Shown here one piece after another: positions 1 through 64,000 of a stretch of 64,000 nt of DNA. Location of the stretch: IMG/VR virus record IMGVR_UViG_3300032213_001373, positions 38,328 to 102,327 of that record. The stretch is one strand, 5' to 3'. Numbering within the stretch: the stretch's first letter is position 1; every line of letters begins with the position of its first letter. The notes under the pieces were generated by a model. It was not told the DNA's origin. It did not search any database and was given only the letters and a program-made list of their open reading frames with translations. Origin of the DNA: a virus. The translations under genes and the position numbers were made by a program.

Positions 1-576
1 TAGATCTTCAGTAACTCTTCGACCAGATTTAAAGTGAATTAAACGATCTTTGAGAGTTGGATGATGGGGGTCATTTCCGAGTGTTCTGATTTCTTCCCCG
101 GCTCTTTTACGAAGCGTTATTTCTCCACGCATTTTTTCTAAGTTTGCTGATGCAGTTGGTCCAGCAAGATGTCCTTGATCATTTAAGAAATCAACAACTT
201 CACTGTGTTTAAACCATGTGCGTGTACCACGTTGAAGTGAATCTACGTCCATTGGGTCTGTACCCTCTGTTCTGCGACCCATACCCTTTTGTTCTACATA
301 GTGTGGAATTTCTCGTGTGTGAGTCCAACGTTTTACAGAATCTGGGTGTACGCCATATAACGAAGAAATCTCATGCATCTGTAGATATGGCAAACCTTCC
401 TCATCAACTGGGGTTGGCTTAGCTGTTGATTGGCGTACATAGTTAGTACCCATCAATTCGCTATATCTAGACTCATTAAGAGGTTTAGCAGAGGTTAATC
501 CGGCCACTGGTTCGAACTTTTCGACCTTGGGGGTATTTTCTGATTTGGCTTTTGGTAGGTTCTTTTTCTTAGCCAT
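1..576 (-). CDS. HTH DNA-binding protein, partial
   Basis: Open on the minus strand from ATG at 576 to the left edge without a stop, about 192 codons visible; the C-terminus lies outside the window. The N-terminus is basic (MAKKKNLPKAK). Around residues 66-95 the segment MHEISSLYGVHPDSVKRWT reads like a MerR/excisionase-type helix-turn-helix, followed by a basic stretch and FKHSEVVDFLNDQGHL. The gene starts immediately upstream of the TAA of the next gene (577-579), so the two are translationally adjacent. Possible jobs are a transcription factor or a small packaging/DNA-binding protein; the specific role is not recognised. Confidence 0.7.
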   Translation of the reverse strand, partial: MAKKKNLPKAKSENTPKVEKFEPVAGLTSAKPLNESRYSELMGTNYVRQSTAKPTPVDEEGLPYLQMHEISSLYGVHPDSVKRWTHTREIPHYVEQKGMGRRTEGTDPMDVDSLQRGTRTWFKHSEVVDFLNDQGHLAGPTASANLEKMRGEITLRKRAGEEIRTLGNDPHHPTLKDRLIHFKSGRRVTEDL

Positions 577-1119
577 TTAGTTCCACCGTGGTCTCAAGTG
601 TGTGAAGTTGTGAGCAACTCTAGGGTTAAATTCAATAGGCACAGTAGCAGAGATGTTTGCCTTACCATCATTAACTAGGTGAGGTGGTGGGGCAAGCGTT
701 GCTTTAGGAGCATTGCGCTTTACATTCATAATTAAGCTACCACCATTGTCTGCTGGGGTAACTCTAGCCTTCAAGCGACGATCAGGCTGCAAACCTTCCG
801 GCCACATATACTGACCTGGATCAATGCGCTCGCCTTTGTGTACACCACGTTGGTAGCCGCGTTGGTTTTGTCTAGCCTTTAAAGAATCAAGAACAGAGTC
901 TGAGACTGCATATGGTTTACCTTTATCGTCACGACGTGAACGAATGGTTCCTAAGTAACCGTCTGGATATTCTGCTGAAGGAGTTCTGCCAACACCAAGA
1001 CGTAAGAAATCCATGGAACTGCGTGGAACGATAGGCGTACCTCCACCACCTGTGGTGGTGTATGCGCCAACGTATCCACTAGCACCTAGATACTGCCAGT
1101 TCTGGTGTGAGGATGGCAT
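577..1119 (-). CDS. hypothetical protein
   Basis: 180 residues, not recognised. It is rich in Gly, Pro, Arg and Tyr, has low predicted order in its first 40 residues and a tail with VAHNFTHLRPRW. No membrane segment, signal peptide or Cys motif is visible. Its ATG shares a TAATG junction with the stop of the zinc-binding small gene upstream, so it belongs to the same minus-strand operon. The repetitive basic character would suit a minor virion or nucleic-acid-associated protein, but this is only a guess. Confidence 0.6.
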   Translation of the reverse strand: MPSSHQNWQYLGASGYVGAYTTTGGGGTPIVPRSSMDFLRLGVGRTPSAEYPDGYLGTIRSRRDDKGKPYAVSDSVLDSLKARQNQRGYQRGVHKGERIDPGQYMWPEGLQPDRRLKARVTPADNGGSLIMNVKRNAPKATLAPPPHLVNDGKANISATVPIEFNPRVAHNFTHLRPRWN

Positions 1120-1391
1120 TACTTCTCCTCGTCTACGACAACTTCTTCTTTAACTTCTTCTACAGGAGCTTCTTCAACTGCTGCTGCTTTTTTCTTTACT
1201 TGCTTTTTAACCTCTGGTTGAGGAGCAGGCTCTTCGATAGGGGCTTTGAATACTTCGACTTCAAAAACTTTGGTTCCAAGATCCCGTGAAAGTTTGATGA
1301 ACCACGGTAAGTGAGCAGCACAATATAACTGAGAACGAGCTTTATCTTTAAGCTCATACTTTGCCAACTCTCCACAGTTATCGCAGGTCAT
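1119..1391 (-). CDS. small zinc-finger-like protein with charged tail
   Basis: 90 residues. The N-terminus has MTCDNCGELAKYEL and then YCAAHLPWF, giving a Cys-x2-Cys...Cys-x2-His set that could bind one zinc ion (residues 3-29). The C-terminal half is a low-complexity Pro/Glu/Lys/Val tail with alternating acidic and basic blocks. The start codon overlaps the stop of the holin-like gene upstream by four bases (ATGA). Function unknown; the zinc binding is inferred from spacing only. Confidence 0.6.
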   Translation of the reverse strand: MTCDNCGELAKYELKDKARSQLYCAAHLPWFIKLSRDLGTKVFEVEVFKAPIEEPAPQPEVKKQVKKKAAAVEEAPVEEVKEEVVVDEEK

Positions 1392-1660
1392 GGTTTCTTC
1401 TTTGCAGCTTTCTTAACTTTCTTGTTTGACTCTTCAACAATAGCAGCTAATTGCTTTTCAATCTCAGGAAGAACAGCCTTCACAATACCGAATGCTGGAT
1501 CTTTTGGATTTACTGCACGAGCAGCTACTGGAAGAACGGCTGCTAATCCTGCAGCAACAAGTCCTGTAATATCATGGTTGCCGGTCATCCATACTGCGGT
1601 AGCAGCTGCCACAAAAGAGCGGCCATAGGAGGCGAGCATTGCCTTTAGTTTTGCGTCCAT
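1388..1660 (-). CDS. small membrane protein, holin-like
   Basis: 90 residues with two hydrophobic segments (about residues 13-25 and 31-50, the latter ITGLVAAGLAAVLPVAARAV) separated by a short loop with TGNHD, and a strongly basic Lys-rich C-terminus ending KKVKKAAKKKP. This layout of short hydrophobic hairpin plus basic tail is typical of phage holins, and the gene lies close to the plus-strand lysis cassette although on the opposite strand. Holin function is an inference from topology; a tail-associated or regulatory membrane protein is possible. Confidence 0.55.
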   Translation of the reverse strand: MDAKLKAMLASYGRSFVAAATAVWMTGNHDITGLVAAGLAAVLPVAARAVNPKDPAFGIVKAVLPEIEKQLAAIVEESNKKVKKAAKKKP

Positions 1661-1723
1661 TTTATTTCCTTTCTAGGTGGTCCTAGGATATCTATGGTGC
1701 CCTAAAAAGGGTGTAACGTCAGG

Positions 1724-1972
1724 TTAATCCTTGTTTTCTTTGATGTGCTGGTCCAAACGGCCCTTCATTTCGGACACTTCGCTGCGGATTTCGCCCAAGA
1801 TCGGGAGGATCTCTAGACGAATCTTATCGGCTAAGCTGTTGCCACCATTGGGCTTCAATTCACTTAAGTATTCTTTGATTAGGTACTCGTTAAACTTTCT
1901 AAGCGCTACAAACAACGATGTTGAAATCGCAATAATTCCGGAGATAACTCCAACCCAATCAAGCAGTGACAT
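1724..1972 (-). CDS. single-TM protein with cytoplasmic coiled tail
   Basis: 82 residues from the ATG at 1972. An ATG further upstream at 2017 is open, but the start at 1972 has GGGAGA about 4 bases upstream and the reading MSLLDWVGVISGIIAISTSL, a clean N-terminal membrane segment. After it comes a charged helix and a C-terminal region (SEVSEMKGRLDQHIKENKD) likely to coil. The layout resembles small membrane proteins often found near actinophage lysis genes (holin or holin-accessory type). It is the first minus-strand gene left of a divergent intergenic region. Confidence 0.55.
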   Translation of the reverse strand: MSLLDWVGVISGIIAISTSLFVALRKFNEYLIKEYLSELKPNGGNSLADKIRLEILPILGEIRSEVSEMKGRLDQHIKENKD

Positions 1973-1994
1973 ATTGTCTCCCAAGGTGTATTTA

Positions 1995-2023
1995 ATTGTA
2001 TGCAAACTATGATGCATGAAACA
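1995..2023 (-). promoter_or_regulatory. candidate minus-strand promoter
   Basis: On the minus strand a TACAAT hexamer (1995-2000) lies about 22 bases upstream of the ATG at 1972, a sensible -10 distance. A hexamer at the -35 position with a 17-base spacer (TGTTTC, 2018-2023) is poor and is overlapped by the palindrome at 2016-2034, so activation or repression through that site is plausible. Prediction by eye only. Confidence 0.3.
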
Positions 2024-2034
2024 CAGTGTGTCAT
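2016..2034. promoter_or_regulatory. 19-bp inverted repeat in divergent promoter region
   Basis: ATGAAACACAGTGTGTCAT is a near-perfect palindrome (one mismatched pair) centred at 2025, between the divergently transcribed membrane protein (minus, start 1972) and the PA14 protein/lysis unit (plus, start 2069). It is the only divergent junction in the window, so this is a natural place for an operator controlling lysis. The regulator is unknown. Confidence 0.35.
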
Positions 2035-2068
2035 GTTAAACTCTGTACATAGTTAGAAGGAGATAATC

Positions 2069-4885
2069 ATAAACCCACTGCGTATATTCGCAGCACTATC
2101 TGTATTACTAAATAGGATTAATTTCGTAATTGGAGCGGGTTTTATATACCTGCTGTTAACACTTTCCCCAGCTCAGGCTGATGAACCTAGTCCCTCCACA
2201 GGGTCTGAGACCTCAACTGTTCTAGTTGGTACTCCAACTCAAGAACCCGCGCCTGCAACTTCGGGCCCTCAAACTTCCAGTACGACAAATTCTGCTGAGG
2301 TAACTCAGACATCAACGAGTCAACCTTCTTCGACGCCCACAAACGGTTCTTCTCAGCCCAGCGATCCAAGTCCAGCTGCTGCGCCCGAATCTTCGACTCA
2401 GCACACTTCAACTGAACCGACAACTTCAACACCTTCCCCTTCTCCGGCTGATACCACTGGATCAACGACACCAAGTAGCCAAGAACAAACGCCACCAACA
2501 ACAGTAGAGACTCCAACTGTAACCTCCGTTCAGACAAAAATAGAGAACGCAACTGTAACATTAAATACGGCTGTAGCTACAGCTTCTCCTGAACAAATTT
2601 CTGCGGCTACAGAACCTGTTGCTGCGGCTCAAACAGCTATTGCAGCCGCTGATTCAGCCACCGCGGTTGCTGTAACAGCCCAAGCAGCGGTAGATTCTCA
2701 GACAGCCGTGGTAGCAACTGCTACTACAAATGTAGCAACCGCCCAAGCAGATTTAACAACGGCTACTACTAATCTAACAACAGCTCAAGCTGATTTAACA
2801 ACAGCTCAAACCACCCTTACTAACGCCCCTGTAGTTGAGACAACCGCCCCAGGACTTGTTGTAAAAGTCTACAACGTTCAAGGTCAAAACCAAGCTCCAG
2901 TACTGCCACAAGGGGCAACACCTATCCATACAGCAGTTGACACTAACGGCATCAATGAAAACTGGGGAAGCGGTAACGTAGCTGGCTCTAATCGTTCAGA
3001 GGATGTAATTGTTACCTATGAAGGACAAGTTACTGCACCAGAGGGCGTAAACACCATTCGGTTCTTAACACTTTCAGATGATGGCGCCAGGATATTTATT
3101 GATAACGTATTAGTTGTAAACCAGTGGGTAGACCAAGGACCTACCTGGAGCCTTCCAAGTCAGTGGATTGATTTCACTAACGACAGAACTAAGGATATTG
3201 CCGTTTGGTATTATGAAAATGGTGGCGGTGCAACCCTTCATCTAGGTTGGCAACACAGCGGTATTCATACAGGTGTGGGTGCTCAGTATCTATCACATAC
3301 AACAACTACTCAAGACCCTACGTTAGTAACGGCGGTCACTACCGCACAATCTACTGTTACAGATAAAACGGAAGTGAAGCAAGTAGCAGAGACAACGCTT
3401 GCAACAGCTCAGACCACACTAACAACAGAAACTGGGACATTAACAACCCTCCAATCAACAGCTAGTACAGCACTTGCAACAGCTAACGCTCTAGCAGATA
3501 CAGCTACAGCTACGGTTGCCACTGCCGTTACAGTTCTTCAAACTCCGATTCCTCAGCCGACTCCAACACCTGAGCCAACTCCCGCACCGCAGCCAGAGCC
3601 AACACCAACCCCACAACCAGAGCCGACACCAACCCCAACACCACAACCCGAACCTTCACCTGAACCTACCCCCGTTCCTGTCGATCCAACACCCACACCA
3701 GTAGCGCCACAACCAGTGGAACCAACACCAACGCCAACTCCAACACCTGAACCTCCTACAGTTCCGTCAGTGGACCCTGTCCCCACAAATCCTGACCCGG
3801 TTCCAACACCTCAACCTGAGCCTCAACCTCAACCAACCTCTCCTGAGCCCGAAACGACACCAGAGGTAGACACTCCAGAGCCTCAACCAGAGCCTTCTCC
3901 AGAGGAAACACAAAATCCGGAAGAGCCTGAGTCTCCTGAAGAGAACATTCCTTCAGACACTGAAGACGGTTCAGACAGTCCTGAAGATCTTCCCGAAGAC
4001 GATACTGATCCCACCACAGAGTCACCTACTGAGCCCTCCACAGAAGAGCCAGAGACACCCACAGAACCATCAACAGGTACGGAAGAGCCCGAAGAACAAC
4101 CCGTAGAGCCTGAGGTGCCGTCTGAGGAAGTCGATACACCTGAGGAACCAGAAACACAACCAGAGATACCAGAGCAAGAGCAAGAAAATCCGTCCACAGA
4201 ACCATTAGAACCTCCTATTGAAGAAACAACTCCAGAGCCTACCACACCTGAAGAGGAGGTAGCGTCTGCTGTAGAGGACGTCCTATCTGACGGCAAGCTA
4301 ACTGCTGCTGATGCTGAAGAAGTTATGGACGCTCTAAACGCAGATGGAAAAGTCACTGCTGAGGAAGTCACTGCCCTAGTTGATGCCCTAAAGGAAGACG
4401 GCAAGCTTAGTGCTGCTGAGAAGGAACTTGTTGCTACTGCTCTTATTGAGTCTGTAGCCCCAGGTGAAACCCTCACAAAAGAACAGATTCAAGATGCCGG
4501 AATTGCTTATCAAGACCTGCCACCAGAGACTCCTGTTGAGGTTAGACAGGATGAAAACGGTAATGAAGTTATAATTACAGCAGACGTTGCCGCAGCCCTT
4601 GTGCTACTTGAGAACCCTGCGGAATTAATCGGTGAATTATTCAATGACCCAGGTCAAGCCCTCCAAGCACTCGGAAGTATCGGTGCGGACATGAGCCCAG
4701 AAGAACGTGAAGAAGCAACAGAAATGGTAGTTGCTGCCGTTGTGGCTGCAGGCGCTGCTATAAATGCAGTTGGTGCAGCAACAGGAAGCACTGGTGGAAG
4801 CACTGGTGGTTCTGGTGGCGGAGGCAGTTCTGGTGGCGGAGGTCCATCAGGAGATTCTAAAGGCGTTAGGAGACGTAAACCTTGA
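2069..4885 (+). CDS. secreted PA14-domain, Pro-rich protein; non-canonical AUA start
   Basis: Reads as 938 residues from ATA at 2069. An in-frame TAG sits at 2054-2056, then GAAGGAG (2056-2062), then ATA six bases later, followed by a textbook signal peptide (basic NPLRIF, hydrophobic [19 protein letters not shown], cleavage before DEP). No ATG, GTG or TTG occurs in frame until GTG 2708, which would delete the signal. Domains: Ser/Thr/Pro linker to about 150; Ala/Thr-rich helical repeats (ATAQADLTT type) 170-255; PA14-like beta domain 260-410 ([19 protein letters not shown]); second helical stretch 420-490; Pro/Glu repeat stalk 490-726; three DGK(L/V)xxxE helical repeats 728-795; Gly-rich tail ending in RRRKP. 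PA14 domains usually bind glycans, so a role at the host surface during or after lysis is inferred. ATA could alternatively reflect a sequence error. Confidence 0.7.
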
Positions 4886-5052
4886 AGATTATTAGAGACA
4901 TGATCGACCAACTATGGACATTGTTAGGCATGTTTATCGCCTGGGTTGTCCTCGATGGATCTGCAAAGACTGTAGTTGGTTATGCCATTGTTGGAACAAT
5001 ATTTGCATGGGCCGTTACCTATCCACTTCGTAACCCAAAGGATGAGGAATGA
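4882..5052 (+). CDS. two-TM small membrane protein, holin-like
   Basis: 56 residues from TTG at 4882, which overlaps the PA14 stop and has GGAG nine bases upstream; an internal ATG at 4900 lacks a clear Shine-Dalgarno. Two membrane segments (residues 11-26 [16 protein letters not shown] and 31-47 [17 protein letters not shown]) flank a short loop, then the tail RNPKDEE. It overlaps the next holin-like gene by ATGA. The compact hairpin topology and position directly before the endolysin suggest a holin or holin partner; this is inference. Confidence 0.65.
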
Positions 5053-5450
5053 AATCAATAGGAAACATTATTTTAAGAATCGTAGCTACTTTTGCAGCTA
5101 GCGGTTTGTCAGTAATTGGTGCTGGAGCTATTGCAGGAGTTGACACAATCACTGCAGTAACTGTAGCTGGTCTTACAGCTGTTGCAGCAGTAGTTGAAAA
5201 ACTTGCCCGCGGCTTTATGAATGACGGTAAATTAGATCTAGAAGAGATCAACGCTGCATTTGCTGCGGTAGATACTAAAGCCAAGAGTGAACACGATCTC
5301 AAGGTAGAAGCTAAGCAAAATGGAACAGACATCACCATCAGTGCAGCAGGTGCAGTAACTTATGCAGCAGTTGCAGCTGGAAAGCCTGAGGGAGAAGTTC
5401 CTGCAGAGCAGCCAGTTGATGAGGACTGGGCAAAAGAGGAGAACAACTAA
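5049..5450 (+). CDS. holin-like membrane protein with DGK repeat
   Basis: 133 residues. Two hydrophobic Ala/Val/Gly segments (about 6-30 and 32-50) are followed by ARGFMNDGKLDLEEINAAF, a half EF-hand-like motif that echoes the DGK repeats in the C-terminal part of the PA14 protein, and an acidic, low-complexity tail (EVPAEQPVDEDWAKEENN). It overlaps its neighbours at both ends (ATGA with the gene before, TAATG with the endolysin after). Small two-TM proteins with an acidic tail immediately before an endolysin are usually holins; I consider that the best call. Confidence 0.6.
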   Translation: MKSIGNIILRIVATFAASGLSVIGAGAIAGVDTITAVTVAGLTAVAAVVEKLARGFMNDGKLDLEEINAAFAAVDTKAKSEHDLKVEAKQNGTDITISAAGAVTYAAVAAGKPEGEVPAEQPVDEDWAKEENN

Positions 5451-6019
5451 TGGCAGATCATGGCACAGCAGCTAAGCTTATTGAAGTTGCTACAGCAGAA
5501 CTAGGAACCATTGAAGGTCCTAAGGATAATGAGACAAAGTACGGCGCTTATACCAAGGCCAACTTCCAGCCATGGTGTGGTTCATTTGTTAACTGGTGCG
5601 CTAACGAGGCTGGTGTAAAGGTACCTAATACTGTATACACCCCTGGTGGAGCAGCAGCATTTAAGAAGGCTAGTTCATGGATTGATGGAGACATCGCAGA
5701 TCCAGAACCAGGAGATATTGCGTATTTTGATTTCCCATCAGACGGCGTCGATAGAATTTCTCACGTAGGAATTGTTATCAAGGACAACGGAGATGGAACT
5801 GTTTGGTGCATTGAGGGTAATACATCCCCTGATGAAAAGGGCAGCCAGCGCAATGGTGGTCAAGTTTCTAAGAAGCTTCGTGCTTTTAAGAAGAACCCAA
5901 AGAAAGTACAGATTTCTATCGTGGGATTTGGACGCCCTAAGTTTAAGGGTGCTCCTAAGGCTACTGCTCCGGCAGAATCGACCCCGGGGGTTTGTTCCTG
6001 CTGCGGTCGTCAGCTCTAA
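5450..6019 (+). CDS. CHAP-domain endolysin
   Basis: 189 residues. The CHAP (NlpC/P60-like cysteine amidase/peptidase) fold covers about residues 5-165: catalytic Cys43 in PWCGSFVNWC, His105 in RISHVGIV and the third polar position in CIEGNTS (residues 120-126). Such enzymes cleave amide bonds in peptidoglycan and lyse the host. There is no signal peptide, so export through a holin is expected, fitting the two membrane genes directly upstream. The Shine-Dalgarno GAGGAG sits nine bases before the ATG. The C-terminus CSCCGRQL has three Cys in four residues after an Ala/Pro linker and no recognisable wall-binding domain; it may bind metal or be a short targeting tail. Confidence 0.85.
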   Translation: MADHGTAAKLIEVATAELGTIEGPKDNETKYGAYTKANFQPWCGSFVNWCANEAGVKVPNTVYTPGGAAAFKKASSWIDGDIADPEPGDIAYFDFPSDGVDRISHVGIVIKDNGDGTVWCIEGNTSPDEKGSQRNGGQVSKKLRAFKKNPKKVQISIVGFGRPKFKGAPKATAPAESTPGVCSCCGRQL

Positions 6020-6111
6020 TGTATTACTTAACTCACGTAACTTTTCAAGGAGTATTTTTAGTTACACTAATACTCACTGTAGTACTTGGGGATTGGTGGG
6101 CAAACAGATAA
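6019..6111 (+). CDS. 30-residue single-TM peptide
   Basis: Begins in a TAATG junction with the endolysin stop and ends just before the terminator. The sequence MYYLTHVTFQGVFLVTLIL continues to a hydrophobic stretch and ends DWWANR, a single membrane-spanning segment with aromatic belt residues. Its place as the last gene in the lysis unit fits a small holin, antiholin or spanin-like accessory peptide. It is short, so coding status rests on the coupled start and the membrane-like composition. Confidence 0.5.
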   Translation: MYYLTHVTFQGVFLVTLILTVVLGDWWANR

Positions 6112-6112
6112 T

Positions 6113-6145
6113 AAAAAACCCCCGGTTAATAGCCGGGGGTTTTTT
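6113..6145. terminator. bidirectional intrinsic terminator
   Basis: Perfect 7-bp stem CCCCCGG/CCGGGGG (6119-6125 with 6133-6139), loop TTAATAG, flanked by six A on the left and six T on the right, so it acts on both strands. It separates the plus-strand lysis unit from the convergent minus-strand metallophosphoesterase gene. Confidence 0.9.
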
Positions 6146-6146
6146 G

Positions 6147-7310
6147 TTATCCTCCAAGAACAACAAGTTCCCTTCGAGGATCGATACCTTCACCAACAAC
6201 TAAGGAAACGATTCCCGGTTGGCTTTCAAGACCAGACTTATCACGGAACCAAGCTGAACCATTATCCATTGCTGGATTCTGAATAAACAATCTAGGTCCA
6301 ACACTCTGTGCATGGTAGTGGTGGTAGTGACCTACGTTAAGGATGTCAGCCTGAGCAACGGAGCAACGTCCCATGGCTTGACCTCCCCACCACTTAATTA
6401 GATCACGGGCTTGATGACCGTGAGCCATACCATAAAGAGTCCCACTTAGATTAACAGCAAGCGTGCTGTCATCTGCGGCTGGATACCTAAACTCAACGCG
6501 ATCACGTAAGAAGTCATTCTCTTTACATATATCTTCTACCTGTGCAACTACATCGATTTGCCAGGAATCTTCTGGTCGTCCTACTAAGAAACGTTGTACC
6601 TCATCGTGGTTACCTGGAACAACAGGTACAATGATATTTCCAAACGGTGCTAATGCTTTGATCTGAGCCAACAACATACGACGACCAACACGTACCTGCT
6701 CTGATACGCCAATGTCATGGCGACCCATTACCTTACCCTTTTGACTCGTCATACCTTCAATGCAATCACCTAGTTGAGGTAAAGCAATCTGAGCAATAGG
6801 GTATTTCTTAGCTAAATATTTATGGTGATCTACAGCTGCGTCGAATGAACGAAGTACACGATCAATAATGGCAGGAGTGTCATCCTTACCGTACTGAGTA
6901 TCTCCCATGCTGTACACAGCAGTTAGATCTCCCGATACTTCAAGAACCTTTCCAGGCTTCCACTTTGTAATACCATCAAGTAGCTGCTCAAGATCATAAT
7001 CCTTTGCGTTCTCTGGCTTTACTGGCACTACGTTTACACGAAACGACTCAAGCCAATCACCATTAAATGTTTGCCAACGTGAACGACGATGTGAAACAAC
7101 AGCCCACTCTTCTGGATTTAGGTTTGCTTCACGCAGGATGTCTTCTGCACCAGGAGTGTTTCCATCTGGTCGTGGAGTAGACACAACAAATCCACCGTCA
7201 GTTCCAATTTCAGAACGTGGACGCCATGCATCTGGAATGCTTTTATTTACCTTATCTGAACCTTGGTTACTTGTTTGAATTATTGAATCATAGTCATCTG
7301 CTAAGGACAT
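6147..7310 (-). CDS. calcineurin-like metallophosphoesterase
   Basis: About 387 residues. Metal-binding motifs in family order, numbered from the upstream ATG at 7316: GDTQ (about 138-141), GDCIEG (183-188), GNHDE (235-239), then AHGHQ and the His-rich GHYHHYH in the C-terminal part. These are the signatures of the dinuclear-metal phosphoesterase superfamily, which includes Mre11/SbcD nucleases and protein or nucleotide phosphatases. No SbcC partner is adjacent, so the substrate is unknown; a DNA or RNA nuclease is plausible given the replication genes downstream. The ATG at 7310 is preferred because CGGAGA lies six bases upstream. It overlaps the HTH-like gene upstream. Confidence 0.8.
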   Translation of the reverse strand: MSLADDYDSIIQTSNQGSDKVNKSIPDAWRPRSEIGTDGGFVVSTPRPDGNTPGAEDILREANLNPEEWAVVSHRRSRWQTFNGDWLESFRVNVVPVKPENAKDYDLEQLLDGITKWKPGKVLEVSGDLTAVYSMGDTQYGKDDTPAIIDRVLRSFDAAVDHHKYLAKKYPIAQIALPQLGDCIEGMTSQKGKVMGRHDIGVSEQVRVGRRMLLAQIKALAPFGNIIVPVVPGNHDEVQRFLVGRPEDSWQIDVVAQVEDICKENDFLRDRVEFRYPAADDSTLAVNLSGTLYGMAHGHQARDLIKWWGGQAMGRCSVAQADILNVGHYHHYHAQSVGPRLFIQNPAMDNGSAWFRDKSGLESQPGIVSLVVGEGIDPRRELVVLGG

Positions 7311-7534
7311 CCACATTCTCCGTTTCGGTGAGTTAATAAGGATGTCAAACCGAATGACGCCCCAGCTTTTTGGTATAACTTAAAGAGACTTCTAGTTGAG
7401 AAGTCTACGTCATTTAAGGAAGTATCAAATGCAGTTCTATCTGTTTCAGAAAGGGTTGCAGCCCATTGGCCAACAACACAATGGCCACTTAACTTTGTAT
7501 GCTCTTTAGCTTCGGCATATAAATTATCTAACAT
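7301..7534 (-). CDS. small HTH-type DNA-binding protein
   Basis: 77 residues. The C-terminal pattern SLFKLYQKAGASFGLTSLLTHR followed by NGECGC resembles the small helix-turn-helix proteins common in actinophages, where the second helix is followed by a HRxGxCxC tail; the Cys-x-Cys end is notable. The N-terminal part (ATLSETDRTAF) fits the start of such domains. The role is unknown; in other phages similar proteins act as regulators or small terminase-like factors. The gene overlaps the metallophosphoesterase start by about 10 bases. Confidence 0.55.
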   Translation of the reverse strand: MLDNLYAEAKEHTKLSGHCVVGQWAATLSETDRTAFDTSLNDVDFSTRSLFKLYQKAGASFGLTSLLTHRNGECGCP

Positions 7535-7560
7535 ATTTGCTCCGTATGTCTTAGTCCGAT

Positions 7561-7594
7561 GTATAAGCCGGGCCCGTTAAGGCCCGGCTCTTAT
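7561..7594. terminator. GC-rich hairpin terminator
   Basis: GCCGGGCC (7567-7574) pairs with GGCCCGGC (7581-7588) around loop CGTTAA, extended by GTATAA/TTATAC across a two-base bulge. It lies downstream of the minus-strand gene 7604-7957, reading out into a short TTATAC rather than a long U run, so termination may be partial. Confidence 0.6.
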
Positions 7595-7603
7595 ACTACA
7601 CTA

Positions 7604-7957
7604 TTAGTAAGAAGCAGATGCTCCACCATCAAAATTTGGACGACTGCGATAAACAGCTGTCTTGACGATGTTTCCATTAGCCTGTGTAAAACCTGCTGAT
7701 GGATCTGTCTGCTTTGTATAACGAGCTGTCAATGGACGGTAAGCTGCGCCATTACGTTCTGCCTGTGATGGCATTGCGTTCTCACGATTTACCTTTGTGC
7801 CAGCTCCTGTTGGGTCGCCCGCCTTTGCGTTGCCTTTCTTTGGCATAAGTTTGCCAGCCTTTACACCTGCGGTAGAGAACTTAATTCCGTCCTTACCCAT
7901 AGGTGTGCGGCCTTGCTTAGCCATTCCAGCCAACGCTTCAGATGTTACGTCTGCCAT
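7604..7957 (-). CDS. hypothetical protein, basic
   Basis: 117 residues, not recognised. Gly, Ala and Lys rich, with PMGKDGIKFSTAGVKAGKLM and a tail of short polar repeats; probably largely disordered. There is no Cys or membrane segment. It is flanked by a hairpin downstream and a short gap before the SpoVS-like gene, and looks like a single small transcription unit or the last gene of one. Confidence 0.5.
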   Translation of the reverse strand: MADVTSEALAGMAKQGRTPMGKDGIKFSTAGVKAGKLMPKKGNAKAGDPTGAGTKVNRENAMPSQAERNGAAYRPLTARYTKQTDPSAGFTQANGNIVKTAVYRSRPNFDGGASASY

Positions 7958-7998
7958 GTTAGTCCTAACTTTAAGAGATCTCTTAAACTAAGAATACC

Positions 7999-8280
7999 TT
8001 AGTTCACTTCTACAGTAAAGACTATTGCTGAAATTTGTCCGTCCCGAGAGTCCACGGTAGTGAAACCTGGACGGCAAGTTAGGTCTAATCCTCTAGGGGC
8101 TACGTAGCCTCTAGCTATAGCAATTGCTTTTACTGCCTGGTTTACTGCTGATGCACCTACCGCTCTAATCTTCACCTGTGGTGCTTCATAGAGTGCGTGG
8201 GCAATAGCGGAACCAACCGACTGGGCATTCGATCCGGCGCTTACACGCAGGAACTTCTCATCTAGTTCTTTATCTATCAC
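7999..8280 (-). CDS. spoVS: SpoVS-like protein
   Basis: 93 residues that match the Stage V sporulation protein S family over almost their whole length: LRVSAGSNAQSVGSAIAHAL, then VKIRAVGASAVNQAVKAIAI, ARGYVAPRGLDLTCRPGF and a final beta strand with AIVFTVEVN. Family members are about 85-90 residues, form Alba-like dimers and bind nucleic acid or regulate development in Bacillus and relatives. Here it stands within phage DNA-metabolism genes, so a nucleic-acid-binding or host-regulatory role is inferred. A phage-borne copy is unusual. Confidence 0.85.
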   Translation of the reverse strand: MIDKELDEKFLRVSAGSNAQSVGSAIAHALYEAPQVKIRAVGASAVNQAVKAIAIARGYVAPRGLDLTCRPGFTTVDSRDGQISAIVFTVEVN

Positions 8281-8338
8281 GTTTTGTAGTCCTTCAGTTG
8301 TCGAGTTGTTCGCCCCCTGATGGAAAACGGTACGTGAT

Positions 8339-8689
8339 TTAAGAGGATCCGTCAGCGTATCCAGCCTCTTTTAATAGGTTTACAAAGTCTTCTAGACGTA
8401 GCATGACCGGCCATTCCCCGATATTAGCCTCTCCTTGGCCATTAAGACGTAGGACAGCTACAGGCAAATCTTTACCGTTATGACGTTCCTTGAGCTGTTT
8501 TATAGCTGCACTGGGGTTGAAGTCTCTACGAGCCTTTACTTCCCAATCAATGCCTATAGTTCCAGTAACGTCTGTGCCAGACCTACCCGCCCCAGCTGAC
8601 TCTGCATAGATCCAGCCGTGCTTAACTAAGAACTCAGCCAAAATCTTTTGAGATTTGTAGCCACGATGCTTCCTACTTTGAGATGGCAT
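8339..8689 (-). CDS. PD-(D/E)XK nuclease, Holliday-junction-resolvase-like
   Basis: 116 residues. The catalytic pattern is GTDVTG with Asp40, then DWEVKAR with Glu50 and Lys52, preceded by a basic N-terminal helix (SRKHRGYKSQKILAEFL) like archaeal-type resolvases. Such small enzymes resolve branched DNA during replication and packaging. It overlaps the dNMP kinase gene by about 17 bases. The fold call is good; junction specificity is inference. A second small nuclease of the same superfamily is at 11306-11623. Confidence 0.7.
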   Translation of the reverse strand: MPSQSRKHRGYKSQKILAEFLVKHGWIYAESAGAGRSGTDVTGTIGIDWEVKARRDFNPSAAIKQLKERHNGKDLPVAVLRLNGQGEANIGEWPVMLRLEDFVNLLKEAGYADGSS

Positions 8690-9293
8690 TACTCATCCTA
8701 GTCTGAATCAAAAGAGTTAGATCTTCAATTGTCCCGTTGTTAACAAAGATTTGATCAACCTTGTAATCATCTAGTTCGTGCTCTGAAACATGAGAGTTAA
8801 CTGCTTCTACACCTAAACGCTTTATACGCCAGATCTGACCGCCTAACGAATGGACGGTCTCAGCTTCATTCTTAAATCGAACGTCTGTAATAACTAACTT
8901 ATGATTACCGCCTACTACTGGATGTTCGGCAAGGTATGGCTTCAGAGCTTGGTTCACCCAAAAATCTTCACCAAACATATTACGTGCAGCTACACCGACA
9001 TCCTGCAAAATGCGACGAACCTGTGGTTCTTGCTTAGCGTTATCCCAACCAACAAGGTTTACAAGATCTTTAAGATAACCTGTAGGGCTGCATGCAACCA
9101 TTGGGTTAACTTCATAGATAAAGTTTCTAATGGTGTCGGCAAAAGCAACACGACGATAGCCATATCGCTCTACTAAAATAGATGCGACTGTGTCCTTGCC
9201 AGACTGAGCGTAACCGGTAAGCCCGATAATTTTATACTCTGAATGAATGCCCAGCTCTTCATCAGTAAACATAGACATCTGTTCCCAGGTCAT
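8673..9293 (-). CDS. deoxynucleoside monophosphate kinase
   Basis: About 206 residues. The P-loop GYAQSGKDT lies at 27-35 after KIIGL, followed by RVAFADTIRNFIYEVNP, as in phage dNMP kinases (T4 gp1 type) that phosphorylate dNMPs to feed dNTP synthesis. A C-terminal segment VITDVRFKNEAE...RIKR fits the lid/base region. The start was placed at ATG 9293, which makes a four-base ATGA overlap with the gene upstream; a GTG at 9305 is also open. It belongs to the replication support genes. Confidence 0.8.
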   Translation of the reverse strand: MTWEQMSMFTDEELGIHSEYKIIGLTGYAQSGKDTVASILVERYGYRRVAFADTIRNFIYEVNPMVACSPTGYLKDLVNLVGWDNAKQEPQVRRILQDVGVAARNMFGEDFWVNQALKPYLAEHPVVGGNHKLVITDVRFKNEAETVHSLGGQIWRIKRLGVEAVNSHVSEHELDDYKVDQIFVNNGTIEDLTLLIQTRMSNAISK

Positions 9294-9787
9294 GGTGTCA
9301 ACCACACACTTCTACCTGCAGCCTTGTTAATGTTAACTCGACGTGTGATCTCACGGTTGATAAGAGAGATGTCTTTAGATAGGCGTTCGGAAATAATCTG
9401 AATCAAACCATGGTAATTAGACAGCTCTTGAAATGAGTCTGCCTTACTACGATAGTCAGGATCTACTTCAATCTCAGCGTCCATCATGGCCACTGCTACT
9501 CCGGTGGTCTTTAGGGATAATTTTTTTCTAGCCCGAACTAAAGCAACCTGCTTGTCGGCCTCTGCTTTGTCTACCTCTGCACACCAAAGCTGTAGGTTAA
9601 TAAACTCTAAGTAAGCTACATACTTTGTGTACAGATCCATAACCTGCTCTTCTGACATACCTGTGATGTCAGCTGGTAGGGATGGAGCATCATAACCATA
9701 GTACTGGTTAACATCCATACCCTGCTGTTGAAGAGCACTAATAGTTTTACTACTAGCCTCAGCAACTTTCAACTCAATAGGACTCAT
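9290..9787 (-). CDS. hypothetical coiled-coil protein
   Basis: 165 residues, mostly helical by composition, with YLEFINLQLWCAEVDKAEAD and a basic helix (VRARKKLSLK) in the middle, and RLSKDISLINREITRR near the end. No enzyme motif is recognised. The ATG at 9787 is preferred over GTG 9793 because GGAGG lies seven bases upstream. The position between dNMP kinase and a zinc-ribbon/Cas4-like set suggests a replication or recombination accessory role; this is inference. Confidence 0.6.
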   Translation of the reverse strand: MSPIELKVAEASSKTISALQQQGMDVNQYYGYDAPSLPADITGMSEEQVMDLYTKYVAYLEFINLQLWCAEVDKAEADKQVALVRARKKLSLKTTGVAVAMMDAEIEVDPDYRSKADSFQELSNYHGLIQIISERLSKDISLINREITRRVNINKAAGRSVWLTP

Positions 9788-9789
9788 AC

Positions 9790-9957
9790 TCACGCCTCCA
9801 CGTTCTCTTTAGCCCAGTCAATCCATTCAAAAATTAAATCGTCAACCTTAATAGTGTCAGCAAATCCGTTTTCCTGTAGATGCTCAAGAAAATCGTCGTC
9901 TCCTACTAAAACTGGAAGGTCAAGCCCTACCTCTAAGAATCCTGGATACTTGGTCAT
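9790..9957 (-). CDS. small acidic protein
   Basis: 55 residues starting MTKYPGFLEVGLDLPVLVGD, acidic, containing FLEHLQENGF and ending WIDWAKENVEA. The ATG overlaps the stop of the FmdB-like gene upstream by four bases (ATGA), and its stop is coupled to the start region of the coiled-coil gene downstream. Not recognised; coding status rests on the coupled junctions at both ends and a plausible amphipathic composition. Confidence 0.6.
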   Translation of the reverse strand: MTKYPGFLEVGLDLPVLVGDDDFLEHLQENGFADTIKVDDLIFEWIDWAKENVEA

Positions 9958-10124
9958 TGTCCGCCCCATCCCCCACCTTTAAGGTGGATACCAAAGTTTG
10001 AAAACTGTCTGAAGGCTTCTCCTCCACACTCACACATTACAGCAGGTGCAGGTCCATCAGCAATAGGGAAAAAGCTTTCGCTTGTCTCTTGACACACCGA
10101 ACACTTGTACTCATAGTTAGGCAT
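9954..10124 (-). CDS. FmdB-type zinc-ribbon protein
   Basis: 56 residues from ATG 10124, which has AGAGGAG seven bases upstream; a longer upstream reading is open but has no such signal. It starts MPNYEYKCSVCQ with Cys8 and Cys11 and continues to CECGGEAFRQF with Cys31 and Cys33, the four-Cys layout of FmdB-family regulatory-type zinc ribbons. The C-terminus is Gly-rich (KGGGWGGQ). The function of phage members is not established; nucleic-acid or protein binding is expected. Confidence 0.75.
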   Translation of the reverse strand: MPNYEYKCSVCQETSESFFPIADGPAPAVMCECGGEAFRQFSNFGIHLKGGGWGGQ

Positions 10125-10986
10125 TATCTTCTCCTCTGTATGGCTCACACCGCTTACATCCAGCCACTGAATCAATACTACACATAGGTGGGCGGTTGTT
10201 GTCAACTGCCCAGACTACATCTAAAGCCTTGTCAAAAATGTCAGCTACAAACTCTGGGTTGTACTGTACAACAAACTCTTTATAATCTTGGTTAGCTTTA
10301 AGCTCATAGATAAATACAATCTCTTTTGGAGCTGACTCAAGCAAACCTTCCTCAACCATTAGGTGAGCTAGGTGAAGGTACATCTGACCTTGCAACTGGT
10401 GAGCTCGGAAAGGTTGCTTAACATTACGCCAAGCTTTTTCTAGATCCCCATCAGCCTGCGCCAAGATTGCAGGTGCTTCAAAACGAAGTGTTCCTGTACC
10501 TATAGATTTAATTTCAATAAGGCAGTCATCGCCTAGGCCTTTGATCCAACCATCAGCGTGTCCGCTAATCCTATGCTTGGCACTACGTAAAGGTACTTCT
10601 GCATAGTCAACACTTGGGTGGATATCTTTAGACACACCCCAGCTTGTTCCAGTCTTATCCCTCCACATACCGTAGAGAATTCCCATGTCTCTAAACCATC
10701 CCTGCCATTTAGCGTGGATAGCGTGACCCTCTGCAAAGATAGATACCTGTCGCAGAGTTAACTTCTCTCGAGTTTCTACATAGTTACCACGAAGGGCATG
10801 GTAAGAAGCCAGAGCACACCACTCGGGCTTAATAAGATCAGATGGATGCAGCACATCCTGGCTACGCTCATCAAAAGGTTGGGACAACGTGTAACGCTCA
10901 AGAGAGCCCATCAATCTAGACTCCCGCTTAGAAGCATTAAGAAACGCTTTAAGTTCCTTGCTAGCTACTGTCTTTGGCTTTCCCAT
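10117..10986 (-). CDS. Cas4/RecB-like PD-(D/E)XK nuclease with Fe-S cysteines
   Basis: 289 residues. HADGW with Asp145, then CLIEIKS with Glu158 and Lys160, and HQLQGQMYLH near 195 form the RecB-family nuclease core; EGHAIHAKWQ (86-95) supplies the upstream His. Cys57 together with Cys269, Cys277 and Cys280 (GCKRCEPY) gives the one-plus-three Cys arrangement of the Fe-S cluster found in Cas4 and AddB-type nucleases. No cas1/cas2 or repeat array is present, so this is a phage recombination or end-processing exonuclease rather than part of CRISPR. It overlaps the FmdB-like gene downstream and the WhiB gene upstream. Confidence 0.8.
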   Translation of the reverse strand: MGKPKTVASKELKAFLNASKRESRLMGSLERYTLSQPFDERSQDVLHPSDLIKPEWCALASYHALRGNYVETREKLTLRQVSIFAEGHAIHAKWQGWFRDMGILYGMWRDKTGTSWGVSKDIHPSVDYAEVPLRSAKHRISGHADGWIKGLGDDCLIEIKSIGTGTLRFEAPAILAQADGDLEKAWRNVKQPFRAHQLQGQMYLHLAHLMVEEGLLESAPKEIVFIYELKANQDYKEFVVQYNPEFVADIFDKALDVVWAVDNNRPPMCSIDSVAGCKRCEPYRGEDNA

Positions 10987-11305
10987 ACTTACCCTCCGAG
11001 TTTATCCATTCGTCCAAGGTCAATCCTTTGGCCTTGTATCTGCGCTGTGCTGCATTTCTTTCTCGATGGGACATACCACCAAATATTCCATGCAGCTCGT
11101 CATTCATGATAGCTTCTTTCAAACACTCTTTGCGTACAGGGCAGGGAGGTCGACCGTCCTTGCCCCAACAAATAGCTTTTGCTTGATCTGCTATCGGCTT
11201 ATATAAAGTTTTGTCTCTTGGCGGGAAAAATATTTCCGTATCTTCCCCTCGGCACTTTGCCTTATAACGCCAAGCCCAAGACGCTTCGTCCTGGTAATCG
11301 TCCAT
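10961..11305 (-). CDS. whiB: WhiB-family Fe-S transcription factor, atypical Cys spacing
   Basis: 114 residues. The four cluster Cys are Cys18 (AKCRG), Cys46, Cys55 and Cys61 (CPVRKECLKEA), followed by the family turn LHGIFGGMSHRERN and a basic C-terminus. In standard WhiB proteins the middle pair is Cys-x2-Cys; here eight residues (WGKDGRPP) separate them. The family binds [4Fe-4S] and works with the primary sigma factor in Actinobacteria, so this gene both indicates the host and suggests takeover of host transcription. A second WhiB with normal spacing is at 20904-21191. Confidence 0.85.
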   Translation of the reverse strand: MDDYQDEASWAWRYKAKCRGEDTEIFFPPRDKTLYKPIADQAKAICWGKDGRPPCPVRKECLKEAIMNDELHGIFGGMSHRERNAAQRRYKAKGLTLDEWINSEGKYGKAKDSS

Positions 11306-11623
11306 TCATTCACCTCTAATTGAGTTACGAAGTTCAAAAAAATCTTCCTCCAAAAGAACTACATAATTCTCACCGTCAAGATGAAGCCCTAGCACCGGTG
11401 TCCGGCTATCTAGTATTGCTTCGGTTGTGATCTTCTTCAAGACTTCTGACTTGATAGTAACTGACTTCTTGCCAGTCCACTTATGCTCAATCAAAAGCTC
11501 GTCGTTTCTCACGTCGCCCTTGCGAGACCAGAAAGCTCCAGAAGCAGCAGTGCGTTTGCCGTTGATCTTCTTTTCTAATCGCTTCTCATGCTTAAGCGAT
11601 TCTTTCTGACCTTCACTCTTCAT
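11306..11623 (-). CDS. small PD-(D/E)XK nuclease
   Basis: 105 residues from ATG 11623. After a very basic N-terminus (KHEKRLEKKINGKR) comes GAFWSRKGDVRNDELLIEHK with Asp37, Glu46 and Lys48, the catalytic triad spacing of small phage nucleases/resolvases, then two strands and VVLLEEDFFELR. It lies directly upstream in the genome of the RecA-like gene, overlapping its 3' end, so a recombination role is likely. The exact substrate cannot be told from sequence. Confidence 0.65.
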   Translation of the reverse strand: MKSEGQKESLKHEKRLEKKINGKRTAASGAFWSRKGDVRNDELLIEHKWTGKKSVTIKSEVLKKITTEAILDSRTPVLGLHLDGENYVVLLEEDFFELRNSIRGE

Positions 11624-12662
11624 CAAGAACCAGTACAGGTTGAGCTTTGATAGTGCTCATCACTGCCTTGCTGATCTCCTCACGGAGGTCGACTTCTTCT
11701 CGAAGAGAGTCAATAAGGGCTGGTGCGCCTTGCCACTTACGATCACCATAATACATCCATCCGCCACGTCTATCGACGATGCCGTTCAAAATGCTTAGGG
11801 CAACGATTTCCTTGCCAGTATCGTATTGACCTGCATCAATTGGGCCACCATCTGCAAAGTAAAAGTCCATATAAGCAGTCTGCTGAGGTGGGAAGGTCTT
11901 GTTCTTTACTGTGCGAACACGGATAGTCTGTCCCACACGGCGCTTCTCCTGACCAGTACCTACCTCTAGCCAGTCATCACGCTTTACCTCGCAACGAATT
12001 GCGTAGGCATAATCCTTACCCAAACCACCTGGAGTAGTACGAGGATCTCCGTGAATAACGCCGATCTTCATACGATACTGATTGATCATAATTCCAAGGA
12101 CTGGTCGTTCCGATTCGATGAGGTCTCGCTTGGTAGCTGACGCCACTTTTCTAAAGAACTTATTGGTAATAAGTGCGCCACGACCCACAGTAAATTCTTC
12201 CATATGCTTTTCATCTTCTGCGCTAGGAACCAAGGCAGGAAGGGAATCAATAACAACCATGTCCACAGCTTTGCTCTCCATAAATTGAATGACCGAATCA
12301 AATGCATCCTCCATGCTATTAGTCTCTACAAGAAGAACTCTGCTGGTATCTACCCCGCAAAATTCTGCGTACTTAGAATCAAAATCTTCTGCAGCAATCC
12401 ATACTGCTGTAAACTCTGGGTTAATCTTTTGATTAGCTGCAATAGTCTTTAGAGCAATTGCAGTCTTACCATGAGACGCTTCACCCATAAGCTCTACCCA
12501 ACGGTTCATAGGCCAACCTCCACCAAGAACCACATCAAGTGTTAAAGACCCTGTTGTAATGCGTTGTGGAATATGTGTATCTCCGGCGAGCACAACAGTA
12601 TTAGCACCAAGCTTCTTATTAATTCCTGCTGCAATCTTTAATGCCTCTGCGTTTAATGCCAT
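11613..12662 (-). CDS. recA: RecA/UvsX-like recombinase
   Basis: 349 residues. Walker A GEASHGKT lies at 60-67, Walker B DMVVIDSLP near 133, and the region FRKVASATKRDLIESERPVL with INQYRMKIGVIHGDPRTTPG matches the RecA core, including the loop that follows the second strand. It is divergent from bacterial RecA and closest in style to phage-encoded recombinases. It would form filaments on ssDNA and promote strand exchange for recombination-dependent replication together with the SSB-like protein and nucleases nearby. Confidence 0.85.
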   Translation of the reverse strand: MALNAEALKIAAGINKKLGANTVVLAGDTHIPQRITTGSLTLDVVLGGGWPMNRWVELMGEASHGKTAIALKTIAANQKINPEFTAVWIAAEDFDSKYAEFCGVDTSRVLLVETNSMEDAFDSVIQFMESKAVDMVVIDSLPALVPSAEDEKHMEEFTVGRGALITNKFFRKVASATKRDLIESERPVLGIMINQYRMKIGVIHGDPRTTPGGLGKDYAYAIRCEVKRDDWLEVGTGQEKRRVGQTIRVRTVKNKTFPPQQTAYMDFYFADGGPIDAGQYDTGKEIVALSILNGIVDRRGGWMYYGDRKWQGAPALIDSLREEVDLREEISKAVMSTIKAQPVLVLDEE

Positions 12663-12667
12663 TGTAA

Positions 12668-13054
12668 TTAACCTAACCTATCTACGATTACATTTGGATT
12701 GAATCCTCCGCCTTGTGACGGCTGACGTGCTGCAATCGGTGCCCCACCTTGTCCGGTACCACCGACACCTGTTCCAGCTTGAACAATTGGATAACCGCAA
12801 TCATAACAACGTTTGCGCTGCGTACCAACTGGAGCCATGTAATTGCCAGACATACATCCTGGACAACGTTCCTGGTCTCTAGCACTTTGAGCACGTGTAA
12901 CTAACTGATCTTGGTTTGGATCATAAGATACTTGTACGTTAGGTGCTTGCTGTGGCGGTCGGTATACGTTTCCTTGAGGCGGTGTAGTAGGGGGAGTATT
13001 TGGAAGAGGTCCATTTGCTCCAAGTTTGTTAGCCCACCAATTACTGTTACTCAT
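12668..13054 (-). CDS. zinc-ribbon protein with Pro/Gly-rich flanks
   Basis: 128 residues from ATG 13054 (GGAGG six bases upstream; the longer frame lacks such a signal). N-terminal MSNSNWWANKLG, then a Pro/Gln/Asn-rich linker, a zinc ribbon RCPGC...RKRCYDCGYPI near residues 64-88, and a Gly/Gln-rich tail. Phages with similar modules often place them between recombinase and polymerase genes, but the function is not known to me. Confidence 0.65.
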   Translation of the reverse strand: MSNSNWWANKLGANGPLPNTPPTTPPQGNVYRPPQQAPNVQVSYDPNQDQLVTRAQSARDQERCPGCMSGNYMAPVGTQRKRCYDCGYPIVQAGTGVGGTGQGGAPIAARQPSQGGGFNPNVIVDRLG

Positions 13055-13481
13055 CGTAATCCTCCACGACATTAGATTCAATTAACCCTAAACTAAATAA
13101 TGTAGAAACGCAAGATACAGATGATGCAAGAGAGACAAGTCTGAACAATTCCAGCAGCTGCTCTACTTTTTCATCTGGGAGGTCATTAAAGTCCTCGTCA
13201 TCAATGATGTATGCAGCTGAGGCAATACGTGCAGAGATGTCAGCATGTGCATCGATAAACGGTAGGAGAGCAGCCATACGAGTCAGGCGATCCTGACTTG
13301 CACGCTCTTCCATCTCAGAAACTTCTTCTGATACCGGTGGCAAACCCATGTGTGCTGCAATCTCTTCTGCTGGCATCATCATTGAATCATAAATGACCTG
13401 ACGAATAAGGACAGGAAGAGGTACCTGTTGTACCAAGACTTTCTTTTTACGTCTGAACAAATTCACTTTGCTTCTCCCCAT
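13047..13481 (-). CDS. hypothetical helical protein
   Basis: 144 residues. A basic N-terminus (MGRSKVNLFRRKKKVLVQQV) is followed by helical segments, an acidic patch (IIDDEDFNDLPDEKVEQLL) and a Ser/Cys-rich helix (VSLASSVSCVSTLFSLGLI). The Shine-Dalgarno GGTGG is seven bases from the ATG. It overlaps the polymerase gene downstream end and the zinc-ribbon start, so it belongs to the replication operon. No family recognised. Confidence 0.6.
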   Translation of the reverse strand: MGRSKVNLFRRKKKVLVQQVPLPVLIRQVIYDSMMMPAEEIAAHMGLPPVSEEVSEMEERASQDRLTRMAALLPFIDAHADISARIASAAYIIDDEDFNDLPDEKVEQLLELFRLVSLASSVSCVSTLFSLGLIESNVVEDYDE

Positions 13482-15439
13482 CGTTGTACCACCTTTACAT
13501 CTGCAATCATTGGAATGGATAAGGCTTTGATGCCTTCCATAGCCTGACGAATTGCTTCGGCTGTATCCTCAGCAAGATGATCAGGAGTTACTGTCACCAG
13601 TTCATCGTGTACCGTAAGAATCAAACTTGATTCGTTAGGGATCATCTTATGTGCCCTAATCATAGCAAGTTTAATGAGGTCTGCTGCCGACCCTTGGATA
13701 ACGGTATTGAATGCCTGACGTTCTGCCCTGGAACGCTTCCAGACCTCACTAGAACGAAGCTCCGGTAGGTAACGTCGCCTGTTCATGTAGGTAGAGGCAT
13801 ACGGTATAGGGGCATGCCGACGGCTCTCTGCAATCACCTGCTTCTTATAGCGGGCAACGGCAGGAAACTTATGTAAGAAGTCGTCTAGAAGAGTTCTTGC
13901 CTCAGCAACAGTAACGCCAATAGAGTCTGCAATTTTATCTGGACCAACGCCGTACATCATTGCCAATACCAAAGTCTTGGCTGCGCTACGGTCTACACCT
14001 ACCGTGTTTCCAATGGTTGTATAGATATCTTCTCCGGCCAGATAAGAGCTACAGAGGATACGATCATTGCTAAAGGATGCCAAAACTCTAGGCTCAATCT
14101 GAGAGTAGTCAGCTACAACTAACTTGTAACCTTCCGGAGCGGTGAACAGGTTTCGGATCGCTTTACCGTTAGGTGTGCGTGGGTTAGGAACATTCTGAAG
14201 GTTTGGATTACGACTAGAAAAACGCCCTGTCTCAGCGCCGTACTGTACAAAGTCAGTATGAATACGACCATTCAATAGTAAGCTTTTCTTAGCCACAATC
14301 TTTGATTTACCTGCAAGAGTTCTAGTGATGTCACCACCAAGATATGGGATCACATATGTAGTAAGCAGCTTATTAAGATCTGAATAAGCAATCAAACCAT
14401 CTACTAAAGCATCTTTACCAGCAAATGCTTGAAGAGCTGGTTCTGATACTGAGTAGTCTGAGACAGAAGAGAGTTGACCCTCCTCAGCCCTCTTCTGCCC
14501 AGCTGGGGTAAGGACCTTAGGCCGAAGCCCACGTCCCCCATCCTTCTTCAATGAGAATAATAATTTCTGCTTCTCTGGAACACTATTAATATTAAAAGCT
14601 TTTCCTGCAATCCGATAGATACTTGCCTTGGTAGTTTCCAGCTGCAGTTCTAGATCTGCTTTGAGGATCTCCAAGCGCTTAGTATCAATGTCAGCGCCAC
14701 GTAGTTCCATAGAACAAATGACACTTAACACATCCATCTCAAGGTTAAAGATGCCACGCAACCCATCCTTATCAAGCTTGTCTGATAAGTGAAGCCAAAG
14801 CTTCCAAGTCCATTCAGCATCTAGGGCTGCGTAGGTAGCAACCTCTTCGAAAGAATACTTCTCTACTTCTTTACCCACACCTTTGACCATGTGATACCCG
14901 AACTCACGTTGCAAGCAATCATCTAGACCAAGGTTGTTCCGGTCCTGTGTATTAATAATAAATGCAGCATTAAGGGTACAGGCGTATGGTTGAGCAGGGA
15001 GTCCACCCAAATACTTTGAAACGCTCTGTAGATCAAACTTAAGGTTGTGCCCAGCCTTTACCTTAGAACTGTTAAGTAAAGGCTTAAGAGCCTTAAATAC
15101 TTCCGCCGGCGTTAGCTGTTCTGGCGCAGGGCCAAAGATTCGTGTGGACTTACGTTCGTCTTTACTGTAGTCGGTGGGGCGTAGTTCTAAGCCTTTTTCT
15201 AGACGAGCGTGAGCTGATGGTAGCAATGGGTACTCTGTGCGAAGGTACTCTCCATTGGGATGTCCCATAGGGATAACGTCTACACGATCATATGTAGACA
15301 TAGAGATCCAAGTAACAATGTTCTGTCGTGGATCTCCGCGATGGTCTCCAACTGTTTCTACGTCAAACGCAAAAGCATCTACTTTATCGTAGGCAGCAAC
15401 AAGTTCTTCAAGTTGTTTGGTGGTCGTAACAATATTCAT
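13463..15439 (-). CDS. polA: DNA polymerase, family A, with 3'-5' exonuclease
   Basis: 658 residues from ATG 15439 (AGGAG four bases upstream; 69 extra bases are open upstream). Exonuclease domain: FAFDVETVGD with Asp26/Glu28, AGHNLKFD near 130 and YAALDAEWTW near 203. Polymerase domain: TGRFSSRNPNLQNVP near 405, motif A VADYSQIEPR with Asp444, motif B RSAAKTLVLAMMYG near 484-497, motif C LTVHDELV. There is no 5' nuclease domain, so length and layout fit phage replicative PolA enzymes. It works with the primase, DnaB helicase and SSB-like protein of the same region. Confidence 0.9.
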   Translation of the reverse strand: MNIVTTTKQLEELVAAYDKVDAFAFDVETVGDHRGDPRQNIVTWISMSTYDRVDVIPMGHPNGEYLRTEYPLLPSAHARLEKGLELRPTDYSKDERKSTRIFGPAPEQLTPAEVFKALKPLLNSSKVKAGHNLKFDLQSVSKYLGGLPAQPYACTLNAAFIINTQDRNNLGLDDCLQREFGYHMVKGVGKEVEKYSFEEVATYAALDAEWTWKLWLHLSDKLDKDGLRGIFNLEMDVLSVICSMELRGADIDTKRLEILKADLELQLETTKASIYRIAGKAFNINSVPEKQKLLFSLKKDGGRGLRPKVLTPAGQKRAEEGQLSSVSDYSVSEPALQAFAGKDALVDGLIAYSDLNKLLTTYVIPYLGGDITRTLAGKSKIVAKKSLLLNGRIHTDFVQYGAETGRFSSRNPNLQNVPNPRTPNGKAIRNLFTAPEGYKLVVADYSQIEPRVLASFSNDRILCSSYLAGEDIYTTIGNTVGVDRSAAKTLVLAMMYGVGPDKIADSIGVTVAEARTLLDDFLHKFPAVARYKKQVIAESRRHAPIPYASTYMNRRRYLPELRSSEVWKRSRAERQAFNTVIQGSAADLIKLAMIRAHKMIPNESSLILTVHDELVTVTPDHLAEDTAEAIRQAMEGIKALSIPMIADVKVVQRWGEAK

Positions 15440-15460
15440 TATGCTCCTGATGATTAGGGA

Positions 15461-15506
15461 GCTGGGGGCCTGTAAGAGAAAGGAGGTAAAAGACCAGGCC
15501 CCCAGC
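15461..15506. terminator. long hairpin between SSB-like and polymerase genes
   Basis: A perfect 12-bp stem, GCTGGGGGCCTG (15461-15472) with CAGGCCCCCAGC (15495-15506), encloses a 22-base loop. On the minus strand it is followed by CCCTAATCATC, with no U run, so it may be a partial terminator, an mRNA-stability element, or a structure that tunes polymerase translation rather than a classical terminator. Confidence 0.55.
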
Positions 15507-15518
15507 AACTATAGTGGG

Positions 15519-16226
15519 TTAGAGCTGTCCAGCGATTTCACGAGCAATCTCTTCAAGTTCAGCCTTTGTCGGAATGTGAAGTGCTTCCGGTCCAAGTGGC
15601 TTCATTGGTTTGATTAACTCGGCTGCTGCTACAGGATCAATTTCCCAGTCATCAGCAAGATCGCGCTCTTTAACAGGAGCTATAGAGTACGCGGTCTTTG
15701 TACCAGTACCGGACTTGCTAACAGCCCAGTAAATATCTGGACGATCAAGTGGTCCAGTCTTCTTATCAGTGTGGAGCTTTTCAAGCTGACCACATAGACG
15801 AACGCCTACAACCATAAGTTCGATCTTTGGTTCTTCGGCAGAAAGATTAACTACAGAGAATGCAAACTTTTGATCTGGCTTGCTTCCTACTGCAATTAGT
15901 GGATCGCCCTCACCAATACTAATAAATGAGCGCTTGCCCTGACGGTTAACCCAGTGCTGCATAAAGGTCATTGGTTCGCCAGAGATGAATTTGATTAGCT
16001 GAACGTCCTCAGTAAACTTGAAGTCGTTTGCATACTTTTCATTGGACTTAGCAACTGCTTTCTTAGCTGCTGCCCAACCTGATTGGATTGTAGAAGAACG
16101 ATCTGATGTATCGTTTTCGTTTTCTTCTACGAACATTTCCTCAAGCTCTGCTTGAGATGGACTGTGCATTGTGTCAACATATGAGTCAACATTTGGTGCG
16201 TCTTCTTTATCAATACGAATACCCAT
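15519..16226 (-). CDS. putative ssDNA-binding protein
   Basis: 235 residues from ATG 16226, chosen because AAAGGAG lies eight bases upstream; the longer frame from 16262 has none. The core (about residues 60-200) is a mixed beta protein with FKFTEDVQLIKFISGEPM, HWVNRQGKRSFISIGEGDPL and FAFSVVNLSAEEPKIELMVV, and the C-terminus ends in an acidic/amphipathic tail. The size, beta-rich core and location just upstream of the polymerase fit the SSB-like proteins seen at this place in other actinophages. Identification is by context and general pattern, not a firm motif. Confidence 0.55.
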   Translation of the reverse strand: MGIRIDKEDAPNVDSYVDTMHSPSQAELEEMFVEENENDTSDRSSTIQSGWAAAKKAVAKSNEKYANDFKFTEDVQLIKFISGEPMTFMQHWVNRQGKRSFISIGEGDPLIAVGSKPDQKFAFSVVNLSAEEPKIELMVVGVRLCGQLEKLHTDKKTGPLDRPDIYWAVSKSGTGTKTAYSIAPVKERDLADDWEIDPVAAAELIKPMKPLGPEALHIPTKAELEEIAREIAGQL

Positions 16227-16269
16227 TTGGGGTACTCCTTTCATAGCCATAGCCATAGTCATAGTAGAG

Positions 16270-16743
16270 TCAAGAAACGGATGTTTCTTGTGAGTGAATC
16301 TTATCCCATTTTCCCATCAATTCAATTGATAGATCCGGGTATCGATTCCAATCAATCCGTGGGGCTTCAAGAAGCCCACGAGATTGAAAGCTTTCGATAG
16401 TTGCTTCGACGATTGCTCTGCTGTACATCCGCCATCCGGGCTTCTTTACACCATTTACAACCATTGACTTCAAGCGATAGGGTGCACGTGGTATATAACC
16501 TTTTCGTTCCCAAAGCCTCAAAGTAACTAACGGTCTGCCTAATGCAAGAGCTAACGCACCTGCACTAAACAATTCTAACTCCTTACCTGTTGGTAAGGTT
16601 TTTACCTGTGGATCGGAATCCCAGGAACCTACTGTAGCAGCTTTTTTAACCTTCGCTTTAGGGTCGGGTTCTCTGCGCTTACGTTTAGAGCCTGGATAAA
16701 AATCATCTAGGCTACTAAATAACTTATCTACTTCATCGTTCAT
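16270..16743 (-). CDS. MerR-like helix-turn-helix protein
   Basis: 157 residues. The middle (about 55-105) reads ELFSAGALALALGRPLVTLR followed by WERKGYIPRAPYRL, a MerR/excisionase-like winged helix with the usual LRLWERKGYIP hinge. A basic, probably disordered N-terminus (SKRKRREPDPKAKVKKA) precedes it, and RMYSRAIVEATIESF follows. It could regulate phage transcription or act in DNA replication or partition. The ATG overlaps the gene upstream by four bases. Confidence 0.7.
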   Translation of the reverse strand: MNDEVDKLFSSLDDFYPGSKRKRREPDPKAKVKKAATVGSWDSDPQVKTLPTGKELELFSAGALALALGRPLVTLRLWERKGYIPRAPYRLKSMVVNGVKKPGWRMYSRAIVEATIESFQSRGLLEAPRIDWNRYPDLSIELMGKWDKIHSQETSVS

Positions 16744-17180
16744 GATTTACTTGGAACAAACGCCCATGTAATCTTCTTAGGGAACATAGTATCCACATCT
16801 TCTTCAGAGAGCAAACCCTCATAAAGGCAAGCCATAACTGCGTCCTCATCCAGTACCGGCATAGTTCTAAAGCAACGGCTTTCCAATCCTTTTTCCTTTA
16901 GGATTCGCTCTGCCTCATCTAGATCCAAGCTTTGTGAAACACGACGCTCACGCTTTAAAGATACATACCCACCAACCTCTTCAGGAAGTTGGTACCACTT
17001 GTGGCCCTTATCATCTTCTTCACCATCTGAATCTACAAGATCTGATAGGTAAGACTTTACTTGGGTAAGTTCTTTTGTTGCATCATCAATTTTATTTTTT
17101 AAGAATACAAAGTTACGTACTTTACCTAGTACGCCATCGTCAGCAGATACTGATCTAGATGGTTTTTCAATCTTTGCCAT
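16740..17180 (-). CDS. hypothetical protein
   Basis: 146 residues. It starts with a basic stretch, continues with a helix (FLKNKIDDATKELTQVKSYL), an acidic turn (DSDGEEDDKGHKWYQL), and a region SLKRERRVSQSLDLDEAERI with alternating charges, ending ITWAFVPSKS. No catalytic motif. It starts the short run that ends in the MerR-like and SSB-like genes. Function unknown. Confidence 0.6.
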   Translation of the reverse strand: MAKIEKPSRSVSADDGVLGKVRNFVFLKNKIDDATKELTQVKSYLSDLVDSDGEEDDKGHKWYQLPEEVGGYVSLKRERRVSQSLDLDEAERILKEKGLESRCFRTMPVLDEDAVMACLYEGLLSEEDVDTMFPKKITWAFVPSKS

Positions 17181-17239
17181 AACGCCCTCTTTCTCTTTGT
17201 TGGTGAGCAGTTTAGGGACATACTCAGGTCACTGTCAAA

Positions 17240-17740
17240 TTAATTAATCTCGATTACCTTTGGTTTCTTTTCCTCAGGAAGCTCCTGACGAAGAAGAATA
17301 CGAAGCATACCATCCTTCATATCGGCGCTGTCAACCACGACGTACTCAGCTAGAGCAAAGTCTTGCTTGAAGTCTCGGGAAGCAATGCCTTTATGAACAT
17401 AGTTATCCACAGATGGTAGGGCTGAGCCTTCTACTGTCAAAGTTAGTTCCTTGACAGAGATCTTGATGTCTTCTTTTGAGAATCCGGCAACAGCAATTTC
17501 CAGGACGTAGTTGTCCTTGGACTTGTAGATGTTGTAAGGCGGGTAGGAAGTCATCTTTGCCTCAGAAGCAATTGACTTTAGGGTTTCAAACAAAGGATCA
17601 AACCCGATAGCCCAACGCTCAAACTGTGGGAAGAGTGAATTGATTGTAACTGGCCCAGGGGATGTAGCGGCTGGCTTTTTGTGCCAATCGTAGTCTGGGT
17701 ACTTTTTGTTGCCTTCATGAGGCATGGGAATTAGAGCCAT
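17240..17740 (-). CDS. hsp20: small heat shock protein (Hsp20)
   Basis: 166 residues. Residues about 68-150 form the alpha-crystallin domain: PPYNIYKSKDNYVLEIAVAG, FSKEDIKISVKELTLTVEG, SRDFKQDFAL and the conserved DGMLRILLRQELP near its end, with a C-terminal PKVIEIN matching the I-x-I tail motif that docks between subunits. It is an ATP-independent chaperone that holds unfolding proteins. Hsp20 genes are common in cyanophages and other aquatic phages and may help virion assembly. The Shine-Dalgarno AAGGAG precedes the ATG. Confidence 0.9.
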   Translation of the reverse strand: MALIPMPHEGNKKYPDYDWHKKPAATSPGPVTINSLFPQFERWAIGFDPLFETLKSIASEAKMTSYPPYNIYKSKDNYVLEIAVAGFSKEDIKISVKELTLTVEGSALPSVDNYVHKGIASRDFKQDFALAEYVVVDSADMKDGMLRILLRQELPEEKKPKVIEIN

Positions 17741-17820
17741 AATTATCTCCTTAGACGATAACTAGTAATGGACCCCCCGTTGTGGGCAGGTCTCGGTGTA
17801 TAACAACTATACCAGGGAAT

Positions 17821-17964
17821 TTATTCCCCGATATATTTTTTCAATGCCTCAATGATTACCTCTGTGACGGTACGCTCTTCGATGGCAGCCTTATCCTTTA
17901 CGGCATTCCAGAGGTCGTTAGAGACTCGGATGGTCCGTGTAGGCGTCTTCGGTGCATTGGGCAT
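17821..17964 (-). CDS. ribbon-helix-helix DNA-binding protein
   Basis: 47 residues: a basic N-terminus MPNAPKTPTR, then TIRVSNDLWNAVKDKAAIEE and RTVTEVIIEALKKYIGE, matching the beta-helix-helix layout of CopG/Arc-type repressors (strand RTIRVS, helix A NDLWNAVKDKAAIE, helix B VTEVIIEALKKYI). Such proteins bind as dimers to short operators. It is isolated between Hsp20 and the SNF2-like helicase, a place where it could autoregulate nearby promoters. Confidence 0.8.
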   Translation of the reverse strand: MPNAPKTPTRTIRVSNDLWNAVKDKAAIEERTVTEVIIEALKKYIGE

Positions 17965-17973
17965 ACATATATT

Positions 17974-19536
17974 TTAAACCGTAATGTTCTGTAAGAAAGC
18001 ACGAAGTGACCCCGCAGTTAAGGCTACCCCACCCTCAGAATTAATACCTTCACCGTCCAATACAGCCCCAGCTACAGCCAGTTTCTGAGCCAGCATAGCG
18101 TGCTGTCGCTCCTCGATAGACCCCTCCATAAGGAAGTCTTGGACGACTATGGTTTTCCATGTACTAGACGCACGACGAATACGACCGTTGCGCTGTACAG
18201 CCAAGCCAGCATTCCACGGCAAGTCGTAATTAATGAGTAGGTTAGCCTGAGGAAGATCCACCCCATACCCACCAGCATCAGAACTAACGAGGATACGAGT
18301 ACCAGGCTGAGTCTGAAACTTAAGTTTAGAATCTTCTTTAGCTTTTGCATTCATCTCTCCTGTGTAGGGTGCGCTACCCCAATCCATAATTAAAGCATCA
18401 CGAATAATATCAACCATGTGTACATAGCTGGTAAAGATAACAAGTTTGTTCTTGTCATCTGAATTTAAAAAGTTATCAACATATTCTTTAAGAGCGGAAA
18501 GTTTAGGATGCTTAGTAACACTGTCTAAACGTCCAGAATCTTTTAGGCCACTGACATATCCGGAAGACTCTGAGGATACTTGCAGCAATTCAGGGTGATC
18601 GCAAAGCATTCTAAGTGCAGTTAGTTTAGACATGATACGACCTCGTAAAGCATCCGCACCTTCAAAGCTATCTGCGTGACCGTAATGCGTAAAGATGTCA
18701 AAAGACGCACCGTAGGAATCCGTAGCTTCATCTAGATCGTTGAGGATTTCATTAGCAATACTCTTGTATAGTTTTTTAGATGCTGAATCAAAAGGAACAA
18801 GAATAGGCTCAGCAAAAATTGTTTCTGGCAAGTAAGGTGCAACATCTTCGTCGGTCTGACGTTTGCGTACACACGCCTCCATCAATGTCTTGTTAAGTAT
18901 AGGAAGGTTACGGTAACGCTCTACACCACCAAAGCGGTTGCGAACAATAAAGGTTTGATCGAATAGATCAAAGCGCCCTAGCAATGAAGGGTCTACAAAC
19001 TGCATAATTGAATATAGTTCTTCCGGCTTTCCGTTCTCTACGGGTGTGCCGGTTAGAGCAAACTTGTAATCGCTCTTAAGTTTCTTTACATACTTTGATC
19101 GTTTTGATCTAAAGCTTTTGATTGCGGTTGCTTCGTCGCAGACAATGAATCCCGTAGGGAGCTGTCGTACGTACTCCCAGTCGTTAACAACTTGCTCGTA
19201 GTTAATAATGACATAATCAACCAACGAATGGCCCCAGTCGAGTGCTTCGATGTACTGGGCTTCCCTTTGTTTTGGCGTTCCATCAATAACCAGAGGTGTT
19301 GAAGTTCCATCAGTAAATTTCCTAATCTGTTCTGCCCATTGGTATTTAAGGCTAGAAAGACAGATGATAATACCTGGCTCCCGGATTGAACCGTTGTCCA
19401 TCAACTGTTCGAGCGCAGCTATAGTCAGGACTGTCTTTCCAAGCCCCAAATCATAGGCCACTAACATCTTGCCGCGATCGCACATTGCGTCTACGGCTTC
19501 TGGTTGGTAAGGCAATAAGGTACCTGTGAAGGTCAT
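17974..19536 (-). CDS. SNF2-family DEAD/DEAH-type helicase
   Basis: 520 residues. Walker A motif DLGLGKT lies at 29-35, the DEAT box (motif II) near 135, LTGTPVENG (motif III) near 161, and the second RecA lobe carries LVIFTSYVHMVDIIRDAL, GGYGVDLPQANLLINYDLPW and QRNGRIRRASS (motifs IV-VI). This is the SWI2/SNF2 translocase pattern in its minimal two-lobe form. Phage members are often involved in recombination or fork processing. The start overlaps the PnuC-like gene by ATGA. Confidence 0.85.
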   Translation of the reverse strand: MTFTGTLLPYQPEAVDAMCDRGKMLVAYDLGLGKTVLTIAALEQLMDNGSIREPGIIICLSSLKYQWAEQIRKFTDGTSTPLVIDGTPKQREAQYIEALDWGHSLVDYVIINYEQVVNDWEYVRQLPTGFIVCDEATAIKSFRSKRSKYVKKLKSDYKFALTGTPVENGKPEELYSIMQFVDPSLLGRFDLFDQTFIVRNRFGGVERYRNLPILNKTLMEACVRKRQTDEDVAPYLPETIFAEPILVPFDSASKKLYKSIANEILNDLDEATDSYGASFDIFTHYGHADSFEGADALRGRIMSKLTALRMLCDHPELLQVSSESSGYVSGLKDSGRLDSVTKHPKLSALKEYVDNFLNSDDKNKLVIFTSYVHMVDIIRDALIMDWGSAPYTGEMNAKAKEDSKLKFQTQPGTRILVSSDAGGYGVDLPQANLLINYDLPWNAGLAVQRNGRIRRASSTWKTIVVQDFLMEGSIEERQHAMLAQKLAVAGAVLDGEGINSEGGVALTAGSLRAFLQNITV

Positions 19537-19751
19537 ACGAGTTCGTCTCTCCTCCAGTGGATAAAAGACTTCACGTAAACAATTGCGTAAGCAATAGCAG
19601 AAAAGATAAACCCATATTGCTTAGTAGTGACGGCATATACGATCCAAATTACTTCGTTAACTAGTAGGACTATCCATCCCCAAATAGTTTTCTTTCCCAC
19701 GAAGTAGATTCCGCAAACACCAATGGCAGCTAAAACCCAAGACCAGTACAT
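19533..19751 (-). CDS. small PnuC-like membrane protein
   Basis: 72 residues, three hydrophobic segments (YWSWVLAAIGVCGIYFVG, IWGWIVLLVNEVIWIVYAV and GFIFSAIAYAIVYVKSF) with the WGW...N..IW..YA..T.QYGF spacing reminiscent of the nicotinamide transporter PnuC. PnuC itself is about 200-240 residues with more segments, so this is a truncated relative or a domain that pairs with itself. A role in nicotinamide riboside uptake is speculative. It sits between primase and SNF2 helicase. Confidence 0.6.
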   Translation of the reverse strand: MYWSWVLAAIGVCGIYFVGKKTIWGWIVLLVNEVIWIVYAVTTKQYGFIFSAIAYAIVYVKSFIHWRRDELV

Positions 19752-19759
19752 ACCTGCCC

Positions 19760-20737
19760 CTAACTGTAGATTGCAGACTCTCCGAATACGCAGTGCCTAG
19801 CATTTTCAATTCCATATACTACCTGATCCCGAGTCATGTCACCGATGTCTTTGGCGCCACTATCTCCGTAGGCAAAGAACCAGCACTCCATACCAAGCTT
19901 CTTAATCTTAGCAAACATTTCTTTAGAGGCTTTCTCCCCAGCCGGATCGATCTTGGGGTTATCAAATGCCAGTATTAACTTGTCAGCTTGACGCATTAGT
20001 TCAACCTGTTCAGAGCTTACAGAAGCTCCAAAGGTAGAGACTCCATCTGGACCTACTTTTAAAGATCTTAAATAGACCGCATCTAAAGGAGATTCTACTA
20101 CAATCATAGTTCCTCCTAACCACACGTCCAATCCAAATAAAGTCTTAGACTTCTGAACACCGGCTGGACGGTTTCTAAAGAGTCGATTGCTCTGACCCTT
20201 CTCCTGCCAGCCCATAAGCTTGCCACTATCAGCGTGACGTATAGGTGTGATCCAAGCCTCTTGTCGCTTATCCCAACGCACACCATAGTCATAGCAAGCG
20301 TTCTCAGTTAGCTTACGAGCCTGAACAGCCCACTCCGGAGGAGAGTCAAAGATTGCAAGACGGGCTTCGCTCATCTCAACTGGTCTAGGAATAGATACGT
20401 AGCTGTTACGCATCTCCTCCATCTGCTTTACAAGAAGGTCAAGGTCTACCTCAACGTTAGCTCGCAACCAATCCTTGGCTGCCTCTAGATCAAGGCGTCC
20501 CCACTCTGTCTTAAGCTCAAGCACTTCCGCGACAAGAGTTATAAGAGTTCCCTTGTATCCACAGGAGAAGCAATGGTGGACACCAGTCTCAGAGTTGATT
20601 GACCAGGATGGATTGTGATCTTCCTTGCCGGTTCTCTCTAAGTGCATAGGGCACCAACCAGTCAGCTCACTGTTCCGCTGAGTGGTATCGATACCAAGAC
20701 GTAGCAGAGCTTGCTGTACGTCACCTTCTCTATACAT
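19760..20737 (-). CDS. dnaG: DnaG-like primase (zinc-binding plus TOPRIM)
   Basis: 325 residues from ATG 20737, which shares TAATG with the small zinc gene upstream. The N-terminal zinc site is GWCPMH and HCFSCGYKG (Cys29, His32, Cys56, Cys59, CHC2 type). The TOPRIM-like domain follows with MIVVESPLDAVYL and LILAFDNPKIDPAG. There is no helicase domain, the helicase being encoded separately at 21151-22392. It synthesises RNA primers for lagging-strand synthesis. Confidence 0.85.
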   Translation of the reverse strand: MYREGDVQQALLRLGIDTTQRNSELTGWCPMHLERTGKEDHNPSWSINSETGVHHCFSCGYKGTLITLVAEVLELKTEWGRLDLEAAKDWLRANVEVDLDLLVKQMEEMRNSYVSIPRPVEMSEARLAIFDSPPEWAVQARKLTENACYDYGVRWDKRQEAWITPIRHADSGKLMGWQEKGQSNRLFRNRPAGVQKSKTLFGLDVWLGGTMIVVESPLDAVYLRSLKVGPDGVSTFGASVSSEQVELMRQADKLILAFDNPKIDPAGEKASKEMFAKIKKLGMECWFFAYGDSGAKDIGDMTRDQVVYGIENARHCVFGESAIYS

Positions 20738-20907
20738 TAGTCCACCGGTGTTGGTGCGGTTGCAAGCGCACCGCATAACGCACATTCCATATCAAGCATG
20801 TAAAGAGAGATCTCTCCCTCTTCAAACATAACCTGTACCTTCCACAGCAGAGAGCCGCAGATACATACATGCAATGGTGCTTCTTTATCTCTAAGATCTA
20901 AACTCAT
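20737..20907 (-). CDS. small zinc-ribbon protein
   Basis: 56 residues: MSLDLRDKEAPLHVCICGSL has Cys15-x-Cys17, and MECALCGALATAPTPVD has a Cys-x2-Cys pair (residues 42 and 45), giving one probable zinc site. It overlaps the WhiB gene upstream by ATGA and the primase downstream by TAATG. The coupling argues that it is real and co-translated with primase. The function is unknown. Confidence 0.65.
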   Translation of the reverse strand: MSLDLRDKEAPLHVCICGSLLWKVQVMFEEGEISLYMLDMECALCGALATAPTPVD

Positions 20908-21191
20908 GCCCTTACCCTCTTCCTACGACGCATTAGGCGCCGCTCATGAGGAGTTGTTGCTCCCCAAATACCATCCAGCTCAGGATGCTTAAGTGCATAC
21001 TCAAGACACCCTAGTGTTAACGGACAGCTCTTACAAATAGCCTTTGCTGTATACATATCTGCATACTCTTCAGGTGTCGAGTCTGTAAGGTCGTCCTTCT
21101 CCCTTGTAAAGAAGAGTTCAGGATCTACCTGTGCACAGAGCTGACTGCCATCAAACAATTGGTGTTCCGAATAGAGATCCATACTCTTCAA
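20904..21191 (-). CDS. whiB: WhiB-family Fe-S transcription factor
   Basis: About 95 residues. Cluster Cys lie in QLCAQV and AICKSCPLTLGCLEYAL, the standard Cys-x(n)-Cys-x2-Cys-x5-Cys, followed by DGIWGATTPHERRLMRRRKR, the family turn and basic DNA-binding tail. Start choice: TTG at 21191 has AAGGA four bases and GGAGG nine bases upstream; ATG at 21182 is possible but poorly spaced. The first 40 bases overlap the DnaB gene, whose stop is at 21151. Together with the WhiB at 10961-11305 it supports an actinobacterial host. Confidence 0.85.
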   Translation of the reverse strand: MKSMDLYSEHQLFDGSQLCAQVDPELFFTREKDDLTDSTPEEYADMYTAKAICKSCPLTLGCLEYALKHPELDGIWGATTPHERRLMRRRKRVRA

Positions 21192-22392
21192 ACTTTCCTT
21201 CCTCCCAGTCCCACAACAGGTCACTTGAAGCCGGTCCGCAGTTACGGCTGGCTACGATCTTAAGCTCACGAGATGTATCGTCTTCTTCATCCTGCTTTTG
21301 CAAACCAAGGATTACATCTGAGTCCTGATAGAACGATGATGAATATCCAATTGCGTCCGCGGAAACTTGACGCTTCTTCATCTTCCAGAGAAGCACCTGT
21401 GTGGAGACGACGATAGGAATCTCTTTAGCCATAGCAAGATGCTTAAGGCCACGAGTTATATTGGTGAGTGCTTGAGGAGAGTTGGACTCTCCACTGACCT
21501 CATCAAGCATAAGATAAACACCGTCAACAAAAACAATGTTAGGACGAAGCTTGTCGATCTTTGCTGAGAGTCCTGTAACTGTCATTGCTGATACTGAATC
21601 TGTTAGATAGAAGTTGTGCATGGTCTCCATCTTTGTTAGTGCTGCTTTGTAGCGAGCTTCTTCATCTGGATTAAGAGAACCACGGATAAGTCGAGAGTGT
21701 GCAATCTTGGCACGCATTGCATCGTGACGATGTTGCTGTTCAATGTTAGTCATCTCAAAAGATTGGAACATTGGAACAAACCCATCTTCGTGAATGTTAA
21801 CTGCAACCTGCATTGCAAGCACAGACTTACCGGTCTTAGGTGGTGCAATGATTGTTACAAGTTGTCCCGGCTGAAGACCTGCAGTTGCTTGGTCGATAGT
21901 TCTAAAGCCGGTTGCCATTCCAAGCAAACCATTAGGACGAGTCTTAACACTTAGATACTCATCAAAACGATTCATTGGATCTTTAGTTAGATCGATATCA
22001 GATGACTCTGCTACACCCTCATCTGCAATACGGGCAACGCCACGACTCATCGCAGCTAAAGCAGAGTTGTGATCTCCCTGTGAGATTGCCTCTGCTGCAC
22101 TCTGTACTACGTCAATAGTGTGCTGGCGTTTGCGGTACTCAACTAACTGATCTACAAGATACTCAAGAGAATCTTCTACTGCCAAGAGGTTGTAGGTAGG
22201 AAAGTTATCTTTGACTGTGACAGCTGTAGGAACTTCGCTGTACTTAGTCCAGTGCTGTCTAAGGAACTGCCAGACCTGTCGATTCTCATCAACAAAGAAC
22301 CAACCGTCCTGAACCCCGGCCTCTAGCAGAGGAGCGATATCACGGGTGCGGATAGCACGAGACAGTAACCTGATCTCATTATCTGCTGCCAT
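21151..22392 (-). CDS. dnaB: DnaB-like replicative helicase
   Basis: 413 residues. The N-terminal helical domain (1-125) is followed by GFRTIDQATAGLQPGQLVTI, Walker A PPKTGKS (184-190), FQSFEMTN, Walker B NIVFVDGVYLM, and DSDVILGLQKQ near the C-terminus, the RecA-like core of DnaB helicases. The hexamer unwinds DNA at the fork. It is next to a DnaC-like loader and an initiator-like protein, a complete replisome-loading set. The 3' end overlaps the WhiB gene. Confidence 0.9.
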   Translation of the reverse strand: MAADNEIRLLSRAIRTRDIAPLLEAGVQDGWFFVDENRQVWQFLRQHWTKYSEVPTAVTVKDNFPTYNLLAVEDSLEYLVDQLVEYRKRQHTIDVVQSAAEAISQGDHNSALAAMSRGVARIADEGVAESSDIDLTKDPMNRFDEYLSVKTRPNGLLGMATGFRTIDQATAGLQPGQLVTIIAPPKTGKSVLAMQVAVNIHEDGFVPMFQSFEMTNIEQQHRHDAMRAKIAHSRLIRGSLNPDEEARYKAALTKMETMHNFYLTDSVSAMTVTGLSAKIDKLRPNIVFVDGVYLMLDEVSGESNSPQALTNITRGLKHLAMAKEIPIVVSTQVLLWKMKKRQVSADAIGYSSSFYQDSDVILGLQKQDEEDDTSRELKIVASRNCGPASSDLLWDWEEGKFEEYGSLFGTPIV

Positions 22393-22799
22393 TAGACCTT
22401 CCCCTCAATGTTAATGTACTTGCTTCCATAGCGTAACCCACGTTCTGGAATATCCACAACTCCGTACAACTCTGGTCTGTAGGGAAGTTCAGCAACCAGG
22501 TCTGCGACTACGTTATATGCAATGTAATAGTTAAACGGATTAGTGCCAAGATTATCTAGATCCTCTTGTACACGATCCATTTCTTTTTGAGTATAGCCAA
22601 ACCCAACTAACTCTAAACGGTACTCATACTTTTCAGCAAAGCGCCAGAACAGAGAAAGGGATTGTCGATTGTAAGTTACCTCTTCACCGAAGACAGGGAT
22701 CCCTAGAACCTTTTTAAAGGTAGGGCTGCGATCGATGATGCAGTCAATAGCAACTGCAATTCTTGGAGGAACTTCATTTGAAATATCGCCCCCCTTCAT
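22392..22799 (-). CDS. hypothetical protein
   Basis: 135 residues, mixed alpha/beta by composition with PRIAVAIDCIIDRSPTFKKV at the start, YEYRLELVGFGYTQKEMDRV in the middle and GLRYGSKYINIEGKV at the end. The start has some look of a HAD-type or Rossmann-like strand but no clear catalytic motif. It overlaps DnaB at one end and lies between DnaB and the SWIM zinc finger gene. Role unknown, presumably replication-associated by position. Confidence 0.55.
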   Translation of the reverse strand: MKGGDISNEVPPRIAVAIDCIIDRSPTFKKVLGIPVFGEEVTYNRQSLSLFWRFAEKYEYRLELVGFGYTQKEMDRVQEDLDNLGTNPFNYYIAYNVVADLVAELPYRPELYGVVDIPERGLRYGSKYINIEGKV

Positions 22800-22801
22800 A
22801 A

Positions 22802-23101
22802 TTAGACTACCTCAATTTTTCCGTAGTCAATTAATAGTTTGCGAAACAACTTGGGATCCTTACTAGCGATGATGGTGTCTAGTTTGGACGCACGATTAGA
22901 AACCTCGGTTGGATACACTCCACCGTTCTCTTCCATACGTGACTTAACAAAGCGGGTGTGCTTGCAGTTACCTCTGGAATCAAACCCAGGGCAAGAACAA
23001 CGAAGTCGTTCTGTAGAGAGATTGATTTCAACCTCGTGCACGCCAGTATCTGATAAAAAGATCTGGGTAACTTGCCAGTAATTCATCTTCGTCCTAATCA
23101 T
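22802..23101 (-). CDS. SWIM-type zinc finger protein
   Basis: 99 residues. LRCSCPGFDSRGNCKHTRFV gives the Cys-x-Cys...Cys-x-His set of SWIM domains, found in plant FAR1, MEKK1 and bacterial SWI2/SNF2-associated proteins. A phage protein this short is essentially just the SWIM finger with helical ends. SWIM domains bind DNA or protein partners, so an interaction with the phage SNF2 helicase or loader is conceivable. ATG 23101 overlaps the DnaC-like stop (ATGA); ATG 23086 with AGGA five bases upstream is an alternative. Confidence 0.7.
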   Translation of the reverse strand: MIRTKMNYWQVTQIFLSDTGVHEVEINLSTERLRCSCPGFDSRGNCKHTRFVKSRMEENGGVYPTEVSNRASKLDTIIASKDPKLFRKLLIDYGKIEVV

Positions 23102-23775
23102 CGTCGTCGATCTCCTCCGGTAGCAATTATGTCAAGAGGAACAAAAGCTTCATGCCCAAAGCTCCCCATAGATTCTCCATACATTGAATCCCACTTGTCT
23201 AAAGAATAGTTGGTTGTAACGATAGTTGGCAACCCAGCATTAAATCTTGCACGTAGTAAAGCATCAAAAGTGTTTTCAGCCCACCCGCTTGCAGTTCTGT
23301 ACTCCTTACCTAGGTCATCAAGAACTAGAAGTCGCACGTTGTTATCACGACCTGCTTCTCCATAAAGACCATTGATAAGAACTTCAAGTGTGTCATCAAA
23401 CTCTGACCATTGTTGCTTCTGTAAACGAAGAAGCTTTGGGTAGTCAAGAAAAACTACTGGACGCTTTGCAGCAGAGCCTGTAGTCCCCCAACCAATAGGA
23501 GCCATAGTACGAATCAATGTCTGAGCAGTTACCGACGCAAGAGTTGTCTTGCCATGACCTGGTTCTCCCTGCAACAAAAGACCTAGCCCACACTTCTTAT
23601 CTCCGGCAGCGGTAATGACTCGTCCTTCTTCGACAAGTTTGATCCACTTATAAATCTCATCAACGACTGGGTTTTGATCCAGGTCAGAGAATTCCCACCC
23701 AACACTTTTTGTTGGGAAGCCAGCAGCATTGATCTGTGCCCTAACACTTCCAGGTAAATCTGATAGTGAATACAT
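23098..23775 (-). CDS. dnaC: DnaC-like helicase loader (AAA+ ATPase)
   Basis: 225 residues. Walker A GEPGHGKT at 70-77 in LLLQGEPGHGKTTLASV, Walker B RLLVLDDLGKEY, sensor 1-like TIVTTNYSLD and downstream Arg-rich end (GDRRR). This is the DnaC/IstB-type AAA+ pattern used to load DnaB. The neighbouring DnaB and initiator-like genes support this job. It ends four bases into the SWIM gene. Confidence 0.85.
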   Translation of the reverse strand: MYSLSDLPGSVRAQINAAGFPTKSVGWEFSDLDQNPVVDEIYKWIKLVEEGRVITAAGDKKCGLGLLLQGEPGHGKTTLASVTAQTLIRTMAPIGWGTTGSAAKRPVVFLDYPKLLRLQKQQWSEFDDTLEVLINGLYGEAGRDNNVRLLVLDDLGKEYRTASGWAENTFDALLRARFNAGLPTIVTTNYSLDKWDSMYGESMGSFGHEAFVPLDIIATGGDRRR

Positions 23776-24728
23776 TAGCCCTCCAATAGCTTAAGCATTT
23801 TCTCTTGATGCTTCTTCAAAGCATCGTCATCACCTTCTGGTTTTTCATCGCGGTGAACCAATCCGTGAATGGTCGGATAGTATGCCACAAATCTGCGCCA
23901 CAAGGGTTCACCGATTCCAGGGTCACGTAGCAACCGTGGATCAGCAAAGAACATTCTAATCGCCTTTAACATTCCAAGTCGAGTTGCACCTTCGCCAAAC
24001 ATCTTGTGCATCCAAGAACGGAAGTGATCGCGGTTCATCTGACCTGGTGTTCCTGGTGCAGCATCACGCATCAAGTCATAGAACTCAGCAATGATGTCGT
24101 TGCTATCCCACAACTCTTCAGGACGTTCGTTACGACGCATGTGCTTTGGCACCGCTTCGAACTTAGTCTTCTTGTACTTCTCGTTCAAACGTTTCTGACG
24201 ATCCTCGATCTTTCCGACGGCGCCTGGTGATGCGTCAGCTTCCTCGCTGATGCGGAGGCGGCGGGGTTTGGGATCTTCTTGCTCTTCTTCAAAAGGCCAA
24301 CTCATTTCAACTTTCCCTTCGGACGTAGTCCCTAAAGATAAAGTACGTAGTACTTTATCTTTCTTTAAGCTAAGCGACTTAGTACTAGTATTAGTATTAG
24401 CTACTGCACTACTGTCAGTGTATAGACTGCCTGAAAACCCGTCGTCGGTCAAACCGTCGTCGGTGATTCTAACGAATGGCATATTCAAATCGTTATTAGT
24501 AAATTTCCAATACGTTCGGAACTGACCTTTAACGCGATGCTTTTCCATTGTGATGTAACCAGCAAGCTTTAACTCATTCATTGCAGAACGAATTGCGTCA
24601 CGTCCTTCGCTAACATCTGGACGATCCGCTGCTTCCTCCGCAGAAATAACTCTGCCGATTTCTAAATAGAAATAAAAAAATCCGACAGCACGTTTTGATA
24701 GCCTCGGATCTGTTGCGGGTGATTTCAT
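23775..24728 (-). CDS. winged-helix replication initiator-like protein
   Basis: 317 residues. N-terminal region (about 10-75) reads as a winged helix: RLSKRAVGFFYFYLEIGRVI, a recognition helix with GRDAIRSAMNELKLAGYI and TMEKHRVKGQFRTYW. It is followed by a Ser-rich linker and a helical C-terminal part with RSWMHKMFGEGATRLGML. Position at the head of DnaC/DnaB/primase genes and this layout resemble phage replication proteins of the O/DnaD type. GAAGGAGG precedes the ATG by four bases. Confidence 0.65.
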   Translation of the reverse strand: MKSPATDPRLSKRAVGFFYFYLEIGRVISAEEAADRPDVSEGRDAIRSAMNELKLAGYITMEKHRVKGQFRTYWKFTNNDLNMPFVRITDDGLTDDGFSGSLYTDSSAVANTNTSTKSLSLKKDKVLRTLSLGTTSEGKVEMSWPFEEEQEDPKPRRLRISEEADASPGAVGKIEDRQKRLNEKYKKTKFEAVPKHMRRNERPEELWDSNDIIAEFYDLMRDAAPGTPGQMNRDHFRSWMHKMFGEGATRLGMLKAIRMFFADPRLLRDPGIGEPLWRRFVAYYPTIHGLVHRDEKPEGDDDALKKHQEKMLKLLEG

Positions 24729-24751
24729 AGTCCCTCCTTCAGGAGGAGACT

Positions 24752-25015
24752 CTAGCGGGGTAAAACTCGATCAGGCAAATTGGTCTTGGCTGGGGCGGAA
24801 AGCTGCTCCACCAGGATAGACAAAACTAGGCCGCCAAAGGTCGCTGCAAGGCCGTAGACGGGCAAATAGGAGAGTTTAGTATCCAGGGTTAGGCAGAACC
24901 CTAAAGCGGCTACAAGGCCCAGCAAACCCCGCCATTTACCAAGCTGGATTATTAAACCTTCTACAGCCGTAAGAATGCAGGCAGTAGCCATAGATGCTAT
25001 GAGTACTGTGGTCAT
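24752..25015 (-). CDS. three-TM small membrane protein
   Basis: 87 residues, membrane segments about 2-22 (TTVLIASMATACILTAVEG), 28-44 and 52-70, with a short Arg/Pro tail. The gene lies exactly at the boundary between the replication genes and the tail genes. It is not recognised; holin-like or superinfection-exclusion roles are possible but unproven. Confidence 0.55.
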   Translation of the reverse strand: MTTVLIASMATACILTAVEGLIIQLGKWRGLLGLVAALGFCLTLDTKLSYLPVYGLAATFGGLVLSILVEQLSAPAKTNLPDRVLPR

Positions 25016-25023
25016 GTTGCCCC

Positions 25024-27651
25024 CTATTGCCTGAAGACTACCCGATCTAGGTAGAATACTCTACCAGATCCTAGAGCATCAGGAGTCGCCTCAACATATA
25101 GTTGAGCGGTCTTTGCTCCAGAAATTTCTGACTTAGGAGCGTAGGTTGCAAAGTATGCCCAACGATCCGTGTGAACGATTCTAGCAGAATAACTTTTTTG
25201 AATAATTAAAACATCAGCATCATCATAGAATCTTGCTCTGATTGTGTATTGACCGTAAGCATCCTCATTCTCAGGCTTTATAGCTGCAGAGATATAGTAA
25301 CCGGCTAAGAAATCAATCGGAAGTTTATCGGTGTGAACACCAAAGGTTGATGCAGCTGTTGACGTAATGTGACCAAAAGCAGCACCATGAGTTGTGTACT
25401 CGTCAAACAAAGATCCTCGAGTTACTTCTCTCTCAATTATAGATGAGTCAGCAATCCAACCATCAGTACTTTGTTCAAAAGATGGGGACAACAAAATTGA
25501 TGGGGTAAGTTCTGGATATGGAGGTGTGGCAAAGCCAGGCATAATTTCCCAGCTAGATCCGTAGGGCATAACTAAAGGAAGTGTCTCTGCTAGACGAGCA
25601 AGCTTATTTAGATAGTTAGTCCAACGATAGCTTCTTCCTGAAGTTGTAGCAGGAAATTCCCAAGCACAATCCACTGATTGGATGTACTCATTGTTAATTG
25701 GATTGGTAGGTACAGTAGCTCCGCTACCATCAAAGTATGTACTTGGAGAAACTCCGTCCTCTAACAAAGTTCCATCAATGTATAAGATGTCTCCTACTTC
25801 AGCATCTTCTAAATACAACCAAACTTTTGCAGAAGGAAAACCAGAGTCAACACCGTATGTTGGAGACACAGCGGTTACAGAAATTCTTTGCGCTGCTGTT
25901 GTTAAAGATAGTGGATCAGAGTCAAGAGTGTAGTCTCCGATAGGGTAATAAAGCCCATCAGCATCTGAAAGAATCGTGGTCTGTTCTTCTGTAGATTGTA
26001 GTGAAGAAAACTCAAGACGTGCAATAACATTCTTTGTAGTGTTAGAAGTTACGTATGCACTAAAGGTATAGTTTTCTGCGTCATCTACAGGAATCCAGTC
26101 ACTACATACGCCTGCAACTCCTGGGCTTGTAACTGTAAACTTACCTACCTTTGATCCTTTTATAAGGGCAGCAGAAGGGGTTGTAGATGTAGCAAAGGTT
26201 CCGTTTAAAGCTAACCAGTTGTTAGTGTTAGTTTCAAAAGATGGGTTAGAAAGATAATTAGTTTTATCTCCTGCTACAGATACGATTACTTTTCTAGCAT
26301 CTTCGTAATATTCTGTAGTTGGAGCAGTAGTAAATTCAAACATATCAAAAAGGATACGCGTAGAGGTATTAGTTGTAACACCTATGATCTCGATATCTGC
26401 GTATACCGCTGTTGCGGGTGAATTTACTCCTGCTGTAGATGGGGCGTAGAACCATTGAAAACTTTGAGTTAGGGTAACTGTAGTGCCGTAAGAAGTGCTA
26501 GATATAAGAACCCCGTCTCTGTCATACCAGTTAATTCTAGCCCGTACCGTACCACCATTCGCTGTAGCTACAATTCTTGACTGACCCCTAAATAAATATT
26601 TAGTTAAAGGCTTTACCGGGATGCCAAACAAAGTTTTATTAGAGGCAGCAGAAGGAAGTCTCAATGTGTTAGATGCTGCCGCAGCACCGCTAAGAGACAT
26701 AAACCCTAGCTTACGTGGAGCAAAGTATGGGTTGGGGTTTTTATAAGACACGGCTGGAGGAGTAATAGTTACTCCAAGATCTGCTAATGAGTTTGCGTAT
26801 AGTCTGTGAGTAATTGTTCCAGTAGTTGCAGACCAGCGACCAATAGACTCTTCAAATGATGAATCGTTATAGTCCAACATTAAGTTTTTACCTTGAGTAA
26901 TTCTTGTACCCCAATGAGTCAAAGCAGTGGAGTAGGAAATAATTCCTTCGGTAGTTCCCTTTTTAGTATTTACTAACTCACTTACGCGATATACACCACG
27001 GTGGTAGATATCACCTAAGGTAGGTTCGTAATTAAACCCTCTGTCTTCAATCTTACTTTTAAGTAGTTGCACAGGTGTAAAGGCGTACTCAGAAGACTTT
27101 TCAAGTAAATCAGCTTCTGCTCTAAGGTTGTCGTAAGCAAAAGCATAGGCAGATAGAACCTTAGTAAAGTCGTTTGTTTCTGGCTCTCCAATTCCATCGC
27201 CACTAAAGATAGATGAGTTTAGCCAGGCAGATGGAATCCACTTTTCCATTTTTATTAGTGTAGGGCTAACGTCTTCGCTTACAGACACCACGGTTGAGTT
27301 TCCGCAATTAATCCAAAAAGATCCATTAAACAACCAGAAAGAATAAGTTATCTGCGTATCTTCATCAACGTTATTGTCTACAGCAGAAAGTCTATATGAG
27401 CTAATAGTTCCGCTATCAATTATTGTTCCTTGATATGGGTTGTCTGAAGCACCTTGATAGTTACGTACAACCATCCAGTGACTAGGAGGTGGATCGTTAG
27501 GATCTGTTAATACAGATGTCCAGTATAAAGATATGGTTCGGTACCGTAAACATAATGCTTCAAGGCTTACATTGTAAAAGGCACGGTTATTCTCAATCTG
27601 GCCATACTTAAGTCCAGGAGTACCGTATACCGCAAACGAATAACGTGCCAT
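25024..27651 (-). CDS. distal tail protein (tail protein I-like) with carbohydrate-binding-like modules
   Basis: 875 residues. The N-terminal 250 residues carry the baseplate-contacting features of P2 gpI-like proteins (KMEKWIPSAWLN, FAYDNLRAEADLLEKSSEY and LGDIYHRGVYRVSELVN). The remainder contains repeated beta-sandwich segments with WYDRDG, YADIEIIG and IDGTLLEDGV signatures typical of CBM4/9-like carbohydrate-binding modules, three units by eye. It follows baseplate J and a small fibre protein, the usual order for a receptor-binding tail tip. Likely binds cell-wall glycans. Confidence 0.7.
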   Translation of the reverse strand: MARYSFAVYGTPGLKYGQIENNRAFYNVSLEALCLRYRTISLYWTSVLTDPNDPPPSHWMVVRNYQGASDNPYQGTIIDSGTISSYRLSAVDNNVDEDTQITYSFWLFNGSFWINCGNSTVVSVSEDVSPTLIKMEKWIPSAWLNSSIFSGDGIGEPETNDFTKVLSAYAFAYDNLRAEADLLEKSSEYAFTPVQLLKSKIEDRGFNYEPTLGDIYHRGVYRVSELVNTKKGTTEGIISYSTALTHWGTRITQGKNLMLDYNDSSFEESIGRWSATTGTITHRLYANSLADLGVTITPPAVSYKNPNPYFAPRKLGFMSLSGAAAASNTLRLPSAASNKTLFGIPVKPLTKYLFRGQSRIVATANGGTVRARINWYDRDGVLISSTSYGTTVTLTQSFQWFYAPSTAGVNSPATAVYADIEIIGVTTNTSTRILFDMFEFTTAPTTEYYEDARKVIVSVAGDKTNYLSNPSFETNTNNWLALNGTFATSTTPSAALIKGSKVGKFTVTSPGVAGVCSDWIPVDDAENYTFSAYVTSNTTKNVIARLEFSSLQSTEEQTTILSDADGLYYPIGDYTLDSDPLSLTTAAQRISVTAVSPTYGVDSGFPSAKVWLYLEDAEVGDILYIDGTLLEDGVSPSTYFDGSGATVPTNPINNEYIQSVDCAWEFPATTSGRSYRWTNYLNKLARLAETLPLVMPYGSSWEIMPGFATPPYPELTPSILLSPSFEQSTDGWIADSSIIEREVTRGSLFDEYTTHGAAFGHITSTAASTFGVHTDKLPIDFLAGYYISAAIKPENEDAYGQYTIRARFYDDADVLIIQKSYSARIVHTDRWAYFATYAPKSEISGAKTAQLYVEATPDALGSGRVFYLDRVVFRQ

Positions 27652-27654
27652 TAA

Positions 27655-28197
27655 TTACATACCCGCTAATAGGAAAGGATCGAATCTAATTGCTTCCGCG
27701 GTTTGTAGGGCCGAAGTAGCTGTTGTGTTAAGAGTATTATACTCTGAGCTTCCTACGTACAGTACGTTGGCTGTACCTACCTTAGGTAAACCTGCACCAG
27801 AGATTGCAAACCCAATAGTGTCTGTCGAGTTCTTGGCTTCGAATAGGTTGTTGGTGGTTGTGGCGCTTGAGTTCTTTAGGGTAAGAGCAACCGCGTTGGA
27901 GACTGTCATGTTGTCTCCAGCTTTTCTTACATATGGGGATGTAGCTAGTCCGTTTACAAGACCAGCCTCAATGTTAGTGATTCTTTGATCCAAAGAATCC
28001 CAAGTAGACGTTAAAGAAAATGTTCCAGAATAGTTCGAGCTTAGGAGTCCGTTGTTAGCATCAACAGTTCCATTGAGAGCAAGCTCAATAGCACGAACCT
28101 CATCCTGCAGAGCATTGATGTGGTCTGCAACGATAGTGTCCTGTAGGTCTACCTTTGATGTAAAGGGACGAACGGAGTTGGGGAAAAAGGCTGGCAT
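27655..28197 (-). CDS. short tail-fibre-like protein
   Basis: 180 residues. Starts MPAFFPNSVRPFTSKVDLQD, with the helix DHINALQDEVRAIELALNG that is a common trimerising stalk near fibre N-termini, and then Asn/Ser/Thr-rich beta segments. It lies between baseplate J and the large tail tip protein. A connecting or short fibre protein is the best guess. Confidence 0.55.
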   Translation of the reverse strand: MPAFFPNSVRPFTSKVDLQDTIVADHINALQDEVRAIELALNGTVDANNGLLSSNYSGTFSLTSTWDSLDQRITNIEAGLVNGLATSPYVRKAGDNMTVSNAVALTLKNSSATTTNNLFEAKNSTDTIGFAISGAGLPKVGTANVLYVGSSEYNTLNTTATSALQTAEAIRFDPFLLAGM

Positions 28198-28210
28198 TTG
28201 ACTTCCTCTT

Positions 28211-29746
28211 CTAGGCGATTCCGCCGGTTACGTCGGTAAATACTAAGTTGACAGGCAACAAGTATCCAACCTGATTTGGGTTTAGAGAAATTGTACCGAC
28301 AGAAGACGCATTAGTTGTATTGAACTTAGTAAGTTCAACAGAAGATACGCCTTCTACTTGAGCAATGGTTGAGATTACAGATGATAGGGGGATTGATCTT
28401 CCAAAAGAATTGTTCTCAAATGAGAATAGCCCACCAGTGTTTAGCAAGGCTTTAGAGATAGCTAGCTTTACTGCTGCTTGTCTATACGCAGGCTCTACCT
28501 TTAAATCCATAGATAAATACAAAGGTGTGTATGTTGGGTATTGAACTGTCACACTAGTTCCTACAGGAATTTTATCTGCAAGGTATTTTGACACTTCCCC
28601 AGATAAAACTGTCCAGGCACTTGTTGGAGACCCTGCTGCAATACCTGGAGTTGTAGACCCGTCATCCTGTGATTGCACATAAACTGTAATATTGCTATAC
28701 ACACTTCCTACAGCTTTTGCTTTACCTACTTGAGATACTTGTAAAGTTAAGTACTCGTAATCAGCCAAGGTTACGGCACGCTTTCGTGCAACAATAGCCG
28801 CTTTAATTTTCTTTCGAAGTTGAGTAGATGAGTCTCCATCTGCCCCACCAAATGCTGCAGCCTCATTAGTTGCCGTAACAAGAGACAAAGTTTCAGGATT
28901 TCCATTTCCAGGAATAAAGGTAATTTCTTGAATAGCATTAGCAATGATGTTTCCCGCAATACCTGTACTTGTTTTATACAGGGCACTAATAAGTTGATTT
29001 GTTGGTGGAACATATCCGTTAACACCGTCGCCAAATATAACAGATGTAGTTCCATCTGTATTTAAACTTGTAGTAAATACAAGATCGTTTGGTCCAGAGT
29101 TTACAAGGCTGTCTACATATTTCCATGGAGAAAACGCAATACCCTGACCTACGTATACAACCAAAGTGTTGTCTACAATACCGACATCAAATAAAGAGAA
29201 CTCCTGATTAGACGTACCATCAGAACTTCCTAGGCTAACTGGAAGAGGCTTGTATGTTGTAGGGCTAATTAAGTCTGGACGATCTGTATTAGCTGTCTTT
29301 CCTTCTCGCGCTGTTACTGTGATAGATTGATCAGGCTGCAGTTGTACCACGGCTTGTGTTGTTTCGTAGTAGATTTCTGAATACTCGCCGTATGTAAGTG
29401 GTGCCATAACCTGAGTTCCAATAGGCAAATCTACATTTGAATCACTATTGTTTGTAAAGGTTACAGAGACTTGTGCAGGCGTAGGACCAGAAGGTTTGTA
29501 CCCATAGAGCTCAGCAAATCGCAATAGAGTTTCTGTTTTAACTGCGGTTTCAATAGAAGTTTCGTTAGCTACACGATCTAGGTAGTAAGACATGATGTCG
29601 CCCATATATGCAAAGGACTCTACCATCACTGACCCTAAGTCTGATGGATCGTCTGCTTCCCATTGAAACCCAGTACGAGTATTAATTAGGTTGATTATGT
29701 CTGCTTTTAAGCCTTCATAATCTCTTGAGGTGTAGTCGATCTGCAT
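28211..29746 (-). CDS. baseplate J-like wedge protein
   Basis: 511 residues. N-terminal MQIDYTSRDYEGLKADIINL, then DPSDLGSVMVESFAYMGDIM and SYYLDRVANETSIETAV, the conserved opening of baseplate J / T4 gp6-like proteins; PVGTSVTVQYPTYTPL is near the C-terminal part. It forms the wedge ring of the baseplate. It shares TAATG with the gp25-like gene upstream and is followed by tail tip genes. Confidence 0.85.
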   Translation of the reverse strand: MQIDYTSRDYEGLKADIINLINTRTGFQWEADDPSDLGSVMVESFAYMGDIMSYYLDRVANETSIETAVKTETLLRFAELYGYKPSGPTPAQVSVTFTNNSDSNVDLPIGTQVMAPLTYGEYSEIYYETTQAVVQLQPDQSITVTAREGKTANTDRPDLISPTTYKPLPVSLGSSDGTSNQEFSLFDVGIVDNTLVVYVGQGIAFSPWKYVDSLVNSGPNDLVFTTSLNTDGTTSVIFGDGVNGYVPPTNQLISALYKTSTGIAGNIIANAIQEITFIPGNGNPETLSLVTATNEAAAFGGADGDSSTQLRKKIKAAIVARKRAVTLADYEYLTLQVSQVGKAKAVGSVYSNITVYVQSQDDGSTTPGIAAGSPTSAWTVLSGEVSKYLADKIPVGTSVTVQYPTYTPLYLSMDLKVEPAYRQAAVKLAISKALLNTGGLFSFENNSFGRSIPLSSVISTIAQVEGVSSVELTKFNTTNASSVGTISLNPNQVGYLLPVNLVFTDVTGGIA

Positions 29747-30141
29747 TATGCTCCCGCTCTTTCTATCATTCCGTTGGCCCCAAAGATTGCTGTGTTAATG
29801 GTTAGAGATGTTATTTTAGCGCCTGGTAGCTCAACAATCACCTTGATGTTGGCAAAACCTTGCTCGTCTAAGTTCTCTAGCTCTAGTTTGTCTATGCGTA
29901 ACTCCGGAAGCCAGAGCGATACGGCATCGGTTATTGCGGTTCTGGCAGCTAAAAAGAAGTCATCTTCGTTTTCAAAAAGAGCTCGGGCCAGGTCTGTACC
30001 ATATTCAGGAAGCATAGGGCGCTGACCTACCTGGGTAGACATCAAAGTTAGAAGGCGGTCTAGATAGATTTTTGACTCTGTAGTGACGGTATCGGCTCTA
30101 CCAAAGGGGTTTAAAGTAAAGGGAAAGTTGATAGCTCTCAT
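29746..30141 (-). CDS. gp25/gpW-like baseplate wedge protein
   Basis: 131 residues from ATG 30141 (TAATG with the spike gene upstream). MRAINFPFTLNPFGR, then TQVGQRPMLPEYGTDLARAL and FFLAARTAITDAVSLW match the T4 gp25 family, including the EYGT/EYGS-like signature in the middle. gp25-like proteins anchor the sheath to the wedge. No lysozyme activity is expected despite the historical family name. Confidence 0.85.
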   Translation of the reverse strand: MRAINFPFTLNPFGRADTVTTESKIYLDRLLTLMSTQVGQRPMLPEYGTDLARALFENEDDFFLAARTAITDAVSLWLPELRIDKLELENLDEQGFANIKVIVELPGAKITSLTINTAIFGANGMIERAGA

Positions 30142-30881
30142 TATTGGACTCCAATCCATACAGGGTATTCAGGATCTCCGGCTTCAAACATAGCCCACAC
30201 TTTAGTACCTGGTCTTGGAATGAACTTGCCTACTAGGTTGATCGTAGCAATCATTCCAGGAACAGCAGGGCGTGTGGGGTTTGAAGAAGCGGCATGGTAA
30301 GTAAGCTTTGTATTAGCATCCGGAGAAGAAAAAACAAACTCGATATAGTCTTTGGCGTTCAAGTCCAGGATAAAGTTTGCGACCATAACGGTTTCCCCGT
30401 TGTTACCAGATATAAGTATTCTGGTATTGCTCTCTGGGATATTTACCCCATTTTTTCTAAGCCATAAATCTGCGGTGGTGGTGTTGGAATTAGACTTTGT
30501 AAATACAGCAGAAAACATAACAAAGTAATCGCCGGTCTCTTCTACAGTAATTTTTCCATTTGCAATAGACATCCTATTTGCATCTTGAGTTGCAAAACTA
30601 GAGTTAACAACTGTAGCGGTATTAGCTCCGGCTACTGTTTGGTTAGCGGTAGTAGTAAAAGTGCCGTAAGGAAACCCAGTTTGTGACATAGCACCTAGAC
30701 ATGGTGAAGCCCAACCTGTGGTTGAGGTTCCCGTAGGCTGCAAGATCTGTAAGGTTACTCGACCCTTCTTTAGAGGGTCTTTGTTATCCACAACCTTAGC
30801 GCTGTATATGCCGAAGAAACGTACACGACCTAGAGGGTCTACCATGTAGCTTAGTTCTGGAGAGGTGTAATCTTGTGTCAT
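30141..30881 (-). CDS. baseplate spike/hub OB-fold protein with inserted C1q/TNF-like domain
   Basis: 246 residues. The OB-fold of gp5/gpV-type spikes is visible in two pieces: PLGRVRFFGIYSAKVVDNKD then GRVTLQIL...WASPCL (17-62) and FIPRPGTKVWAMFEAGDPEY PVWIG (220-244). Between them (about 74-215) lies a jelly-roll-like insert with QTVAGANTATVVNSSFATQD, VEETGDYFVMFSAVFTKS, NGVNIPESNTRILISG and YIEFVFSS, resembling C1q/TNF domains. The family normally carries a short loop here. The insert may bind ligands or stabilise the tip. Confidence 0.7.
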   Translation of the reverse strand: MTQDYTSPELSYMVDPLGRVRFFGIYSAKVVDNKDPLKKGRVTLQILQPTGTSTTGWASPCLGAMSQTGFPYGTFTTTANQTVAGANTATVVNSSFATQDANRMSIANGKITVEETGDYFVMFSAVFTKSNSNTTTADLWLRKNGVNIPESNTRILISGNNGETVMVANFILDLNAKDYIEFVFSSPDANTKLTYHAASSNPTRPAVPGMIATINLVGKFIPRPGTKVWAMFEAGDPEYPVWIGVQ

Positions 30882-31486
30882 AGTATCTTATTACCTTTTG
30901 TAGCAGACCAAGCTGTGGTTCTTTTCACGGCTGAGAAATCTGGCACATCGTTTTGATAAAGATTAGGAGACGTAGGGTCTGTTGTCAATGCTGTAGCTGT
31001 TGGCTTAATATTAACAGACTTAATTGGTGGTGTATAAAGTTGAGTGTTGTTTACTGAGAACGCATAGTCTACAAGAATAGAAGGAGAAGGTTCGATCTTT
31101 TGTCCAGCAATCTCAGCGTTTACATCTCTAGTATCAGAAGCAGTTGAAGCATCGGGATTTGTATCACCAAGAACATCTGTTCCTAGCTCTACCTCAAGCA
31201 TATAGTTAGCAGTAGTTCCACCAAAGATATGAGTAACTTTCAGCACAGTCCAATAACCAGACATACCGTTAGGCAACCCATCTAGATAGATAGGTTCGTA
31301 TGGCTTAACAGTTGCCTCGCCAACAAGTACGGCTTTAGCTCTATAGGCATAGCGTTTAGCATCAGCTAAGTCACTAGCAATAAGTTTTGACTCTGTAAGG
31401 CTAGTTGTTACCTCGTGTACCTGGTGTCGCTTAAACTTTGCCTTAGGTTTGCTACTAGAACTTACTTTAGAAAATCTAGATGCCAT
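30878..31486 (-). CDS. baseplate hub protein, C-terminal half
   Basis: About 202 residues from ATG 31486, which has GAGGAG seven bases upstream inside the preceding gene (a longer frame starts at 31501). RYAYRAKAVLVGEATVKPYE, DGLPNGMSGYWTVLKVTHIF and YMLEVELGTD match the C-terminal beta-barrel region of T4 gp27 / phage late control D-type hubs. The N-terminal half is the overlapping gene 31476-32327, so the hub seems to be made from two polypeptides. It contacts the spike encoded next. Confidence 0.65.
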   Translation of the reverse strand: MASRFSKVSSSSKPKAKFKRHQVHEVTTSLTESKLIASDLADAKRYAYRAKAVLVGEATVKPYEPIYLDGLPNGMSGYWTVLKVTHIFGGTTANYMLEVELGTDVLGDTNPDASTASDTRDVNAEIAGQKIEPSPSILVDYAFSVNNTQLYTPPIKSVNIKPTATALTTDPTSPNLYQNDVPDFSAVKRTTAWSATKGNKIL

Positions 31487-32327
31487 CAAAGTACTCCTCA
31501 CTAGGAACTACTTTGCCTCTATTTTGAGCAGCATCAAATACTTTAGTTGGGTGGGTTGTAGTAATGCTGTTGCCGGATGTAGCGCTTACTCCACTCATGA
31601 CTCGGTCTACACGTACCCCTAGTTCAATAGCATCGTCTGAAACAATAGGCCTAAACTCTAAGCAAGTTCCTACAGAACGCTGTTGCTTTGTTATACCATC
31701 TTTATATTTAAAGTATGGGGCACGAGCCTTTTTATCTTGAAATATTTTGTTCTTAGACATAAAAAAGATAGTTGTGTTTTCTGCTTTAAGGGCAAAACCA
31801 GTCTGCTTAGCAAGCCTACGAAGTAGTTGCCAGTCTGTTTGTCCAGCTTGAACTACTGTTTCTCTTAGACGAGGGTGCCTTTGAGTAACAGCGTTTAACC
31901 CTTGACGCCTAGCAATCTTTGCTATTACCTGATCAGCAGTTACTTTTTTGTAGATTTCTTGAGTACTATCTTTTAATACAGAGGACGCAGATACACACCA
32001 CACCTGTGTTACGTGAGACATCATTGTTGCGGCAGGATCAATTTCGTACACGTAGCCTTCAAAGGTAGACCTGTTAGGGCCGCTGCTGTATGTAAATTGA
32101 ACAGGGTCACTAGAAACAATTGTTGTTTCGTCTTTTCTTGGTTTACCTTTAAAGGTTAAGATAAGTACGTCATGAGTTTCTATTTCTTGATGTAACTCAG
32201 CTCCAAGAAGTAACAGTTCAAAGTTAGGTGTCTTAGGAAAGAAAACACTAAAGTCAGAGCTGTATACGGAACCCGTAGACTCCTTAGCATAGTTCTCAGA
32301 TATTGTATATAAGTTATCTACTGACAT
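31476..32327 (-). CDS. baseplate hub protein, N-terminal half
   Basis: 283 residues. FSVFFPKTPNFELLLLGAEL, RKDETTIVSSDPVQFTYSSG and YVYEIDPAATMMSHVTQVWC followed by VTADQVIAKIARRQGL and GQTDWQLLRRLAKQTGFAL are the pattern of late control D/gp27-type hub N-terminal domains, including the ITTDQV...I.KQTGF-like region. It ends about where the second barrel starts in full-length relatives; the next gene supplies that part. It overlaps the LysM gene upstream by 14 bases. Confidence 0.65.
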   Translation of the reverse strand: MSVDNLYTISENYAKESTGSVYSSDFSVFFPKTPNFELLLLGAELHQEIETHDVLILTFKGKPRKDETTIVSSDPVQFTYSSGPNRSTFEGYVYEIDPAATMMSHVTQVWCVSASSVLKDSTQEIYKKVTADQVIAKIARRQGLNAVTQRHPRLRETVVQAGQTDWQLLRRLAKQTGFALKAENTTIFFMSKNKIFQDKKARAPYFKYKDGITKQQRSVGTCLEFRPIVSDDAIELGVRVDRVMSGVSATSGNSITTTHPTKVFDAAQNRGKVVPSEEYFDGI

Positions 32328-32604
32328 ATGGGACTCTTATCTCTGTACCAGGTTCAATAGAAAATGGGTCAGTAATTTCTGGGTTTATTTCCATAATCTG
32401 CCACCACAACAAAGGGTTAAGTAGATACTTCTTAGCTAAAGAAGATAGGTTATCTCCGTACACCCAGGTGTGTGTCAAGAAAGTAATTGACCCTAGAGAT
32501 GTAAAATCTCTGTAGACTGCAATGTCATACTCACCAGTAACCTTGTTTGGAATCTGTGCAAGGGGTCCTTCAAAGTAACGAGAGGTTCTTGTTATATTAC
32601 TCAT
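32314..32604 (-). CDS. LysM-domain baseplate protein
   Basis: 96 residues. THTWVYGDNLSSLAKKYLLN followed by PLLWWQIMEINPEITDPFSI and EPGTEIRVP is a LysM motif (about residues 43-92). Such small LysM proteins (T4 gp53 class) occupy the baseplate between tape measure and hub genes and bind the peptidoglycan or the hub. It overlaps its neighbours on both sides. Confidence 0.8.
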   Translation of the reverse strand: MSNITRTSRYFEGPLAQIPNKVTGEYDIAVYRDFTSLGSITFLTHTWVYGDNLSSLAKKYLLNPLLWWQIMEINPEITDPFSIEPGTEIRVPYVSR

Positions 32605-34481
32605 GATGAGCTCGCCGCCTTCTTAATTCCAGCTACATACTTTGTCTGCTTTTCAGAGAATGCCTTTTGTACTTCGTCACTAGTCTCACTAATAACTGGG
32701 TAACGAATCATGGTAACGTCTACTGTGCTGAACATAGGGACCATAAGCTCATTAAAGATTACGTGGTTGACTGATACCGAAGCTACAGAACCTTTGTATC
32801 TAAGGTTGTTATGGATCTTAAGCCATACAGGTGTTCCAGTGATGTAACCAAAGTCAGATGTCTCCGCTGGTTTTCCTGAAACTGTATATGTTAACAACGT
32901 ATTGTTGCTAGGTTTAGGGTCTCCATTTAAAACTCTGTATAGGAACTCGATGTCGTACTCTGTTCCTCTATTTAAGATGCCTTGAATTTCTTCTTCTCTA
33001 AGCTCTCTAGGATAGTTTTTACCGTAAGTTCCTGGCCTGCCCTTCATACCAGCAAGCTCAGTCATATCAGGCATTCTATTTAAGTAGAGAGTGAACCCTA
33101 CTGAAACGTTTCCACCAATATAGTTAGCTGGATCTTTATCGGCTAACATCCAGTCAATAGATGTATCCATAGCTGTACTATAGGAAATGGTAGTAGGGTT
33201 GTAGTTAAATCTAAAACCCCAAGGCTTGTCGGCATTTCCAGGACCATTTAATGCGGTAGCTGAAGCTCTGTCTTGAAAAATCATTCCAAGTCTTCCAGCT
33301 TTTGTTACCTCAGAGTTTAAAAGATCGATCTTGTCATAGGCAATAATGTACTGAGAAGAGGCTCTTGGCTTACCCAGGTCTTTTTGTATATTGTCTTTTA
33401 CCTTATTAAAGAAGCTTACATCTCTTGATACGTAATGGTTTGGTGGGTTAGTACGTGTAGTTTGATCTATATCAACTGGCTTAGATCCTGCAAATGGAGA
33501 TGGTTCAGTAGAGCCATTATCTACAGGTGCGCCACACGTGCTTGTTTTAATAGCAAGCAAAGCATTAATCGCATCTTGTTTACTATCTCTTTTATCTGAA
33601 CCTTTAAAGTCTTTATTAACGTTAGCTGGATTATCTAGGTTAAGATCAAAGCCAATAAACTGATCAGGACCCAAAGCTCCTAAACCAGCAACTAAGTTTT
33701 CTGCGGTATTAGCCCCAGTAAAAGTAGATTGTATTCCGTCTAAAGACCAGCGTCGTAAGTTATAGTTAGTAAGCAAAGGATTAATATCTGCAGACCTAAC
33801 TACAGCAACCCATTGGTTTGGTGTGCTGCACTTATCTAAAGTAATGTAGCTTTTATTCCAAGCAGCATCTAAGACTTGTTTAGGGATTGTAGGATCCATA
33901 CGAGCTCCTGTCCATTTTACGACAGGGATGTTCTCTGCAGGCAGTACTTCTAGATCTACTGCGCCTGGATTCTCATCTGAATACGCTTTAAGTTTTACAT
34001 AGATTCTAGGGGTTACGGTTACGTTTGCTTTTTTGGCAAGCAAATTAAAGTAAAAGATTTCTTTTGATTCCTGGTTAGAACCATCAACATAGTATGGAAA
34101 CTTAGAGGCAGTGTTTTTAACAAACACTCTTTGACTTCCAGAACTAGTTTGAACTATATCGCCAATACTTACTTGGTTTGCAACTTCGGTTCTCCAAGAC
34201 TGTAACAATAGGACTTGAACCCCATCACCGTCATACAGTGGTTGAGCAGGGTTAGCAATGCTAGGCTCTAAATAGTTAGAGCCTACTTTTTTCTTTTTCC
34301 ACACACGAATTGCATAGCGAACTTCATAGTCTTTATAGACAGCCTTAGAGTCTGAGTTAATTAACACATAGTCTTTTGTATCAGAACCCTTTTGAGTCTT
34401 GACCTGTTCGTAGGCATCGATAGTCCAAAAGTATTCAGATCCCGCATCTTGGGTACCAGATATGTTCTTATAGTTTGTCAT
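32601..34481 (-). CDS. tail/baseplate structural protein
   Basis: 626 residues. The N-terminal third has RVWKKKKVGSNYLEPSIANP and many beta segments; the C-terminal part contains WGFRFNYNPTTISYSTAMD and YPRELREEEIQGILNRGTEY, resembling tube/hub-adaptor proteins with the FxFNPT element seen in contractile tail adaptors. It shares TAATG with the tape measure. A tube-initiator or hub-adaptor role is inferred from order and that element; the family is not certain. Confidence 0.6.
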   Translation of the reverse strand: MTNYKNISGTQDAGSEYFWTIDAYEQVKTQKGSDTKDYVLINSDSKAVYKDYEVRYAIRVWKKKKVGSNYLEPSIANPAQPLYDGDGVQVLLLQSWRTEVANQVSIGDIVQTSSGSQRVFVKNTASKFPYYVDGSNQESKEIFYFNLLAKKANVTVTPRIYVKLKAYSDENPGAVDLEVLPAENIPVVKWTGARMDPTIPKQVLDAAWNKSYITLDKCSTPNQWVAVVRSADINPLLTNYNLRRWSLDGIQSTFTGANTAENLVAGLGALGPDQFIGFDLNLDNPANVNKDFKGSDKRDSKQDAINALLAIKTSTCGAPVDNGSTEPSPFAGSKPVDIDQTTRTNPPNHYVSRDVSFFNKVKDNIQKDLGKPRASSQYIIAYDKIDLLNSEVTKAGRLGMIFQDRASATALNGPGNADKPWGFRFNYNPTTISYSTAMDTSIDWMLADKDPANYIGGNVSVGFTLYLNRMPDMTELAGMKGRPGTYGKNYPRELREEEIQGILNRGTEYDIEFLYRVLNGDPKPSNNTLLTYTVSGKPAETSDFGYITGTPVWLKIHNNLRYKGSVASVSVNHVIFNELMVPMFSTVDVTMIRYPVISETSDEVQKAFSEKQTKYVAGIKKAASSS

Positions 34482-37480
34482 TAGTTACCTCCAATACCCT
34501 TGATCTTAAGCTCATTGTTAATGGCACTTCTTAGTTCGCTTGCTACACGTTGTACCTCAAATGTACCTAGCTTAGCTACGCTTACGTTCATATCTACCTT
34601 AACATTAATGTTAGATGTGGCGTGTACAGAACCTCCGCCAGCTCTTCCCATAGCTTGAGGCATGTTGTTTACAGTTTCCATAGCCATGCCTGGATTGTCT
34701 CCACCTATACCTGCAGATCTAGCTGCGGTATTAGCATCATCTAGGAACTTAGTAAAGGAACCGTTAGTAAATGCAGCCCATTGCTTCCACCAAGTTCCCT
34801 TATTAGAAACCTCAAAAGCAGCGGCAGCATTCTTTTTAGCGTTGAATAGCTCTTTATTGTTTGATATTCCAAATTGCTTACGACGGTTTCTACCCATATT
34901 TGGTGACGCAGGGTCATCGTCTTTCATATTGATTTGGAATAGACCATATGATAGGTCTCTGTTTTTTCCGTTAAATGCGTTTGCCCTACCACCTGACTCA
35001 GCAAGCGCTACAGCAAAAGCTGTCTCTAGCCCCTTACCTCTAAAGCCTGCACTGTGAAGCATACGAATCAAACCTTCGCGGTTACCTCCAGCCATACCTA
35101 CGGTGTCACCCGACACTTTATCTATACGGTTATTAATGTAAACATCACCATTGCTGCCTTTAACACCTCTGCTAATTGCGCTCTGTGGGAATTCATTTTT
35201 GAATGATGCAAAGTCAATAGGTCCACCAGACATCAACGCATTACTCAAAGATTCACTTAGAGGGATACTGCTAAGTACTGATGCAGAAGATCCTCTAAAG
35301 TTTAGACCTGCGCCAGGAGTTACACGAGCATTCTTGCTAGGAGCATCGTCGCCAATACCGATAGCCCTACCAACAGACTTAAATAGGTTGGACACAGTGC
35401 TGATAAGTCGACCGAACCAACCCTTAGGGTTTTCACGTCCTTGTGCTCCAGGACCACCATTATCACGTACTTCAAAGTGGAGGTGAGGGCCGGTAGATGT
35501 TCCTGCTCCAGGGGATCCCTTCTTACCACCAGACTTACCAATCATTTCTCCAGCGCTAACACGTTGGCCCACCTTAACTAGGATCTTAGATAAGTGACCG
35601 TACAGTGTTGATTTCTTTCCATGCTTAATAATAATATAATTTCCGTATTGACGATGTAGACCGGCGTGAGTAACAATACCGTTTGCCGCAGCAACAATCT
35701 TTGTTCCAACAGCTACGCCGTAGTCGATGCCTCGGTGGTTGCTAGAAATTTGTGGGTTCTTTGAATTGTCTCGAGGACCAAAGTTAGATGTAACAGGGGT
35801 ACCAGCAGGTACAGGCATCTGAAGAGCCATGCCCTTTGTGTCTTGATTTCCTCCAGAAAACCCTTGCTGTGGACTTACAGCATTAGACATTCCTGGGTTA
35901 TCCCCACCTTGTCCACATGCGTGGCTTCCAATATTTCCGTGGCTACATCCGTCTCCACCTCGGCCATATGGGTTTGTTGCAGCACCTAGTGTGCCAGCAA
36001 CACCTCCGATAATTGCTCCGGCACCTCCACCGGCAATAGCGCCCGTTGCAATACCTTGCCCCATATCAAACATAAAGTTTCCACCGGTACGTAGCCATGA
36101 TGGAACGTTTGACTTATTTAAAAATCCTTGTAGCTTCTCCATGCCAAAATAAGCACCAGCCGCTAGTGCTCCTCTACCAAGAAGTTTTCCAGCTCCCTTT
36201 AATCCGCCGCCCTTACTCATAAGTCCACCTAAGAAGCCAGGACCTTTTACACCGCCACCAGGACCACGAGTAAGTACGCTGTGCATCATTTTAAGTTGAA
36301 GCAAATCCATACCAAGCCCTGCAGCGCCACCAGCTCCGCCAGCAATCATTGCGCCAGTATTACCTGCACCAGGTAACGTTTGCATAACGCCACGTAGTCC
36401 AGCAAATGCTTGAGTTAGTAAGTCTGCCTGTTCTGCAAGAGAACTAAAACCGTTGTTTACTGCAGCTGTTGTATTGAGCGCAGTGTTGTACCCACCTACT
36501 AATCCTTTTTCAGTGGCTTGAAGTTTACGAGCTTCGCTAGTGTTGTAGTTAAAGTTGGCACGTAGAGGGCTTTCTTTACCAACACCTAGAAGGTCTAAAG
36601 ACTTTTGTGCGTTTCCTAGATCACCCTTCTTAAGAGGGCTTCCACTTCTTGCACGAGCAATAACACCCATCTGGATGATATTCATAAGATTTGGATCGCC
36701 ACCAGCAATAGCAGAGATGGTTGCGTAACCCTTTGATCCTGGGTTCAAAACCATTGCGGCTTGCTCTGGAGTTACTTTTCTTCCACCGTACAAGAATTTA
36801 TAAGTATCGTTAATAATCTGATTAGGTGGTTTTAAGTTTCCTGAAGAATCACGAGCCTGCACACCTATTCGCAAGAAACGCATAGCATTGACGCCTGCAA
36901 GTCCGGCAGCAACTTGTTCGTTGCTAGAGCCAGTGATGGCGCTTAATCCACCAACCTGTGGCATAACGTTCTTAAATGTTTGACTTGTAGCTGTGTATCC
37001 GCCACCATACATAAGTGACATGGTCGCCATGGTTGGACCCATAGCACTGGTAGCTCCGTTACCTACAGCTCTGTTAGAACGTAGGATAGCTTGACGGGCA
37101 TTTATTCCGCTAATGCCTGCTACAGCGTCAGCAGCAAGACGTTGGGTTACGGCGGCGCCAGTATTTGGCATCATTCCCATGCCAATACCGGCAGCAACCA
37201 CTCCACCCATTGCTACCTTTTGACCAGTACTAAAGCCTGCAAACTGATCACGGAACCTAGGCATTTCGCCCATACCGAGCTTAGAGGTGCCCTTTCCAGT
37301 AGCACCCATCATGTTCTTGTAAATCTCAGCAGTTAAGTCTGCAATTTCTTTCATTAACTTTGCAGTCAGACCAAGGCCTGCATTACCGTTAATTATTTTA
37401 AACATCTTTTCGGTATCAGAAGTAGCCCCTGCTAGGATGTTGTCATCCTGTGAGGGGAATAGGCTTTCGTATCCTGCCAC
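34481..37480 (-). CDS. tape measure protein with M23 peptidase and lytic transglycosylase-like domains
   Basis: 999 residues from GTG 37480, which overlaps the stop of the frameshifted ORF upstream. Residues 70-540 are Gly/Ala-rich helical tape with several hydrophobic stretches. About 555-680 is a LytM/M23 endopeptidase (HRGIDYG, GNYIIIKHGKKSTLYGHLSK, GPHLHFEVRDNGG), and about 795-920 is a lysozyme-like (SLT) domain (LETAFAVALAESGGRANAFN, SYGLFQINM). The protein would span the tail and locally digest peptidoglycan while injecting DNA. The two hydrolases together suit a thick Gram-positive wall. Confidence 0.85.
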   Translation of the reverse strand: MAGYESLFPSQDDNILAGATSDTEKMFKIINGNAGLGLTAKLMKEIADLTAEIYKNMMGATGKGTSKLGMGEMPRFRDQFAGFSTGQKVAMGGVVAAGIGMGMMPNTGAAVTQRLAADAVAGISGINARQAILRSNRAVGNGATSAMGPTMATMSLMYGGGYTATSQTFKNVMPQVGGLSAITGSSNEQVAAGLAGVNAMRFLRIGVQARDSSGNLKPPNQIINDTYKFLYGGRKVTPEQAAMVLNPGSKGYATISAIAGGDPNLMNIIQMGVIARARSGSPLKKGDLGNAQKSLDLLGVGKESPLRANFNYNTSEARKLQATEKGLVGGYNTALNTTAAVNNGFSSLAEQADLLTQAFAGLRGVMQTLPGAGNTGAMIAGGAGGAAGLGMDLLQLKMMHSVLTRGPGGGVKGPGFLGGLMSKGGGLKGAGKLLGRGALAAGAYFGMEKLQGFLNKSNVPSWLRTGGNFMFDMGQGIATGAIAGGGAGAIIGGVAGTLGAATNPYGRGGDGCSHGNIGSHACGQGGDNPGMSNAVSPQQGFSGGNQDTKGMALQMPVPAGTPVTSNFGPRDNSKNPQISSNHRGIDYGVAVGTKIVAAANGIVTHAGLHRQYGNYIIIKHGKKSTLYGHLSKILVKVGQRVSAGEMIGKSGGKKGSPGAGTSTGPHLHFEVRDNGGPGAQGRENPKGWFGRLISTVSNLFKSVGRAIGIGDDAPSKNARVTPGAGLNFRGSSASVLSSIPLSESLSNALMSGGPIDFASFKNEFPQSAISRGVKGSNGDVYINNRIDKVSGDTVGMAGGNREGLIRMLHSAGFRGKGLETAFAVALAESGGRANAFNGKNRDLSYGLFQINMKDDDPASPNMGRNRRKQFGISNNKELFNAKKNAAAAFEVSNKGTWWKQWAAFTNGSFTKFLDDANTAARSAGIGGDNPGMAMETVNNMPQAMGRAGGGSVHATSNINVKVDMNVSVAKLGTFEVQRVASELRSAINNELKIKGIGGN

Positions 37481-37638
37481 TACTTCACCGTCCTTGGTCT
37501 ACTCATTGCTCTGTCTAACCAAATCATTCGTTCTCTTACGCTTAAACTTTTCAACTCAGTCAGCGACCATCCTGGGTAGTACTGAGACAGGAGATCAATA
37601 GTCTGAATTAAAAGGTCATAACTTATCTCATGATTGAA
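37480..37638 (-). CDS. +1 frame extension of the gp26-like protein (frameshift product)
   Basis: 52 codons plus stop, read in the +1 frame relative to the gp26-like gene: FNHEISYDLLIQTIDLLSQY, YPGWSLTELKSLSVRERMIW and LDRAMSRPRTVK. No ATG, GTG or TTG initiates this frame before a stop upstream (TAG), yet it is clearly protein-like and fills the whole gap up to the tape measure, whose GTG overlaps its TAG. The gp26-like gene ends TTG TTT CAA TCA TGA; slippage of tRNA-Phe from TTT to TTC would join LADLF to NHEISYDLL. Such overlap ORFs before the tape measure are typical of tail assembly chaperones, although -1 shifts are commoner. Not proven. Confidence 0.55.
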   Translation of the reverse strand, partial: FNHEISYDLLIQTIDLLSQYYPGWSLTELKSLSVRERMIWLDRAMSRPRTVK

Positions 37639-38446
37639 ACAAGTCCGCTAACGTTAGCGGTAGCGGTACCTCCCGCCCGCAATTTGGACACTCTTTTTTG
37701 ATTGAGCTAAGTTGTGGTCCAGGGTTGCGTTCTGATATGGCATTAAGAATTGTTCTGCGATCCTTTACGCTGAGCTTAAGTACAGCGTTAGGGTCAAGCA
37801 CAGACTGACCGTTAATCTCAAGAACACAGCTCTTTAATACGATGGAGTCCAATTCTGGAGCTGTTTTATTACCTGAATTAACGAGTTGCTTTTGTGTGTT
37901 ACCTGTTGGTAAATGTACCTTTACGGAACCAATATTACAAGCAACATCAAAAGCTGAAGAACCTTCTAGTTTCTTCATCTCTACATCTTTATCTAAGTCA
38001 ATAGTTAAAGTCATGTCGTCAGGGCATTCTTCGCAGAACGCTCCCTGAACTGTTACATCTGGCCCAAACGTTTGCTTGCGGATTGCCAAAAGCAATAGCT
38101 CTCGGTCTCCAGCTAGCAAAGCATCAAGGATGTCTTTGTCTGGTTTCTTATCTCCTAGCTTAGTTACGGCTCTTTCTAAGATAAGCATTAAGCCCTTAGA
38201 TAGATCGTTAACTCTTGCTACAGCTTCTTCGTCAGCTCCGTTGAGCTCCCGCACTTCAGCTGTAGAGATGAAGTCTCCAAACGGTTCTTGAAAACCAGCT
38301 AGTAGCTCAACATGCGGATCAGAAGGAGGCGTAATCTTTGTTTCTGAAAACGCCTCCTCCCGACCAGCTTGAGCTACTGCTTGCGCCGATAGTTGATTTG
38401 CAAGGGCAGGATTATCTACTGCGCTTACTGTCGTATTAGTTGTCAT
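37628..38446 (-). CDS. T4 gp26-like baseplate/tail assembly protein with two zinc knuckles
   Basis: 272 residues. FISTAEVRELNGADEEAVAR near the start is the LTGxDEE-type segment of the T4 baseplate hub protein family, DALLAGDRELLLLAIRKQTF is the central conserved part, and FCEECPDDMTLTIDL with a later ECPNCGREVPLPLTLADLFQ supplies two Cys pairs. Members form the hub or act as tail assembly proteins. It lies between the tube gene and the tape measure, the normal location for assembly chaperones, and its 3' end overlaps an open +1 frame (37480-37638). Confidence 0.7.
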   Translation of the reverse strand: MTTNTTVSAVDNPALANQLSAQAVAQAGREEAFSETKITPPSDPHVELLAGFQEPFGDFISTAEVRELNGADEEAVARVNDLSKGLMLILERAVTKLGDKKPDKDILDALLAGDRELLLLAIRKQTFGPDVTVQGAFCEECPDDMTLTIDLDKDVEMKKLEGSSAFDVACNIGSVKVHLPTGNTQKQLVNSGNKTAPELDSIVLKSCVLEINGQSVLDPNAVLKLSVKDRRTILNAISERNPGPQLSSIKKECPNCGREVPLPLTLADLFQS

Positions 38447-38458
38447 TTAGGTTCCTTA

Positions 38459-39079
38459 TTAGAGTGATAGGTCTGCTGCTGTTTTGGAGTAGTCTGTAGC
38501 AAATGAAACGTCAAAACCTTCATGTACAAGAGTCATCTCTTCTACCATGAGGGTGTTTCCGCCTGCATCAAGGTTGCTGTATCCAATGTTTGTAATCCAA
38601 GCATTATATACCTTGAACTTGATAGAGGCGTGTTGGTCACCTGCGTACCCTACTGTGTTACCACCCGCTGCTCCTAGAGCCTTTGGGTTTGGGTGGCTAA
38701 GTACTGAGATCTCAAGATCGCAGCGGAAGTCTGCACCAACACCTGATTGAGCTGTACCAGTAGACATAGCGAATAGACGCTTCATCCACAGTGAGTGCTC
38801 TTTCTGTCCAAGAGAGATACCCTTAGATAGAGTGATTGGTGTAAACGAGCTTTGTCCTGGAAGCTGGTGGAAGTTAGTATTGTATCCACCTTCACGATAA
38901 GCAATTGATTCTGTAGCCACAGTCAAGCCAGATACAGATACAAAGCCCATCTTTCCAAATTTGTCTCCCCATTTTTTATCGTCTGTCTTAGGGGCAAACT
39001 CAACTAGGAACTTAAAGTTACGGACTTGGTCCGTAGCAATAGTACTTAGTCTATTAGTTACGATTGTGTCATCGGCCAT
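38459..39079 (-). CDS. tail tube protein (gp19-like)
   Basis: 206 residues. FKFLVEFAPKTDDKKWGDKF, GFVSVSGLTVATESIAYREG and LPGQSSFTPITLSKGISLGQ match phage T4-like/Phi812-like tube proteins, with VYNAWITNIGYSNLDAGGN and EEMTLVHEGFDV in the C-terminal half. It stacks as hexameric rings inside the sheath. AAGGAG precedes the ATG, with a gap of 14 bases to the sheath stop. Confidence 0.9.
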   Translation of the reverse strand: MADDTIVTNRLSTIATDQVRNFKFLVEFAPKTDDKKWGDKFGKMGFVSVSGLTVATESIAYREGGYNTNFHQLPGQSSFTPITLSKGISLGQKEHSLWMKRLFAMSTGTAQSGVGADFRCDLEISVLSHPNPKALGAAGGNTVGYAGDQHASIKFKVYNAWITNIGYSNLDAGGNTLMVEEMTLVHEGFDVSFATDYSKTAADLSL

Positions 39080-39093
39080 GATTATCTATCTCC

Positions 39094-40632
39094 TTACGCT
39101 GATGCGCTACCGGTTAGTTGGCTGAGCTTGATGACGATGAACTCTGCAGGGTACTGCAAAGCCACACCGACTTCGAGGTTTACTCGGCCATTTTGGATAT
39201 CTGAAAACGAAGTAGTTGTAGAGTCTACCTTCACATAGAATGCTTGTGAAGCAGATGTTCCACGAAGACCACCTTGTTGCCAGTAACTTAGAAGGAAAGA
39301 ACCAAGAGCTGTGTTGAGGCGCTTCCAGAGACCTGGATCGTTGTTCTCAAACAAAGCAAACTGACTGCGGTTTTCTAGTTCTTTCTTAATGTAAATCAAA
39401 GAACGCTGAATATTGATATAACGTTCGTTTGAAGTATTGCGAAGAGTACGGCCACCCATAACCACAATGCCTGCACCAGGGATCTGGCGGATAGCATTGA
39501 TTGGACGTGGGTTGTCGTTTAGGTCATCAAGCTCAGCATTTGTTAGAAGCTTTTCAGTAGCTACAACATTTGCTAGAGAGTTTGTAAGACCTGCTGGAGT
39601 CTTGAAGACACCTCGTGATGCATCAGTTGCTAAGAACTGACCCACCATTGCAGCGCCTGGAGCTTGAAGACGTGTAGCTCCACCAGAAGCACGAAGTGAA
39701 TCTGGAATAAGAGTCCATGGATAGTACGCTGCTGCAACACCACCGTCAGAATCTGGAGCTGCTGTAATAACGTCTGTTATGAAGGTTTGAGCTTCATTAA
39801 CAGTCAATCCACGAGGTACGTCTACAATTGCAAACGCATCTCCACGAAGCTGAGCATAGTTAATCACATCTCCTTGAATATTAACTGCAAGGGTGCGATC
39901 GTTGGTGTTTCCACTAGGTGCATAGATATATGCAGCTGCTGGAACGTTAAACACTAGTGGGTTTTGAATTGCATCAAAAGTAACTAGTGAATCTGAGTAC
40001 TGTGTACGTGTAGGTGTTGATCCATTAACGCCACCGCTGAGAGCCTTTAGGCCATCAACTTCTGGGCGATCATCTGGAGCAACAGATGCTGAGTTCTGAT
40101 CTGCAACACGGATATATGTTGAGCTAGCATTGATTACTGAAACCACATAGCGTGGGTCTGTAGTAACCATGCTTAGATCTGTGTACTGTTCTACAACAGT
40201 TCCAGTTACATATACAAGCAGTGCGAATCGATCATCAGTTCCTGCAGCTTTTACTTCAACAGCAATGTTGTTACCCCATGCGCCAGCATTTTCTGCTTCA
40301 ACACGAAGGGTGTTTAGTGATGCCTGAGAACGGTCAGTAAGAACGATCGAGGCCTTTGCTGATCCTGTGCCAAGTACACGCTTTACGTATAGTTGACGAC
40401 CGCCATTAGCAAAAAAGTTATAGGCAGCCCAGGTTGTTGGGTATGCATCATTCAATCCGCCAAAGGTCTTTGAGAATTCTGACCATGAGCTAAGTAACGC
40501 TGGAACAGTTGATGGGCCCTTTTCTAGAGCGCCAACAAAAGCACCAATTGCACTTCCGTTATCGCCAAGAGCGATTGACTGAGGCAAAGCTACTTCTTGA
40601 ATGAATACGCCAGGTCTACTGTATGTAGTCAT
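39094..40632 (-). CDS. tail sheath protein
   Basis: 512 residues. MTTYSRPGVFIQEVALPQSI with GDNGSAIGAFVGALEKGPST and WAAYNFFANGGRQLYVKRVL are sheath N-terminal motifs; the C-terminal part includes YINIQRSLIYIKKELENRSQ, LWKRLNTALGSFLLSYWQQG and VEVALQYPAEFIVIKL-like residues. It makes the contractile sheath, showing that the phage is myovirus-like. AAGGAG precedes the start. Confidence 0.95.
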   Translation of the reverse strand: MTTYSRPGVFIQEVALPQSIALGDNGSAIGAFVGALEKGPSTVPALLSSWSEFSKTFGGLNDAYPTTWAAYNFFANGGRQLYVKRVLGTGSAKASIVLTDRSQASLNTLRVEAENAGAWGNNIAVEVKAAGTDDRFALLVYVTGTVVEQYTDLSMVTTDPRYVVSVINASSTYIRVADQNSASVAPDDRPEVDGLKALSGGVNGSTPTRTQYSDSLVTFDAIQNPLVFNVPAAAYIYAPSGNTNDRTLAVNIQGDVINYAQLRGDAFAIVDVPRGLTVNEAQTFITDVITAAPDSDGGVAAAYYPWTLIPDSLRASGGATRLQAPGAAMVGQFLATDASRGVFKTPAGLTNSLANVVATEKLLTNAELDDLNDNPRPINAIRQIPGAGIVVMGGRTLRNTSNERYINIQRSLIYIKKELENRSQFALFENNDPGLWKRLNTALGSFLLSYWQQGGLRGTSASQAFYVKVDSTTTSFSDIQNGRVNLEVGVALQYPAEFIVIKLSQLTGSASA

Positions 40633-40676
40633 AGGTATTTCTCCTTGGGTTTAGGTTGTTTTCTAGTGAGTCCAAA

Positions 40677-41276
40677 TTATGTTTGAATGGTAGTGAACGG
40701 GGTTGGTTGGTATTCGAAAGAGATATTTGGATCTTGGGTAACAGGGTAAACCTGTACGAATTGATCTCTGAATAGTTCAGAGCTTATTCTTACCGTATAG
40801 ATGTTTCTAAACAAGCGCTTGTCCTGTTCAGTGGTATCTCTTTTGGTAAACCCAAGCATATCTAAACGACGGATTGTTCCGTCCTCAGGTATTTCTAGGC
40901 CACCAAATCTAAGAGGCAGACGGGTTGGTCGTGTTAACTCATACATGAGCTGCCGATCATGTCGAGGTTGACGAGCGTAAGTAGTGATCTGGTAATCAAG
41001 GTTCACAGGGATTGGTACATCCACCATGAAATCTTCCTCCGGATCTACTCCCTCAGGTGTATACCCTAGTGGAATGTATCCGCGGTACTCTCGCTCTTGA
41101 GCTACAGCTAAATTAATTAAGTCAATAGTTATATATGGGTAGGACTGAAAACGAATTTCAGCATCTGGTTGACCAAACCATACGCCAACAGGACGGGCTG
41201 GATTACCAGAGTCAGCTACAGTGATTCCTGTTAGGGCTGCCTTAAGTGCTTTATCTTCATTGAGAATAAATGGCAT
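40677..41276 (-). CDS. tail terminator/completion protein
   Basis: 199 residues. GVWFGQPDAEIRFQSYPYIT, ATYARQPRHDRQLMYELTRP and RLDMLGFTKRDTTEQDKRLF with YTVRISSEL are typical of the tail terminator class that caps the tail tube, and the gene precedes the sheath gene as terminators usually do. It overlaps the HK97 gp10-like gene upstream by TAATG. Identification by synteny and general pattern. Confidence 0.55.
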   Translation of the reverse strand: MPFILNEDKALKAALTGITVADSGNPARPVGVWFGQPDAEIRFQSYPYITIDLINLAVAQEREYRGYIPLGYTPEGVDPEEDFMVDVPIPVNLDYQITTYARQPRHDRQLMYELTRPTRLPLRFGGLEIPEDGTIRRLDMLGFTKRDTTEQDKRLFRNIYTVRISSELFRDQFVQVYPVTQDPNISFEYQPTPFTTIQT

Positions 41277-41596
41277 TAGATCATCCGAGCCTTTCTCAAA
41301 ACCTTATCAAAGTGTGCCACAGCTTCTGTGTCATTTATGCCAGCAATGAACTGACGTACTATTGGATTAGGTGGGGTTGACTCTGTTCCAAATTCTGCAT
41401 CCTCGATAGCATTTGCATGCTTCTTTGGATAGGCAACCTGGTACTTGCTGTCTGTAGATACGACGCGAAGATGTCTAGATGCGTCAGTAGACCACCCTGA
41501 CTCGTACGCTTTTCTGCGGAGTTGGGCGGTAAGTTTCTTTGATGAGTGCTGCTGTCCCTGTTCTAATGACTTTACGATGAAGTTATGTATCTTCAC
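41276..41596 (-). CDS. HK97 gp10-like neck protein
   Basis: 106 residues from GTG 41596, which overlaps the small gene upstream (GTGA). HSSKKLTAQLRRKAYESGWS, LRVVSTDSKYQVAYPKKHAN and AEFGTESTPPNPIVRQFIAG fit the HK97-gp10/tail-completion family, in particular the YxxxxEFGT..PP.P..R segment. It connects head and tail. The C-terminus is basic (KVLRKARMI). Confidence 0.75.
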   Translation of the reverse strand: MKIHNFIVKSLEQGQQHSSKKLTAQLRRKAYESGWSTDASRHLRVVSTDSKYQVAYPKKHANAIEDAEFGTESTPPNPIVRQFIAGINDTEAVAHFDKVLRKARMI

Positions 41597-41754
41597 TTTT
41601 TCCTGATTTTCGAGGATAGTAGGTATCCGGCTACGAATCCCACAGCTGTGGCCTTACGTCCCTTTTCAGGCGTAGCGCCAATCAGTCCTCGGACAAACTC
41701 TTCTTTATCGACGTCTGTCTCAGCTTGCAATAATTTTCTAGCAAGGTTAATCAT
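41593..41754 (-). CDS. small basic protein with hydrophobic C-terminus
   Basis: 53 residues: MINLARKLLQAETDVDKEEF, VRGLIGATPEKGRKATAVGF and VAGYLLSSKIRKK. GGAGG lies seven bases upstream of ATG 41754 and the stop overlaps the start of the neck protein gene. It resembles small proteins adjoining head-tail genes in phages, with a possible membrane helix near the C-terminus. Not recognised. Confidence 0.65.
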   Translation of the reverse strand: MINLARKLLQAETDVDKEEFVRGLIGATPEKGRKATAVGFVAGYLLSSKIRKK

Positions 41755-41798
41755 CGTAAATCCTCCAAATGAAGGTGCAGGGGTAAAGCAGCAGGGTT

Positions 41799-41818
41799 CC
41801 GGATTTCTCCGGCGTCAA
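41799..41818 (-). promoter_or_regulatory. hairpin with GAAA tetraloop beside a TTGACG hexamer
   Basis: On the minus strand TTGACG (41818-41813) is followed directly by CCGGA-GAAA-TCCGG (41812-41799), a five-bp stem with a stable tetraloop, about 45 bases upstream of the start of the 53-residue gene. TTGACG looks like a -35 element but no convincing -10 lies 16-18 bases after it, so this may be an mRNA structure instead. Confidence 0.25.
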
Positions 41819-41833
41819 GATAAAGGATAAATG

Positions 41834-41857
41834 AAAAAACCCCCATTTAGGGGGCTA
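41834..41857 (-). terminator. intrinsic terminator, minus strand
   Basis: Read on the minus strand: CCCCC (41854-41850), loop TAAAT, GGGGG (41844-41840) then six T (41839-41834). It follows the Lys-rich gene 41863-42132 and ends the transcript that carries the fibre/decoration block before the neck and sheath genes. Confidence 0.85.
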
Positions 41858-41862
41858 AGTCA

Positions 41863-42132
41863 TTACTTCTTTTTATGCTCTCGTTTGTCTTCGGCCTTTT
41901 CGCCCTTCTTGCCTTCCTTGGCTTCGTGGCGCTTTTCGACCTTCTTGATGGCTTTCTTCTTTAGCTTCTCGTCAATCTTACGATCGGCTGTCTGGGACTC
42001 TGGCTTATTACGCTTGCCGTGAGCCTTATCCATCTTTTCAAACTCTTTCTTTTCAGCAGGGCTCATACCCTTGGTAGTCTTGGCATCCTGCTTCTTGTCG
42101 TTCTTTTCGTTATAAGGCTTTTTCTTAGCCAT
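41863..42132 (-). CDS. highly charged Lys-rich protein
   Basis: 89 residues, about a third Lys, starting MAKKKPYNEKNDKKQDAKTT and rich in KK and EKK blocks with no hydrophobic core; probably disordered. The start shares TAATG with the small Cys-rich gene upstream. Basic disordered proteins like this are sometimes packaged with phage DNA or bind nucleic acid. It is the last gene before a terminator. Not recognised. Confidence 0.55.
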   Translation of the reverse strand: MAKKKPYNEKNDKKQDAKTTKGMSPAEKKEFEKMDKAHGKRNKPESQTADRKIDEKLKKKAIKKVEKRHEAKEGKKGEKAEDKREHKKK

Positions 42133-42275
42133 TACATACCCTTCTTTCTGACCATAGAAGCCTTCTTGGCTTTGCCTTTAGAGTCTTTCTTTTTATCATA
42201 CTTCTTATTGGCAGCCGCTAAGGTCTTCTCGCCATGCTTGTCTTTTGGCTTACCGCATCCACAGGTGGCGCACAT
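42132..42275 (-). CDS. small Cys/Lys-rich protein
   Basis: 47 residues: MCATCGCGKPKDKHGEKTLA then AANKKYDKKKDSKGKAKKAS and MVRKKGM. The Cys cluster at residues 2, 5 and 7 could bind metal; the rest is basic. It is coupled to the 12-codon ORF upstream and the Lys-rich gene downstream (TAATG on both sides). Confidence 0.55.
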   Translation of the reverse strand: MCATCGCGKPKDKHGEKTLAAANKKYDKKKDSKGKAKKASMVRKKGM

Positions 42276-42313
42276 TATTTCTTACCTTTCGTAGTTTTTG
42301 ATTTATCAGACAT
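42275..42313 (-). CDS. 12-codon coupled ORF, possible leader
   Basis: MSDKSKTTKGKK, from ATG 42313 (AAGGA ten bases upstream) to a TAATG junction with the Cys/Lys-rich gene. Its start overlaps the end of the structural gene 42306-42923 by eight bases. It continues the basic Lys-rich theme of the two genes downstream. It is too short to be secure; it may only re-initiate ribosomes. Confidence 0.3.
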   Translation of the reverse strand: MSDKSKTTKGKK

Positions 42314-42923
42314 CACCAGGATGTCCTTCAGGATTTTCATAGAATGAGTATTGATCTCGGGCACCGAATGGTGTATAAGAGGCGTACTCTGCAAACTGTG
42401 GATCGTTGACCAACTCTTCTGCGTTTACCTGGTATAGGACAATCCCAAACAAGGTGTAGTCGTTGGTGATGATTCCCTTAGGCAAGATTTGACGGGGAGT
42501 GAATACTTCATTCTTAAACACAACTCGGTCTCTTAAGAATGCGTCTGGGTTAGTAGGTAAGGATCTTAGTTCAGGGATAGTAATTGAATCTGAGGTAGAT
42601 AGGTGGCTACCTTCAGATATATCCATGTTAACGGTAACGTTCAATACGTCAGTGTTGTAGAAACCGCGGTCATTAGGAACTGTCATTCCCTGAGTCAGGG
42701 TAGCGTTGATCACAGGGATGTGATACGGACCCTTCCAACGACGACCGCCGGTATTAGAACCTACGTCGTAGATTGGATCTACCACAGTAGCGACCGGATC
42801 ATAAAGCCACCACTCTAGTTCGTAACCTACTGTACGTACGATTTCCTTTGTGGTGCCGCGAATGATTGATCCACGTTCGTGGTTGATAGTAAACCTAGAC
42901 CCCTCAACACGTTCACCTCTCAT
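42306..42923 (-). CDS. structural protein, neck region
   Basis: 205 residues, beta-rich: MRGERVEGSRFTINHERGSI, VGYELEWWLYDPVATVVDPI, NTGGRRWKGPYHIPVINATL and NDRGFYNTDVLNVTVNMD, ending near EYASYTPFGARDQYSFYENP. AAGGAG lies four to five bases upstream. Order next to the neck genes suggests a head-tail joining or neck protein. No recognised family. Confidence 0.55.
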   Translation of the reverse strand: MRGERVEGSRFTINHERGSIIRGTTKEIVRTVGYELEWWLYDPVATVVDPIYDVGSNTGGRRWKGPYHIPVINATLTQGMTVPNDRGFYNTDVLNVTVNMDISEGSHLSTSDSITIPELRSLPTNPDAFLRDRVVFKNEVFTPRQILPKGIITNDYTLFGIVLYQVNAEELVNDPQFAEYASYTPFGARDQYSFYENPEGHPGDV

Positions 42924-42925
42924 GG

Positions 42926-43150
42926 CTACTCCTTGTTAGGCTTTGTAAAGGTAGAAGTTTCTGGATCGTAAGTAGCGTTAGGGACTAGGTTCGACAGATC
43001 TTCGTTTGAAGTACGGTCGGTTACGTCAAGGATTAGCGGTTCGCTTAAAAAGATAGCGGCAAGACGCTCGTCAGTATGCAAGATGTCTGTTACTACGTTG
43101 TCGATAATAAATGCCAGCTTAATAGGTGGCAAAGGTTTTTCTTCGGCCAT
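42926..43150 (-). CDS. hypothetical protein
   Basis: 74 residues: PPIKLAFIIDNVVTDILHTD, ERLAAIFLSEPLILDVTDRT and then an acidic/polar stretch to TKPNKE. The pattern of IDNVV..ILH.DERLAAIFLS is reminiscent of small phage structural or scaffolding-like proteins seen near neck genes in T4-like cyanophages. The ATG overlaps the zinc-ribbon gene (TAATG). Confidence 0.55.
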   Translation of the reverse strand: MAEEKPLPPIKLAFIIDNVVTDILHTDERLAAIFLSEPLILDVTDRTSNEDLSNLVPNATYDPETSTFTKPNKE

Positions 43151-43386
43151 TACATTTCCTCCTTATATGATACTTGTACTGCTTCCCACTTGTGCAGAGG
43201 ACAAGACGCATTTGGAAGCTTTGTCTTAAGCTTCATAATGCATCCACACTCTTTGCACTGAGAGGTTGCTTTAATAAACTTGTCGCACCCACGGCAGATA
43301 TCAAGGCGCTGTGAGGCGATATCTGTCTCTACTCGTCCAATATTTTTATTGAACAAGTCCCATGGTCTAGCTGGTCTGTCGCTCAT
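43150..43386 (-). CDS. small zinc-ribbon protein
   Basis: 78 residues. LDICRGCDKFIKATSQCKEC followed by GCIMKLKTKLPNASCPLHKW gives a Cys-x2-Cys...Cys-x2-Cys-x-Cys...Cys pattern, a double-knuckle zinc ribbon. Similar small proteins with RPWDLFN...RL.IC..C..F occur in tailed phages near structural genes, function unknown. AGGAG precedes the ATG. Confidence 0.7.
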   Translation of the reverse strand: MSDRPARPWDLFNKNIGRVETDIASQRLDICRGCDKFIKATSQCKECGCIMKLKTKLPNASCPLHKWEAVQVSYKEEM

Positions 43387-43394
43387 TTGTTCTC

Positions 43395-45164
43395 CTATAT
43401 AGTGGCCAAGAAGTTGTCGGTTGTAGACCCTTGGTTTCCCGTGGAAGGTCCCTTAATTATACCCACAGATGTTCCCCTAATAGGGCTGGAGGGCGTAAGG
43501 CTTAGGGTAGAACCTACTTGAGACCCGGTCAAGTTAGACCCTGAATACGCTGAAGAAGTTATAGTGCTTCCTACGGTTGTTACGTATACAGATCCGACTG
43601 TAGCAAAGCCTGAAGTATTAGTAGCCAAGTTTAAACTAGAGGCTACAGCAACAGTTCCAGACACAGAGCTAACCAATACAAGGTCGCTAGTATAGGTAGT
43701 CACGCTTCTAGTAGAGGTAAAGCAAGAGTATGTGGTGCGGTTTCTAGTTGCTGTAAAGCAAGAATAGAAAGTAGGTTGTACTACCTGAGACGTAAAGCAG
43801 CTGTAGGTAATTGGATTATTAACTGAGCGGGTAGAGGTATAGCAGCTGTAGGTAATAGGGTTATTGACTAAACGGGTAGAGGTGTAGCAGCTATATGTAA
43901 TAGGGTTAGGTACGTTGCGAGTAGAGGTGTAGCAATAATATTGAGTGTAGGTAAAAGGAACAGTCGTAGTGCTACAAGACCAAGATCCCGCTGTAGTAGT
44001 TGTTGTTGCACAGTAGGTAAAGTTAGCCCCAGCGGTGGTTCCGTTACAGGTTTTTTGTTGAACTTCACTACCAGTACAATAACCACTAAATAAGCTAATA
44101 AGTCTACAACTTGTAGTTGTAGATCCTGGACTTTGAGTAGGAATTTCACAGCATCCTGAAAGATCCCAAATATTAGCTGCGGTTCTTACACCTCCGGAAC
44201 AATAGCTAGAGTTTACAGTCTCTGAGAACTCTCCCGCACAAGAACCTGCTGGACAACCAAAACCCATGGTATCTACACGGCCTTGGTCGCAAACAGCAGT
44301 GCTACCGCCTCCGCCTTGGCTAACTCCAGAACAACACTGGTTTGATGGTGGGTTGCTAGAGCTAGTTACTTGACTCTGGTCGCAAACATTGCTTTGACCG
44401 CCGCCGCCTTGGCTAACACCAGAGCAGCATTGGTTTGATGGAGGGTTACTAGTACTTGTTACTTGGCCTTGGTCGCAAACAGTGCTGGTGCCACCACCGC
44501 CTTGGGTAACTCCAGAACAGCATTGATTTGAAGGAGGGTTGCTTGTACTTGTTACTTGGTTTCCTGTACAGGCTGTGCCGCCTCCGCTTGATGTTACTCC
44601 AGAACAGCAGTTGGATGCGGGAGGGTTGTTTTGGTTTGTTATAGGCGTTTGATCACAGACAGTTACCGAACCTGTAACTACTGGAGAACAACAGTTTCCT
44701 GCCGGAGGATTGTTAAACTCACTTACTAAACCTTGATCACAAAAGGTATTTGTAACAGATGTAAATCGTGGGTAGCTTGCCCACCAAGAACCAGAGTCTG
44801 TAACCCAAAATGCTGGACCCACACCGCCGTTTGCATCTGTCTGTACCTTTACATCAGTATTACCTAGATTAATAGATGCTAAAGGATAGCTAGTTGCAGC
44901 ATCGTCTGATATAGCGCTATTAGATCCGCTAATGCGCCAGTTGCCGCGGGTAGCATTCCAAATTTGACCTGAATCAGCTGTACCTAATCCAAGAGCCGTA
45001 GAGGCTCGGTTAAAAGCGTCTTGTATTTTAGAAGCAAACCATTGTTGCCATACGCCACCAACTTTAACGTAGCCAGAAGTAGCGGTCTTCCATTGACCGC
45101 CAACTTTTACAGAAAGACTAGTAATAGTCTTCCAGGCACCATTAACTTTGGATTGACCAGGCAT
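43395..45164 (-). CDS. Cys-rich tandem-repeat structural protein
   Basis: 589 residues. N-terminal repeats KVGGQWKTATSGYVKVGGVW, then a beta domain (about 40-145), then about five degenerate 30-residue repeats of the form VCDQGQVTSTSNPPSNQCC followed by SGV and a Gly run (residues about 150-290), then a Cys-rich stretch and five or six repeats of ITYSCYTSTR(x)VNNP (about 400-480). The C-terminal part is Ser/Thr/Val beta strands. Cys are paired and spaced as in extracellular disulfide or metal-bound repeats. It may be a fibre or surface-decoration protein. No known family was recognised. Confidence 0.65.
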   Translation of the reverse strand: MPGQSKVNGAWKTITSLSVKVGGQWKTATSGYVKVGGVWQQWFASKIQDAFNRASTALGLGTADSGQIWNATRGNWRISGSNSAISDDAATSYPLASINLGNTDVKVQTDANGGVGPAFWVTDSGSWWASYPRFTSVTNTFCDQGLVSEFNNPPAGNCCSPVVTGSVTVCDQTPITNQNNPPASNCCSGVTSSGGGTACTGNQVTSTSNPPSNQCCSGVTQGGGGTSTVCDQGQVTSTSNPPSNQCCSGVSQGGGGQSNVCDQSQVTSSSNPPSNQCCSGVSQGGGGSTAVCDQGRVDTMGFGCPAGSCAGEFSETVNSSYCSGGVRTAANIWDLSGCCEIPTQSPGSTTTSCRLISLFSGYCTGSEVQQKTCNGTTAGANFTYCATTTTTAGSWSCSTTTVPFTYTQYYCYTSTRNVPNPITYSCYTSTRLVNNPITYSCYTSTRSVNNPITYSCFTSQVVQPTFYSCFTATRNRTTYSCFTSTRSVTTYTSDLVLVSSVSGTVAVASSLNLATNTSGFATVGSVYVTTVGSTITSSAYSGSNLTGSQVGSTLSLTPSSPIRGTSVGIIKGPSTGNQGSTTDNFLATI

Positions 45165-45400
45165 TATACGTACTGCACCCAGATATCTCCATCAGAGCCC
45201 TGACCTGAAGTAGGTGCGCTGGTAGATACGGTGATGTTACGTACTACGGTTTGTGAAGTGCTTGCAGTTGTTACTGCACCATTTACTACGTTTACCGCAC
45301 CAATAGCTGTAGGAGTAATACCTAAACTTGCTGGGTTTAGCTGTGGGCTACCAAATGATTCCCACTGAGCGGTAGTAGAGTTCCATCGTTTTACTGCCAT
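45164..45400 (-). CDS. small fibre-associated protein
   Basis: 78 residues: MAVKRWNSTTAQWESFGSPQ, LNPASLGITPTAIGAVNVVN and SAPTSGQGSDGDIWVQYV. The opening WNSTTAQWE is a common WNG..W-type edge in phage fibre modules, and the closing SDGDIWVQY is shared with capping modules in other fibre proteins here. The TAATG junctions at both ends show that it is part of the structural operon. Confidence 0.5.
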   Translation of the reverse strand: MAVKRWNSTTAQWESFGSPQLNPASLGITPTAIGAVNVVNGAVTTASTSQTVVRNITVSTSAPTSGQGSDGDIWVQYV

Positions 45401-45972
45401 TAGTTAACTCCATACACTAGGGCTGTTCCACCTGTAAAGGTACCTGTAGAAACAGAAATAGTCATCTTTGTAAGTGCTGTGGTTTGGGTGTAAGCATTAG
45501 TGCTATCAAGAATAGTCACTGTGTTTGAGGCGTTTGTATATACGCCTTTGAGATATCCCCACGCAAAGCTTGCTGTATCTTGAGTGTCCACAATGTCTAG
45601 TGTCCAGTGGTTAGTTGTTACTGCAGACTTTACGTTTGCAATGCTAAAGAGAGCAGTTCCGGTTACGTAGTTAGAACTATTGTCATTAAGAGTTATGTTT
45701 ACAGTTGCGTTTGCTGAAGTCTGAACTCCACGAAACACAACGTATACGTCTTTATACTCTGTTACGATTGATAGATCTCTTGAAGAAAAAGTGTTTAGGG
45801 ATACGGTAGAGATCAGGTTCTTTCCAGCATTATTAAGAACGTCTGAGTCAAACCATATATCTCCATCTACCGGAGTGGTTGGGGTGTTAGGCCCCATAAA
45901 AAGGCGCTTGCCTGGTCGGTCATCTGTAAAGACAACAGGACCTGTAGGCTGGCCGTTATTTTGTACGGCCAT
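45400..45972 (-). CDS. beta-rich fibre/decoration protein
   Basis: 190 residues. FMGPNTPTTPVDGDIWFDSD then YKDVYVVFRGVQTSANATVN and KGVYTNASNTVTILDSTNAY are beta segments typical of fibre head domains; TPVDGDIWFDSD is the recurring capping motif. It precedes a small gene (45164) in the same operon. The specific ligand is unknown. Confidence 0.5.
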   Translation of the reverse strand: MAVQNNGQPTGPVVFTDDRPGKRLFMGPNTPTTPVDGDIWFDSDVLNNAGKNLISTVSLNTFSSRDLSIVTEYKDVYVVFRGVQTSANATVNITLNDNSSNYVTGTALFSIANVKSAVTTNHWTLDIVDTQDTASFAWGYLKGVYTNASNTVTILDSTNAYTQTTALTKMTISVSTGTFTGGTALVYGVN

Positions 45973-45974
45973 AG

Positions 45975-46310
45975 TTACGCTACCTCAGAACCAAAAGCCT
46001 GGAATGTTAGGTTAGCTGTTGATGCCACCACAGTAACGCTGTCAGCAGCTGACAGCGTGATACCTAATGTAAAGGTAGTGGTGGTATTAGCTGGGACAGT
46101 TGTGTCATAGGCTAGGTATTGCTTGTTGTCTAGAGCTGCGTTATCTTCACGAAGCGCAATACGGTAGGTTGCTGCGGTAGTTCCGCGGTTGCAGATCACG
46201 ATTGTAGACACAACGGCTGAGGTGTTGGATGGCACTGCGTATAGCTGGCTGCCTCCCGCTACGTTAGCTGCTGGCGCAACCTGACCTAGAATCTTATATG
46301 TCGTTGCCAA
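45975..46310 (-). CDS. beta-sandwich decoration-like protein
   Basis: 111 residues from TTG 46310 (AAGGAG seven bases upstream), overlapping the glycosyltransferase gene. GQVAPAANVAGGSQLYAVPS, TSAVVSTIVICNRGTTAATY and RIALREDNAALDNKQYLAYD, closing with TLSAADSVTVVAS, look like an Ig or jelly-roll structural domain. A related-looking small protein is at 59612-59947. Not recognised further. Confidence 0.55.
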   Translation of the reverse strand: MATTYKILGQVAPAANVAGGSQLYAVPSNTSAVVSTIVICNRGTTAATYRIALREDNAALDNKQYLAYDTTVPANTTTTFTLGITLSAADSVTVVASTANLTFQAFGSEVA

Positions 46311-47358
46311 GAGATTGCTCCTTCAAATAGAAAGCTAGATTAGCTGTAAGGCGAGGATCCTGTGGGCTTAATTCTACAGCTTTGCGCCCGTATTGTAGGG
46401 CTTTGTCAAACTTTCCTAGGCGATAATAAGAGATAGCTGCAAAGTCCCAGGGTGCTGCCCCCCAGGCAAACTCTTCACATAGATACTCCAGAGGCTTTTC
46501 TTTTATAGCTAACGCCTTTTCTGCAGCCTGATAGCAGGCAGTCCAACGTTCGTTTTGATAGTAATAGTCCGCTAGGTCTACTAAAGCTTCTCGTCTATCA
46601 GGACACTCATCATGTGCCTTTAGTAACCACTCTTCTTTTTCTGAAACCATCTTAGCGATATAACGCATGGAAGCTGCCCGCTCCGGCTTCCAGGTGGCTT
46701 TTGGCAATGAGAGATGGCGCATAAACTCTTGTGTGGCTTCTTCAAAACGACCGTGAAAGAACAACTCGCGGGCGTAGTAAAAAGTGTTTCTATCATCATA
46801 TGGGTCTTCTTGAACAGCCTGAGCTAGCAAAGGCATGTACTGGTTACGAGACTTCGAGTGGTCAGGGTAGTGGTGAATCTCTAACGGGATCCAATCCTGA
46901 ACCTCAATAGATTGGTTGGTAACTATAACCTCGTGTACTGGGTGCTTCCAACGATAGCCTTTACGAGCGTGGATCTTATCTCCACCATACTCAAGTCCGG
47001 GTGTTCCATCCTCTTTCCAACTCCACGTGTATTTATATCGTGGTCTGGTTACGGCTGGGTTTATATTGTCAAAGCCTGAACGCCAACCCTCAACTAGTAC
47101 TTCATCCATATCAAGGGCAATGCAGTAGTCAATGTCAGCTGGGATTGCAGCTAGAGAAGCGTTGCGGGCGTCATCAAACCGCCAAGGTTTAACGCTAATG
47201 TCTATTACGTTTATTCCCAAAGACTTAGCTAGCTCTACGGTTCCATCAGTAGATCCAGTATCAGCTATGAGGATGTAGTCCGCTTCTTTGGCAGACTGAT
47301 ACCAGCGCTCAACGAAATGCTTTTCGTTTAACGCGATTGTGTAAACCGCTATCTTCAT
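46294..47358 (-). CDS. GT2 glycosyltransferase with TPR-like C-terminus
   Basis: 354 residues. IADTGSTDGT (31-40), VKPWRFDDARNASLAAIPAD and the DxD-type ALDMDEVLV (81-89) define the GT-A catalytic domain of family 2; the C-terminal part has helical TPR-like repeats (YYQNERWTACYQAAEKALAI, RLGKFDKALQYGRKAVELSP). Phage GT2 enzymes glycosylate DNA, virion proteins or host surface sugars. Its setting among fibre genes suggests modification of a structural protein. Confidence 0.85.
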   Translation of the reverse strand: MKIAVYTIALNEKHFVERWYQSAKEADYILIADTGSTDGTVELAKSLGINVIDISVKPWRFDDARNASLAAIPADIDYCIALDMDEVLVEGWRSGFDNINPAVTRPRYKYTWSWKEDGTPGLEYGGDKIHARKGYRWKHPVHEVIVTNQSIEVQDWIPLEIHHYPDHSKSRNQYMPLLAQAVQEDPYDDRNTFYYARELFFHGRFEEATQEFMRHLSLPKATWKPERAASMRYIAKMVSEKEEWLLKAHDECPDRREALVDLADYYYQNERWTACYQAAEKALAIKEKPLEYLCEEFAWGAAPWDFAAISYYRLGKFDKALQYGRKAVELSPQDPRLTANLAFYLKEQSLGNDI

Positions 47359-47374
47359 TAGCCCTCCAGCTAGA

Positions 47375-47488
47375 TTATTCTTCAGTGAATACTAGATCGT
47401 ATCCAACCAAGTTTCCTTGGTCATCCCGGACTTCAAACTTCTCTGCTCCGGTCTCTGGGTCAATGCCTAAGCTTACTTTAGTTGTCAT
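47375..47488 (-). CDS. 37-residue small protein
   Basis: MTTKVSLGIDPETGAEKFEV RDDQGNLVGYDLVFTEE, starting in an ATGA overlap with the collagen-like fibre gene stop (47485) and ending 16 bases before the glycosyltransferase start. Acidic, with a beta-like pattern. Coding status rests on coupling and composition; function unknown. Confidence 0.5.
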   Translation of the reverse strand: MTTKVSLGIDPETGAEKFEVRDDQGNLVGYDLVFTEE

Positions 47489-49545
47489 GATAGTCGTCCC
47501 CACGGTGCGATAGCTGTTGTTGTAAATGAGTTTGAGGTAGAAGGTAGGTCAGTCTGTGACGCTACATAACCTGATAGACGAGGTCCTAGGCTGGACAACG
47601 CCGCTGGGATATTTGCAAACGCTGTGTATACGGTAGGAGCTGTTGTTCCTACGTAGAGGACAGCAATCGCATATCGAGTTCCAGCTTGTAACGTGTAAGT
47701 AGATGGGTATCCACCGGTAGTACTAAAAGCACGGGTAAAGACTGTGTTTGTAGTACCTAGAAGGGTTACGTCACTGTCTGTGCGAGCAACCAATGTAGCG
47801 GTAGTACCGTTAAAGGTATAAAGACCTAGGCGTACAGTCTGCGCTCCAGTAGCTGCAGTGTTAGCTGAAACCACTGTAAGGTTGCTGATAGTTGCTGTCC
47901 ACATAGGGCTAAAGAATGTGAAGTATGCGTTTCCGCTTGACAACACGCCGCTAGAGTTCGTGGTACGTGGATATACGTCAACTATGCTCGTAGTTTGGTT
48001 TAGGTTACCTGCAATATCCTGGAAGATATCTTTCCAAACCAATCCGGTAGTCTGAGCTGAGTCTGCAACCAAAGCACGACCGTTTACTCCTACAGCTAAC
48101 TTATCTAAAGTTCCAGTGCCTGTTCCAGCTAAAAGGTCTCCCTTTGCTGTGTACTGGTGGCTTCCTAGAAGGGTTGTAGTGCTTGTAGGTAAGGTAAGTG
48201 TACCCGTGTTAGTAATGCTAGATATTACAGGAGAGGTGAGTGTTAGTCCTGCTACTGTAGTAGTTGCCGACCCCAAAGTAAGTGTGCTAGAACCTAGTGT
48301 GATAGTTGAGTTTGCTAGCTTAACATTGGTGACGTTAGCGTCAACAATCTTTACTGTAGTAACAGTTCCATCGGTAGGTGTACGTGTATTTGTAAGTCTT
48401 GTATCAGTTCCGTAGACAACCTGAGAGTTAGAGGCATCTCCCGAAGCCGGAAAGTCTTTTGTTGATGCTGTACCTAGACCAGTAATCTGGGTATTTGCAA
48501 GCGATAAGACAGATTGATTAAGACCTAATACAGCAGAGGTAGAAGACCCCGTATTTGTAACAGGTCCTGTTACAGAGATAACGCCTGAAGGTCCAGTAGG
48601 TCCTATTAGTCCTTGAGGACCGGTAGGTCCTGTCCCACCTTGAGGCCCGGTTGCACCTTGAGGCCCAACAATTTGACCGACGCTTGTCCAAGCTGTGCCG
48701 TTCCATACGTAGAGGTCTCCGTCGGCATCAACAATGTATGCGTCATTAATATCATTTCCTGAAGAAGGTAGGTTTACAACAGCAGCTACGCTTCCTTTAA
48801 AATCAATAGAAGTTCCTTGTGGACCAGTAGGACCTGTTATTCCAGACGGACCAGTAGGACCTGTTTCACCCTGAGGACCCGTAGGTCCTAAGCTAGAAAC
48901 AGTAATGCTATTTCCCATGTTAGGGTGGTTTTGACATACATATGTCAAAGAGCTTGGAGCGTCATATGGGACTTCAAAAATAATAGTTCCAACTGCTACG
49001 CCAGCGTTAGTTACGCCAGTACTGTAAACGTTTGCAGGGTTGTACGCTAATCCGGATGTTTGAATCCAAAATGGGTGACCTGGAGCGTTTACGTTTATTA
49101 CGTATCGGTGACCACGGATAAAAGAAATAACCGGGTTGTTTGCCCCGTTAACAATATAGATTCCACCGGCAGGTGATGTAACAGAAAGGGTAATACCACC
49201 ACTAGGACCAGTTGGTCCTGTTGGTCCTGTAGGTCCAACCGGGCCAGTTACTCCTTGAGGAATACCAAAGTTATAAACTGCTGCGGTAGTAGTTCCGCTG
49301 TTAGTTACTGTTGCTGAAGCTCCTGGAGAAAGAGTGTTTACAGTTCCAACTGTTGCAGTTGAGCTAGGACCTGTAGGGCCTGTTGTACCAGAAGAATACT
49401 GAAGACTGTTCCAAGGGCTAGTACCGTTACCGATTTTAAACTTACCGGTGTCGTGTTCATACCCAGCTTCACCTTGAGATAGTACAGGGTTAGAAGTAGT
49501 CCACTCTGTTGCAGTGCCTCGTCTAAACTGAATCTTAACAGCCAT
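47485..49545 (-). CDS. collagen-like tail fibre with cupredoxin-like domain
   Basis: 686 residues. The N-terminal domain MAVKIQFRRGTATEWTTSNP with GEAGYEHDTGKFKIGNG is a frequent fibre attachment motif. Short GPTGP collagen-like repeats flank a domain (about 130-220) with APGHPFWIQTSGLAY and LTYVCQNHPNMGNSITV: His, Cys, His, Met in cupredoxin (type 1 copper) order. After a capping module (FKGSVAAVVNLPSS...GDLYVWNGTAW) come beta-rich domains and a C-terminal head. It is probably a receptor-binding or decoration fibre. ATG overlaps the TM gene upstream by TAATG. Confidence 0.75.
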   Translation of the reverse strand: MAVKIQFRRGTATEWTTSNPVLSQGEAGYEHDTGKFKIGNGTSPWNSLQYSSGTTGPTGPSSTATVGTVNTLSPGASATVTNSGTTTAAVYNFGIPQGVTGPVGPTGPTGPTGPSGGITLSVTSPAGGIYIVNGANNPVISFIRGHRYVINVNAPGHPFWIQTSGLAYNPANVYSTGVTNAGVAVGTIIFEVPYDAPSSLTYVCQNHPNMGNSITVSSLGPTGPQGETGPTGPSGITGPTGPQGTSIDFKGSVAAVVNLPSSGNDINDAYIVDADGDLYVWNGTAWTSVGQIVGPQGATGPQGGTGPTGPQGLIGPTGPSGVISVTGPVTNTGSSTSAVLGLNQSVLSLANTQITGLGTASTKDFPASGDASNSQVVYGTDTRLTNTRTPTDGTVTTVKIVDANVTNVKLANSTITLGSSTLTLGSATTTVAGLTLTSPVISSITNTGTLTLPTSTTTLLGSHQYTAKGDLLAGTGTGTLDKLAVGVNGRALVADSAQTTGLVWKDIFQDIAGNLNQTTSIVDVYPRTTNSSGVLSSGNAYFTFFSPMWTATISNLTVVSANTAATGAQTVRLGLYTFNGTTATLVARTDSDVTLLGTTNTVFTRAFSTTGGYPSTYTLQAGTRYAIAVLYVGTTAPTVYTAFANIPAALSSLGPRLSGYVASQTDLPSTSNSFTTTAIAPWGRLS

Positions 49546-49688
49546 TAGCAGTCACACTTCTCTTTCTTTCTCATCTTCCACCACATCCATACGTGGTGTG
49601 CCGCCATCAATCCCATAAGAATCCACATGACAGTCATTTCACTTATTCCACTGCCAGTAGCCAACACCATGTTTTCATGATCATGCAT
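49545..49688 (-). CDS. 47-residue single-TM protein, Met/His-rich
   Basis: [20 protein letters not shown] then MWILMGLMAAHHVWMWWKMR and KKEKCDC. One hydrophobic membrane segment carries several Met and His residues, with a Cys-x-Cys end, a metal-binding look. TAATG junctions link it to the fibre genes on both sides. Possible membrane accessory for lysis or metal handling; unknown. Confidence 0.55.
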   Translation of the reverse strand: MHDHENMVLATGSGISEMTVMWILMGLMAAHHVWMWWKMRKKEKCDC

Positions 49689-49978
49689 TAGTCGTTAACT
49701 CCCCCACAGTCAATTGGAATGACACCGCCATATACTGATCCTGGAGTTCCGCAATCTACATTTTGAAATATAGGGCCTGTAGGACCTGTTGGTCCAGGCG
49801 CACCTGTAGGGCCAGTAACCTGTGGTCCAGTTGGGCCTGTGGGACCTAGAGGACCGGTAGGTCCGATAGGACCTAAAGATTCTTTAATAAGCCATTTTGT
49901 TCCATCCCACTTCCACGTGGTTAACCCAGCCGTGAACTCTTGATTAAGAGTCGGGGAGTTGGGAAAGTCAATAGGCAT
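49688..49978 (-). CDS. short collagen-like protein
   Basis: 96 residues: [40 protein letters not shown] and a GPTGP repeat block of about 40 residues, then [20 protein letters not shown]. Two Cys flank the tail. It may be a trimeric fibre segment that joins the larger fibres nearby. Confidence 0.6.
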
Positions 49979-49999
49979 GTTCTACAGTTTACAACAAGA

Positions 50000-50698
50000 C
50001 TAGTCGTAAGACTTCTTAACCCACACGACCTTTTTGTAACCGTCATAGAGGTACTTAGCCACCTTAAAGGTTTGCTTTCTAACCCACATTGCGTCAGGCT
50101 CTAGCACCTCAGACTTCCAATCTTCCCTTTTGAATGGGATGATCTGCATGATTGGAGTTCCTGCAGGTATAACCCCCTCGAAGCCCTCTTTGAGAAAGAA
50201 AGGTATTTCCCCTCCCAAAGAGAACCCGTCGGAGTCCACAACCCCAGAGGTTGTAGTAAAAGGAAGATCAAACCTATTTAACGGGTGTACAAACAAAGCG
50301 CTGTACCCTGGCGGAACTATAACCGCCCAGTAGGTATGCCAGGCATAGAGATCCTGGTCATGACCCTCTGGACGAGGAAGAGTTGTCGCCATGTCTTTTG
50401 GACGGATCTCGATAATAGAAGGTGCCTCGTTCCAGAAGAAACCCACACCTTTTTCATCCCTCTTTACCAAGAGGTCTGTAGGCATTGTGAGCATATAGCC
50501 GGAAGTAAGAGCATCTAGGAAAGGTACACAAAGCTTAATGTCTTTGTTAATACCGCCATTATTACCAAGAATCTTCATCTGCCCACCGCGGAAACGCTTT
50601 GCTTTCTTGTACCACTCAGGTACAGAAGAGCGTGCAGGAGTAGGTGGGTCAAACTTAGCTGTGTCCTCAGACATAGGTCTGAACTTAATTTTTTTCAT
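50000..50698 (-). CDS. conserved phage protein, cupin-like
   Basis: 232 residues. PEWYKKAKRFRG, TSGYMLTMPTDLLVKRDEKG, YAWHTYWAVIVPPGYSALFV then HPLNRFDLPFTTTSGVVDSD and AGTPIMQIIPFKREDWKSEV are conserved-looking, probably a cupin-type beta barrel. Proteins with this pattern occur in T4-like cyanophages, function unestablished. It lies beside a permease-like gene and a U32-like/methyltransferase gene. Confidence 0.55.
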   Translation of the reverse strand: MKKIKFRPMSEDTAKFDPPTPARSSVPEWYKKAKRFRGGQMKILGNNGGINKDIKLCVPFLDALTSGYMLTMPTDLLVKRDEKGVGFFWNEAPSIIEIRPKDMATTLPRPEGHDQDLYAWHTYWAVIVPPGYSALFVHPLNRFDLPFTTTSGVVDSDGFSLGGEIPFFLKEGFEGVIPAGTPIMQIIPFKREDWKSEVLEPDAMWVRKQTFKVAKYLYDGYKKVVWVKKSYD

Positions 50699-50700
50699 TT

Positions 50701-51669
50701 TTAGAGGATGCCACCGTAATACAGAGTAACTCCCATAAAGATGATTGGGATAACTAACGCAGCAATAGCTTTGTAGTAATCCTTAAGCGGTGTTCGGAAG
50801 TAGCTCTTACCTACCACTAAACACTTATGCATAGGGGAAAGCATATACCCAGCGTAATCGACTGCAAAGAATAGTGGCAAGGTTTCGATGCCAAATACTC
50901 CTACAGAAATGACCACAAAACCAGCAAACTTGCTGCTACTACCTAGGGCAAAGCTAGCTAAGAATCCTGCAATAGCAACAAGAATTAGTAGGTTATTTTT
51001 GTGAGCGTCTTCTAACCATGCATTGATGGTGTCAAAGTTAGCTTTAACAATGTTGCTGATCACAATAACGACCGCTGTAAACAACAGAACGCGAGCGTAC
51101 TCGACAATCTGCTTGCGATCGCGCTTTGCATCCGCTTCAATCTGCCAAGGCTCTTTATCTTTCTTCTTCAAAGCCTTCTCAGGAATAACGATCTCAATAT
51201 CGTCTTCCTTAAGAATCCTAAAGATGTAGAACAAGATGATAATTACAGCAGTTGCCAGCAAAGGCCAAATTCTGCTCATTAGCTCCCAGTAGCTGATGCT
51301 TAGGGCAGCCATTGGCAAAAGAACTGTTGCCTCTAGGGGAGACCAAAAATAAAAATGGTGCGTAGAAAGGTAATCAATGATTCCATAATTCTTACGCTTC
51401 TTCTTATCTTCTGGAGCAATTGTGTCTAGTGCACCTGCCGATATAGCTACGCGACCTGATATCGGAAGAACACCCGAAAACACAGAAATTAGAGCCACTA
51501 CGGCTCGCTTTGATTTAACTGTTCTAGCAATCCATGCGTACAAAGGCATGAACACTTGAGTCTTCTTTGCAGCAAAGGCAAGACCCATTACTGCTGCTAG
51601 AAGGATTAGGAACTGCTGGTTATCCAGCAACAACGATGATGTAAATTCCATTCCACCACATTCTTTCAT
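50701..51669 (-). CDS. DUF401-like integral membrane protein (putative permease)
   Basis: 322 residues, about eight hydrophobic segments. VALISVFSGVLPISGRVAIS and later AVDYAGYMLSPMHKCLVVGK YFRTPL are the recurring signatures of DUF401-type anion-permease-like proteins; the loop after the fourth segment carries charged KKKDKEPWQIEADAKRDRKQ. DUF401 proteins are normally about 400 residues. A phage-encoded transporter of this kind is unusual. The N-terminus overlaps the U32-like gene by about 50 bases; an internal ATG at 51651 is an alternative start. Confidence 0.55.
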   Translation of the reverse strand: MKECGGMEFTSSLLLDNQQFLILLAAVMGLAFAAKKTQVFMPLYAWIARTVKSKRAVVALISVFSGVLPISGRVAISAGALDTIAPEDKKKRKNYGIIDYLSTHHFYFWSPLEATVLLPMAALSISYWELMSRIWPLLATAVIIILFYIFRILKEDDIEIVIPEKALKKKDKEPWQIEADAKRDRKQIVEYARVLLFTAVVIVISNIVKANFDTINAWLEDAHKNNLLILVAIAGFLASFALGSSSKFAGFVVISVGVFGIETLPLFFAVDYAGYMLSPMHKCLVVGKSYFRTPLKDYYKAIAALVIPIIFMGVTLYYGGIL

Positions 51670-53263
51670 CTTCTAAGCTATTCAATAGCTTTTTTGAATA
51701 TACGGGTGTAAGACCCGCGGCTTTTACTGCATCGTCAGCTGCTTTCACCGTGTCTGTCCAATTCGCGTCATCGAACACCAGGATCGCTTGCTTAGCGAAA
51801 CAGTCCCTATAACGGGTCACGGTCTTATAGATATGCTCGTACTCGTGAGGTCCATCATAGAAAAATAAGTCTACCCCAGTAATTTGGGTAGTATCCACTT
51901 CGTGCACGTCTTCGTTGATGATGTGCACATTGTTCTCCCCAATGTATGGGGTGATATTCTTTTCAAAATCATCTTGACTATTAGGGGGTAGTTCACCGTG
52001 CTCTTCCCGTACAGGTTGAAGGTTCTCCTCCCACATGTCAATAAAGTAGGCATCAAGCTTATTACCGCTTAGTGCCGCAGCGCCTGTAGCACCCAGGTAG
52101 GCACCAACCTCAAGGTAAACCTTAGACTGAGAGGCCAACCCATTTAAAAGCTGCTGCACTCGTGGACTGGTAAGCCCAGGAATCTGGATGTCAAGCTTTC
52201 TATTTACAGAGTCTACAATTTCTCTAGTAGCCACAAGGGTTCTAGGTTGACGCTTATCTCCGTACTTAGCTGCAACAATCTTGTCGCAATAACCACAGTC
52301 CCAGCAATCAAACTTGCAGGTCTTGATTTTTTCACGCCAGATATTAATTGGCTTGTCTACAAGGTTGCCTTCTTCTACAAAGTCTTTGAAGTGGTCAAAG
52401 AGAATCTCCTTGCCAGCAATGTAGTTTCTAATAATCTGCATAGTTTCTCTAAGACGAGACTTAGATTCTCTACCGTGCATCTTGATTACGTCAATACCTA
52501 GTTCTTCTAGGAAGTAAACCCAGTCTTCTCGCCAGGGAGGGAAGTTTGCAGTCTTTAGGGGAACAGCCTGATCTTCGTAATCCCACTTCATGCAGGATAC
52601 GCGGCTTATAGGATCAGCAAAGTACTGTGGCCATTCTGTTCTAGTATTGTTGAAGTGATAGTGCTCATCCATCATTGGGCAGCCTCCTAGGCAACCTTCA
52701 TTTGCTAGAAGGGAAAGTTTTACCCCGTACTTTTCTTTAGCCTTTTTAAATCTACGAAGCTTCTCATGATCACGCATAAGGTCTCGATCAAGATTGATGT
52801 AGTTAAACCCAGCCTTAGCTAAATGGGATACATCTCTAGGCTCAGATACGTTTCTAAGAATAGTGTTCTTTATAAATAAGTTAGGGAACTCAGCCTGCAG
52901 CTGACCACCTGCAACCCAGTGGGTGTGCGGGATTGTGACAGACCTAATACCGGCCTCGTAGAGTGGTCTAAAGTTTTCAATAAACAGATCAAGGTTCTGC
53001 TGTGTAGGTTCTACATAGATATTATTAAAAACCGCAGAAGCAGTAACACCAGTGTGGTCTTGTATAGCCAAAGCAAGGTCATTGAGATACTTGTGATCTT
53101 CATTAGGGTCTATAAAGATATCCCCCATAGCATCTTGTAAGAAAGGTGCTATGCGACAAGTAAAATAAAAATCATAAATGTAGTCTTTGCATTCAAACAA
53201 AAATTCTACAAACTCATTGACTTCCTTCTCGTTGAGCTTGGGATTCAAGGGCACGGTGAACAT
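51620..53263 (-). CDS. U32-like TIM-barrel / SAM methyltransferase fusion
   Basis: 547 residues. The first 340 residues resemble peptidase-U32-type TIM barrels: FNNIYVEPTQQNLDLFIENF, GIRSVTIPHTHWVAGG, GFNYINLDRDLM, then Cys191-x3-Cys195 in LANEGCLGGCPMMDEHYHFN, Cys224 in RVSCMKWDYE, IDVIKMHGRES, and Cys316/320/323/326 in CKFDCWDCGYC; together a likely Fe-S site. U32 relatives (UbiU/V, TrhP, RlhA) hydroxylate tRNA, rRNA or quinone precursors. Residues 380-547 are a class I methyltransferase (KVYLEVGAYLGATG, FIDMWEEN, DLFFYDGPHEYEHIY, LVFDDANW). The substrate is unknown; the fusion suggests sequential modification of one target. Confidence 0.65.
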   Translation of the reverse strand: MFTVPLNPKLNEKEVNEFVEFLFECKDYIYDFYFTCRIAPFLQDAMGDIFIDPNEDHKYLNDLALAIQDHTGVTASAVFNNIYVEPTQQNLDLFIENFRPLYEAGIRSVTIPHTHWVAGGQLQAEFPNLFIKNTILRNVSEPRDVSHLAKAGFNYINLDRDLMRDHEKLRRFKKAKEKYGVKLSLLANEGCLGGCPMMDEHYHFNNTRTEWPQYFADPISRVSCMKWDYEDQAVPLKTANFPPWREDWVYFLEELGIDVIKMHGRESKSRLRETMQIIRNYIAGKEILFDHFKDFVEEGNLVDKPINIWREKIKTCKFDCWDCGYCDKIVAAKYGDKRQPRTLVATREIVDSVNRKLDIQIPGLTSPRVQQLLNGLASQSKVYLEVGAYLGATGAAALSGNKLDAYFIDMWEENLQPVREEHGELPPNSQDDFEKNITPYIGENNVHIINEDVHEVDTTQITGVDLFFYDGPHEYEHIYKTVTRYRDCFAKQAILVFDDANWTDTVKAADDAVKAAGLTPVYSKKLLNSLEDERMWWNGIYIIVVAG

Positions 53264-53639
53264 ATGGTTCTATAACCTTTCCGAATGATAAGCCTTGCTG
53301 TATATCGTCATCTGTTAGTTCGTATTTATATCGCATTGGGCAGTCTACCAGATCGCCCATCTTATTCTTCTTTGGGTGCTCTATAAATCTAGCCTGTTGT
53401 TCTGGGGTGAATTGGTCTTTGACGTTTGAGTTAGCCCACACGTATATAAAGTTTCTAGCTACCTGATAGAACTTATAGCCCATAGCTTCATACTCAGATA
53501 GCTCAAAGAAAGGTAATCCCTCAGGAACGTTCTCTACTTCAGTAAAGTACCAGAACATGAAGGAGCCTTTGATCTTTAAATCATCCCATTGTTCTGGAGT
53601 AAATTTATAGATGTCGTCGTGAAACAGGCCCGCAAACAT
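53214..53639 (-). CDS. hypothetical protein
   Basis: 141 residues, helical/charged: MFAGLFHDDIYKFTPEQWDD, GYKFYQVARNFIYVWANSNV and VEHPKKNKMGDLVDCPMRYK-like stretches. It overlaps the U32-like gene by about 50 bases and is coupled to the coiled-coil gene upstream. Not recognised; possibly an accessory of the modification genes next to it. Confidence 0.5.
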   Translation of the reverse strand: MFAGLFHDDIYKFTPEQWDDLKIKGSFMFWYFTEVENVPEGLPFFELSEYEAMGYKFYQVARNFIYVWANSNVKDQFTPEQQARFIEHPKKNKMGDLVDCPMRYKYELTDDDIQQGLSFGKVIEPYVHRALESQAQREGSQ

Positions 53640-54427
53640 TATGCCTCTAGTTGTTTAGGCTTATCAATAAGTTCAATAGAGAACTGCTTGTTAGAAAGCT
53701 CTTTAATTTTTGCTGATTGAATCTGCTCCATAGCGCTGTTTACTCGTGTAGCCCAGTCTACTGCCACATCAAGAGCTGCAACAGCATGGTCTGTGTCCAT
53801 CATTGAGATGGCGTCCATGTTTCCGGTACCAATCTTGCCGGAAGACAGTAGATCCAATGCTGCCTGCTTACCTAAACGTTGGATCCAATGCTCTTCCTCT
53901 AATTTTAAAGAAAGTTCTTCGTCTAATACGGCGTCTTTTAGATCTGTACCGTCTGGAAGATAGGCTTCCCCTGACTCATACATTTCTTCAATTGCTTTAA
54001 TAAAGCTTAGTCTTTCTGCGTACGCTTGCTTCAAGCGACGGTGCATCTTAACAAGATCGTTTTTATTGGTGATCAACTCAAACTCTTTAAGCTTCATTTT
54101 AGCTGGGGAGGTAATCTCAGCCATCTCTTCGTAAATGACTTCAATCTGAGCCTCTTGCTTAGCAATATTCATCAAAAAGTTTTCAAGCACTTCTTCTCGA
54201 GATCGTAGCTCCAATAAGAATTGTTTATACTTTTGGTATGGGGTAATTTGAGCATCTCCCACAAAATGTTTAATCTTAAAGTATGGGGTGCCGTGATCTA
54301 ACTCAAATGAGAAATTGAGCATCTCAAGTTGTTTTTCATTTAGATCGCTAGTATCAGATACTAAACGTTGTCTAGCAGATTCTAGGCGCTCTTCAAGTGA
54401 CGTAATGTTGTCCATGTTATTTTCCAT
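53639..54427 (-). CDS. coiled-coil protein
   Basis: 262 residues, long heptad-rich helices: NITSLEERLESARQRLVSDT, KYKQFLLELRSREEVLENFL and LVKMHRRLKQAYAERLSFIK, with an acidic C-terminal part and ALDVAVDWATRVNSAMEQIQ near the end. Likely a rod or scaffold. The gene stands between the U32-like block and the tandem fibre paralogues. No family recognised. Confidence 0.55.
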   Translation of the reverse strand: MENNMDNITSLEERLESARQRLVSDTSDLNEKQLEMLNFSFELDHGTPYFKIKHFVGDAQITPYQKYKQFLLELRSREEVLENFLMNIAKQEAQIEVIYEEMAEITSPAKMKLKEFELITNKNDLVKMHRRLKQAYAERLSFIKAIEEMYESGEAYLPDGTDLKDAVLDEELSLKLEEEHWIQRLGKQAALDLLSSGKIGTGNMDAISMMDTDHAVAALDVAVDWATRVNSAMEQIQSAKIKELSNKQFSIELIDKPKQLEA

Positions 54428-54451
54428 TTCGTTAGTATAGCAGGGGTTAGT

Positions 54452-55474
54452 CTAGTCTCTCCAATACCCGTGTCCGGATGAACGACCGTTAATAGCGGCG
54501 CCGTTTGTATGGGTTCCAGTTAAGCTTGTAGAGGTTACTCTAAAGCCTGAGTCTGTAGCAAAGTCAAATTTACCAATATCATTAACCTGTCCCTGTCCCG
54601 AGGCGTTACCGCCTGCGGTATCTGAGTAGTGACCAAGCATAATGCCGTGAGTTTGGCTCATAGAGAAGTTTTCTTCTCCGCACCACCATACAGACTTCTG
54701 AGGGGTTGAGACAGTATTCTCTGTAGCATAGTTCCACTTACGATGATAACGTCCAGAACCATAGCTACCTTCGTTACCGCCATATCCAAAACCAGTCTTA
54801 GCTGGTTGGCCTTTTTGCTGACCATGGAATCCAGGAGAGGTTCCTGGGGTAGACTCTGTTTCAGTAGCAAATACAAATTTTCTACGTGCTGTGGTGTCTG
54901 TATCCGCACCATCAGCCCACCAGTACCCAAAGTTCTCTGACATGTGGGCTCCAGCACCGGTACCGCCTTGGTTGAAACTAGACCCGGGGGCAGATACGTG
55001 AACTTCAGTTGTTAGGTTAAACTTTTGAAATACTGCCGCCCCTTGATTACCGTTTTGATATGAAAATGTATACCCACCATTAGTGTCCATAGCAAGCATA
55101 GTTGCGGAATCACCAACAGTTTGAGCTGTATTCATAGACGATGATTTGGAGTAAGTAGTTTCGTTTCTCATATTCCAACAAGATGTGGATGTAAACGCAC
55201 CAACTCCGCCGGTTCCCCACATAAAACCAATATTTCTATTGTGAGCGCCGGAGGTATAGTTAGCGTCTTCAGTAAGAATATTTCCGTTGTTAGTTGCTGT
55301 ATCGGTTGAAAACACATACTTATTAACGTTACGCCAAGGCACACTGTCTTTGTACCCTGCGGCAACATACCCAGTCGTTAAAATCTGGCGAGTAAGAAAT
55401 GGCAGAATTCCTCCACGCTTAAAGCGTGCAGTAAAAACACCATTAACGGATCTTTGAGATGCAAAAATAGGCAT
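54452..55474 (-). CDS. fibre/decoration paralogue A
   Basis: About 340 residues from ATG 55474 (TAATG with the paralogue upstream; a longer frame reading into it is spurious). MPIFASQRSVNGVFTARFKR, then GYVAAGYKDSVPWRNVNKYV and repeated Gly/Thr/Asn-rich units with GFMWGTGG, GYTFSYQNGNQ and GYWWADG, and GYGGNEGS near 240. The repeat units of roughly 45-50 residues suggest a beta-propeller or beta-solenoid. N- and C-termini are very close to paralogue B, so the pair arose by duplication. Confidence 0.65.
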   Translation of the reverse strand: MPIFASQRSVNGVFTARFKRGGILPFLTRQILTTGYVAAGYKDSVPWRNVNKYVFSTDTATNNGNILTEDANYTSGAHNRNIGFMWGTGGVGAFTSTSCWNMRNETTYSKSSSMNTAQTVGDSATMLAMDTNGGYTFSYQNGNQGAAVFQKFNLTTEVHVSAPGSSFNQGGTGAGAHMSENFGYWWADGADTDTTARRKFVFATETESTPGTSPGFHGQQKGQPAKTGFGYGGNEGSYGSGRYHRKWNYATENTVSTPQKSVWWCGEENFSMSQTHGIMLGHYSDTAGGNASGQGQVNDIGKFDFATDSGFRVTSTSLTGTHTNGAAINGRSSGHGYWRD

Positions 55475-56499
55475 TAGTCGCTCCACATTCCTTGTCCGGA
55501 AGATCTTCCCTGTACAGGAGATCCTGGAGAGGTTGCACCAGTTCCGCTTTGAATAGCGATAGGCCATTGACCTGATGGCCACAAAGCTCGCGCTCCAGTA
55601 GCGAACTCAAAGTATCCAGACTCATTTACTTGAGCACCATTGTAGTGCCCTAGAACGTACCCACGTGTCTGTGACATAGAGTGGTTCTCTTCACCCGAAT
55701 TCAAAATAGCTTTAGTGTTGGCACCAAGCTGTGTAATAGTTCCAGTAGTGTAGTTCCACTCTCTGTATGTATAGCCCGCGTTGTACCCACCTTCGCCACC
55801 GCCCCAACCTTTACCTACTTTAGAGCTTAGACCTTTTTGCTGAGACCCTGGGCTTGCAGAACTCATAGTTAAGCCTGTATTAGTTTCAGCTTCAGTAATG
55901 AAATTAAATCTTGTACCAATGTTGGCATCAGTCCAAAAGATAGCCTCATTTTCGTGGTTATGGGTCGCTCCACCTGTAGTTCCCTGACTAAGACTAGTAC
56001 CTGTGCTTAAGGTCCAAGCATCATTGGTCATATTAAACTTGTAGTAATTATTATTTGAATTTCCACCGTTTATGTATGTTAGCCATCCAGTGCCCTGAGT
56101 GTCGTAATAGATAGCGGAGTCAGAATCACCCATAGTTCCTGGGGCTGTAGCAGGTTGAGTTTGAGTAGTAAAGTTCTTTAGGTGGAACTTAGAAGTCTTG
56201 TTGTAGCTTCCCATACCTTCGTTACCAGTACCGTTGGTACCAAATACGTAACCCATGGTACGGCTCATAGCACCGCATACGTAGCCACCGGCTTCGTTTA
56301 GAATGTCTCCGCGGTTTGTAGGTTGTTCTGTAGCCCAAGAATATGAGTTAACGTTACGCCAAGCAATACCATCCTTATATCCAGCAGCTACATAACCAGT
56401 AGTAACGATCTGGCGAGTTAGGAATGGAAGGATACCGCCACGCTTAAAGCGGGCGGTAAACACTCCATTAACAGATCGCTGGGAAGCAAAGATAGGCAT
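55474..56499 (-). CDS. fibre/decoration paralogue B
   Basis: 341 residues. MPIFASQRSVNGVFTARFKR, then GYVAAGYKDGIAWRNVNSYS, GYVFGTNGTGNEGMGSYN and repeated units with WGGGEGGYNAGYTYREWNY and HSMSQTRGYVLGHYNGAQ. The first 50 residues are almost identical to paralogue A, the middle diverges, and the ends share RSSGQG(M/Y)W. Propeller- or solenoid-like repeats probably bind a surface ligand. Confidence 0.65.
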   Translation of the reverse strand: MPIFASQRSVNGVFTARFKRGGILPFLTRQIVTTGYVAAGYKDGIAWRNVNSYSWATEQPTNRGDILNEAGGYVCGAMSRTMGYVFGTNGTGNEGMGSYNKTSKFHLKNFTTQTQPATAPGTMGDSDSAIYYDTQGTGWLTYINGGNSNNNYYKFNMTNDAWTLSTGTSLSQGTTGGATHNHENEAIFWTDANIGTRFNFITEAETNTGLTMSSASPGSQQKGLSSKVGKGWGGGEGGYNAGYTYREWNYTTGTITQLGANTKAILNSGEENHSMSQTRGYVLGHYNGAQVNESGYFEFATGARALWPSGQWPIAIQSGTGATSPGSPVQGRSSGQGMWSD

Positions 56500-56511
56500 T
56501 TATGCTCCTAA

Positions 56512-59283
56512 TTAACCGAAGTTAACGCTAGCGTTACCTAGAGCTGTCCAGGCATCTCCTCTGCGAATTAATGTAAAGTTGAACACATCAATACGCCCAG
56601 ATGTCGATGTTGGAGTAGGAGACTGTGCTCCAAACCAGCGGATAGTAGCCGCAGAACCGTTAACGTTTAGAGTTGATGGGATATACCCAGTTCCACCTTG
56701 AGTTACAAAGCCAGTTACAGTAAATGTACGTGCGTTTGTAATAGGGGCGTTGGTAATGTTCCATGTCATAGCTGCTGAAGGTGTGCTTGTGATCCAGAAT
56801 ACAGAACCGTCAGGGTAGTTTAGTGTTGCCACGTTTGAGCTTAGGGCAACATCTACTACGTCTTCAACAAGTTCCTGCATACGAAGTCCACCAAGAATGG
56901 TTACATCTCCGTTAAAGGTTGCCGAACCGGTTACAGTTGCAGTTCCATTTACAGTAGTATTTCCAATAGCTACTGGAGCAAAACCTAGCCCAGCTTCAGC
57001 AAAGTTAACTGTTGTGCTTGGCTTAGTGATAGCGTTGTTAAATAGTTTGTAAGTACCGCTGTCAGAAGCATCGCGTACAAAACCTGCAAAGAATCGTCGT
57101 AACGATACAGAGGTAGTTCCTGTTGGAGATACCGCTGCCGAAGTTACGTTAGAGGCTGTCTTAGCGTAGGTAAATGATGTGTTAGTTGGGACAGAAATAA
57201 TCTGGTAAGTACCGTTAAATGTTGCATCTACTCCACCTACTACTACCCAGTCACCAGCACGGTATGTGTGGGTTGTGCCTGTAGTAAGTGTTGCCACGTT
57301 AGATGTTAATGCCTTGTTAGTCACTGTATTAGTGATGGCGCTTACGGTAGATGCATATTCACCAATAAGACCCACATCTAGCAAGTCTGCTGGGTTAGCA
57401 GCAGCTGAGAAGATCATAGGTTCACCAACAGATAGGTTGTTGGTTGTCACAGTAGTTCCAGAACCACCGAATGAGATAGTACCAATGATGTTAACGTTAC
57501 CAGCAATATTCATATTACCAGAAATACCTACACCACCTACAACTGTTAAAGCACCAGTAGTTGGGCTAGTTGATGGGGTTGGAATTTCAATATGAACTGC
57601 TGTATCAGGGATGATGGTCATCTGAGTATTGTTAGAGTCAAGACCGCCAGCAGCAAAAACAATTGCGTTTTCTGCTCCAAGGGCACCTGTTGCAAGAACA
57701 AGGTTACCGTTACCTGTAGTTCCTACAGGAGCAGTCATAAAGATATAACCATCGTTTGGACCAGTGATTGTAAACTCTGGGTCAGCAAAGTTAGAGGATG
57801 TAATACCCATATCAATGTAGCCAGAGAAGTCGGTACCATTATTTGCATACGCTTGGAAGTCTGTAGAAGAGTTAACGCCAGAACCAGTATTCTGGATAGA
57901 GAACTGAGCGTAGTCATCGTCTGCATCAATTGTTGTAAACGACATTAGGTTAGTAAAGCCAGTTACCGCACTTACATTTAATCCTGAACCAGAAGCAGAT
58001 GTAGTAGATACGTTGTTGCCTTGGCTTGCATATGTAAATGTAGTTGGGGTTGGTGTAGCAATAATTTCAACTTCACCATCAAATGTGGCATCACCAATAT
58101 TAACTATAACAAATTGGAACGGATAAAAACCGTGAGCAGATTGAGTTGTGATAGTAGCAACGTTTGAGGTACGAGCCTTTGAAGCTGTTGCCTTTACGTT
58201 AGCGCCGTTGTTTTCAGCTACGGCTACTGCTCCAGCACCAGAATAAGTGATGCCTTCCACGTGGAAATCTGCATCTACTACAGTTTCTCCTGTAGCCCCA
58301 TCAACTGTAAACTTAGTAGTATTAACAAGAATTCCGCCGTTAGCGTTTAAAGTACCTGTTAGTGTTGAGACACCTGTTACATCAAGCTTACCTGTTGTTG
58401 ATAGGTCTCCCTGAACTGTTGCAGTTCCTGCAGGAGAAACCACTGCCGATGCGGCGCTTACAGTAGATGTGGCGTAACTAAATGTGGTGTCTGTAATAGC
58501 AGTAACTGCATAGCCACTTCCGTTAAATCCTGCACCTACTCCAGATACAGAGACTCGATCTCCAACATCAAAGTAATGCTTACCATCCGTGGTTAGTGTT
58601 GCTACGTTGCTAACAATTACTTTGTTAATTACACCAATAGAACGAGATGTAGCAGAGACACTTCCCTTAATATCAGCATCACCGTTTACTGTGATGTCTG
58701 AGCGGGTATTTAAAGTTGTAAGTGTTACGGCATCAGTCCAAGAAGTTTCTGTGCCGTTTGTTGTAAGAACTTTAGTTTGATTATTTGTTTGAGCTGGGAA
58801 GGCACCGTTAACAAATAGATTCCAGTAAGTAATATCTGTTGGAACATTTCCAGTTGTGCGAAGAATACAAATGTATGCGGAACCGCCATAGCTAACTACG
58901 TCACCTGGCTGGTAAGTTGTACCACCTGAATACTCACCTTCGTATTGAAGACCGTCTACGATAGTTGTCCAATAAGTTCCATTAGGTGGGCGATTGCCGG
59001 TAGAGTCAGCAATACAGATATATCCCTTAGCACCTTCAGTTATAAGGTCGCCAATTTTATAGGCGGTAGAGTTATTGTAGGCACCTTTAAAGTCGATACC
59101 TTCAAGCATCAAATCCCAGTGTGTTGTTGCTGTTGGGAGATTGCCTGAGGCCTCTAGTACATTCTTGTACACATAAAGGTTACCACCGTAACGAACAACG
59201 TCATTTAGTTCGTAAGTGGTAGATCCAGAGTACGTACCCTTAAAGACAAAGCGAAGTTTGCCCAGATCAATAATCTGCGCCAT
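56512..59283 (-). CDS. large fibre protein with carbohydrate-binding repeats
   Basis: 923 residues. Three N-terminal CBM5/12-like repeats (YELNDVVRYGGNLYVYKNVL, YKIGDLITEGAKGYICIADS, YQPGDVVSYGGSAYICILRT, residues 14-160) with the W/Y-rich pattern typical of chitin-binding and related modules. The middle has repeated beta segments with VATLTTDGKHYFDVGDRVSV, and the final part (about 780-923) is a fibre-like head with GYIPSTLNVNGSAATIRWFG. Probably a receptor-binding fibre targeting polysaccharide. The stop is followed 12 bases later by paralogue B. Confidence 0.65.
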   Translation of the reverse strand: MAQIIDLGKLRFVFKGTYSGSTTYELNDVVRYGGNLYVYKNVLEASGNLPTATTHWDLMLEGIDFKGAYNNSTAYKIGDLITEGAKGYICIADSTGNRPPNGTYWTTIVDGLQYEGEYSGGTTYQPGDVVSYGGSAYICILRTTGNVPTDITYWNLFVNGAFPAQTNNQTKVLTTNGTETSWTDAVTLTTLNTRSDITVNGDADIKGSVSATSRSIGVINKVIVSNVATLTTDGKHYFDVGDRVSVSGVGAGFNGSGYAVTAITDTTFSYATSTVSAASAVVSPAGTATVQGDLSTTGKLDVTGVSTLTGTLNANGGILVNTTKFTVDGATGETVVDADFHVEGITYSGAGAVAVAENNGANVKATASKARTSNVATITTQSAHGFYPFQFVIVNIGDATFDGEVEIIATPTPTTFTYASQGNNVSTTSASGSGLNVSAVTGFTNLMSFTTIDADDDYAQFSIQNTGSGVNSSTDFQAYANNGTDFSGYIDMGITSSNFADPEFTITGPNDGYIFMTAPVGTTGNGNLVLATGALGAENAIVFAAGGLDSNNTQMTIIPDTAVHIEIPTPSTSPTTGALTVVGGVGISGNMNIAGNVNIIGTISFGGSGTTVTTNNLSVGEPMIFSAAANPADLLDVGLIGEYASTVSAITNTVTNKALTSNVATLTTGTTHTYRAGDWVVVGGVDATFNGTYQIISVPTNTSFTYAKTASNVTSAAVSPTGTTSVSLRRFFAGFVRDASDSGTYKLFNNAITKPSTTVNFAEAGLGFAPVAIGNTTVNGTATVTGSATFNGDVTILGGLRMQELVEDVVDVALSSNVATLNYPDGSVFWITSTPSAAMTWNITNAPITNARTFTVTGFVTQGGTGYIPSTLNVNGSAATIRWFGAQSPTPTSTSGRIDVFNFTLIRRGDAWTALGNASVNFG

Positions 59284-59603
59284 TAATTAACCTCCATGTG
59301 TAGATGGTCTGTGGACCATGTCAGCTTTAGTAGGCTGGTGGTCCAAACCCAAACCTTATAGTCATTATCTCTTAAAATGTTGTCTTTTGGTAGGTCAACT
59401 ACAGACCCGTCGCTAGAATCAATCTTTGTAACGGTAAGTCGTCCAGTAACTGGATCTAGCTTCCACCCGTAGAAGGTCTTATCGCCAATTTCTTCGATGC
59501 TAGGAAACCCACCAATAGCGCTAGCAAGAGGTAAGGTATCTCGAGAATCTGATCCGAGTACTGTGACCCCAGTTAGATCACTAGGGTTAGCATATCCTGG
59601 CAT
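59283..59603 (-). CDS. small beta-rich structural protein
   Basis: 106 residues: GYANPSDLTGVTVLGSDSRD, FPSIEEIGDKTFYGWKLDPV and TGRLTVTKIDSSDGSVVDLP, followed by WVWTTSLLKLTWSTDHLHME. A short beta domain, possibly a cap for the larger fibre. TAATG junction with the fibre gene downstream. Confidence 0.5.
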   Translation of the reverse strand: MPGYANPSDLTGVTVLGSDSRDTLPLASAIGGFPSIEEIGDKTFYGWKLDPVTGRLTVTKIDSSDGSVVDLPKDNILRDNDYKVWVWTTSLLKLTWSTDHLHMEVN

Positions 59604-59611
59604 TTAGTCTC

Positions 59612-59947
59612 CTATACCGTTGCTACTTGATCAATACCTTGGATGTAGAACGCAAGGCCTTCTGAGCCTGCAACCTTTACTACATCTGTAGGGTTCACGC
59701 CAAATCTGAAAGTTTCATAGCTATTAAAGCCTGATACCGGAAGAGAATAGGCAATCACACCGTATCCGCTTTCTGAAGCACCAGAAGGTATGACGTATAC
59801 ATAGGCTACTGCATCAGTTGACTTAGTGTTGGTTGCAATCACTGATAATAGATAGTTATCATCCGCAGTAAAAATTGTGGTGCCGTTAGCTCCATACGCT
59901 ACATCTGCGGATAATCTAGTTATTCCGCGACGTTCAATTGCTGCCAT
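59612..59947 (-). CDS. beta-sandwich decoration-like protein
   Basis: 111 residues: RRGITRLSADVAYGANGTTI, FTADDNYLLSVIATNTKSTD and AVAYVYVIPSGASESGYGVI, an Ig-like pattern close in style to 45975-46310. It follows the collagen-like protein almost without gap and could be a head-end or capsid-decoration domain. Not recognised. Confidence 0.5.
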   Translation of the reverse strand: MAAIERRGITRLSADVAYGANGTTIFTADDNYLLSVIATNTKSTDAVAYVYVIPSGASESGYGVIAYSLPVSGFNSYETFRFGVNPTDVVKVAGSEGLAFYIQGIDQVATV

Positions 59948-61879
<1,932 letters not shown>

Positions 61880-61881
61880 GG

Positions 61882-62958
61882 TCACTTCGTAATCTGAGGC
61901 TTAGTAAATACTTTGCCTTCTAGGTATGTACGCACTGCTCCAGTAGAGTCGTTTGTCAACTGGATGTCGTAATAGGCGGTTCGTGGAAGATCTCTTGTTT
62001 GTGCGCTTGTAAGTGACAGAGTGATAGTGTCTAATGGACCATTAGTTACGGATGCACTCTTTGTAATAGCAAAGTTTTGCAAAATAATTGGGCCAACTTG
62101 ATTGCTTGGGAATGTAGGGAACAAACGAATCTGCGATAGAGGTGTGTACCCAGCCAAGTTAAGTGTGAACTTAAGTTGAATGCTGAAGTTGTCTCCTGAG
62201 TACAGTGAGAGATCTTTGTTGACCACTGGGCTTGCAGGAGTGATGTCGCCGTAATCTGGAACAGAAAGGCGAATGCGTTGCGGTAGTGATCCGTCATCAA
62301 TTTCTTGTGGACGATACATCGGGATGTATCGATTAGTACGGCGACTGATGCGCTGCAAGTTAAACACATCGATCTTATAAAGACCTGTACCTAGAAGATT
62401 ACATAGATCACGATACTGCTCTTTACGCTGCCCGATGATCTCCATCAATTGACGGAAACGCTCTGATCGTGGAATAGAAACGCCGTCTGGAGAAATAATA
62501 TCGATATCAAAAGCGGCGTCGGTAGCCAAGGTATATAAGGCCATAGTTGAGGCTAATAAGACCACTGGGTACTCATCTACACCTGGCAGAGTAGCCATAG
62601 TTATACGAGCTCCGCCACTGTCTGTAAGGTTAGCTGCGTGCTCAGAAAAAGCGGTGTTTACGTAATATTGGATTTCAGCATCTGTAAAGTACTTGTGAGC
62701 TGTTCCAGAAATAATAACTGTAGCGTTTAGTGGGGCTACTGCTCCAAGCGTGACCATGCCGATCACTTCTTCAACTGTGGCGGCGTTAGATACTTCAACA
62801 CCATTAACTTTGATAGATAGGGATGTGCCGTTTACAGGCGCTTCAGTAAGCTGGAAACGCTTACGCTCTCCGTCCCCTCGGAATTCTTCTACGAAGGAGC
62901 GGTTTAGATCTCCGATCTCTGCTCTTAAGCGATCGGATAGGGATGCTAAAGTGGCCAC
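61882..62958 (-). CDS. connector/neck-like structural protein with Ig-like end
   Basis: 358 residues from GTG 62958 (AGAGGATCT close upstream). [20 protein letters not shown], then [36 protein letters not shown] and [20 protein letters not shown] in the first half resemble phage head-tail connector or head completion proteins; the C-terminal 130 residues ([20 protein letters not shown] and beyond) form a beta-sandwich end domain. It follows the small head protein in transcription order. Confidence 0.55.
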
Positions 62959-63030
62959 AGATCCTCTTATTCCTCAGTAAGTACAACTAATAATCGCAGG
63001 AAGAGGGAAATTTATCAGTATAAAGAAAGA

Positions 63031-63064
63031 CCCACTTCGACAGGAGGGCGATTGTCGAAGTGGG
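63031..63064 (-). terminator. intrinsic terminator, minus strand
   Basis: Perfect 12-bp stem CCCACTTCGACA (63031-63042) with TGTCGAAGTGGG (63053-63064), loop of ten bases, followed on the minus strand by TCTTTCTTTATAC. It lies downstream of the small head gene at 63082 and separates head genes from the connector-like gene. Confidence 0.75.
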
Positions 63065-63081
63065 TACATCTCTAATAGGGC

Positions 63082-63450
63082 TTAGAGGCGTTCGTACAAA
63101 TAGCCCTTTTCCTGTAGGTGCTGAGCTACATGCTTAGCTACCTTATATTTTTGACCAGCTTTGAAGGAATAGTGATTTCCTACACCAATGGTCACAAACT
63201 CTAGATCCTCTGCCAAGCGAATTACTTGTGAATCATCTGCAAGTGTTACTCCTACAGACTCAACTTCGTCAATTACTGTTGCTGGCTTATTAGGTTCAGT
63301 GAGGTCAAGAACCTCTGTCTCAAGCTTAGCAGCTGCTGTAGCTGTAGCCATTGACATTTCACCTGCACGTTGTGCAAGTTCTTCTGCGTGAGCCTTAACT
63401 TGCTCTTCGCGTTGACGTCCTGTGACGTCTGTTACTTTTGCTTTTGCCAC
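63082..63450 (-). CDS. small head-associated protein
   Basis: 122 residues from GTG 63450 (AGGAG ten bases upstream). A helical N-terminal half (EEQVKAHAEELAQRAGEMSM) is followed by a beta half with TIGVGNHYSFKAGQKYKVAK. Placed directly after the capsid gene, it could be a decoration, scaffold or head-completion protein. No family recognised. Confidence 0.55.
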   Translation of the reverse strand: MAKAKVTDVTGRQREEQVKAHAEELAQRAGEMSMATATAAAKLETEVLDLTEPNKPATVIDEVESVGVTLADDSQVIRLAEDLEFVTIGVGNHYSFKAGQKYKVAKHVAQHLQEKGYLYERL

Positions 63451-63480
63451 GATTATTATTCTCCTATAGGTTGTTGTGGT

Positions 63481-63506
63481 TGGGGGCGGGTTTTACCCCG
63501 CCCCCA
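63481..63506. terminator. GC-rich hairpin after the capsid gene
   Basis: TGGGGGCGGG (63481-63490) pairs with CCCGCCCCCA (63497-63506), ten perfect bp, loop TTTTAC. It follows the capsid gene on the minus strand but is not followed by a U run, so it may be an mRNA 3'-stabiliser or partial terminator that reduces expression of downstream genes relative to capsid. Confidence 0.5.
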
Positions 63507-63519
63507 CTTACTACTTAAA

Positions 63520-64000
63520 TTAGTTGGTTTCTGCAATAACTACAGACTGGTCAGTGATTAGACCAAGACCGTAGATAGCGTACCAAGCAAGTGCATGCTC
63601 ACGACCGAAGTCAAGAATACCGCCATCGCGGAGCTCGACTGGAAGAGAGATAGCGTGACCGAATGCGTTGTCACCGATGAAGATAGCTGAGTAGCGATCC
63701 TTGTTACCGTTACCTGTCTTTGTTGCAGGTGATGTGTAACCTCCACCAGTTGGGTAGACGATTGATCCTGGAGCTACAGCTGTATCAGCTGAGTATCCTG
63801 AACCTGCACCGCCAACAACCTTTTCGATCTGTGTTGTCTCGATGAATACTGTGTCGTATAGACGACCAATTTCACCTAGCATGAAGTTACCTGGAGCTGC
63901 GTACTTTGTTACTTCGATGAACTCTGGGTTGTCACGAAGCTTGCGGCTCTGGTGTGGGTGAATGAATGCAACATATGTCTCACCTAGGCGAGGGATGTTC
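63520..64000 (-). CDS. major capsid protein, N4-gp56-like, partial
   Basis: Open from the right edge to a stop at 63520; about 159 C-terminal codons visible (start outside). The edge region reads IPRLGETYVAFIHPHQSRKL, then RDNPEFIEVTKYAAPGNFML, GEIGRLYDTVFIETTQIEKV and FIGDNAFGHAISLPVELRDG, the conserved C-terminal half of N4-gp56-family capsids. It forms the icosahedral head shell. The pairing of this capsid type with a contractile tail is notable but known. Confidence 0.75.
   Translation of the reverse strand, partial: NIPRLGETYVAFIHPHQSRKLRDNPEFIEVTKYAAPGNFMLGEIGRLYDTVFIETTQIEKVVGGAGSGYSADTAVAPGSIVYPTGGGYTSPATKTGNGNKDRYSAIFIGDNAFGHAISLPVELRDGGILDFGREHALAWYAIYGLGLITDQSVVIAETN

Follow-up and report, generated by a model that had tools for sequence, protein, structure and literature searches.

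Probable AUA, AUU and AUC start codons and a covarying hairpin inside the coding sequence in the gene family of a predicted secreted PA14-domain phage protein

Organization of the Locus

The window, i.e., the whole 64,000-nucleotide stretch of DNA that was analysed, belongs to a virus record of 102,327 bp (IMG/VR record IMGVR_UViG_3300032213_001373, positions 38,328 to 102,327). It carries the gene of a predicted secreted protein with a PA14 domain, followed by two membrane-protein-like genes and an endolysin. The features of this locus, in coordinates of the window, are as follows:

2037..2042, + strand: possible extended −10 promoter element, (TGT)TAAACT, proposed from the sequence and its relatives
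2054..2056, + strand: in-frame stop TAG closing the frame upstream, read from the sequence
2056..2062, + strand: Shine-Dalgarno (SD) sequence GAAGGAG, separated by a 6-nt spacer (ATAATC) from the ATA, read from the sequence
2069..2071, + strand: probable ATA start codon (homologous codon in relatives: ATA, ATC, ATT, TTG, ATG, GTG or GTA)
2069..4885, + strand: coding sequence of the predicted secreted PA14-domain protein, 938 codons plus stop
2069..2179, + strand: signal-peptide-like N-terminus ending AQA↓DE, from inspection of the translation
2078..2093, + strand: conserved hairpin CTGCG-TATATT-CGCAG, +10 to +25 of the message, from covariation and third-base conservation
2849..3148, + strand: PA14 domain (PF07691), residues 261–360, 26.8 bits for a cut-off of 24
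4205..4882, + strand: conserved C-terminal domain, ending in a glycine-rich stretch and RRRKP, from an alignment of 45 members
4882..5049, + strand: small membrane-protein-like gene whose TTG start overlaps the stop of the PA14 gene
5049..5450, + strand: gene for a 133-aa membrane-protein-like product, possibly a holin
5450..6019, + strand: CHAP endolysin (Pfam CHAP, PHROG endolysin)

The ATA-started frame is closed by the TGA ending at 4885, and the (TGT)TAAAGT/TAAACT element recurs 5′ of the gene in many relatives. With a CHAP endolysin three genes downstream, the name "lysis locus" used for this region in a preliminary description of the window is fitting. The nearest cultured relatives of the DNA polymerase (~40% identity) come from Streptomyces phages, as do most of those of the endolysin, which points to an actinobacterium as the likely host. 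Neither a phage-encoded tRNA nor an IF3 gene was found on searching the window and the full 102-kb record. Elsewhere in the window, on the minus strand, positions 47485–49551 encode a tail-type protein combining an Mtd_N (major tropism determinant) domain with collagen repeats, possibly part of a receptor-binding diversity system, and positions 59948–61900 encode another protein, with strong collagen triple-helix repeats (Pfam E 1.7e-49).

The Protein Product

From its N-terminus, the protein is organized as a signal-peptide-like segment, a Ser/Thr/Pro-rich stretch, the PA14 domain, a Pro/Glu-rich stretch and the conserved C-terminal domain. A basic n-region, a hydrophobic core and an A-x-A site are visible in the translation right after the start, and a scan of the relatives for hydrophobicity and AxA sites likewise returned a hydrophobic stretch with an A-x-A type end. 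The PA14 domain proposed in the preliminary description is borne out by a Pfam score above the cut-off, a likeness shared with the PA14 domain proteins at large; however, some family members (L075) are without a PA14 match and, unlike in a PA14 grouping, the members of this family have in common the putative signal peptide and the C-terminal domain. A model of the latter, of moderate confidence (mean pLDDT 73, pTM 0.56), is mostly helical, and the domain has no match in the PDB and none in Pfam over the cut-off. The protein is without a match in PHROGs, no relative was found in cultured phages, and one weak match came from a bacterial genome contig (36% over 70 residues). The end of the protein (window 4800–4885), conserved in the family, consists of a hydrophobic helix, the glycine-rich stretch and RRRKP and could constitute a surface or membrane anchor.

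The Start Codon and Frame of the PA14 Gene

Re-reading the window confirmed the coordinates previously given for the TAG, the GAAGGAG, the six-base spacer, the ATA, the signal-peptide-like stretch and GTG 2708, as well as the statement that the frame holds no ATG, GTG or TTG before GTG 2708. This GTG, located 213 codons after ATA 2069, is thus the earliest canonical in-frame start; in any frame, ATG, GTG and TTG are absent between the SD and TTG 2130, the next ATG being at 2181. Among the 75 maximal open reading frames (ORFs) of the window, the first canonical start, counted from the upstream stop, is found at codon 217 in the PA14 gene versus codon 39 at most in all the others, with the same outcome when the comparison was repeated with ORFs of at least 150 codons; the lack of a nearby canonical start in the PA14 ORF is not a matter of chance.

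An identical SD-ATA context is present in the nearest relative, L002, an independent contig with 94% DNA identity over the start stretch, and ATA is also kept in many relatives more distant than L002. Over the first 40 codons, the comparison of the window with L002 gives a dN of 0.023 for a dS of 0.34; the N-terminus is thus under purifying selection and the region 5′ of GTG 2708 is coding.

Start Codons across the Family

Protein searches and one DNA-pattern search of IMG/VR relatives yielded ~250 loci, and a start could be assigned in 202 of them, representing 115 distinct 5′ sequence contexts: TTG 41, ATA 27, ATT 25, ATG 10, ATC 8, CTG 2, GTA 1 and one unassigned. AUH starts (ATA, ATT or ATC) are thus used in 60 of the 115 contexts and ATG in only 10. 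When loci found solely by the DNA pattern are left out, the counts become TTG 34, ATT 24, ATA 23, ATG 7, ATC 6, CTG 2 and unassigned 1. Outside the N-terminal type characterized by an LRxFAA motif, assignments are based on SD spacing and similarity and are individually less certain. No NTG (ATG, GTG or TTG) occurs in any frame from −12 to +18 in 42 of 55 distinct AUH contexts; as the other 13 have an NTG close to the start in at least one frame, single assignments among the relatives may be wrong. An AGGAG or GGAG at similar spacing precedes the AUH starts of relatives.

The strongest evidence for ATA as the start is the positional homology within the LRxFAA type, where the start is always located 9 nt 5′ of the motif and hairpin; the codon at this place varies among the phages, some having ATA, ATC, ATT or GTA and others ATG, TTG or GTG. 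The presence of ATG, TTG or GTG at exactly the ATA position in several phages fixes this codon as the homologous start, and no relative was seen to begin at the codon corresponding to GTG 2708 and thereby lack the signal peptide. On these sequence comparisons, ATA 2069 is strongly supported as the start codon. The preliminary description was therefore right in reading AUA as a start but had taken it for a single case: the use of AUA, AUU, AUC and UUG is family-wide and AUG is rare.

Mapped onto a phylogeny of the C-terminal domain, the AUH label requires 19 changes, at least 7 of which are forced by well-supported (starred) branches, so that the trait does not go back to one frozen event; as the N- and C-terminal parts seem to recombine, such change counts are approximate. 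The rare starts are specific to this gene. In the same loci, the CHAP endolysin gene starts with ATG in 57 and GTG in 4 cases (n = 61), the small membrane (TM) gene with ATG in 56, GTG in 11 and TTG in 16, and the two upstream genes with ATG throughout (22/22 and 24/24). A general use of rare starts by the phage is ruled out by these neighbours together with the other ORFs of the window.

Three subgroups have start regions of their own. L094, L123 and L142 have a GTA start where ATA stands in their close relatives L045 and L103, the SD context being otherwise alike; such a GTA would represent either a start rarer still or a hypomorphic variant. In L056, L058, L059 and L194, an out-of-frame ATG at −11 leads into the run TTAAAAAAATAC, where a −1 shift is a possible alternative entry to the main frame for this subgroup only. 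In L228, L239, L231, L232, L250 and L242, an SD-like GGAAAGG is directly followed by ATG or GTG (ATG-TGA in some), 9–12 nt 5′ of the ATT or ATC, and the true start is ambiguous.

A Conserved Hairpin inside the Coding Sequence

The start region also contains a hairpin at +10 to +25, absent from the preliminary description. Codons 4–9 read CTG CGY NTA TTC GCA GC and form the perfect inverted repeat CTGCG-N6-CGCAG, a pattern with a single match in the window (0.02 expected) and found essentially only here in 2.06 Mb of relatives' DNA, the exceptions being chance hits from the pattern scan. In a set of 31 distinct sequences, gathered by searches that did not use the motif, 96.1% of the cells are paired versus 20–56% for slid controls, and three of the five stem pairs have changed on both sides. 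The clear examples of compensated stems are CTACG/CGTAG in L020, L022 and L023, CAGCG/CGCTG in L031 and TTGCG/CGCAA in L041; in each of them, a synonymous change is paired with one that alters the protein, and protein constraint thus cannot explain them.

Conservation at the third bases of codons gives a concordant picture. Those of codons 4 and 7–10 are nearly fixed (H 0–0.38), in comparison with a mean H of 1.24 for the third bases of conserved codons of the C-terminal domain, and this conservation extends to codon 10, past the stem; in the loop, the third base of codon 5 is free to vary (H 1.12). The loop as a whole is partly conserved (YNTANT) and each phage has one copy of the hairpin. 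Its presence in members starting with ATG (L024, L030, L082, L088, L106 and L124) argues against a simple role of compensating for, or helping, weak starts. L025, L032 and L244 are without it. The whole initiation region of the window folds no better than shuffled sequences (z −0.34 and 0.09), and Rfam covariance models returned no match over positions 1900–2400 up to E = 1.

Structures involving the SD itself occur upstream of the start in parts of the family. A common SD-sequestering structure was considered and rejected, the window and its nearest kin being without one; in some relatives (L015, L090) the SD is sequestered. Within the TTG-start group, L084, L092, L116, L117, L120, L125 and the L155–L180 group have ATTCC-GAGG-GGAAT just upstream, with the SD in the hairpin loop, and the counterpart in L085 and L107 is ATCC-GAGG-GGAT. 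L025 (~3333–3353) has GTTGTC-GAGGGAGAA-GACAAC before a CTG, also with the SD in the loop, and in L010 (~4738–4755), L077 (~2113–2130) and L143 the SD can become part of a hairpin, in its loop or stem, that overlaps the start codon.

Alternative Explanations

The window is an assembled metagenomic virus and ATA is one base away from ATG, so a sequencing or assembly error, or a chance polymorphism of a true ATG at 2069, had been named as the alternative in the preliminary description. The base in question is however also that of an ATA, not an ATG, in the independent L002; ATA is found in more than 25 distinct contexts, other relatives have ATT, ATC or GTA at the same codon, and as independent contigs share the non-AUG class, the error is effectively excluded. 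A start at GTG 2708, the first canonical in-frame codon and the choice of standard gene callers, would leave the 213 codons before it untranslated; it has no SD ahead, it is at odds with the purifying selection upstream and with a predicted signal peptide kept in the family, and the ATG and TTG members start at the ATA position, so that it deserves practically no credence. The conserved CTG 2078 of the hairpin is another candidate, CTG being a better-known weak start that is present in nearly all members of the LRxFAA type, but it is located 15 nt from the SD, it is replaced by CTA in L020, L022 and L023 and by CAG in L031 with frame and SD kept, and in other members the ATA position, 9 nt ahead of the CTG, holds ATG, TTG or GTG. 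Its conservation is accounted for by its being part of the hairpin, and initiation there is very improbable.

Ribosomes might also be fed by a short upstream ORF (ATG 2033, MLNSVHS, TAG) through stop readthrough or reinitiation, since ATG 2033 shares the reading frame of the gene, the TAG of this ORF directly adjoins the SD and, in L009, no stop interrupts the frame after that ATG. Among the 45 module-A AUH loci, however, only 5 have their closest upstream ATG in frame and 19 have no ATG within 40 nt upstream; the stop is TAA or TAG depending on the locus, ATG 2033 is without an SD and lies inside the probable −10 element, and reinitiation would still require an AUA start. As TAG serves as a normal stop here, ending 8 of the 47 long ORFs, a recoded TAG with readthrough was rejected on this usage and on the module-A loci, and a contribution of the upstream ORF as a whole is hardly to be expected. 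A different proposal, which elaborates on a weak AUA start and does not exclude it, is that hairpin and start form a translational operator, where an RNA-binding protein of phage or host, or melting of the hairpin, would turn on expression at a given time. The maintenance of the stem by compensatory changes, the partly conserved loop and its single copy per phage speak for an operator; however, no candidate regulator was identified and a 5-bp hairpin is weak and may only set mRNA accessibility, and the operator is an unlikely, though not far-fetched, elaboration.

Proposed Mechanism and Known Parallels

The explanation we favour, with a probability of about 0.85, is that a weak, IF3-discriminated start placed behind a strong SD, together with the hairpin, holds down or delays the synthesis of a predicted secreted protein of the lysis region. 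Only two positions of an AUH codon pair with fMet-tRNA, and IF3 discriminates against such codons; infC, a known parallel, is a host housekeeping gene under autoregulation. At AUA 2069, ordinary SD-dependent initiation with the initiator fMet-tRNA would involve a mispairing at the third position, so that IF3 would reject most such complexes and the output would be expected to be a fraction of that of AUG. The interchange of AUA, AUU, AUC and UUG, with AUG rare, suggests that selection holds the start weak family-wide. The 5-bp hairpin, near the mRNA entry of the ribosome, would constitute the second part of the initiation region, either tuning initiation or serving as a putative regulator-binding site. 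By these means, the lysis-region PA14 protein, Pro/Ser/Thr-rich and predicted to be Sec-exported, would be made in low amounts or late. Weak initiation, IF3 dependence and a reduced yield are inferred by analogy with S. aureus ccpN (AUA) and Streptomyces sigR (GTC); low or delayed synthesis ahead of the endolysin is the likely purpose, to which timing and regulation by the hairpin may contribute. The view taken in the preliminary description, of AUA as an IF3-sensitive start that limits synthesis, is plausible in the light of published cases.

Judged from its sequence, the gene resembles those under IF3-discriminated non-AUG control of the infC class: an AUH codon occupies the homologous start with no canonical start nearby, a strong SD (GAAGGAG) is suitably spaced at 6 nt, similarly in relatives, and the non-AUG class is conserved (the 60 AUH contexts). 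The infC start is AUU in E. coli and AUC in Streptomyces (PMC5472188), and AUA in S. aureus (PMC13009471). In both infC, across bacteria, and the phage gene an AUH start is kept of which only the third base differs, a class recognised by IF3; in contrast, the phage gene encodes a predicted secreted protein, with no feedback known and no phage IF3 gene. The same study describes S. aureus ccpN and citZ (AUA) and cvfC1 (AUU), expressed at ~10% of AUG in poor medium, and extended SDs at conserved AUA/AUU sites (PMC13009471). Like the phage gene, these have AUA or AUU behind an SD, conserved for cvfC1 and ccpN, but they are chromosomal, and no hairpin at +10 to +25 is mentioned in the passages describing them. 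The GTC start of Streptomyces sigR, repressed by IF3 with a physiological effect (PMC5472188), is likewise a non-canonical start in an actinobacterium, although the codon is another one and sets the sigma to anti-sigma ratio. A literature search of partial coverage found no phage gene with a conserved AUA or AUU start. What appears new here is the unusually large scale on which a phage family uses AUH starts, together with the hairpin element.

Implications

A bolder and more tentative proposal, possible but on the doubtful side, sees in this arrangement a translational timer dedicated to a single gene, that of the predicted secreted protein of the lysis region, in a large group of aquatic phages. 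If it holds, the AUH or UUG start, non-AUG by design, and the covarying hairpin just inside the coding sequence would act together, and synthesis would rise only late in infection, upon a change in initiation fidelity or ribosome availability or through an RNA-binding regulator.

To our knowledge, natural AUA, AUU and AUC starts come from a handful of bacterial genes. Here, AUH starts occur in 55 or more distinct contexts of a single phage gene family, in which the third base interchanges and AUG is avoided; the family thus provides a natural set of variants with which the influence of non-AUG starts and of IF3 on expression can be tested. Gene callers restricted to ATG, GTG and TTG truncate these proteins and drop the predicted signal peptide (213 residues are lost here), so that their export has probably been missed. 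Within the coding sequence near the start, the hairpin maintained by compensatory changes is a specific and testable candidate for a translational-control element.

Follow-up and report, generated by a model that had tools for sequence, protein, structure and literature searches.

A probable programmed +1 ribosomal frameshift joins a T4 gp26/gp51-family protein to a second reading frame in contractile-tailed phages

We propose, with a probability of roughly 0.92, that a programmed +1 ribosomal frameshift makes a tail assembly chaperone pair of the G/G-T type in a contractile-tailed phage. The DNA analyzed, referred to here as the window, is a stretch of 64,000 nucleotides from the IMG/VR virus record IMGVR_UViG_3300032213_001373. 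In the proposed mechanism, most ribosomes would translate a gp26-like protein (G) to its TGA stop codon. In a minority, peptidyl-tRNA-Phe would sit on UUU in the P site with the following zero-frame codon, which is CAA here and CGN, CAR or a stop in relatives, still to be decoded, and it would re-pair with UUC one base ahead, so that 51 further codons would be read to yield G-T. The two products would then coat the tape measure protein, recruit tail tube subunits and leave, as in lambda. Sequence comparison gives strong support, in the form of an invariant slip site, a conserved second frame that lacks a start codon and a conserved 5' element; it is only inferred that the shift occurs in cells, how efficient it is, that the 5' element stimulates it and that the products act as chaperones.

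All features of the locus lie on the minus strand. The zero-frame ORF (37631..38446; 272 aa), a member of the T4 gp26/gp51 family (PF12322) and the proposed G-type chaperone, ends in ...GCG GAC TTG TTT CAA TCA TGA, with the stop codon at 37628..37630. Its upstream neighbor is a tail tube gene of the T4 gp19 family (38459..39079; PF06841, E 7.8e-23), beyond which lies a tail sheath gene (39094..40632; PHROG tail sheath, E 7e-44). On its other side, a +1-frame reading of 52 codons (37483..37638), proposed to be the T domain of a G-T fusion, translates from TTC at 37638 as FNHEISYDLLIQTIDLLSQYYPGWSLTELKSLSVRERMIWLDRAMSRPRTVK and ends at a TAG (37480..37482) that overlaps the GTG start (37480) of the tape measure gene (34481..37480; 999 aa, with M23 peptidase and lysozyme-like domains). 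The PF12322 ORF and the second frame thus sit between the tail tube and tape measure genes, as is required of a G/G-T pair by placement. This position fits the tail assembly chaperone context suggested in a sequence-only reading of the window, as does the second frame's distant similarity to P2 E' and DUF6760. The upstream in-frame TAG and missing start codon described in that reading are both present. The TAG (37648..37650, inside TTA GCG) closes the +1 frame, so that any shift is confined to GCG GAC TTG TTT CAA TCA, the last six sense codons, and the first ATG, GTG or TTG of that frame comes only at about codon 28. The putative slip codon at 37637..37639 is a TTT with C as the next base (TTG TTT CAA); here the P-site tRNA-Phe is proposed to move from UUU to UUC. 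The resulting junction would read ...LTLADLF-NHEISYDLL... in the window, and the junction peptide expected from a +1 slip at TTT in phage BRock is YDQVTAACHACEGEVPVPLNVGILFANSNYK. No phage-encoded tRNAs were found in the window.

Relatives were surveyed with a pattern that considered the +1 domain only and was therefore blind to the slip site. In all 123 usable loci from this survey, a TTT in the zero frame stood shortly before the stop, with C or T as the next base. Across the 131 distinct loci in total, TTT-Y was invariant, as TTT C in 123 and TTT T in 8. Phenylalanine was encoded by TTT in 32/32 clusters (log10 P = -10.6 given the Phe codon usage of each locus), even in phages of 59-64% GC, where TTT accounts for 3-7% of Phe codons. 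As the loci are related, any significance value that assumes independent clusters is optimistic. A comparable slip site was present in only 1 of 230 control ORFs. The A-site codon was CGN in 100 of the 131 loci, CAR in 23, including the CAA of the window, and a stop in 8, while the codon preceding TTT, mostly UUG in the E site, varied among loci (TTG, CTC, CTA, ATC). Rare A-site codons were considered as a cause and rejected, as CAA, CAG and CGT are not rare in these phages. TTT CAA also recurs at codon 51 of the same ORF, and those bases alone are therefore insufficient. The identical arrangement was found at 33-36% identity in five Streptomyces phages, and the +1 relation of the frames also in SP-15, LIS04, GXN1 and Mel-JY01. 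Related actinophages that lack PF12322 (GMA6, Cantare, Chidiebere, Colucci and Bumble) use -1, several of them at C CCT TTR; the use of +1 is thus not shared by actinophage myoviruses in general. The slip of tRNA-Phe from TTT to TTC put forward in the sequence-only reading is the sole workable re-pairing in the short overlap and agrees with the invariance of TTT and the following C or T, without proof at the protein level. No protein or ribosome-profiling data stand behind the +1 shift, and nothing about it has been shown experimentally.

The 52-codon reading had been judged protein-like from the letters of the window alone, and a lack of conservation of this second frame was to count as refutation. 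Instead, it is clearly kept: it was conserved in every close relative found, is under purifying selection (pooled pN/pS 0.22; pN<pS in 53/53 informative disjoint pairs) and was predicted with confidence by AF2 as a three-helix mini-domain (pLDDT 85.5), which together put it well beyond chance. An in-frame fusion of the two readings, for which the sequence-only reading had proposed to check relatives, was seen in 0/131 loci. The domain has the conserved motif YPGW[ST]L.E[IL]+.LS.RER..WL. Comparison by hhalign matched it to DUF6760 (PF20546) with a probability of 91% (E 1.1e-6), and the cut-off of that family was not reached (3 of 41 members at E<0.1, best 0.011). Judged from these profiles, the T domain looks homologous to DUF6760, as a relative rather than a member. 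The match to P2 E' was weaker (hhalign probability 50%, P 1.7e-4), and the Phage_P2_GpE (PF06528) cut-off was likewise not reached (18.4 bits vs 23; 7 of 41 members at E<0.1, best 1.9e-4). A fold search with the 52-aa domain returned nothing at E below 0.001.

The zero-frame protein matched PF12322 (T4_baseplate) at 33.2 bits, above the curated cut-off of 24.5, and T4 gp26 and gp51 are both members of this family (E 9e-64 and 4e-52), which upholds its earlier description as gp26-like. Its PHROG match was baseplate hub, and its C-terminus is a CxxC zinc-ribbon-like end, ...CPNCGREVPLPLTLADLFQS. A fold search of 350,542 chains with its AF2 model (pLDDT 83) ranked the HK97 tail assembly chaperone 2ob9 first and second at E 0.19, which is insignificant alone. 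No NCBIfam matches were obtained for the two readings of the window, and a sequence search of solved structures found none.

Upstream of the slip site, the window contains an internal SD-like GGAGGT (37668..37673), 28 nt before TTT, and a perfect hairpin, CCGCTA-ACGT-TAGCGG (37645..37660), whose 3' edge lies 5 nt before TTT. From the slip site, the element reaches back about 35 nt, partly beyond the interval considered in the sequence-only reading, where it went unnoticed. We infer that GGAGGU and the hairpin probably push the ribosome forward as a 5' stimulator. GGAGGT was present in 92/131 loci, in 89 of them at exactly 28 nt before TTT, and across relatives the hairpin ends 4-5 nt before TTT. 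It is possible, although we consider it the less likely reading, that GGAGGT and the hairpin are merely by-products of a conserved protein sequence (EVPLPLTLADLF) and that the slip site acts alone. The region does encode the conserved zinc-ribbon-like tail, with the SD motif partly encoding Glu-Val; the hairpin has been lost in some groups that retain the slip site (e.g. L106, L107 and L123); and 28 nt is outside the SD spacings known to act on frameshifting. A by-product would not, however, readily account for the complete stem in 61% of distinct sequences against 3.5% of synonymous recodings, a 17-fold excess, or for a stability relative to synonymous recoding (mean z -3.7) that peaks at that location only. 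Nor does it readily explain why three different pairing registers share one 3' edge, or why G precedes GAG GT in 93/105 loci, at the third position of a codon whose residue varies (Q, S, T, A, R or other). An SD at the spacing found in prfB was also considered and rejected as weak (energy about -3, z about -1 at -15/-12). Downstream structure in windows 6-56 and 9-69 nt past the slip site was no more stable than in control stretches, and only slightly lower values were seen in the 6-96 window (-1.19 vs -0.69 in the control).

Other routes to the second frame have to be weighed against a +1 shift. We regard it as very unlikely that this frame specifies a separate small protein, made from a non-canonical start or by coupled re-initiation after the TGA. 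Separate initiation of a T-like protein appears to occur in Streptomyces eCIS clusters (stop at 1483, GTG start at 1480, in a GTGA overlap) and in one huge phage, where the protein apparently has its own start at TAATG, and GenBank annotation places downstream starts in BRock, LuckySocke, Alone3 and GiJojo. Such downstream starts would, however, remove the conserved first helix; 119/131 loci have no ATG, GTG or TTG before the conserved domain, no near-cognate start codon is conserved at any position, and the invariance of TTT-Y would be left unexplained. The same frame would be reached by a -2 shift, for which the decoding of phage Mu provides a precedent (PMC5009743), but tRNA-Phe would then be seated with poor pairing on a triplet such as UGU, UCU or UAU, set by a preceding codon that varies, and the observed constraint falls on the base after TTT, as predicted by +1; a -2 event is therefore highly improbable. 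The chance of a sequencing error or a decayed gene is negligible. Nothing was found in its favor, and it is refuted by conservation in relatives, as the identical break occurs in >100 independently assembled contigs and cultured-phage genomes with the second frame under purifying selection.

Tail chaperones made by frameshifting are a widely conserved feature of long-tailed phages, and T4 has been listed as the exception (PMC5009743). We suggest, tentatively and at somewhat less than even odds, that a single module, consisting of a PF12322-like protein and a T domain, gave rise to G and G-T of contractile machines and has three modes of expression: +1 frameshifting driven by a natural upstream SD-plus-hairpin in the window family, two paralogous genes in T4 (gp26 as G, gp51 as G-T), and a separate coupled gene in eCIS (zinc-ribbon protein and DUF6760). 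If true, T4 would gain its missing tail chaperone pair, and a natural upstream hairpin would drive +1 shifting on bacterial ribosomes. Because the G partner of a frameshifted pair comes from the gp26/gp51 family of T4 itself, the T4 chaperone question becomes directly testable. The +1 shift at UUU-C is already known from PA-X and has been suggested for haloarchaeal tail chaperones; what is new is a partner from the gp26 family, the 5' element and a testable link to T4 gp26/gp51. No earlier description of the frameshift in the window family was found in the open-access literature, with subscription papers outside the scope of the search. UUU-Y shifting would no longer be limited to a few viruses of eukaryotes and archaea but would extend to a large family of bacterial viruses (>100 viral contigs plus cultured phages), whose public genomes annotate these genes wrongly or not at all. 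An upstream hairpin has been found to stimulate +1 shifting on 70S ribosomes in vitro (PMC6321510); in the papers found such hairpins were inserted or engineered, whereas here the hairpin is apparently a conserved natural element with evolutionary variants.

Among known systems, lambda G/G-T and P2 E/E+E' likewise have two ORFs between the tail tube and the tape measure. Here, by contrast, the shift would be +1 rather than -1, would involve a single P-site tRNA slip at UUU-Y and is accompanied by a conserved upstream element; unlike P2 E, the G part belongs to the T4 gp26/gp51 family. T4 itself has two genes and no frameshift. At the C-terminus, T4 gp51 is extended by about 48 aa (SLxxIxxM.P.ER...L), and the resemblance of this extension to the T domain (hhalign P 7.6e-4, probability 25%) is suggestive only. 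Streptomyces eCIS share the order sheath, zinc-ribbon protein, DUF6760, but there the T-like protein is the one apparently started separately.

The sequence-only reading held that a +1 event would be unusual, which stands for bacterial phages but not for haloarchaeal myoviruses, in which +1 shifting has been suggested at TTT-CGC in the HF1 group (PMC7230728) and also for HSTV-2 (PMC5009743). Inspection of those sequences showed the same proposed +1 entry into a second chaperone frame, at TCC TTT CGC in HSTV-2 and AAG TTT CGC in HF2. In contrast, their hosts are archaeal, the first chaperone of HSTV-2 has no Pfam match, and in the window family the A site may also hold CAR or a stop codon and the SD-hairpin element is present. 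In prfB (CUUUGA), the P-site tRNA also moves one base forward with an SD-like sequence upstream, and 8 of our loci have UUU UGA, UAA or UAG. The prfB-type criteria of an SD about 3 nt away and UGA in the A site are nevertheless unmet: GGAGGT is 28 nt off with a hairpin between, the A-site codon is mostly a sense codon, and RF2 autoregulation is not expected here. A further likeness is to the UUU_CGN sites of eukaryotic viruses, namely influenza PA-X, which shifts +1 at UUU_CGU (PMC3498833), and amalgaviruses. The window meets the UUU_C re-pairing criterion of this class and, with CAA, fails its requirement for CGN in the A site, which most of its relatives satisfy. The differences are the bacterial ribosomes, the use of CAR and stop codons, the upstream element and an E-site codon that is mostly UUG in place of UCC. 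As far as can be read from the nucleotide sequences, the slip site works like the UUU_CGN class but is broader.

On the minus strand of this uncultivated virus (102,327 bp in total, of which the window represents 64 kb), the tail sheath gene is followed by tail tube (PF06841), a 272-aa member of the T4 gp26/gp51 family PF12322 (33.2 bits versus a cut-off of 24.5), and the tape measure. The 3' end of the gp26-like ORF reads TTG TTT CAA TCA TGA. A TAG at 37650-37648 (minus strand) closes the +1 frame on its upstream side; the frame remains open for 52 codons, from TTC at 37638 to a TAG at 37482-37480 that overlaps the tape measure GTG; its first start codon does not occur before approximately codon 28. 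Both the gp26-like identity and the startless 52-codon frame proposed in the sequence-only reading were confirmed. The tape measure (34481-37480) combines M23 peptidase and lysozyme-like (SLT_3) domains in one protein. Elsewhere, an 89-aa ORF extremely rich in lysine and glutamate (41863-42132) lies amid structural genes, and a 589-aa protein (43395-45164), with repeat periods of 45 and 93 bp and NPPSNQCCSGV-type cysteine-rich units, is probably a repetitive virion-associated protein.

Lack of conservation of the second frame would have refuted the proposed frameshift. Close viral contigs (~94% identity) retained this frame with mostly silent changes, and five Streptomyces phages at 33-36% identity showed the identical layout, with the junction CTG TTT C(GC/AG) GAA CTC TRA. 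A profile search raised the viral loci to 80; all readable ones carried TTT then C or T, 0-3 codons ahead of the stop, followed by 42-76 codons in the +1 frame. Pooled pN/pS of this frame was 0.22 (54 disjoint pairs), and below 1 in 53 of 53 informative pairs. Its product shares the motif Y...L...Y..L...YPGW[ST]L.E[IL]+.LS.RER..WL and was confidently predicted by AlphaFold2 as a three-helix domain (pLDDT 85.5).

To avoid selecting loci by slip site, we scanned viral contigs with the +1 domain alone, which identified 124 distinct places, one without the upstream gene. In all 123 others, a TTT in the zero frame with C or T as its next base lay near the stop, as compared to 1 of 230 control ORFs with TTT-Y within the last four codons. 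Phenylalanine at the slip site was encoded by TTT in 32 of 32 clusters, while TTT averages 58% of Phe codons in those genomes and just 3-7% in GC-rich ones; the chance of this is 10^-10.6, assuming independent clusters. Among 131 distinct loci, the preceding codon was TTG in most, yet variable, and the following codon was CGN (100), CAR (23) or a stop (8). Where the loci read TTT TAA/TAG/TGA, a +1 slip lands on UUU once more. Separate initiation fails to explain this pattern because 119 of the 131 loci have no start codon ahead of the domain. The TTT-to-TTC slip of tRNA-Phe suggested earlier agrees with these data, and on sequence evidence, no slip other than UUU-to-UUY re-pairing in the P site fits every locus.

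An upstream element had escaped the sequence-only reading. GGAGGT, a near-perfect Shine-Dalgarno (SD) sequence, preceded TTT in 92 of 131 loci, with a spacing of exactly 28 nt in 89. Despite variation in the encoded residue, G was the third base of the codon preceding GAG GT in 93 of 105 cases. Between GGAGGT and the slip site lies a hairpin, whose 3' arm is always at -11 to -6 (or -5), in three pairing registers (CCGCTA/TAGCGG, CTGCCA/TGGCAG and GTTCCGA/TCGGAGC). Mean z, measured against synonymous recodings that keep the codon usage of the phages themselves, was -3.7 and peaked at the hairpin position only, with p<=0.05 in 39 of 58 representatives. Complete stems occurred in 61% of 97 distinct sequences versus 3.5% expected (42% versus 0.7% for Watson-Crick pairs only). 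Kinship among sequences inflates these figures, and some lineages lack the hairpin. No structure downstream of the slip site stood out. In published experiments, placing a hairpin adjacent to the slip site increased +1 shifting, both in yeast (PMC3639245) and with 70S ribosomes (PMC6321510). We infer that the hairpin is a +1 stimulator that would drive the ribosome forward, perhaps assisted by the SD, which it would bring closer.

A +1 shift is also needed in SP-15 (TTT TTT C), LIS04 (TTT TTT A), GXN1 (TTC TTT C) and Mel-JY01 (TTT TTT T). A Streptomyces sp. CBMA29 contig reads CTT TTT CTC TGA, likewise with GGAGGT 28 nt upstream. TTT CGC, already noted for the HF1 group (PMC7230728), is present in haloarchaeal HSTV-2 and HF2; the first chaperone of HSTV-2 had no Pfam match. 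In contrast, the actinophages GMA6, Cantare, Chidiebere, Colucci and Bumble have another kind of first protein and shift by -1. Of these, GMA6 is annotated with its frameshift; among the actinophage myovirus loci L088, L089, L090, L093 and L094, several have an annotated chaperone pair that lacks the -1 shift implied by their sequence, such as C CCT TTG in Chidiebere. In the huge uncultured phage LR756511 (L236), a PF12322-like gene precedes a small protein that apparently starts at a TAATG overlap in place of a frameshift. For the +1 (T) domain, the records of BRock (L006, 3842-4024), LuckySocke (L007, 3818-3973), Alone3 (L008, 3818-3973) and GiJojo (L010, 3788-3985) list a hypothetical protein of its own that begins too far downstream, whereas in pSt2308 (L009, 3757-4015) the domain is unannotated.

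In BFVD, the AlphaFold2 model of the zero-frame (G) part (pLDDT 83) had matches at E 2.7e-20 to viral T4-like hub assembly proteins and at E 3.8e-12 to SP-15. The HK97 tail assembly chaperone supplied the top two of 350,542 PDB chains, but at E 0.19 this predicted fold match is no more than a hint. The T part resembled DUF6760 of Streptomyces contractile injection systems (eCIS; 91% probability) and P2 E' (50%); PF06528 was the most recurrent Pfam family among its members, with scores under its cut-off. In the eCIS cluster examined, sheath is followed by a zinc-ribbon protein and DUF6760, which appears to have a separate start at a GTGA overlap. These two, which occur in this order in eCIS-like clusters of Streptomyces genomes (L226-L233), are probably the eCIS counterparts of G and T.

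T4 gp26 (208 aa) and gp51 (249 aa) both belong to PF12322, whose domain spans all of gp26 and leaves ~48 C-terminal residues of gp51 uncovered. This extension (consensus among the T4-like phages compared, roughly FY.INH.LVK..YSL..IM.M.P.ER...L.EKD) resembles the T domain (hhalign P 7.6e-4, probability 25%), a hint that G and G-T of T4 may come from a pair of paralogous genes. For another phage, 0305phi8-36, a two-gene arrangement has been proposed (PMC2147016). Of all parts of this analysis, the link to T4 has the largest consequences, and is still unproven. For the putative +1 frameshift itself, support is as strong as comparative evidence by itself can give. The kind of system is already known, both as a G/G-T chaperone and as a UUU-C +1 site; as far as the searched literature shows, the combination of a gp26-family partner, a relaxed A site and an upstream SD-hairpin is new.

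Follow-up and report, generated by a model that had tools for sequence, protein, structure and literature searches.

Enzymes of the U32 family bind a 4Fe-4S cluster and hydroxylate without O2 (PMC6747719, in the parts consulted), and several of those characterised act on RNA (PMC6747719 and PMC6599085, in the same measure). In Bacillus subtilis, a U32 pair and a COMT-like methyltransferase encoded in one operon hydroxylate and then O-methylate tRNA U34 (PMC6599085, consulted in part). Two other genes, GC353 and GC354, have no assigned function and lie in the fibre clusters of numerous marine cyanophages; here they are seen in actinophages too. Both are present in the 64,000-nucleotide stretch of viral DNA analysed here (the window). 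GC354 looks like a fused enzyme for two-step chemical tailoring. The explanation that we tentatively prefer, at a probability of about 0.35, is that it is a fibre-linked tailoring enzyme (hydroxylation, then O-methylation), followed in a fixed slot by a separately exchanged, carboxylate-type permease.

All five open reading frames between positions 50000 and 54427 are confirmed (Table 1). Four have profile or database relatives and their order is kept across dozens of contigs, so the five are genes rather than chance reading frames. The coiled-coil and small-protein genes overlap by 1 nt; the small-protein and fusion genes, by 50 nt; and, on the called frames, the fusion and permease genes, also by 50 nt. 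Since the conserved start of the permease (MEFTSS) is 18 nt further in, this last overlap is nearer 32 nt. An earlier note had described all five genes as contiguous and overlapping, which holds for the places of all five and for the overlaps of four; a 2-nt gap separates the gene at 50000 from the permease. The two copies of the fibre-region protein share an N-terminal stretch.

Table 1. Features of the locus, in window coordinates.
Feature	Coordinates	Strand	Evidence
GT2 glycosyltransferase with TPRs (phrog_13126), loosely linked	46294..47358	-	PF13704, PF00535; phrog_13126
DUF6065-type protein (phrog_7084), dUTPase-like fold	50000..50698	-	DUF6065 in relatives; AF2; structural matches
DUF401 permease (phrog_14035), likely true start 51651	50701..51669	-	PF04165 39.2 bits; hydrophobic segments
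Fusion T4-GC354 / phrog_1458, U32-like barrel plus COMT-like O-methyltransferase	51620..53263	-	PF13578 8e-9; phrog_1458 1e-163
COMT-like O-methyltransferase domain of the fusion	residues ~351-547, 51623-52213	-	PF13578, structural matches
U32-like barrel domain of the fusion	residues 1 to ~338, 52250-53263	-	structural matches
Small protein between coiled coil and fusion, lineage-restricted	53214..53639	-	adjoins fusion in 6/72 near loci by tblastn
T4-GC353 / phrog_1409 coiled-coil protein, probably fibre partner	53639..54427	-	phrog_1409 1e-36
Fibre-region protein phrog_1417 copy 1, true start probably 55474	54452..55582	-	phrog_1417 2.5e-29
Fibre-region protein phrog_1417 copy 2	55474..56499	-	phrog_1417 3e-28

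The U32-like and methyltransferase labels first given to the gene at 51620 are both correct, as profile and fold matches place the two domains in one fused protein (AF2 model, pLDDT 84.7). The nearest solved fold to the amino-terminal barrel is that of the U32 protein Mk0906 (5d88; Z 16.1, rmsd 3.1 over 222 residues), the sole barrel among the 50 best structure matches, and Foldseek likewise returns a U32-type barrel (E 1e-6). The U32 landmark motifs occur in the same order and at similar spacing: 51/24/26/75 in the family; 54/26/30/73 in GC354. Seven cysteines, in the pattern C-x3-C-x28-C-x91-C-x3-C-x2-C-x2-C, are invariant in an alignment of 37 chosen sequences. In a 22-row alignment, Cys 191, 195, 224, 316, and 320 are invariant, and Cys 323 and 326 are kept wherever a row extends that far. 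These residues adjoin the landmark strand, as in the U32 family, although the stretches that bear them are modelled at low confidence. Profile comparison is in register but weak (hhalign P 0.041, with a thin profile of four sequences), and the Pfam U32 family, PF01136, is matched neither in the window's record nor by the 37 GC354 relatives. Cysteine spacing differs from the published four-cysteine patterns (CX6CX15CX3/4C; UbiU and UbiV) in the consulted part of PMC6747719, and sequence comparison reveals no Glu at the position of the essential Glu162 of TrhP. By analogy with the family, the barrel would most probably hold one iron-sulfur cluster or more.

The carboxyl-terminal domain exceeds the cut-off for PF13578 (Methyltransf_24), which is matched by 37/37 relatives at E <= 1 (best 3e-12). 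Its structure matches are O-methyltransferases of the COMT-like class I fold (Z up to 16.9). The SAM motif residues E385, G387, and G391 are invariant across the 37 rows, as are D470, D498, D499, and N501, the putative acidic metal-site residues of COMT-like O-methyltransferases.

Gene order ties the fusion to the fibres. Among the best 80 of 479 GC354 loci, the coiled-coil gene GC353 lies upstream of the fusion in 72/72 near loci with room, and the phrog_1417 fibre gene does so in 71/72 near loci; the order GC351-352-353-354 is found in isolates. In S-ShM2, by contrast, about 6 kb separates GC353 from GC354, which counts against the fibre-linked unit. Distances for GC353 and phrog_1417 have a rank correlation of 0.85. 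From this co-divergence, GC353 looks like a fibre partner that groups with the fibre proteins and not with the enzymes; its first description as non-structural is not borne out. Divergence of the GC354 methyltransferase domain also tracks the coiled coil when the barrel is allowed for (partial correlation 0.51, with 0 of 2000 permutations as high, in a set of 36 of 67 loci that hold all five genes), although the partial Mantel test has a known liberal bias. Within the near clade this value falls to 0.35, and the correlation is 0.56 versus 0.48 for a rate-matched barrel. The case is not rested on this partial distance, because it is weaker in the near clade and a tie between barrel and permease vanishes there. 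A search for virion proteomics of GC353- or GC354-type proteins returned none.

These observations bear on the view that GC354 modifies RNA. In its simplest form, a fused TrhP and TrmR would convert the tRNA wobble uridine 34 to mo5U, and thereby tune translation during infection. The domain pair is the same as that of the B. subtilis operon described in the consulted part of PMC6599085, several characterised U32 enzymes act on RNA, and TrmR itself (5zw3) is among the methyltransferase structure matches (Z 15.7). TrmR scores no better than dozens of small-molecule O-methyltransferases in the same list, however, and RNA-specific methyltransferases are not prominent in the fold lists, where a family's absence excludes nothing. 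GC354 has no recognised RNA-binding part, no tRNA gene was found in the window, and neither the fixed position in the fibre cluster nor the divergence shared with a fibre partner would be expected of such an enzyme. We consider action on RNA unlikely, though still a live rival.

The GC354 family is virtually confined to viruses. As regards a cellular origin, a scan of genome contigs yielded two relatives, each on a short MAG contig (one of 10 kb, the other of 3 kb) that is possibly viral contamination. Across the full protein, isolate relatives show about 42-45% identity, and the block is found in whiB-bearing actinophages as well as in cyanophages. The matches to GC353 and GC354 suggested a T4-like cyanophage as the source of the window, but this was rejected. 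The closest isolates for the window's PolA, a family A polymerase where T4-like cyanophages have a T4-type family B enzyme, and for its tail sheath are those of the Streptomyces phage BRock group (38-40% and 35-36%); the record contains two whiB genes (3.7e-19 and 7.3e-18); and no psbA, a gene common in T4-like cyanophages, was found in its 102 kb, which may be a fragment. whiB has been used as an actinophage indicator (PMC10202952 and PMC10914622, in the parts consulted). The BRock relationship and the two whiB genes thus identify an actinophage that has the block in common with cyanophages. A block common to viruses of actinobacteria and cyanobacteria suggests a shared means of altering either viral fibres or molecules of the cell.

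The DUF401 label proposed for the permease is confirmed, since the PF04165 score exceeds the cut-off of 24; the match covers the C-terminal part. DUF401 is matched by 25/25 aligned relatives at E <= 0.01, and CitMHS by 9/25; the NCBIfam model TIGR00529 scores 45.9 bits, under its cut-off of 378.4 bits. No DUF401 substrate is named in the titles or abstract openings of the literature searched. Of the near loci with room, 63/65 carry the permease downstream of the fusion, and the fusion lies upstream of the permease in 64/64 near-relative loci (two heavily overlapping sets with many contigs in common). The counts of near and marine loci come from the GC354 loci and from three permease sets (best 80 of at least 563, of 276, and of 250; with duplicate loci counted once, 79, 79, and 56 loci were used). 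The co-occurrence that the earlier note proposed to look for in other phages is therefore present in the window's lineage, but it fails in marine cyanophages: the permease is nearby in 0/43 P-HM2-type loci (best 80 of 472), and the fusion is nearby in 13/42 and 6/33 marine permease loci (two sets). One 207-kb record has the permease and lacks the barrel. An obligate tie between permease and enzyme, although it holds in the window's lineage, is accordingly rejected in general.

The permease is present in 9 of 50,697 isolate records. By annotation and neighbour clusters, its marine relatives adjoin transaldolase, an auxiliary metabolic gene. Together with the CitMHS resemblance and the near-constant pairing in close relatives, this neighbourhood speaks for a small-molecule module, in which the enzyme would convert a host aromatic metabolite or quinone while the permease moves a carboxylate substrate or product. 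(This is the earlier note's view without its first gene and glycosyltransferase. Of the modification and membrane anion transport it proposed, modification is borne out by domain content; transport is a matter of family resemblance only.) Permease and enzyme barely co-diverge in the near clade (correlation 0.16), however; marine phages and the 207-kb record carry one gene without the other nearby; and the fibre link is left unexplained. Such a module is unlikely too, though also a live rival. The permease is probably a transporter of the carboxylate type that serves a purpose of its own, separately exchanged in a fixed slot after the enzyme.

The gene at 50000 was initially labelled cupin-like, a reading that we reject. 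The protein itself matches no Pfam family at E <= 1, and 18 of 35 chosen relatives match DUF6065, for which no paper was found in the literature searched. In structure comparisons with the AF2 model (pLDDT 83.6), all 50 listed matches are dUTPases (best Z 10.4), a list that would not alone exclude cupins; the top Foldseek match is no better than E 2e-3. Alignment to a dUTPase profile (hhalign P 2.5e-4; unrelated control, P 0.43) brings the regions of dUTPase motifs 2-4 into register. The protein is very divergent from dUTPases: the C-terminal glycine-rich motif is not seen in the sequence alignment, and PF00692 is not among the matches of the 35 relatives. Two of the 35 relatives match EutQ (best 0.0012), presumably a cupin-fold family, a weak result to the contrary. 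The gene is loosely attached, being near the module in 31/66 loci, and the side of the permease on which it lies varies.

Also loosely linked is the GT2 gene at 46294, near the module in 11/61 loci; the proposal that it acts with the module is not supported. The small protein at 53214 has, as first described, no known family (no credible match in Pfam, PHROGs, or NCBIfam). An improbable explanation is that the GT2 protein, the O-methyltransferase, and the permease together alter a host envelope glycan and hinder superinfection or adsorption to debris. It would account for the nearby GT2 gene and for the Methyltransf_24 and MycF-like sugar O-methyltransferase matches. It fits poorly with the sparse GT2 linkage, and with a block common to phages of two host groups, actinobacteria and cyanobacteria, that differ in their envelopes.

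The mobility of these genes also raises the prospect that the fibre cluster is a hot spot that collects unrelated accessory genes, so that their linkage would stem from common descent and recombination, with no functional coupling involved. Exchange of the permease is independent of the genes beside it; the DUF6065 gene swaps sides; and in S-ShM2, GC353 and GC354 are separated by ~6 kb filled by oxygenases, plastocyanin, and others. We regard this as quite unlikely, since the order fibre, coiled coil, fusion, permease is kept in lineages down to ~54% identity, and across phages of hosts from different phyla.

The fibre-linked tailoring enzyme provides a concrete scheme. The core unit would comprise the fibre protein phrog_1417, its coiled-coil partner GC353, and the fused enzyme GC354. 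By analogy with characterised U32 enzymes, the barrel would, without O2, hydroxylate a ring that is aromatic or activated in some other way, and the COMT-like domain would then use SAM to O-methylate the new hydroxyl. The likeliest target is the fibre of the phage itself, or something bound to that fibre, because the block lies within the fibre cluster in phages of very different hosts, a position that alone does not name the substrate. The permease fills the slot after the enzyme, probably with a role of its own. A more elaborate version is a long shot: a virus-invented single-chain enzyme would hydroxylate its own fibre residues, or an attached group, without O2 and cap them with O-methyl; the permease would adjust the supply of a carboxylate co-substrate (e.g. 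prephenate); and the cassette would have spread among phages of actinobacteria and cyanobacteria because its target is the virion rather than the host surface.

With the U32-like and O-methyltransferase reading, GC354 changes from a "hypothetical protein" into a two-step enzyme that can be put to the test. Were fibres its target, it would represent a viral route for the chemical tailoring of host-recognition proteins; were RNA its target, a one-protein form of the bacterial wobble-modification pathway that takes two genes. The sharing of the block by phages of unrelated bacteria sharpens the question of a common substrate. The literature searched held nothing that joins cyanophage, U32, and tail fiber, and phage-borne U32 proteins are not a topic of the peptidase U32 and phage literature as judged by titles and abstract openings.

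Compared with known phages, the window resembles the BRock group in PolA and tail sheath, whereas none of the permease, fusion, DUF6065, and coiled-coil proteins has a match in that group. Marine cyanomyoviruses (P-HM2, P-SSM4, Syn33, S-RIM2, and S-H25) encode orthologues of GC353 and GC354 in the same order after fibre genes, and in S-H25 and metaG-MbCM1 the permease, too, is encoded a little further downstream; these phages are T4-like, and the window phage is not. Compared with U32 proteins (UbiU/UbiV, TrhP, RlhA; 5d88), GC354 has the fold, the motif order and spacing, and conserved cysteines by the landmark strand, but differs in its cysteine pattern, in having no Pfam U32 match, and in its fusion to a methyltransferase. 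The yrrMNO operon of B. subtilis (TrhP1/TrhP2 with TrmR; PMC6599085, in the part consulted) similarly pairs U32 hydroxylase with COMT-like O-methyltransferase, as separate proteins from cellular genes; GC354 combines the two in a single viral protein within a fibre cluster.

Five minus-strand ORFs lie amid fibre genes. Upstream stand two tandem copies of phrog_1417, a family of cyanophage fibre clusters; downstream are collagen-like fibre ORFs, with a glycosyltransferase (GT2) 3 kb further. The GTG start called for the first phrog_1417 copy is probably too early. Another product of the fibre block, 589 aa long, carries Cys-rich repeats in tandem (NPPSNQCCSGV plus glycine runs) as well as Tyr/Cys-rich CYTSTR repeats, which is unusual for a cytosolic phage protein.

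Coordinates of the block and of other features in the window
Feature	Coordinates	Strand	Remarks
phrog_1417 copies	54452-55582 and 55474-56499		N-terminal stretch MPIFASQRSVNGVFTARFKRGGILPFLTRQI nearly identical between both
phrog_1409, T4-GC353 gene of cyanophages (coiled coil)	53639-54427	-	first in transcription order
Small ORF, no family found	53214-53639	-	second
phrog_1458, T4-GC354 (fusion enzyme)	51620-53263	-	third
phrog_14035, DUF401 permease	50701-51669	-	fourth
phrog_7084 (DUF6065)	50000-50698	-	fifth
589-aa repeat protein	43395-45164		fibre block
whiB-like gene	10961-11305	-	match ~11051-11272
whiB-like gene	20904-21224	-	match ~20934-21143

The AlphaFold2 model of the GC354 fusion (pLDDT 84.7, pTM 0.70; alignment of 37 relatives) contains two domains. 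The one at the C-terminus resembles O-methyltransferases (TomG, Z 16.9; COMT; MycF; TrmR, 15.7). Its SAM motif and residues D470, D498, D499, and N501, presumably a metal site, are invariant in the 37 aligned relatives, compatible with a metal-dependent O-methyltransferase. The N-terminal barrel matches the U32 protein Mk0906 (Z 16.1; 222 residues, rmsd 3.1). Landmark motifs of cellular U32 proteins occur in the same order (offsets 51/24/26/75 in U32 versus 54/26/30/73 in GC354); alignment to a thin U32 profile is weak (hhalign, P 0.041), and Pfam U32 matched neither the window's record nor the 37 GC354 relatives. Among 22 GC354 sequences, named cyanophages included, C191, C195, C224, C316, and C320 are invariant, and C323 and C326 are present wherever the sequence extends that far (one is incomplete). 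The cysteine-bearing stretches are modeled less confidently (pLDDT ~60-73 for residues 191-240; 51-69 for 291-340).

The earlier note called the fifth gene cupin-like. Its fold is instead dUTPase-like: the best 50 matches listed are all dUTPases (top Z 10.4), the best Foldseek match is weak (E only 2e-3), and it aligns with dUTPase motif regions (P 2.5e-4 versus 0.43 for an unrelated control). A cupin role is unsupported, the counter-sign being weak EutQ matches by 2 of 35 relatives; a nucleotide-related role is plausible. Haloviruses account for 49 of 50 isolate records with DUF6065 relatives. The gene adjoins ribonucleotide reductase (RNR) in HF2, and lies near RNR and transaldolase in S-RIM4. 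It is mobile, since at some relatives' loci (L305 and L307 19485-19874; L311 20216-20890; L263, L264, and L265) it lies outside the block, or separates the enzyme from the permease rather than following the permease.

Among 50,697 isolate phage records, GC354 occurs in 123 (all Synechococcus or Prochlorococcus phages or named cyanophages), GC353 in 24, and the permease in nine. Only two relatives of the fusion appeared among 84,980 cellular species, searched with two short peptide patterns that divergent relatives could escape. Linkage was counted in the near set (the best 80 of 479 GC354 relatives from viral contigs), restricted to loci with enough flank. The coiled coil lies upstream of GC354 in 72/72 loci, phrog_1417 is present in 71/72, and the permease lies within 3 kb downstream in 64/66; among 95% representatives these become 45/45, 44/45, and 38/38. 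DUF6065 (31/66) and the small ORF (6/72) are less constant. GT2, proposed earlier to act with the block, is present in just 11/61 and is only loosely linked to it. In S-ShM2, unlike other phages, GC353 and GC354 are separated; in the interval (L168 6635-9311), three 2OG-Fe(II) oxygenases and one minor coat protein are followed by plastocyanin and gnd.

HMM counts at loci with 4 kb of room place the permease at 63/65 near-set GC354 loci (absent from L079 and L080) and the barrel at 64/64 permease loci of the window's lineage (best 80 of at least 563). Marine cyanophages differ: the permease accompanies P-HM2-type GC354 at 0/43 loci (best 80 of 472), and the barrel accompanies S-H25-type and S-CAM4-type permeases at 13/42 (best 80 of 276) and 6/33 (best 80 of 250), respectively. 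One 207-kb record has the permease without the barrel. The co-occurrence envisaged in the earlier note thus holds for permease and enzyme in the window's lineage, where linkage is fixed, but is loose elsewhere. The permease adjoins transaldolase in S-CAM4 (L004 7057-8930), and a transaldolase-like ORF, read from sequence, is among the commonest marine neighbours (41 of 109 contig loci); the permease is therefore a widespread uncharacterised auxiliary gene. Going by DUF401/CitMHS resemblance, its substrate may be a carboxylate.

Distance correlations were calculated for 36 representatives of the 67 loci that have the complete set of five genes. The values are: coiled coil and phrog_1417, 0.85; barrel and methyltransferase, 0.79; barrel and permease, 0.58; permease and coiled coil, 0.27. 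With the barrel allowed for, the methyltransferase remains tied to the coiled coil (0.51) and fibre (0.42), values reached in none of 2000 permutations; with the methyltransferase allowed for, the barrel tracks neither. This tie runs contrary to physical order, because it is the barrel-encoding end of GC354 that lies closer to the fibre. Rate-matched barrel columns gave the same overall outcome; the effect is smaller in the near clade alone (partial 0.35). These results hint that the methyltransferase's partner is located on the fibre side. In the near clade the permease is nearly uncorrelated with barrel and methyltransferase (0.14-0.16), evidence of exchange in place.

The window belongs to a 102-kb virus record, whose family A polymerase (38-40%) and tail sheath are nearest BRock-group Streptomyces phages. 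Search of the record for psbA found none. PMC10202952 and PMC10914622 present whiB as an actinophage indicator, and the two whiB-like genes thus mark an actinophage. All 14 whiB-bearing records, from 36 searched, are among the 30 of the near set; polymerases are family A in 5/25 records and family B in 2/25. A single branch of the barrel tree (59 sequences, 34 unlabelled) parts whiB from cyanophage-type sequences with support of 100/99. From polymerase, whiB, and tree together we infer that actinophages and cyanophages share the block through at least one transfer, in either direction.

Actinobacteria and cyanobacteria, the hosts of these phages, differ in envelope. What the analysis establishes for the block is its domains, folds, conserved residues, gene order, and distribution; beyond these, GC354 would carry an iron-sulfur cluster, and would hydroxylate and then methylate its target. 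The phage fibre is the first-choice target, at a probability of roughly 0.35, because the block stays in the fibre cluster across these hosts and because of the co-divergence hint. RNA and small molecules come after it, each a rather unlikely target and neither ahead of the other.

Patterns given for U32 cysteines in PMC6747719 are CX6CX15CX3/4C, CX6CX16CX38C (UbiU), and CXnCX12CX3C (UbiV). The GC354 spacing is unlike these, so the barrel is termed U32-like rather than a U32 member by signature. According to PMC6599085, mo5U34 in Bacillus subtilis tRNA is made by the products of a single operon, a pair of U32 proteins plus a COMT-like methyltransferase: the two activities predicted for GC354, but on separate proteins.
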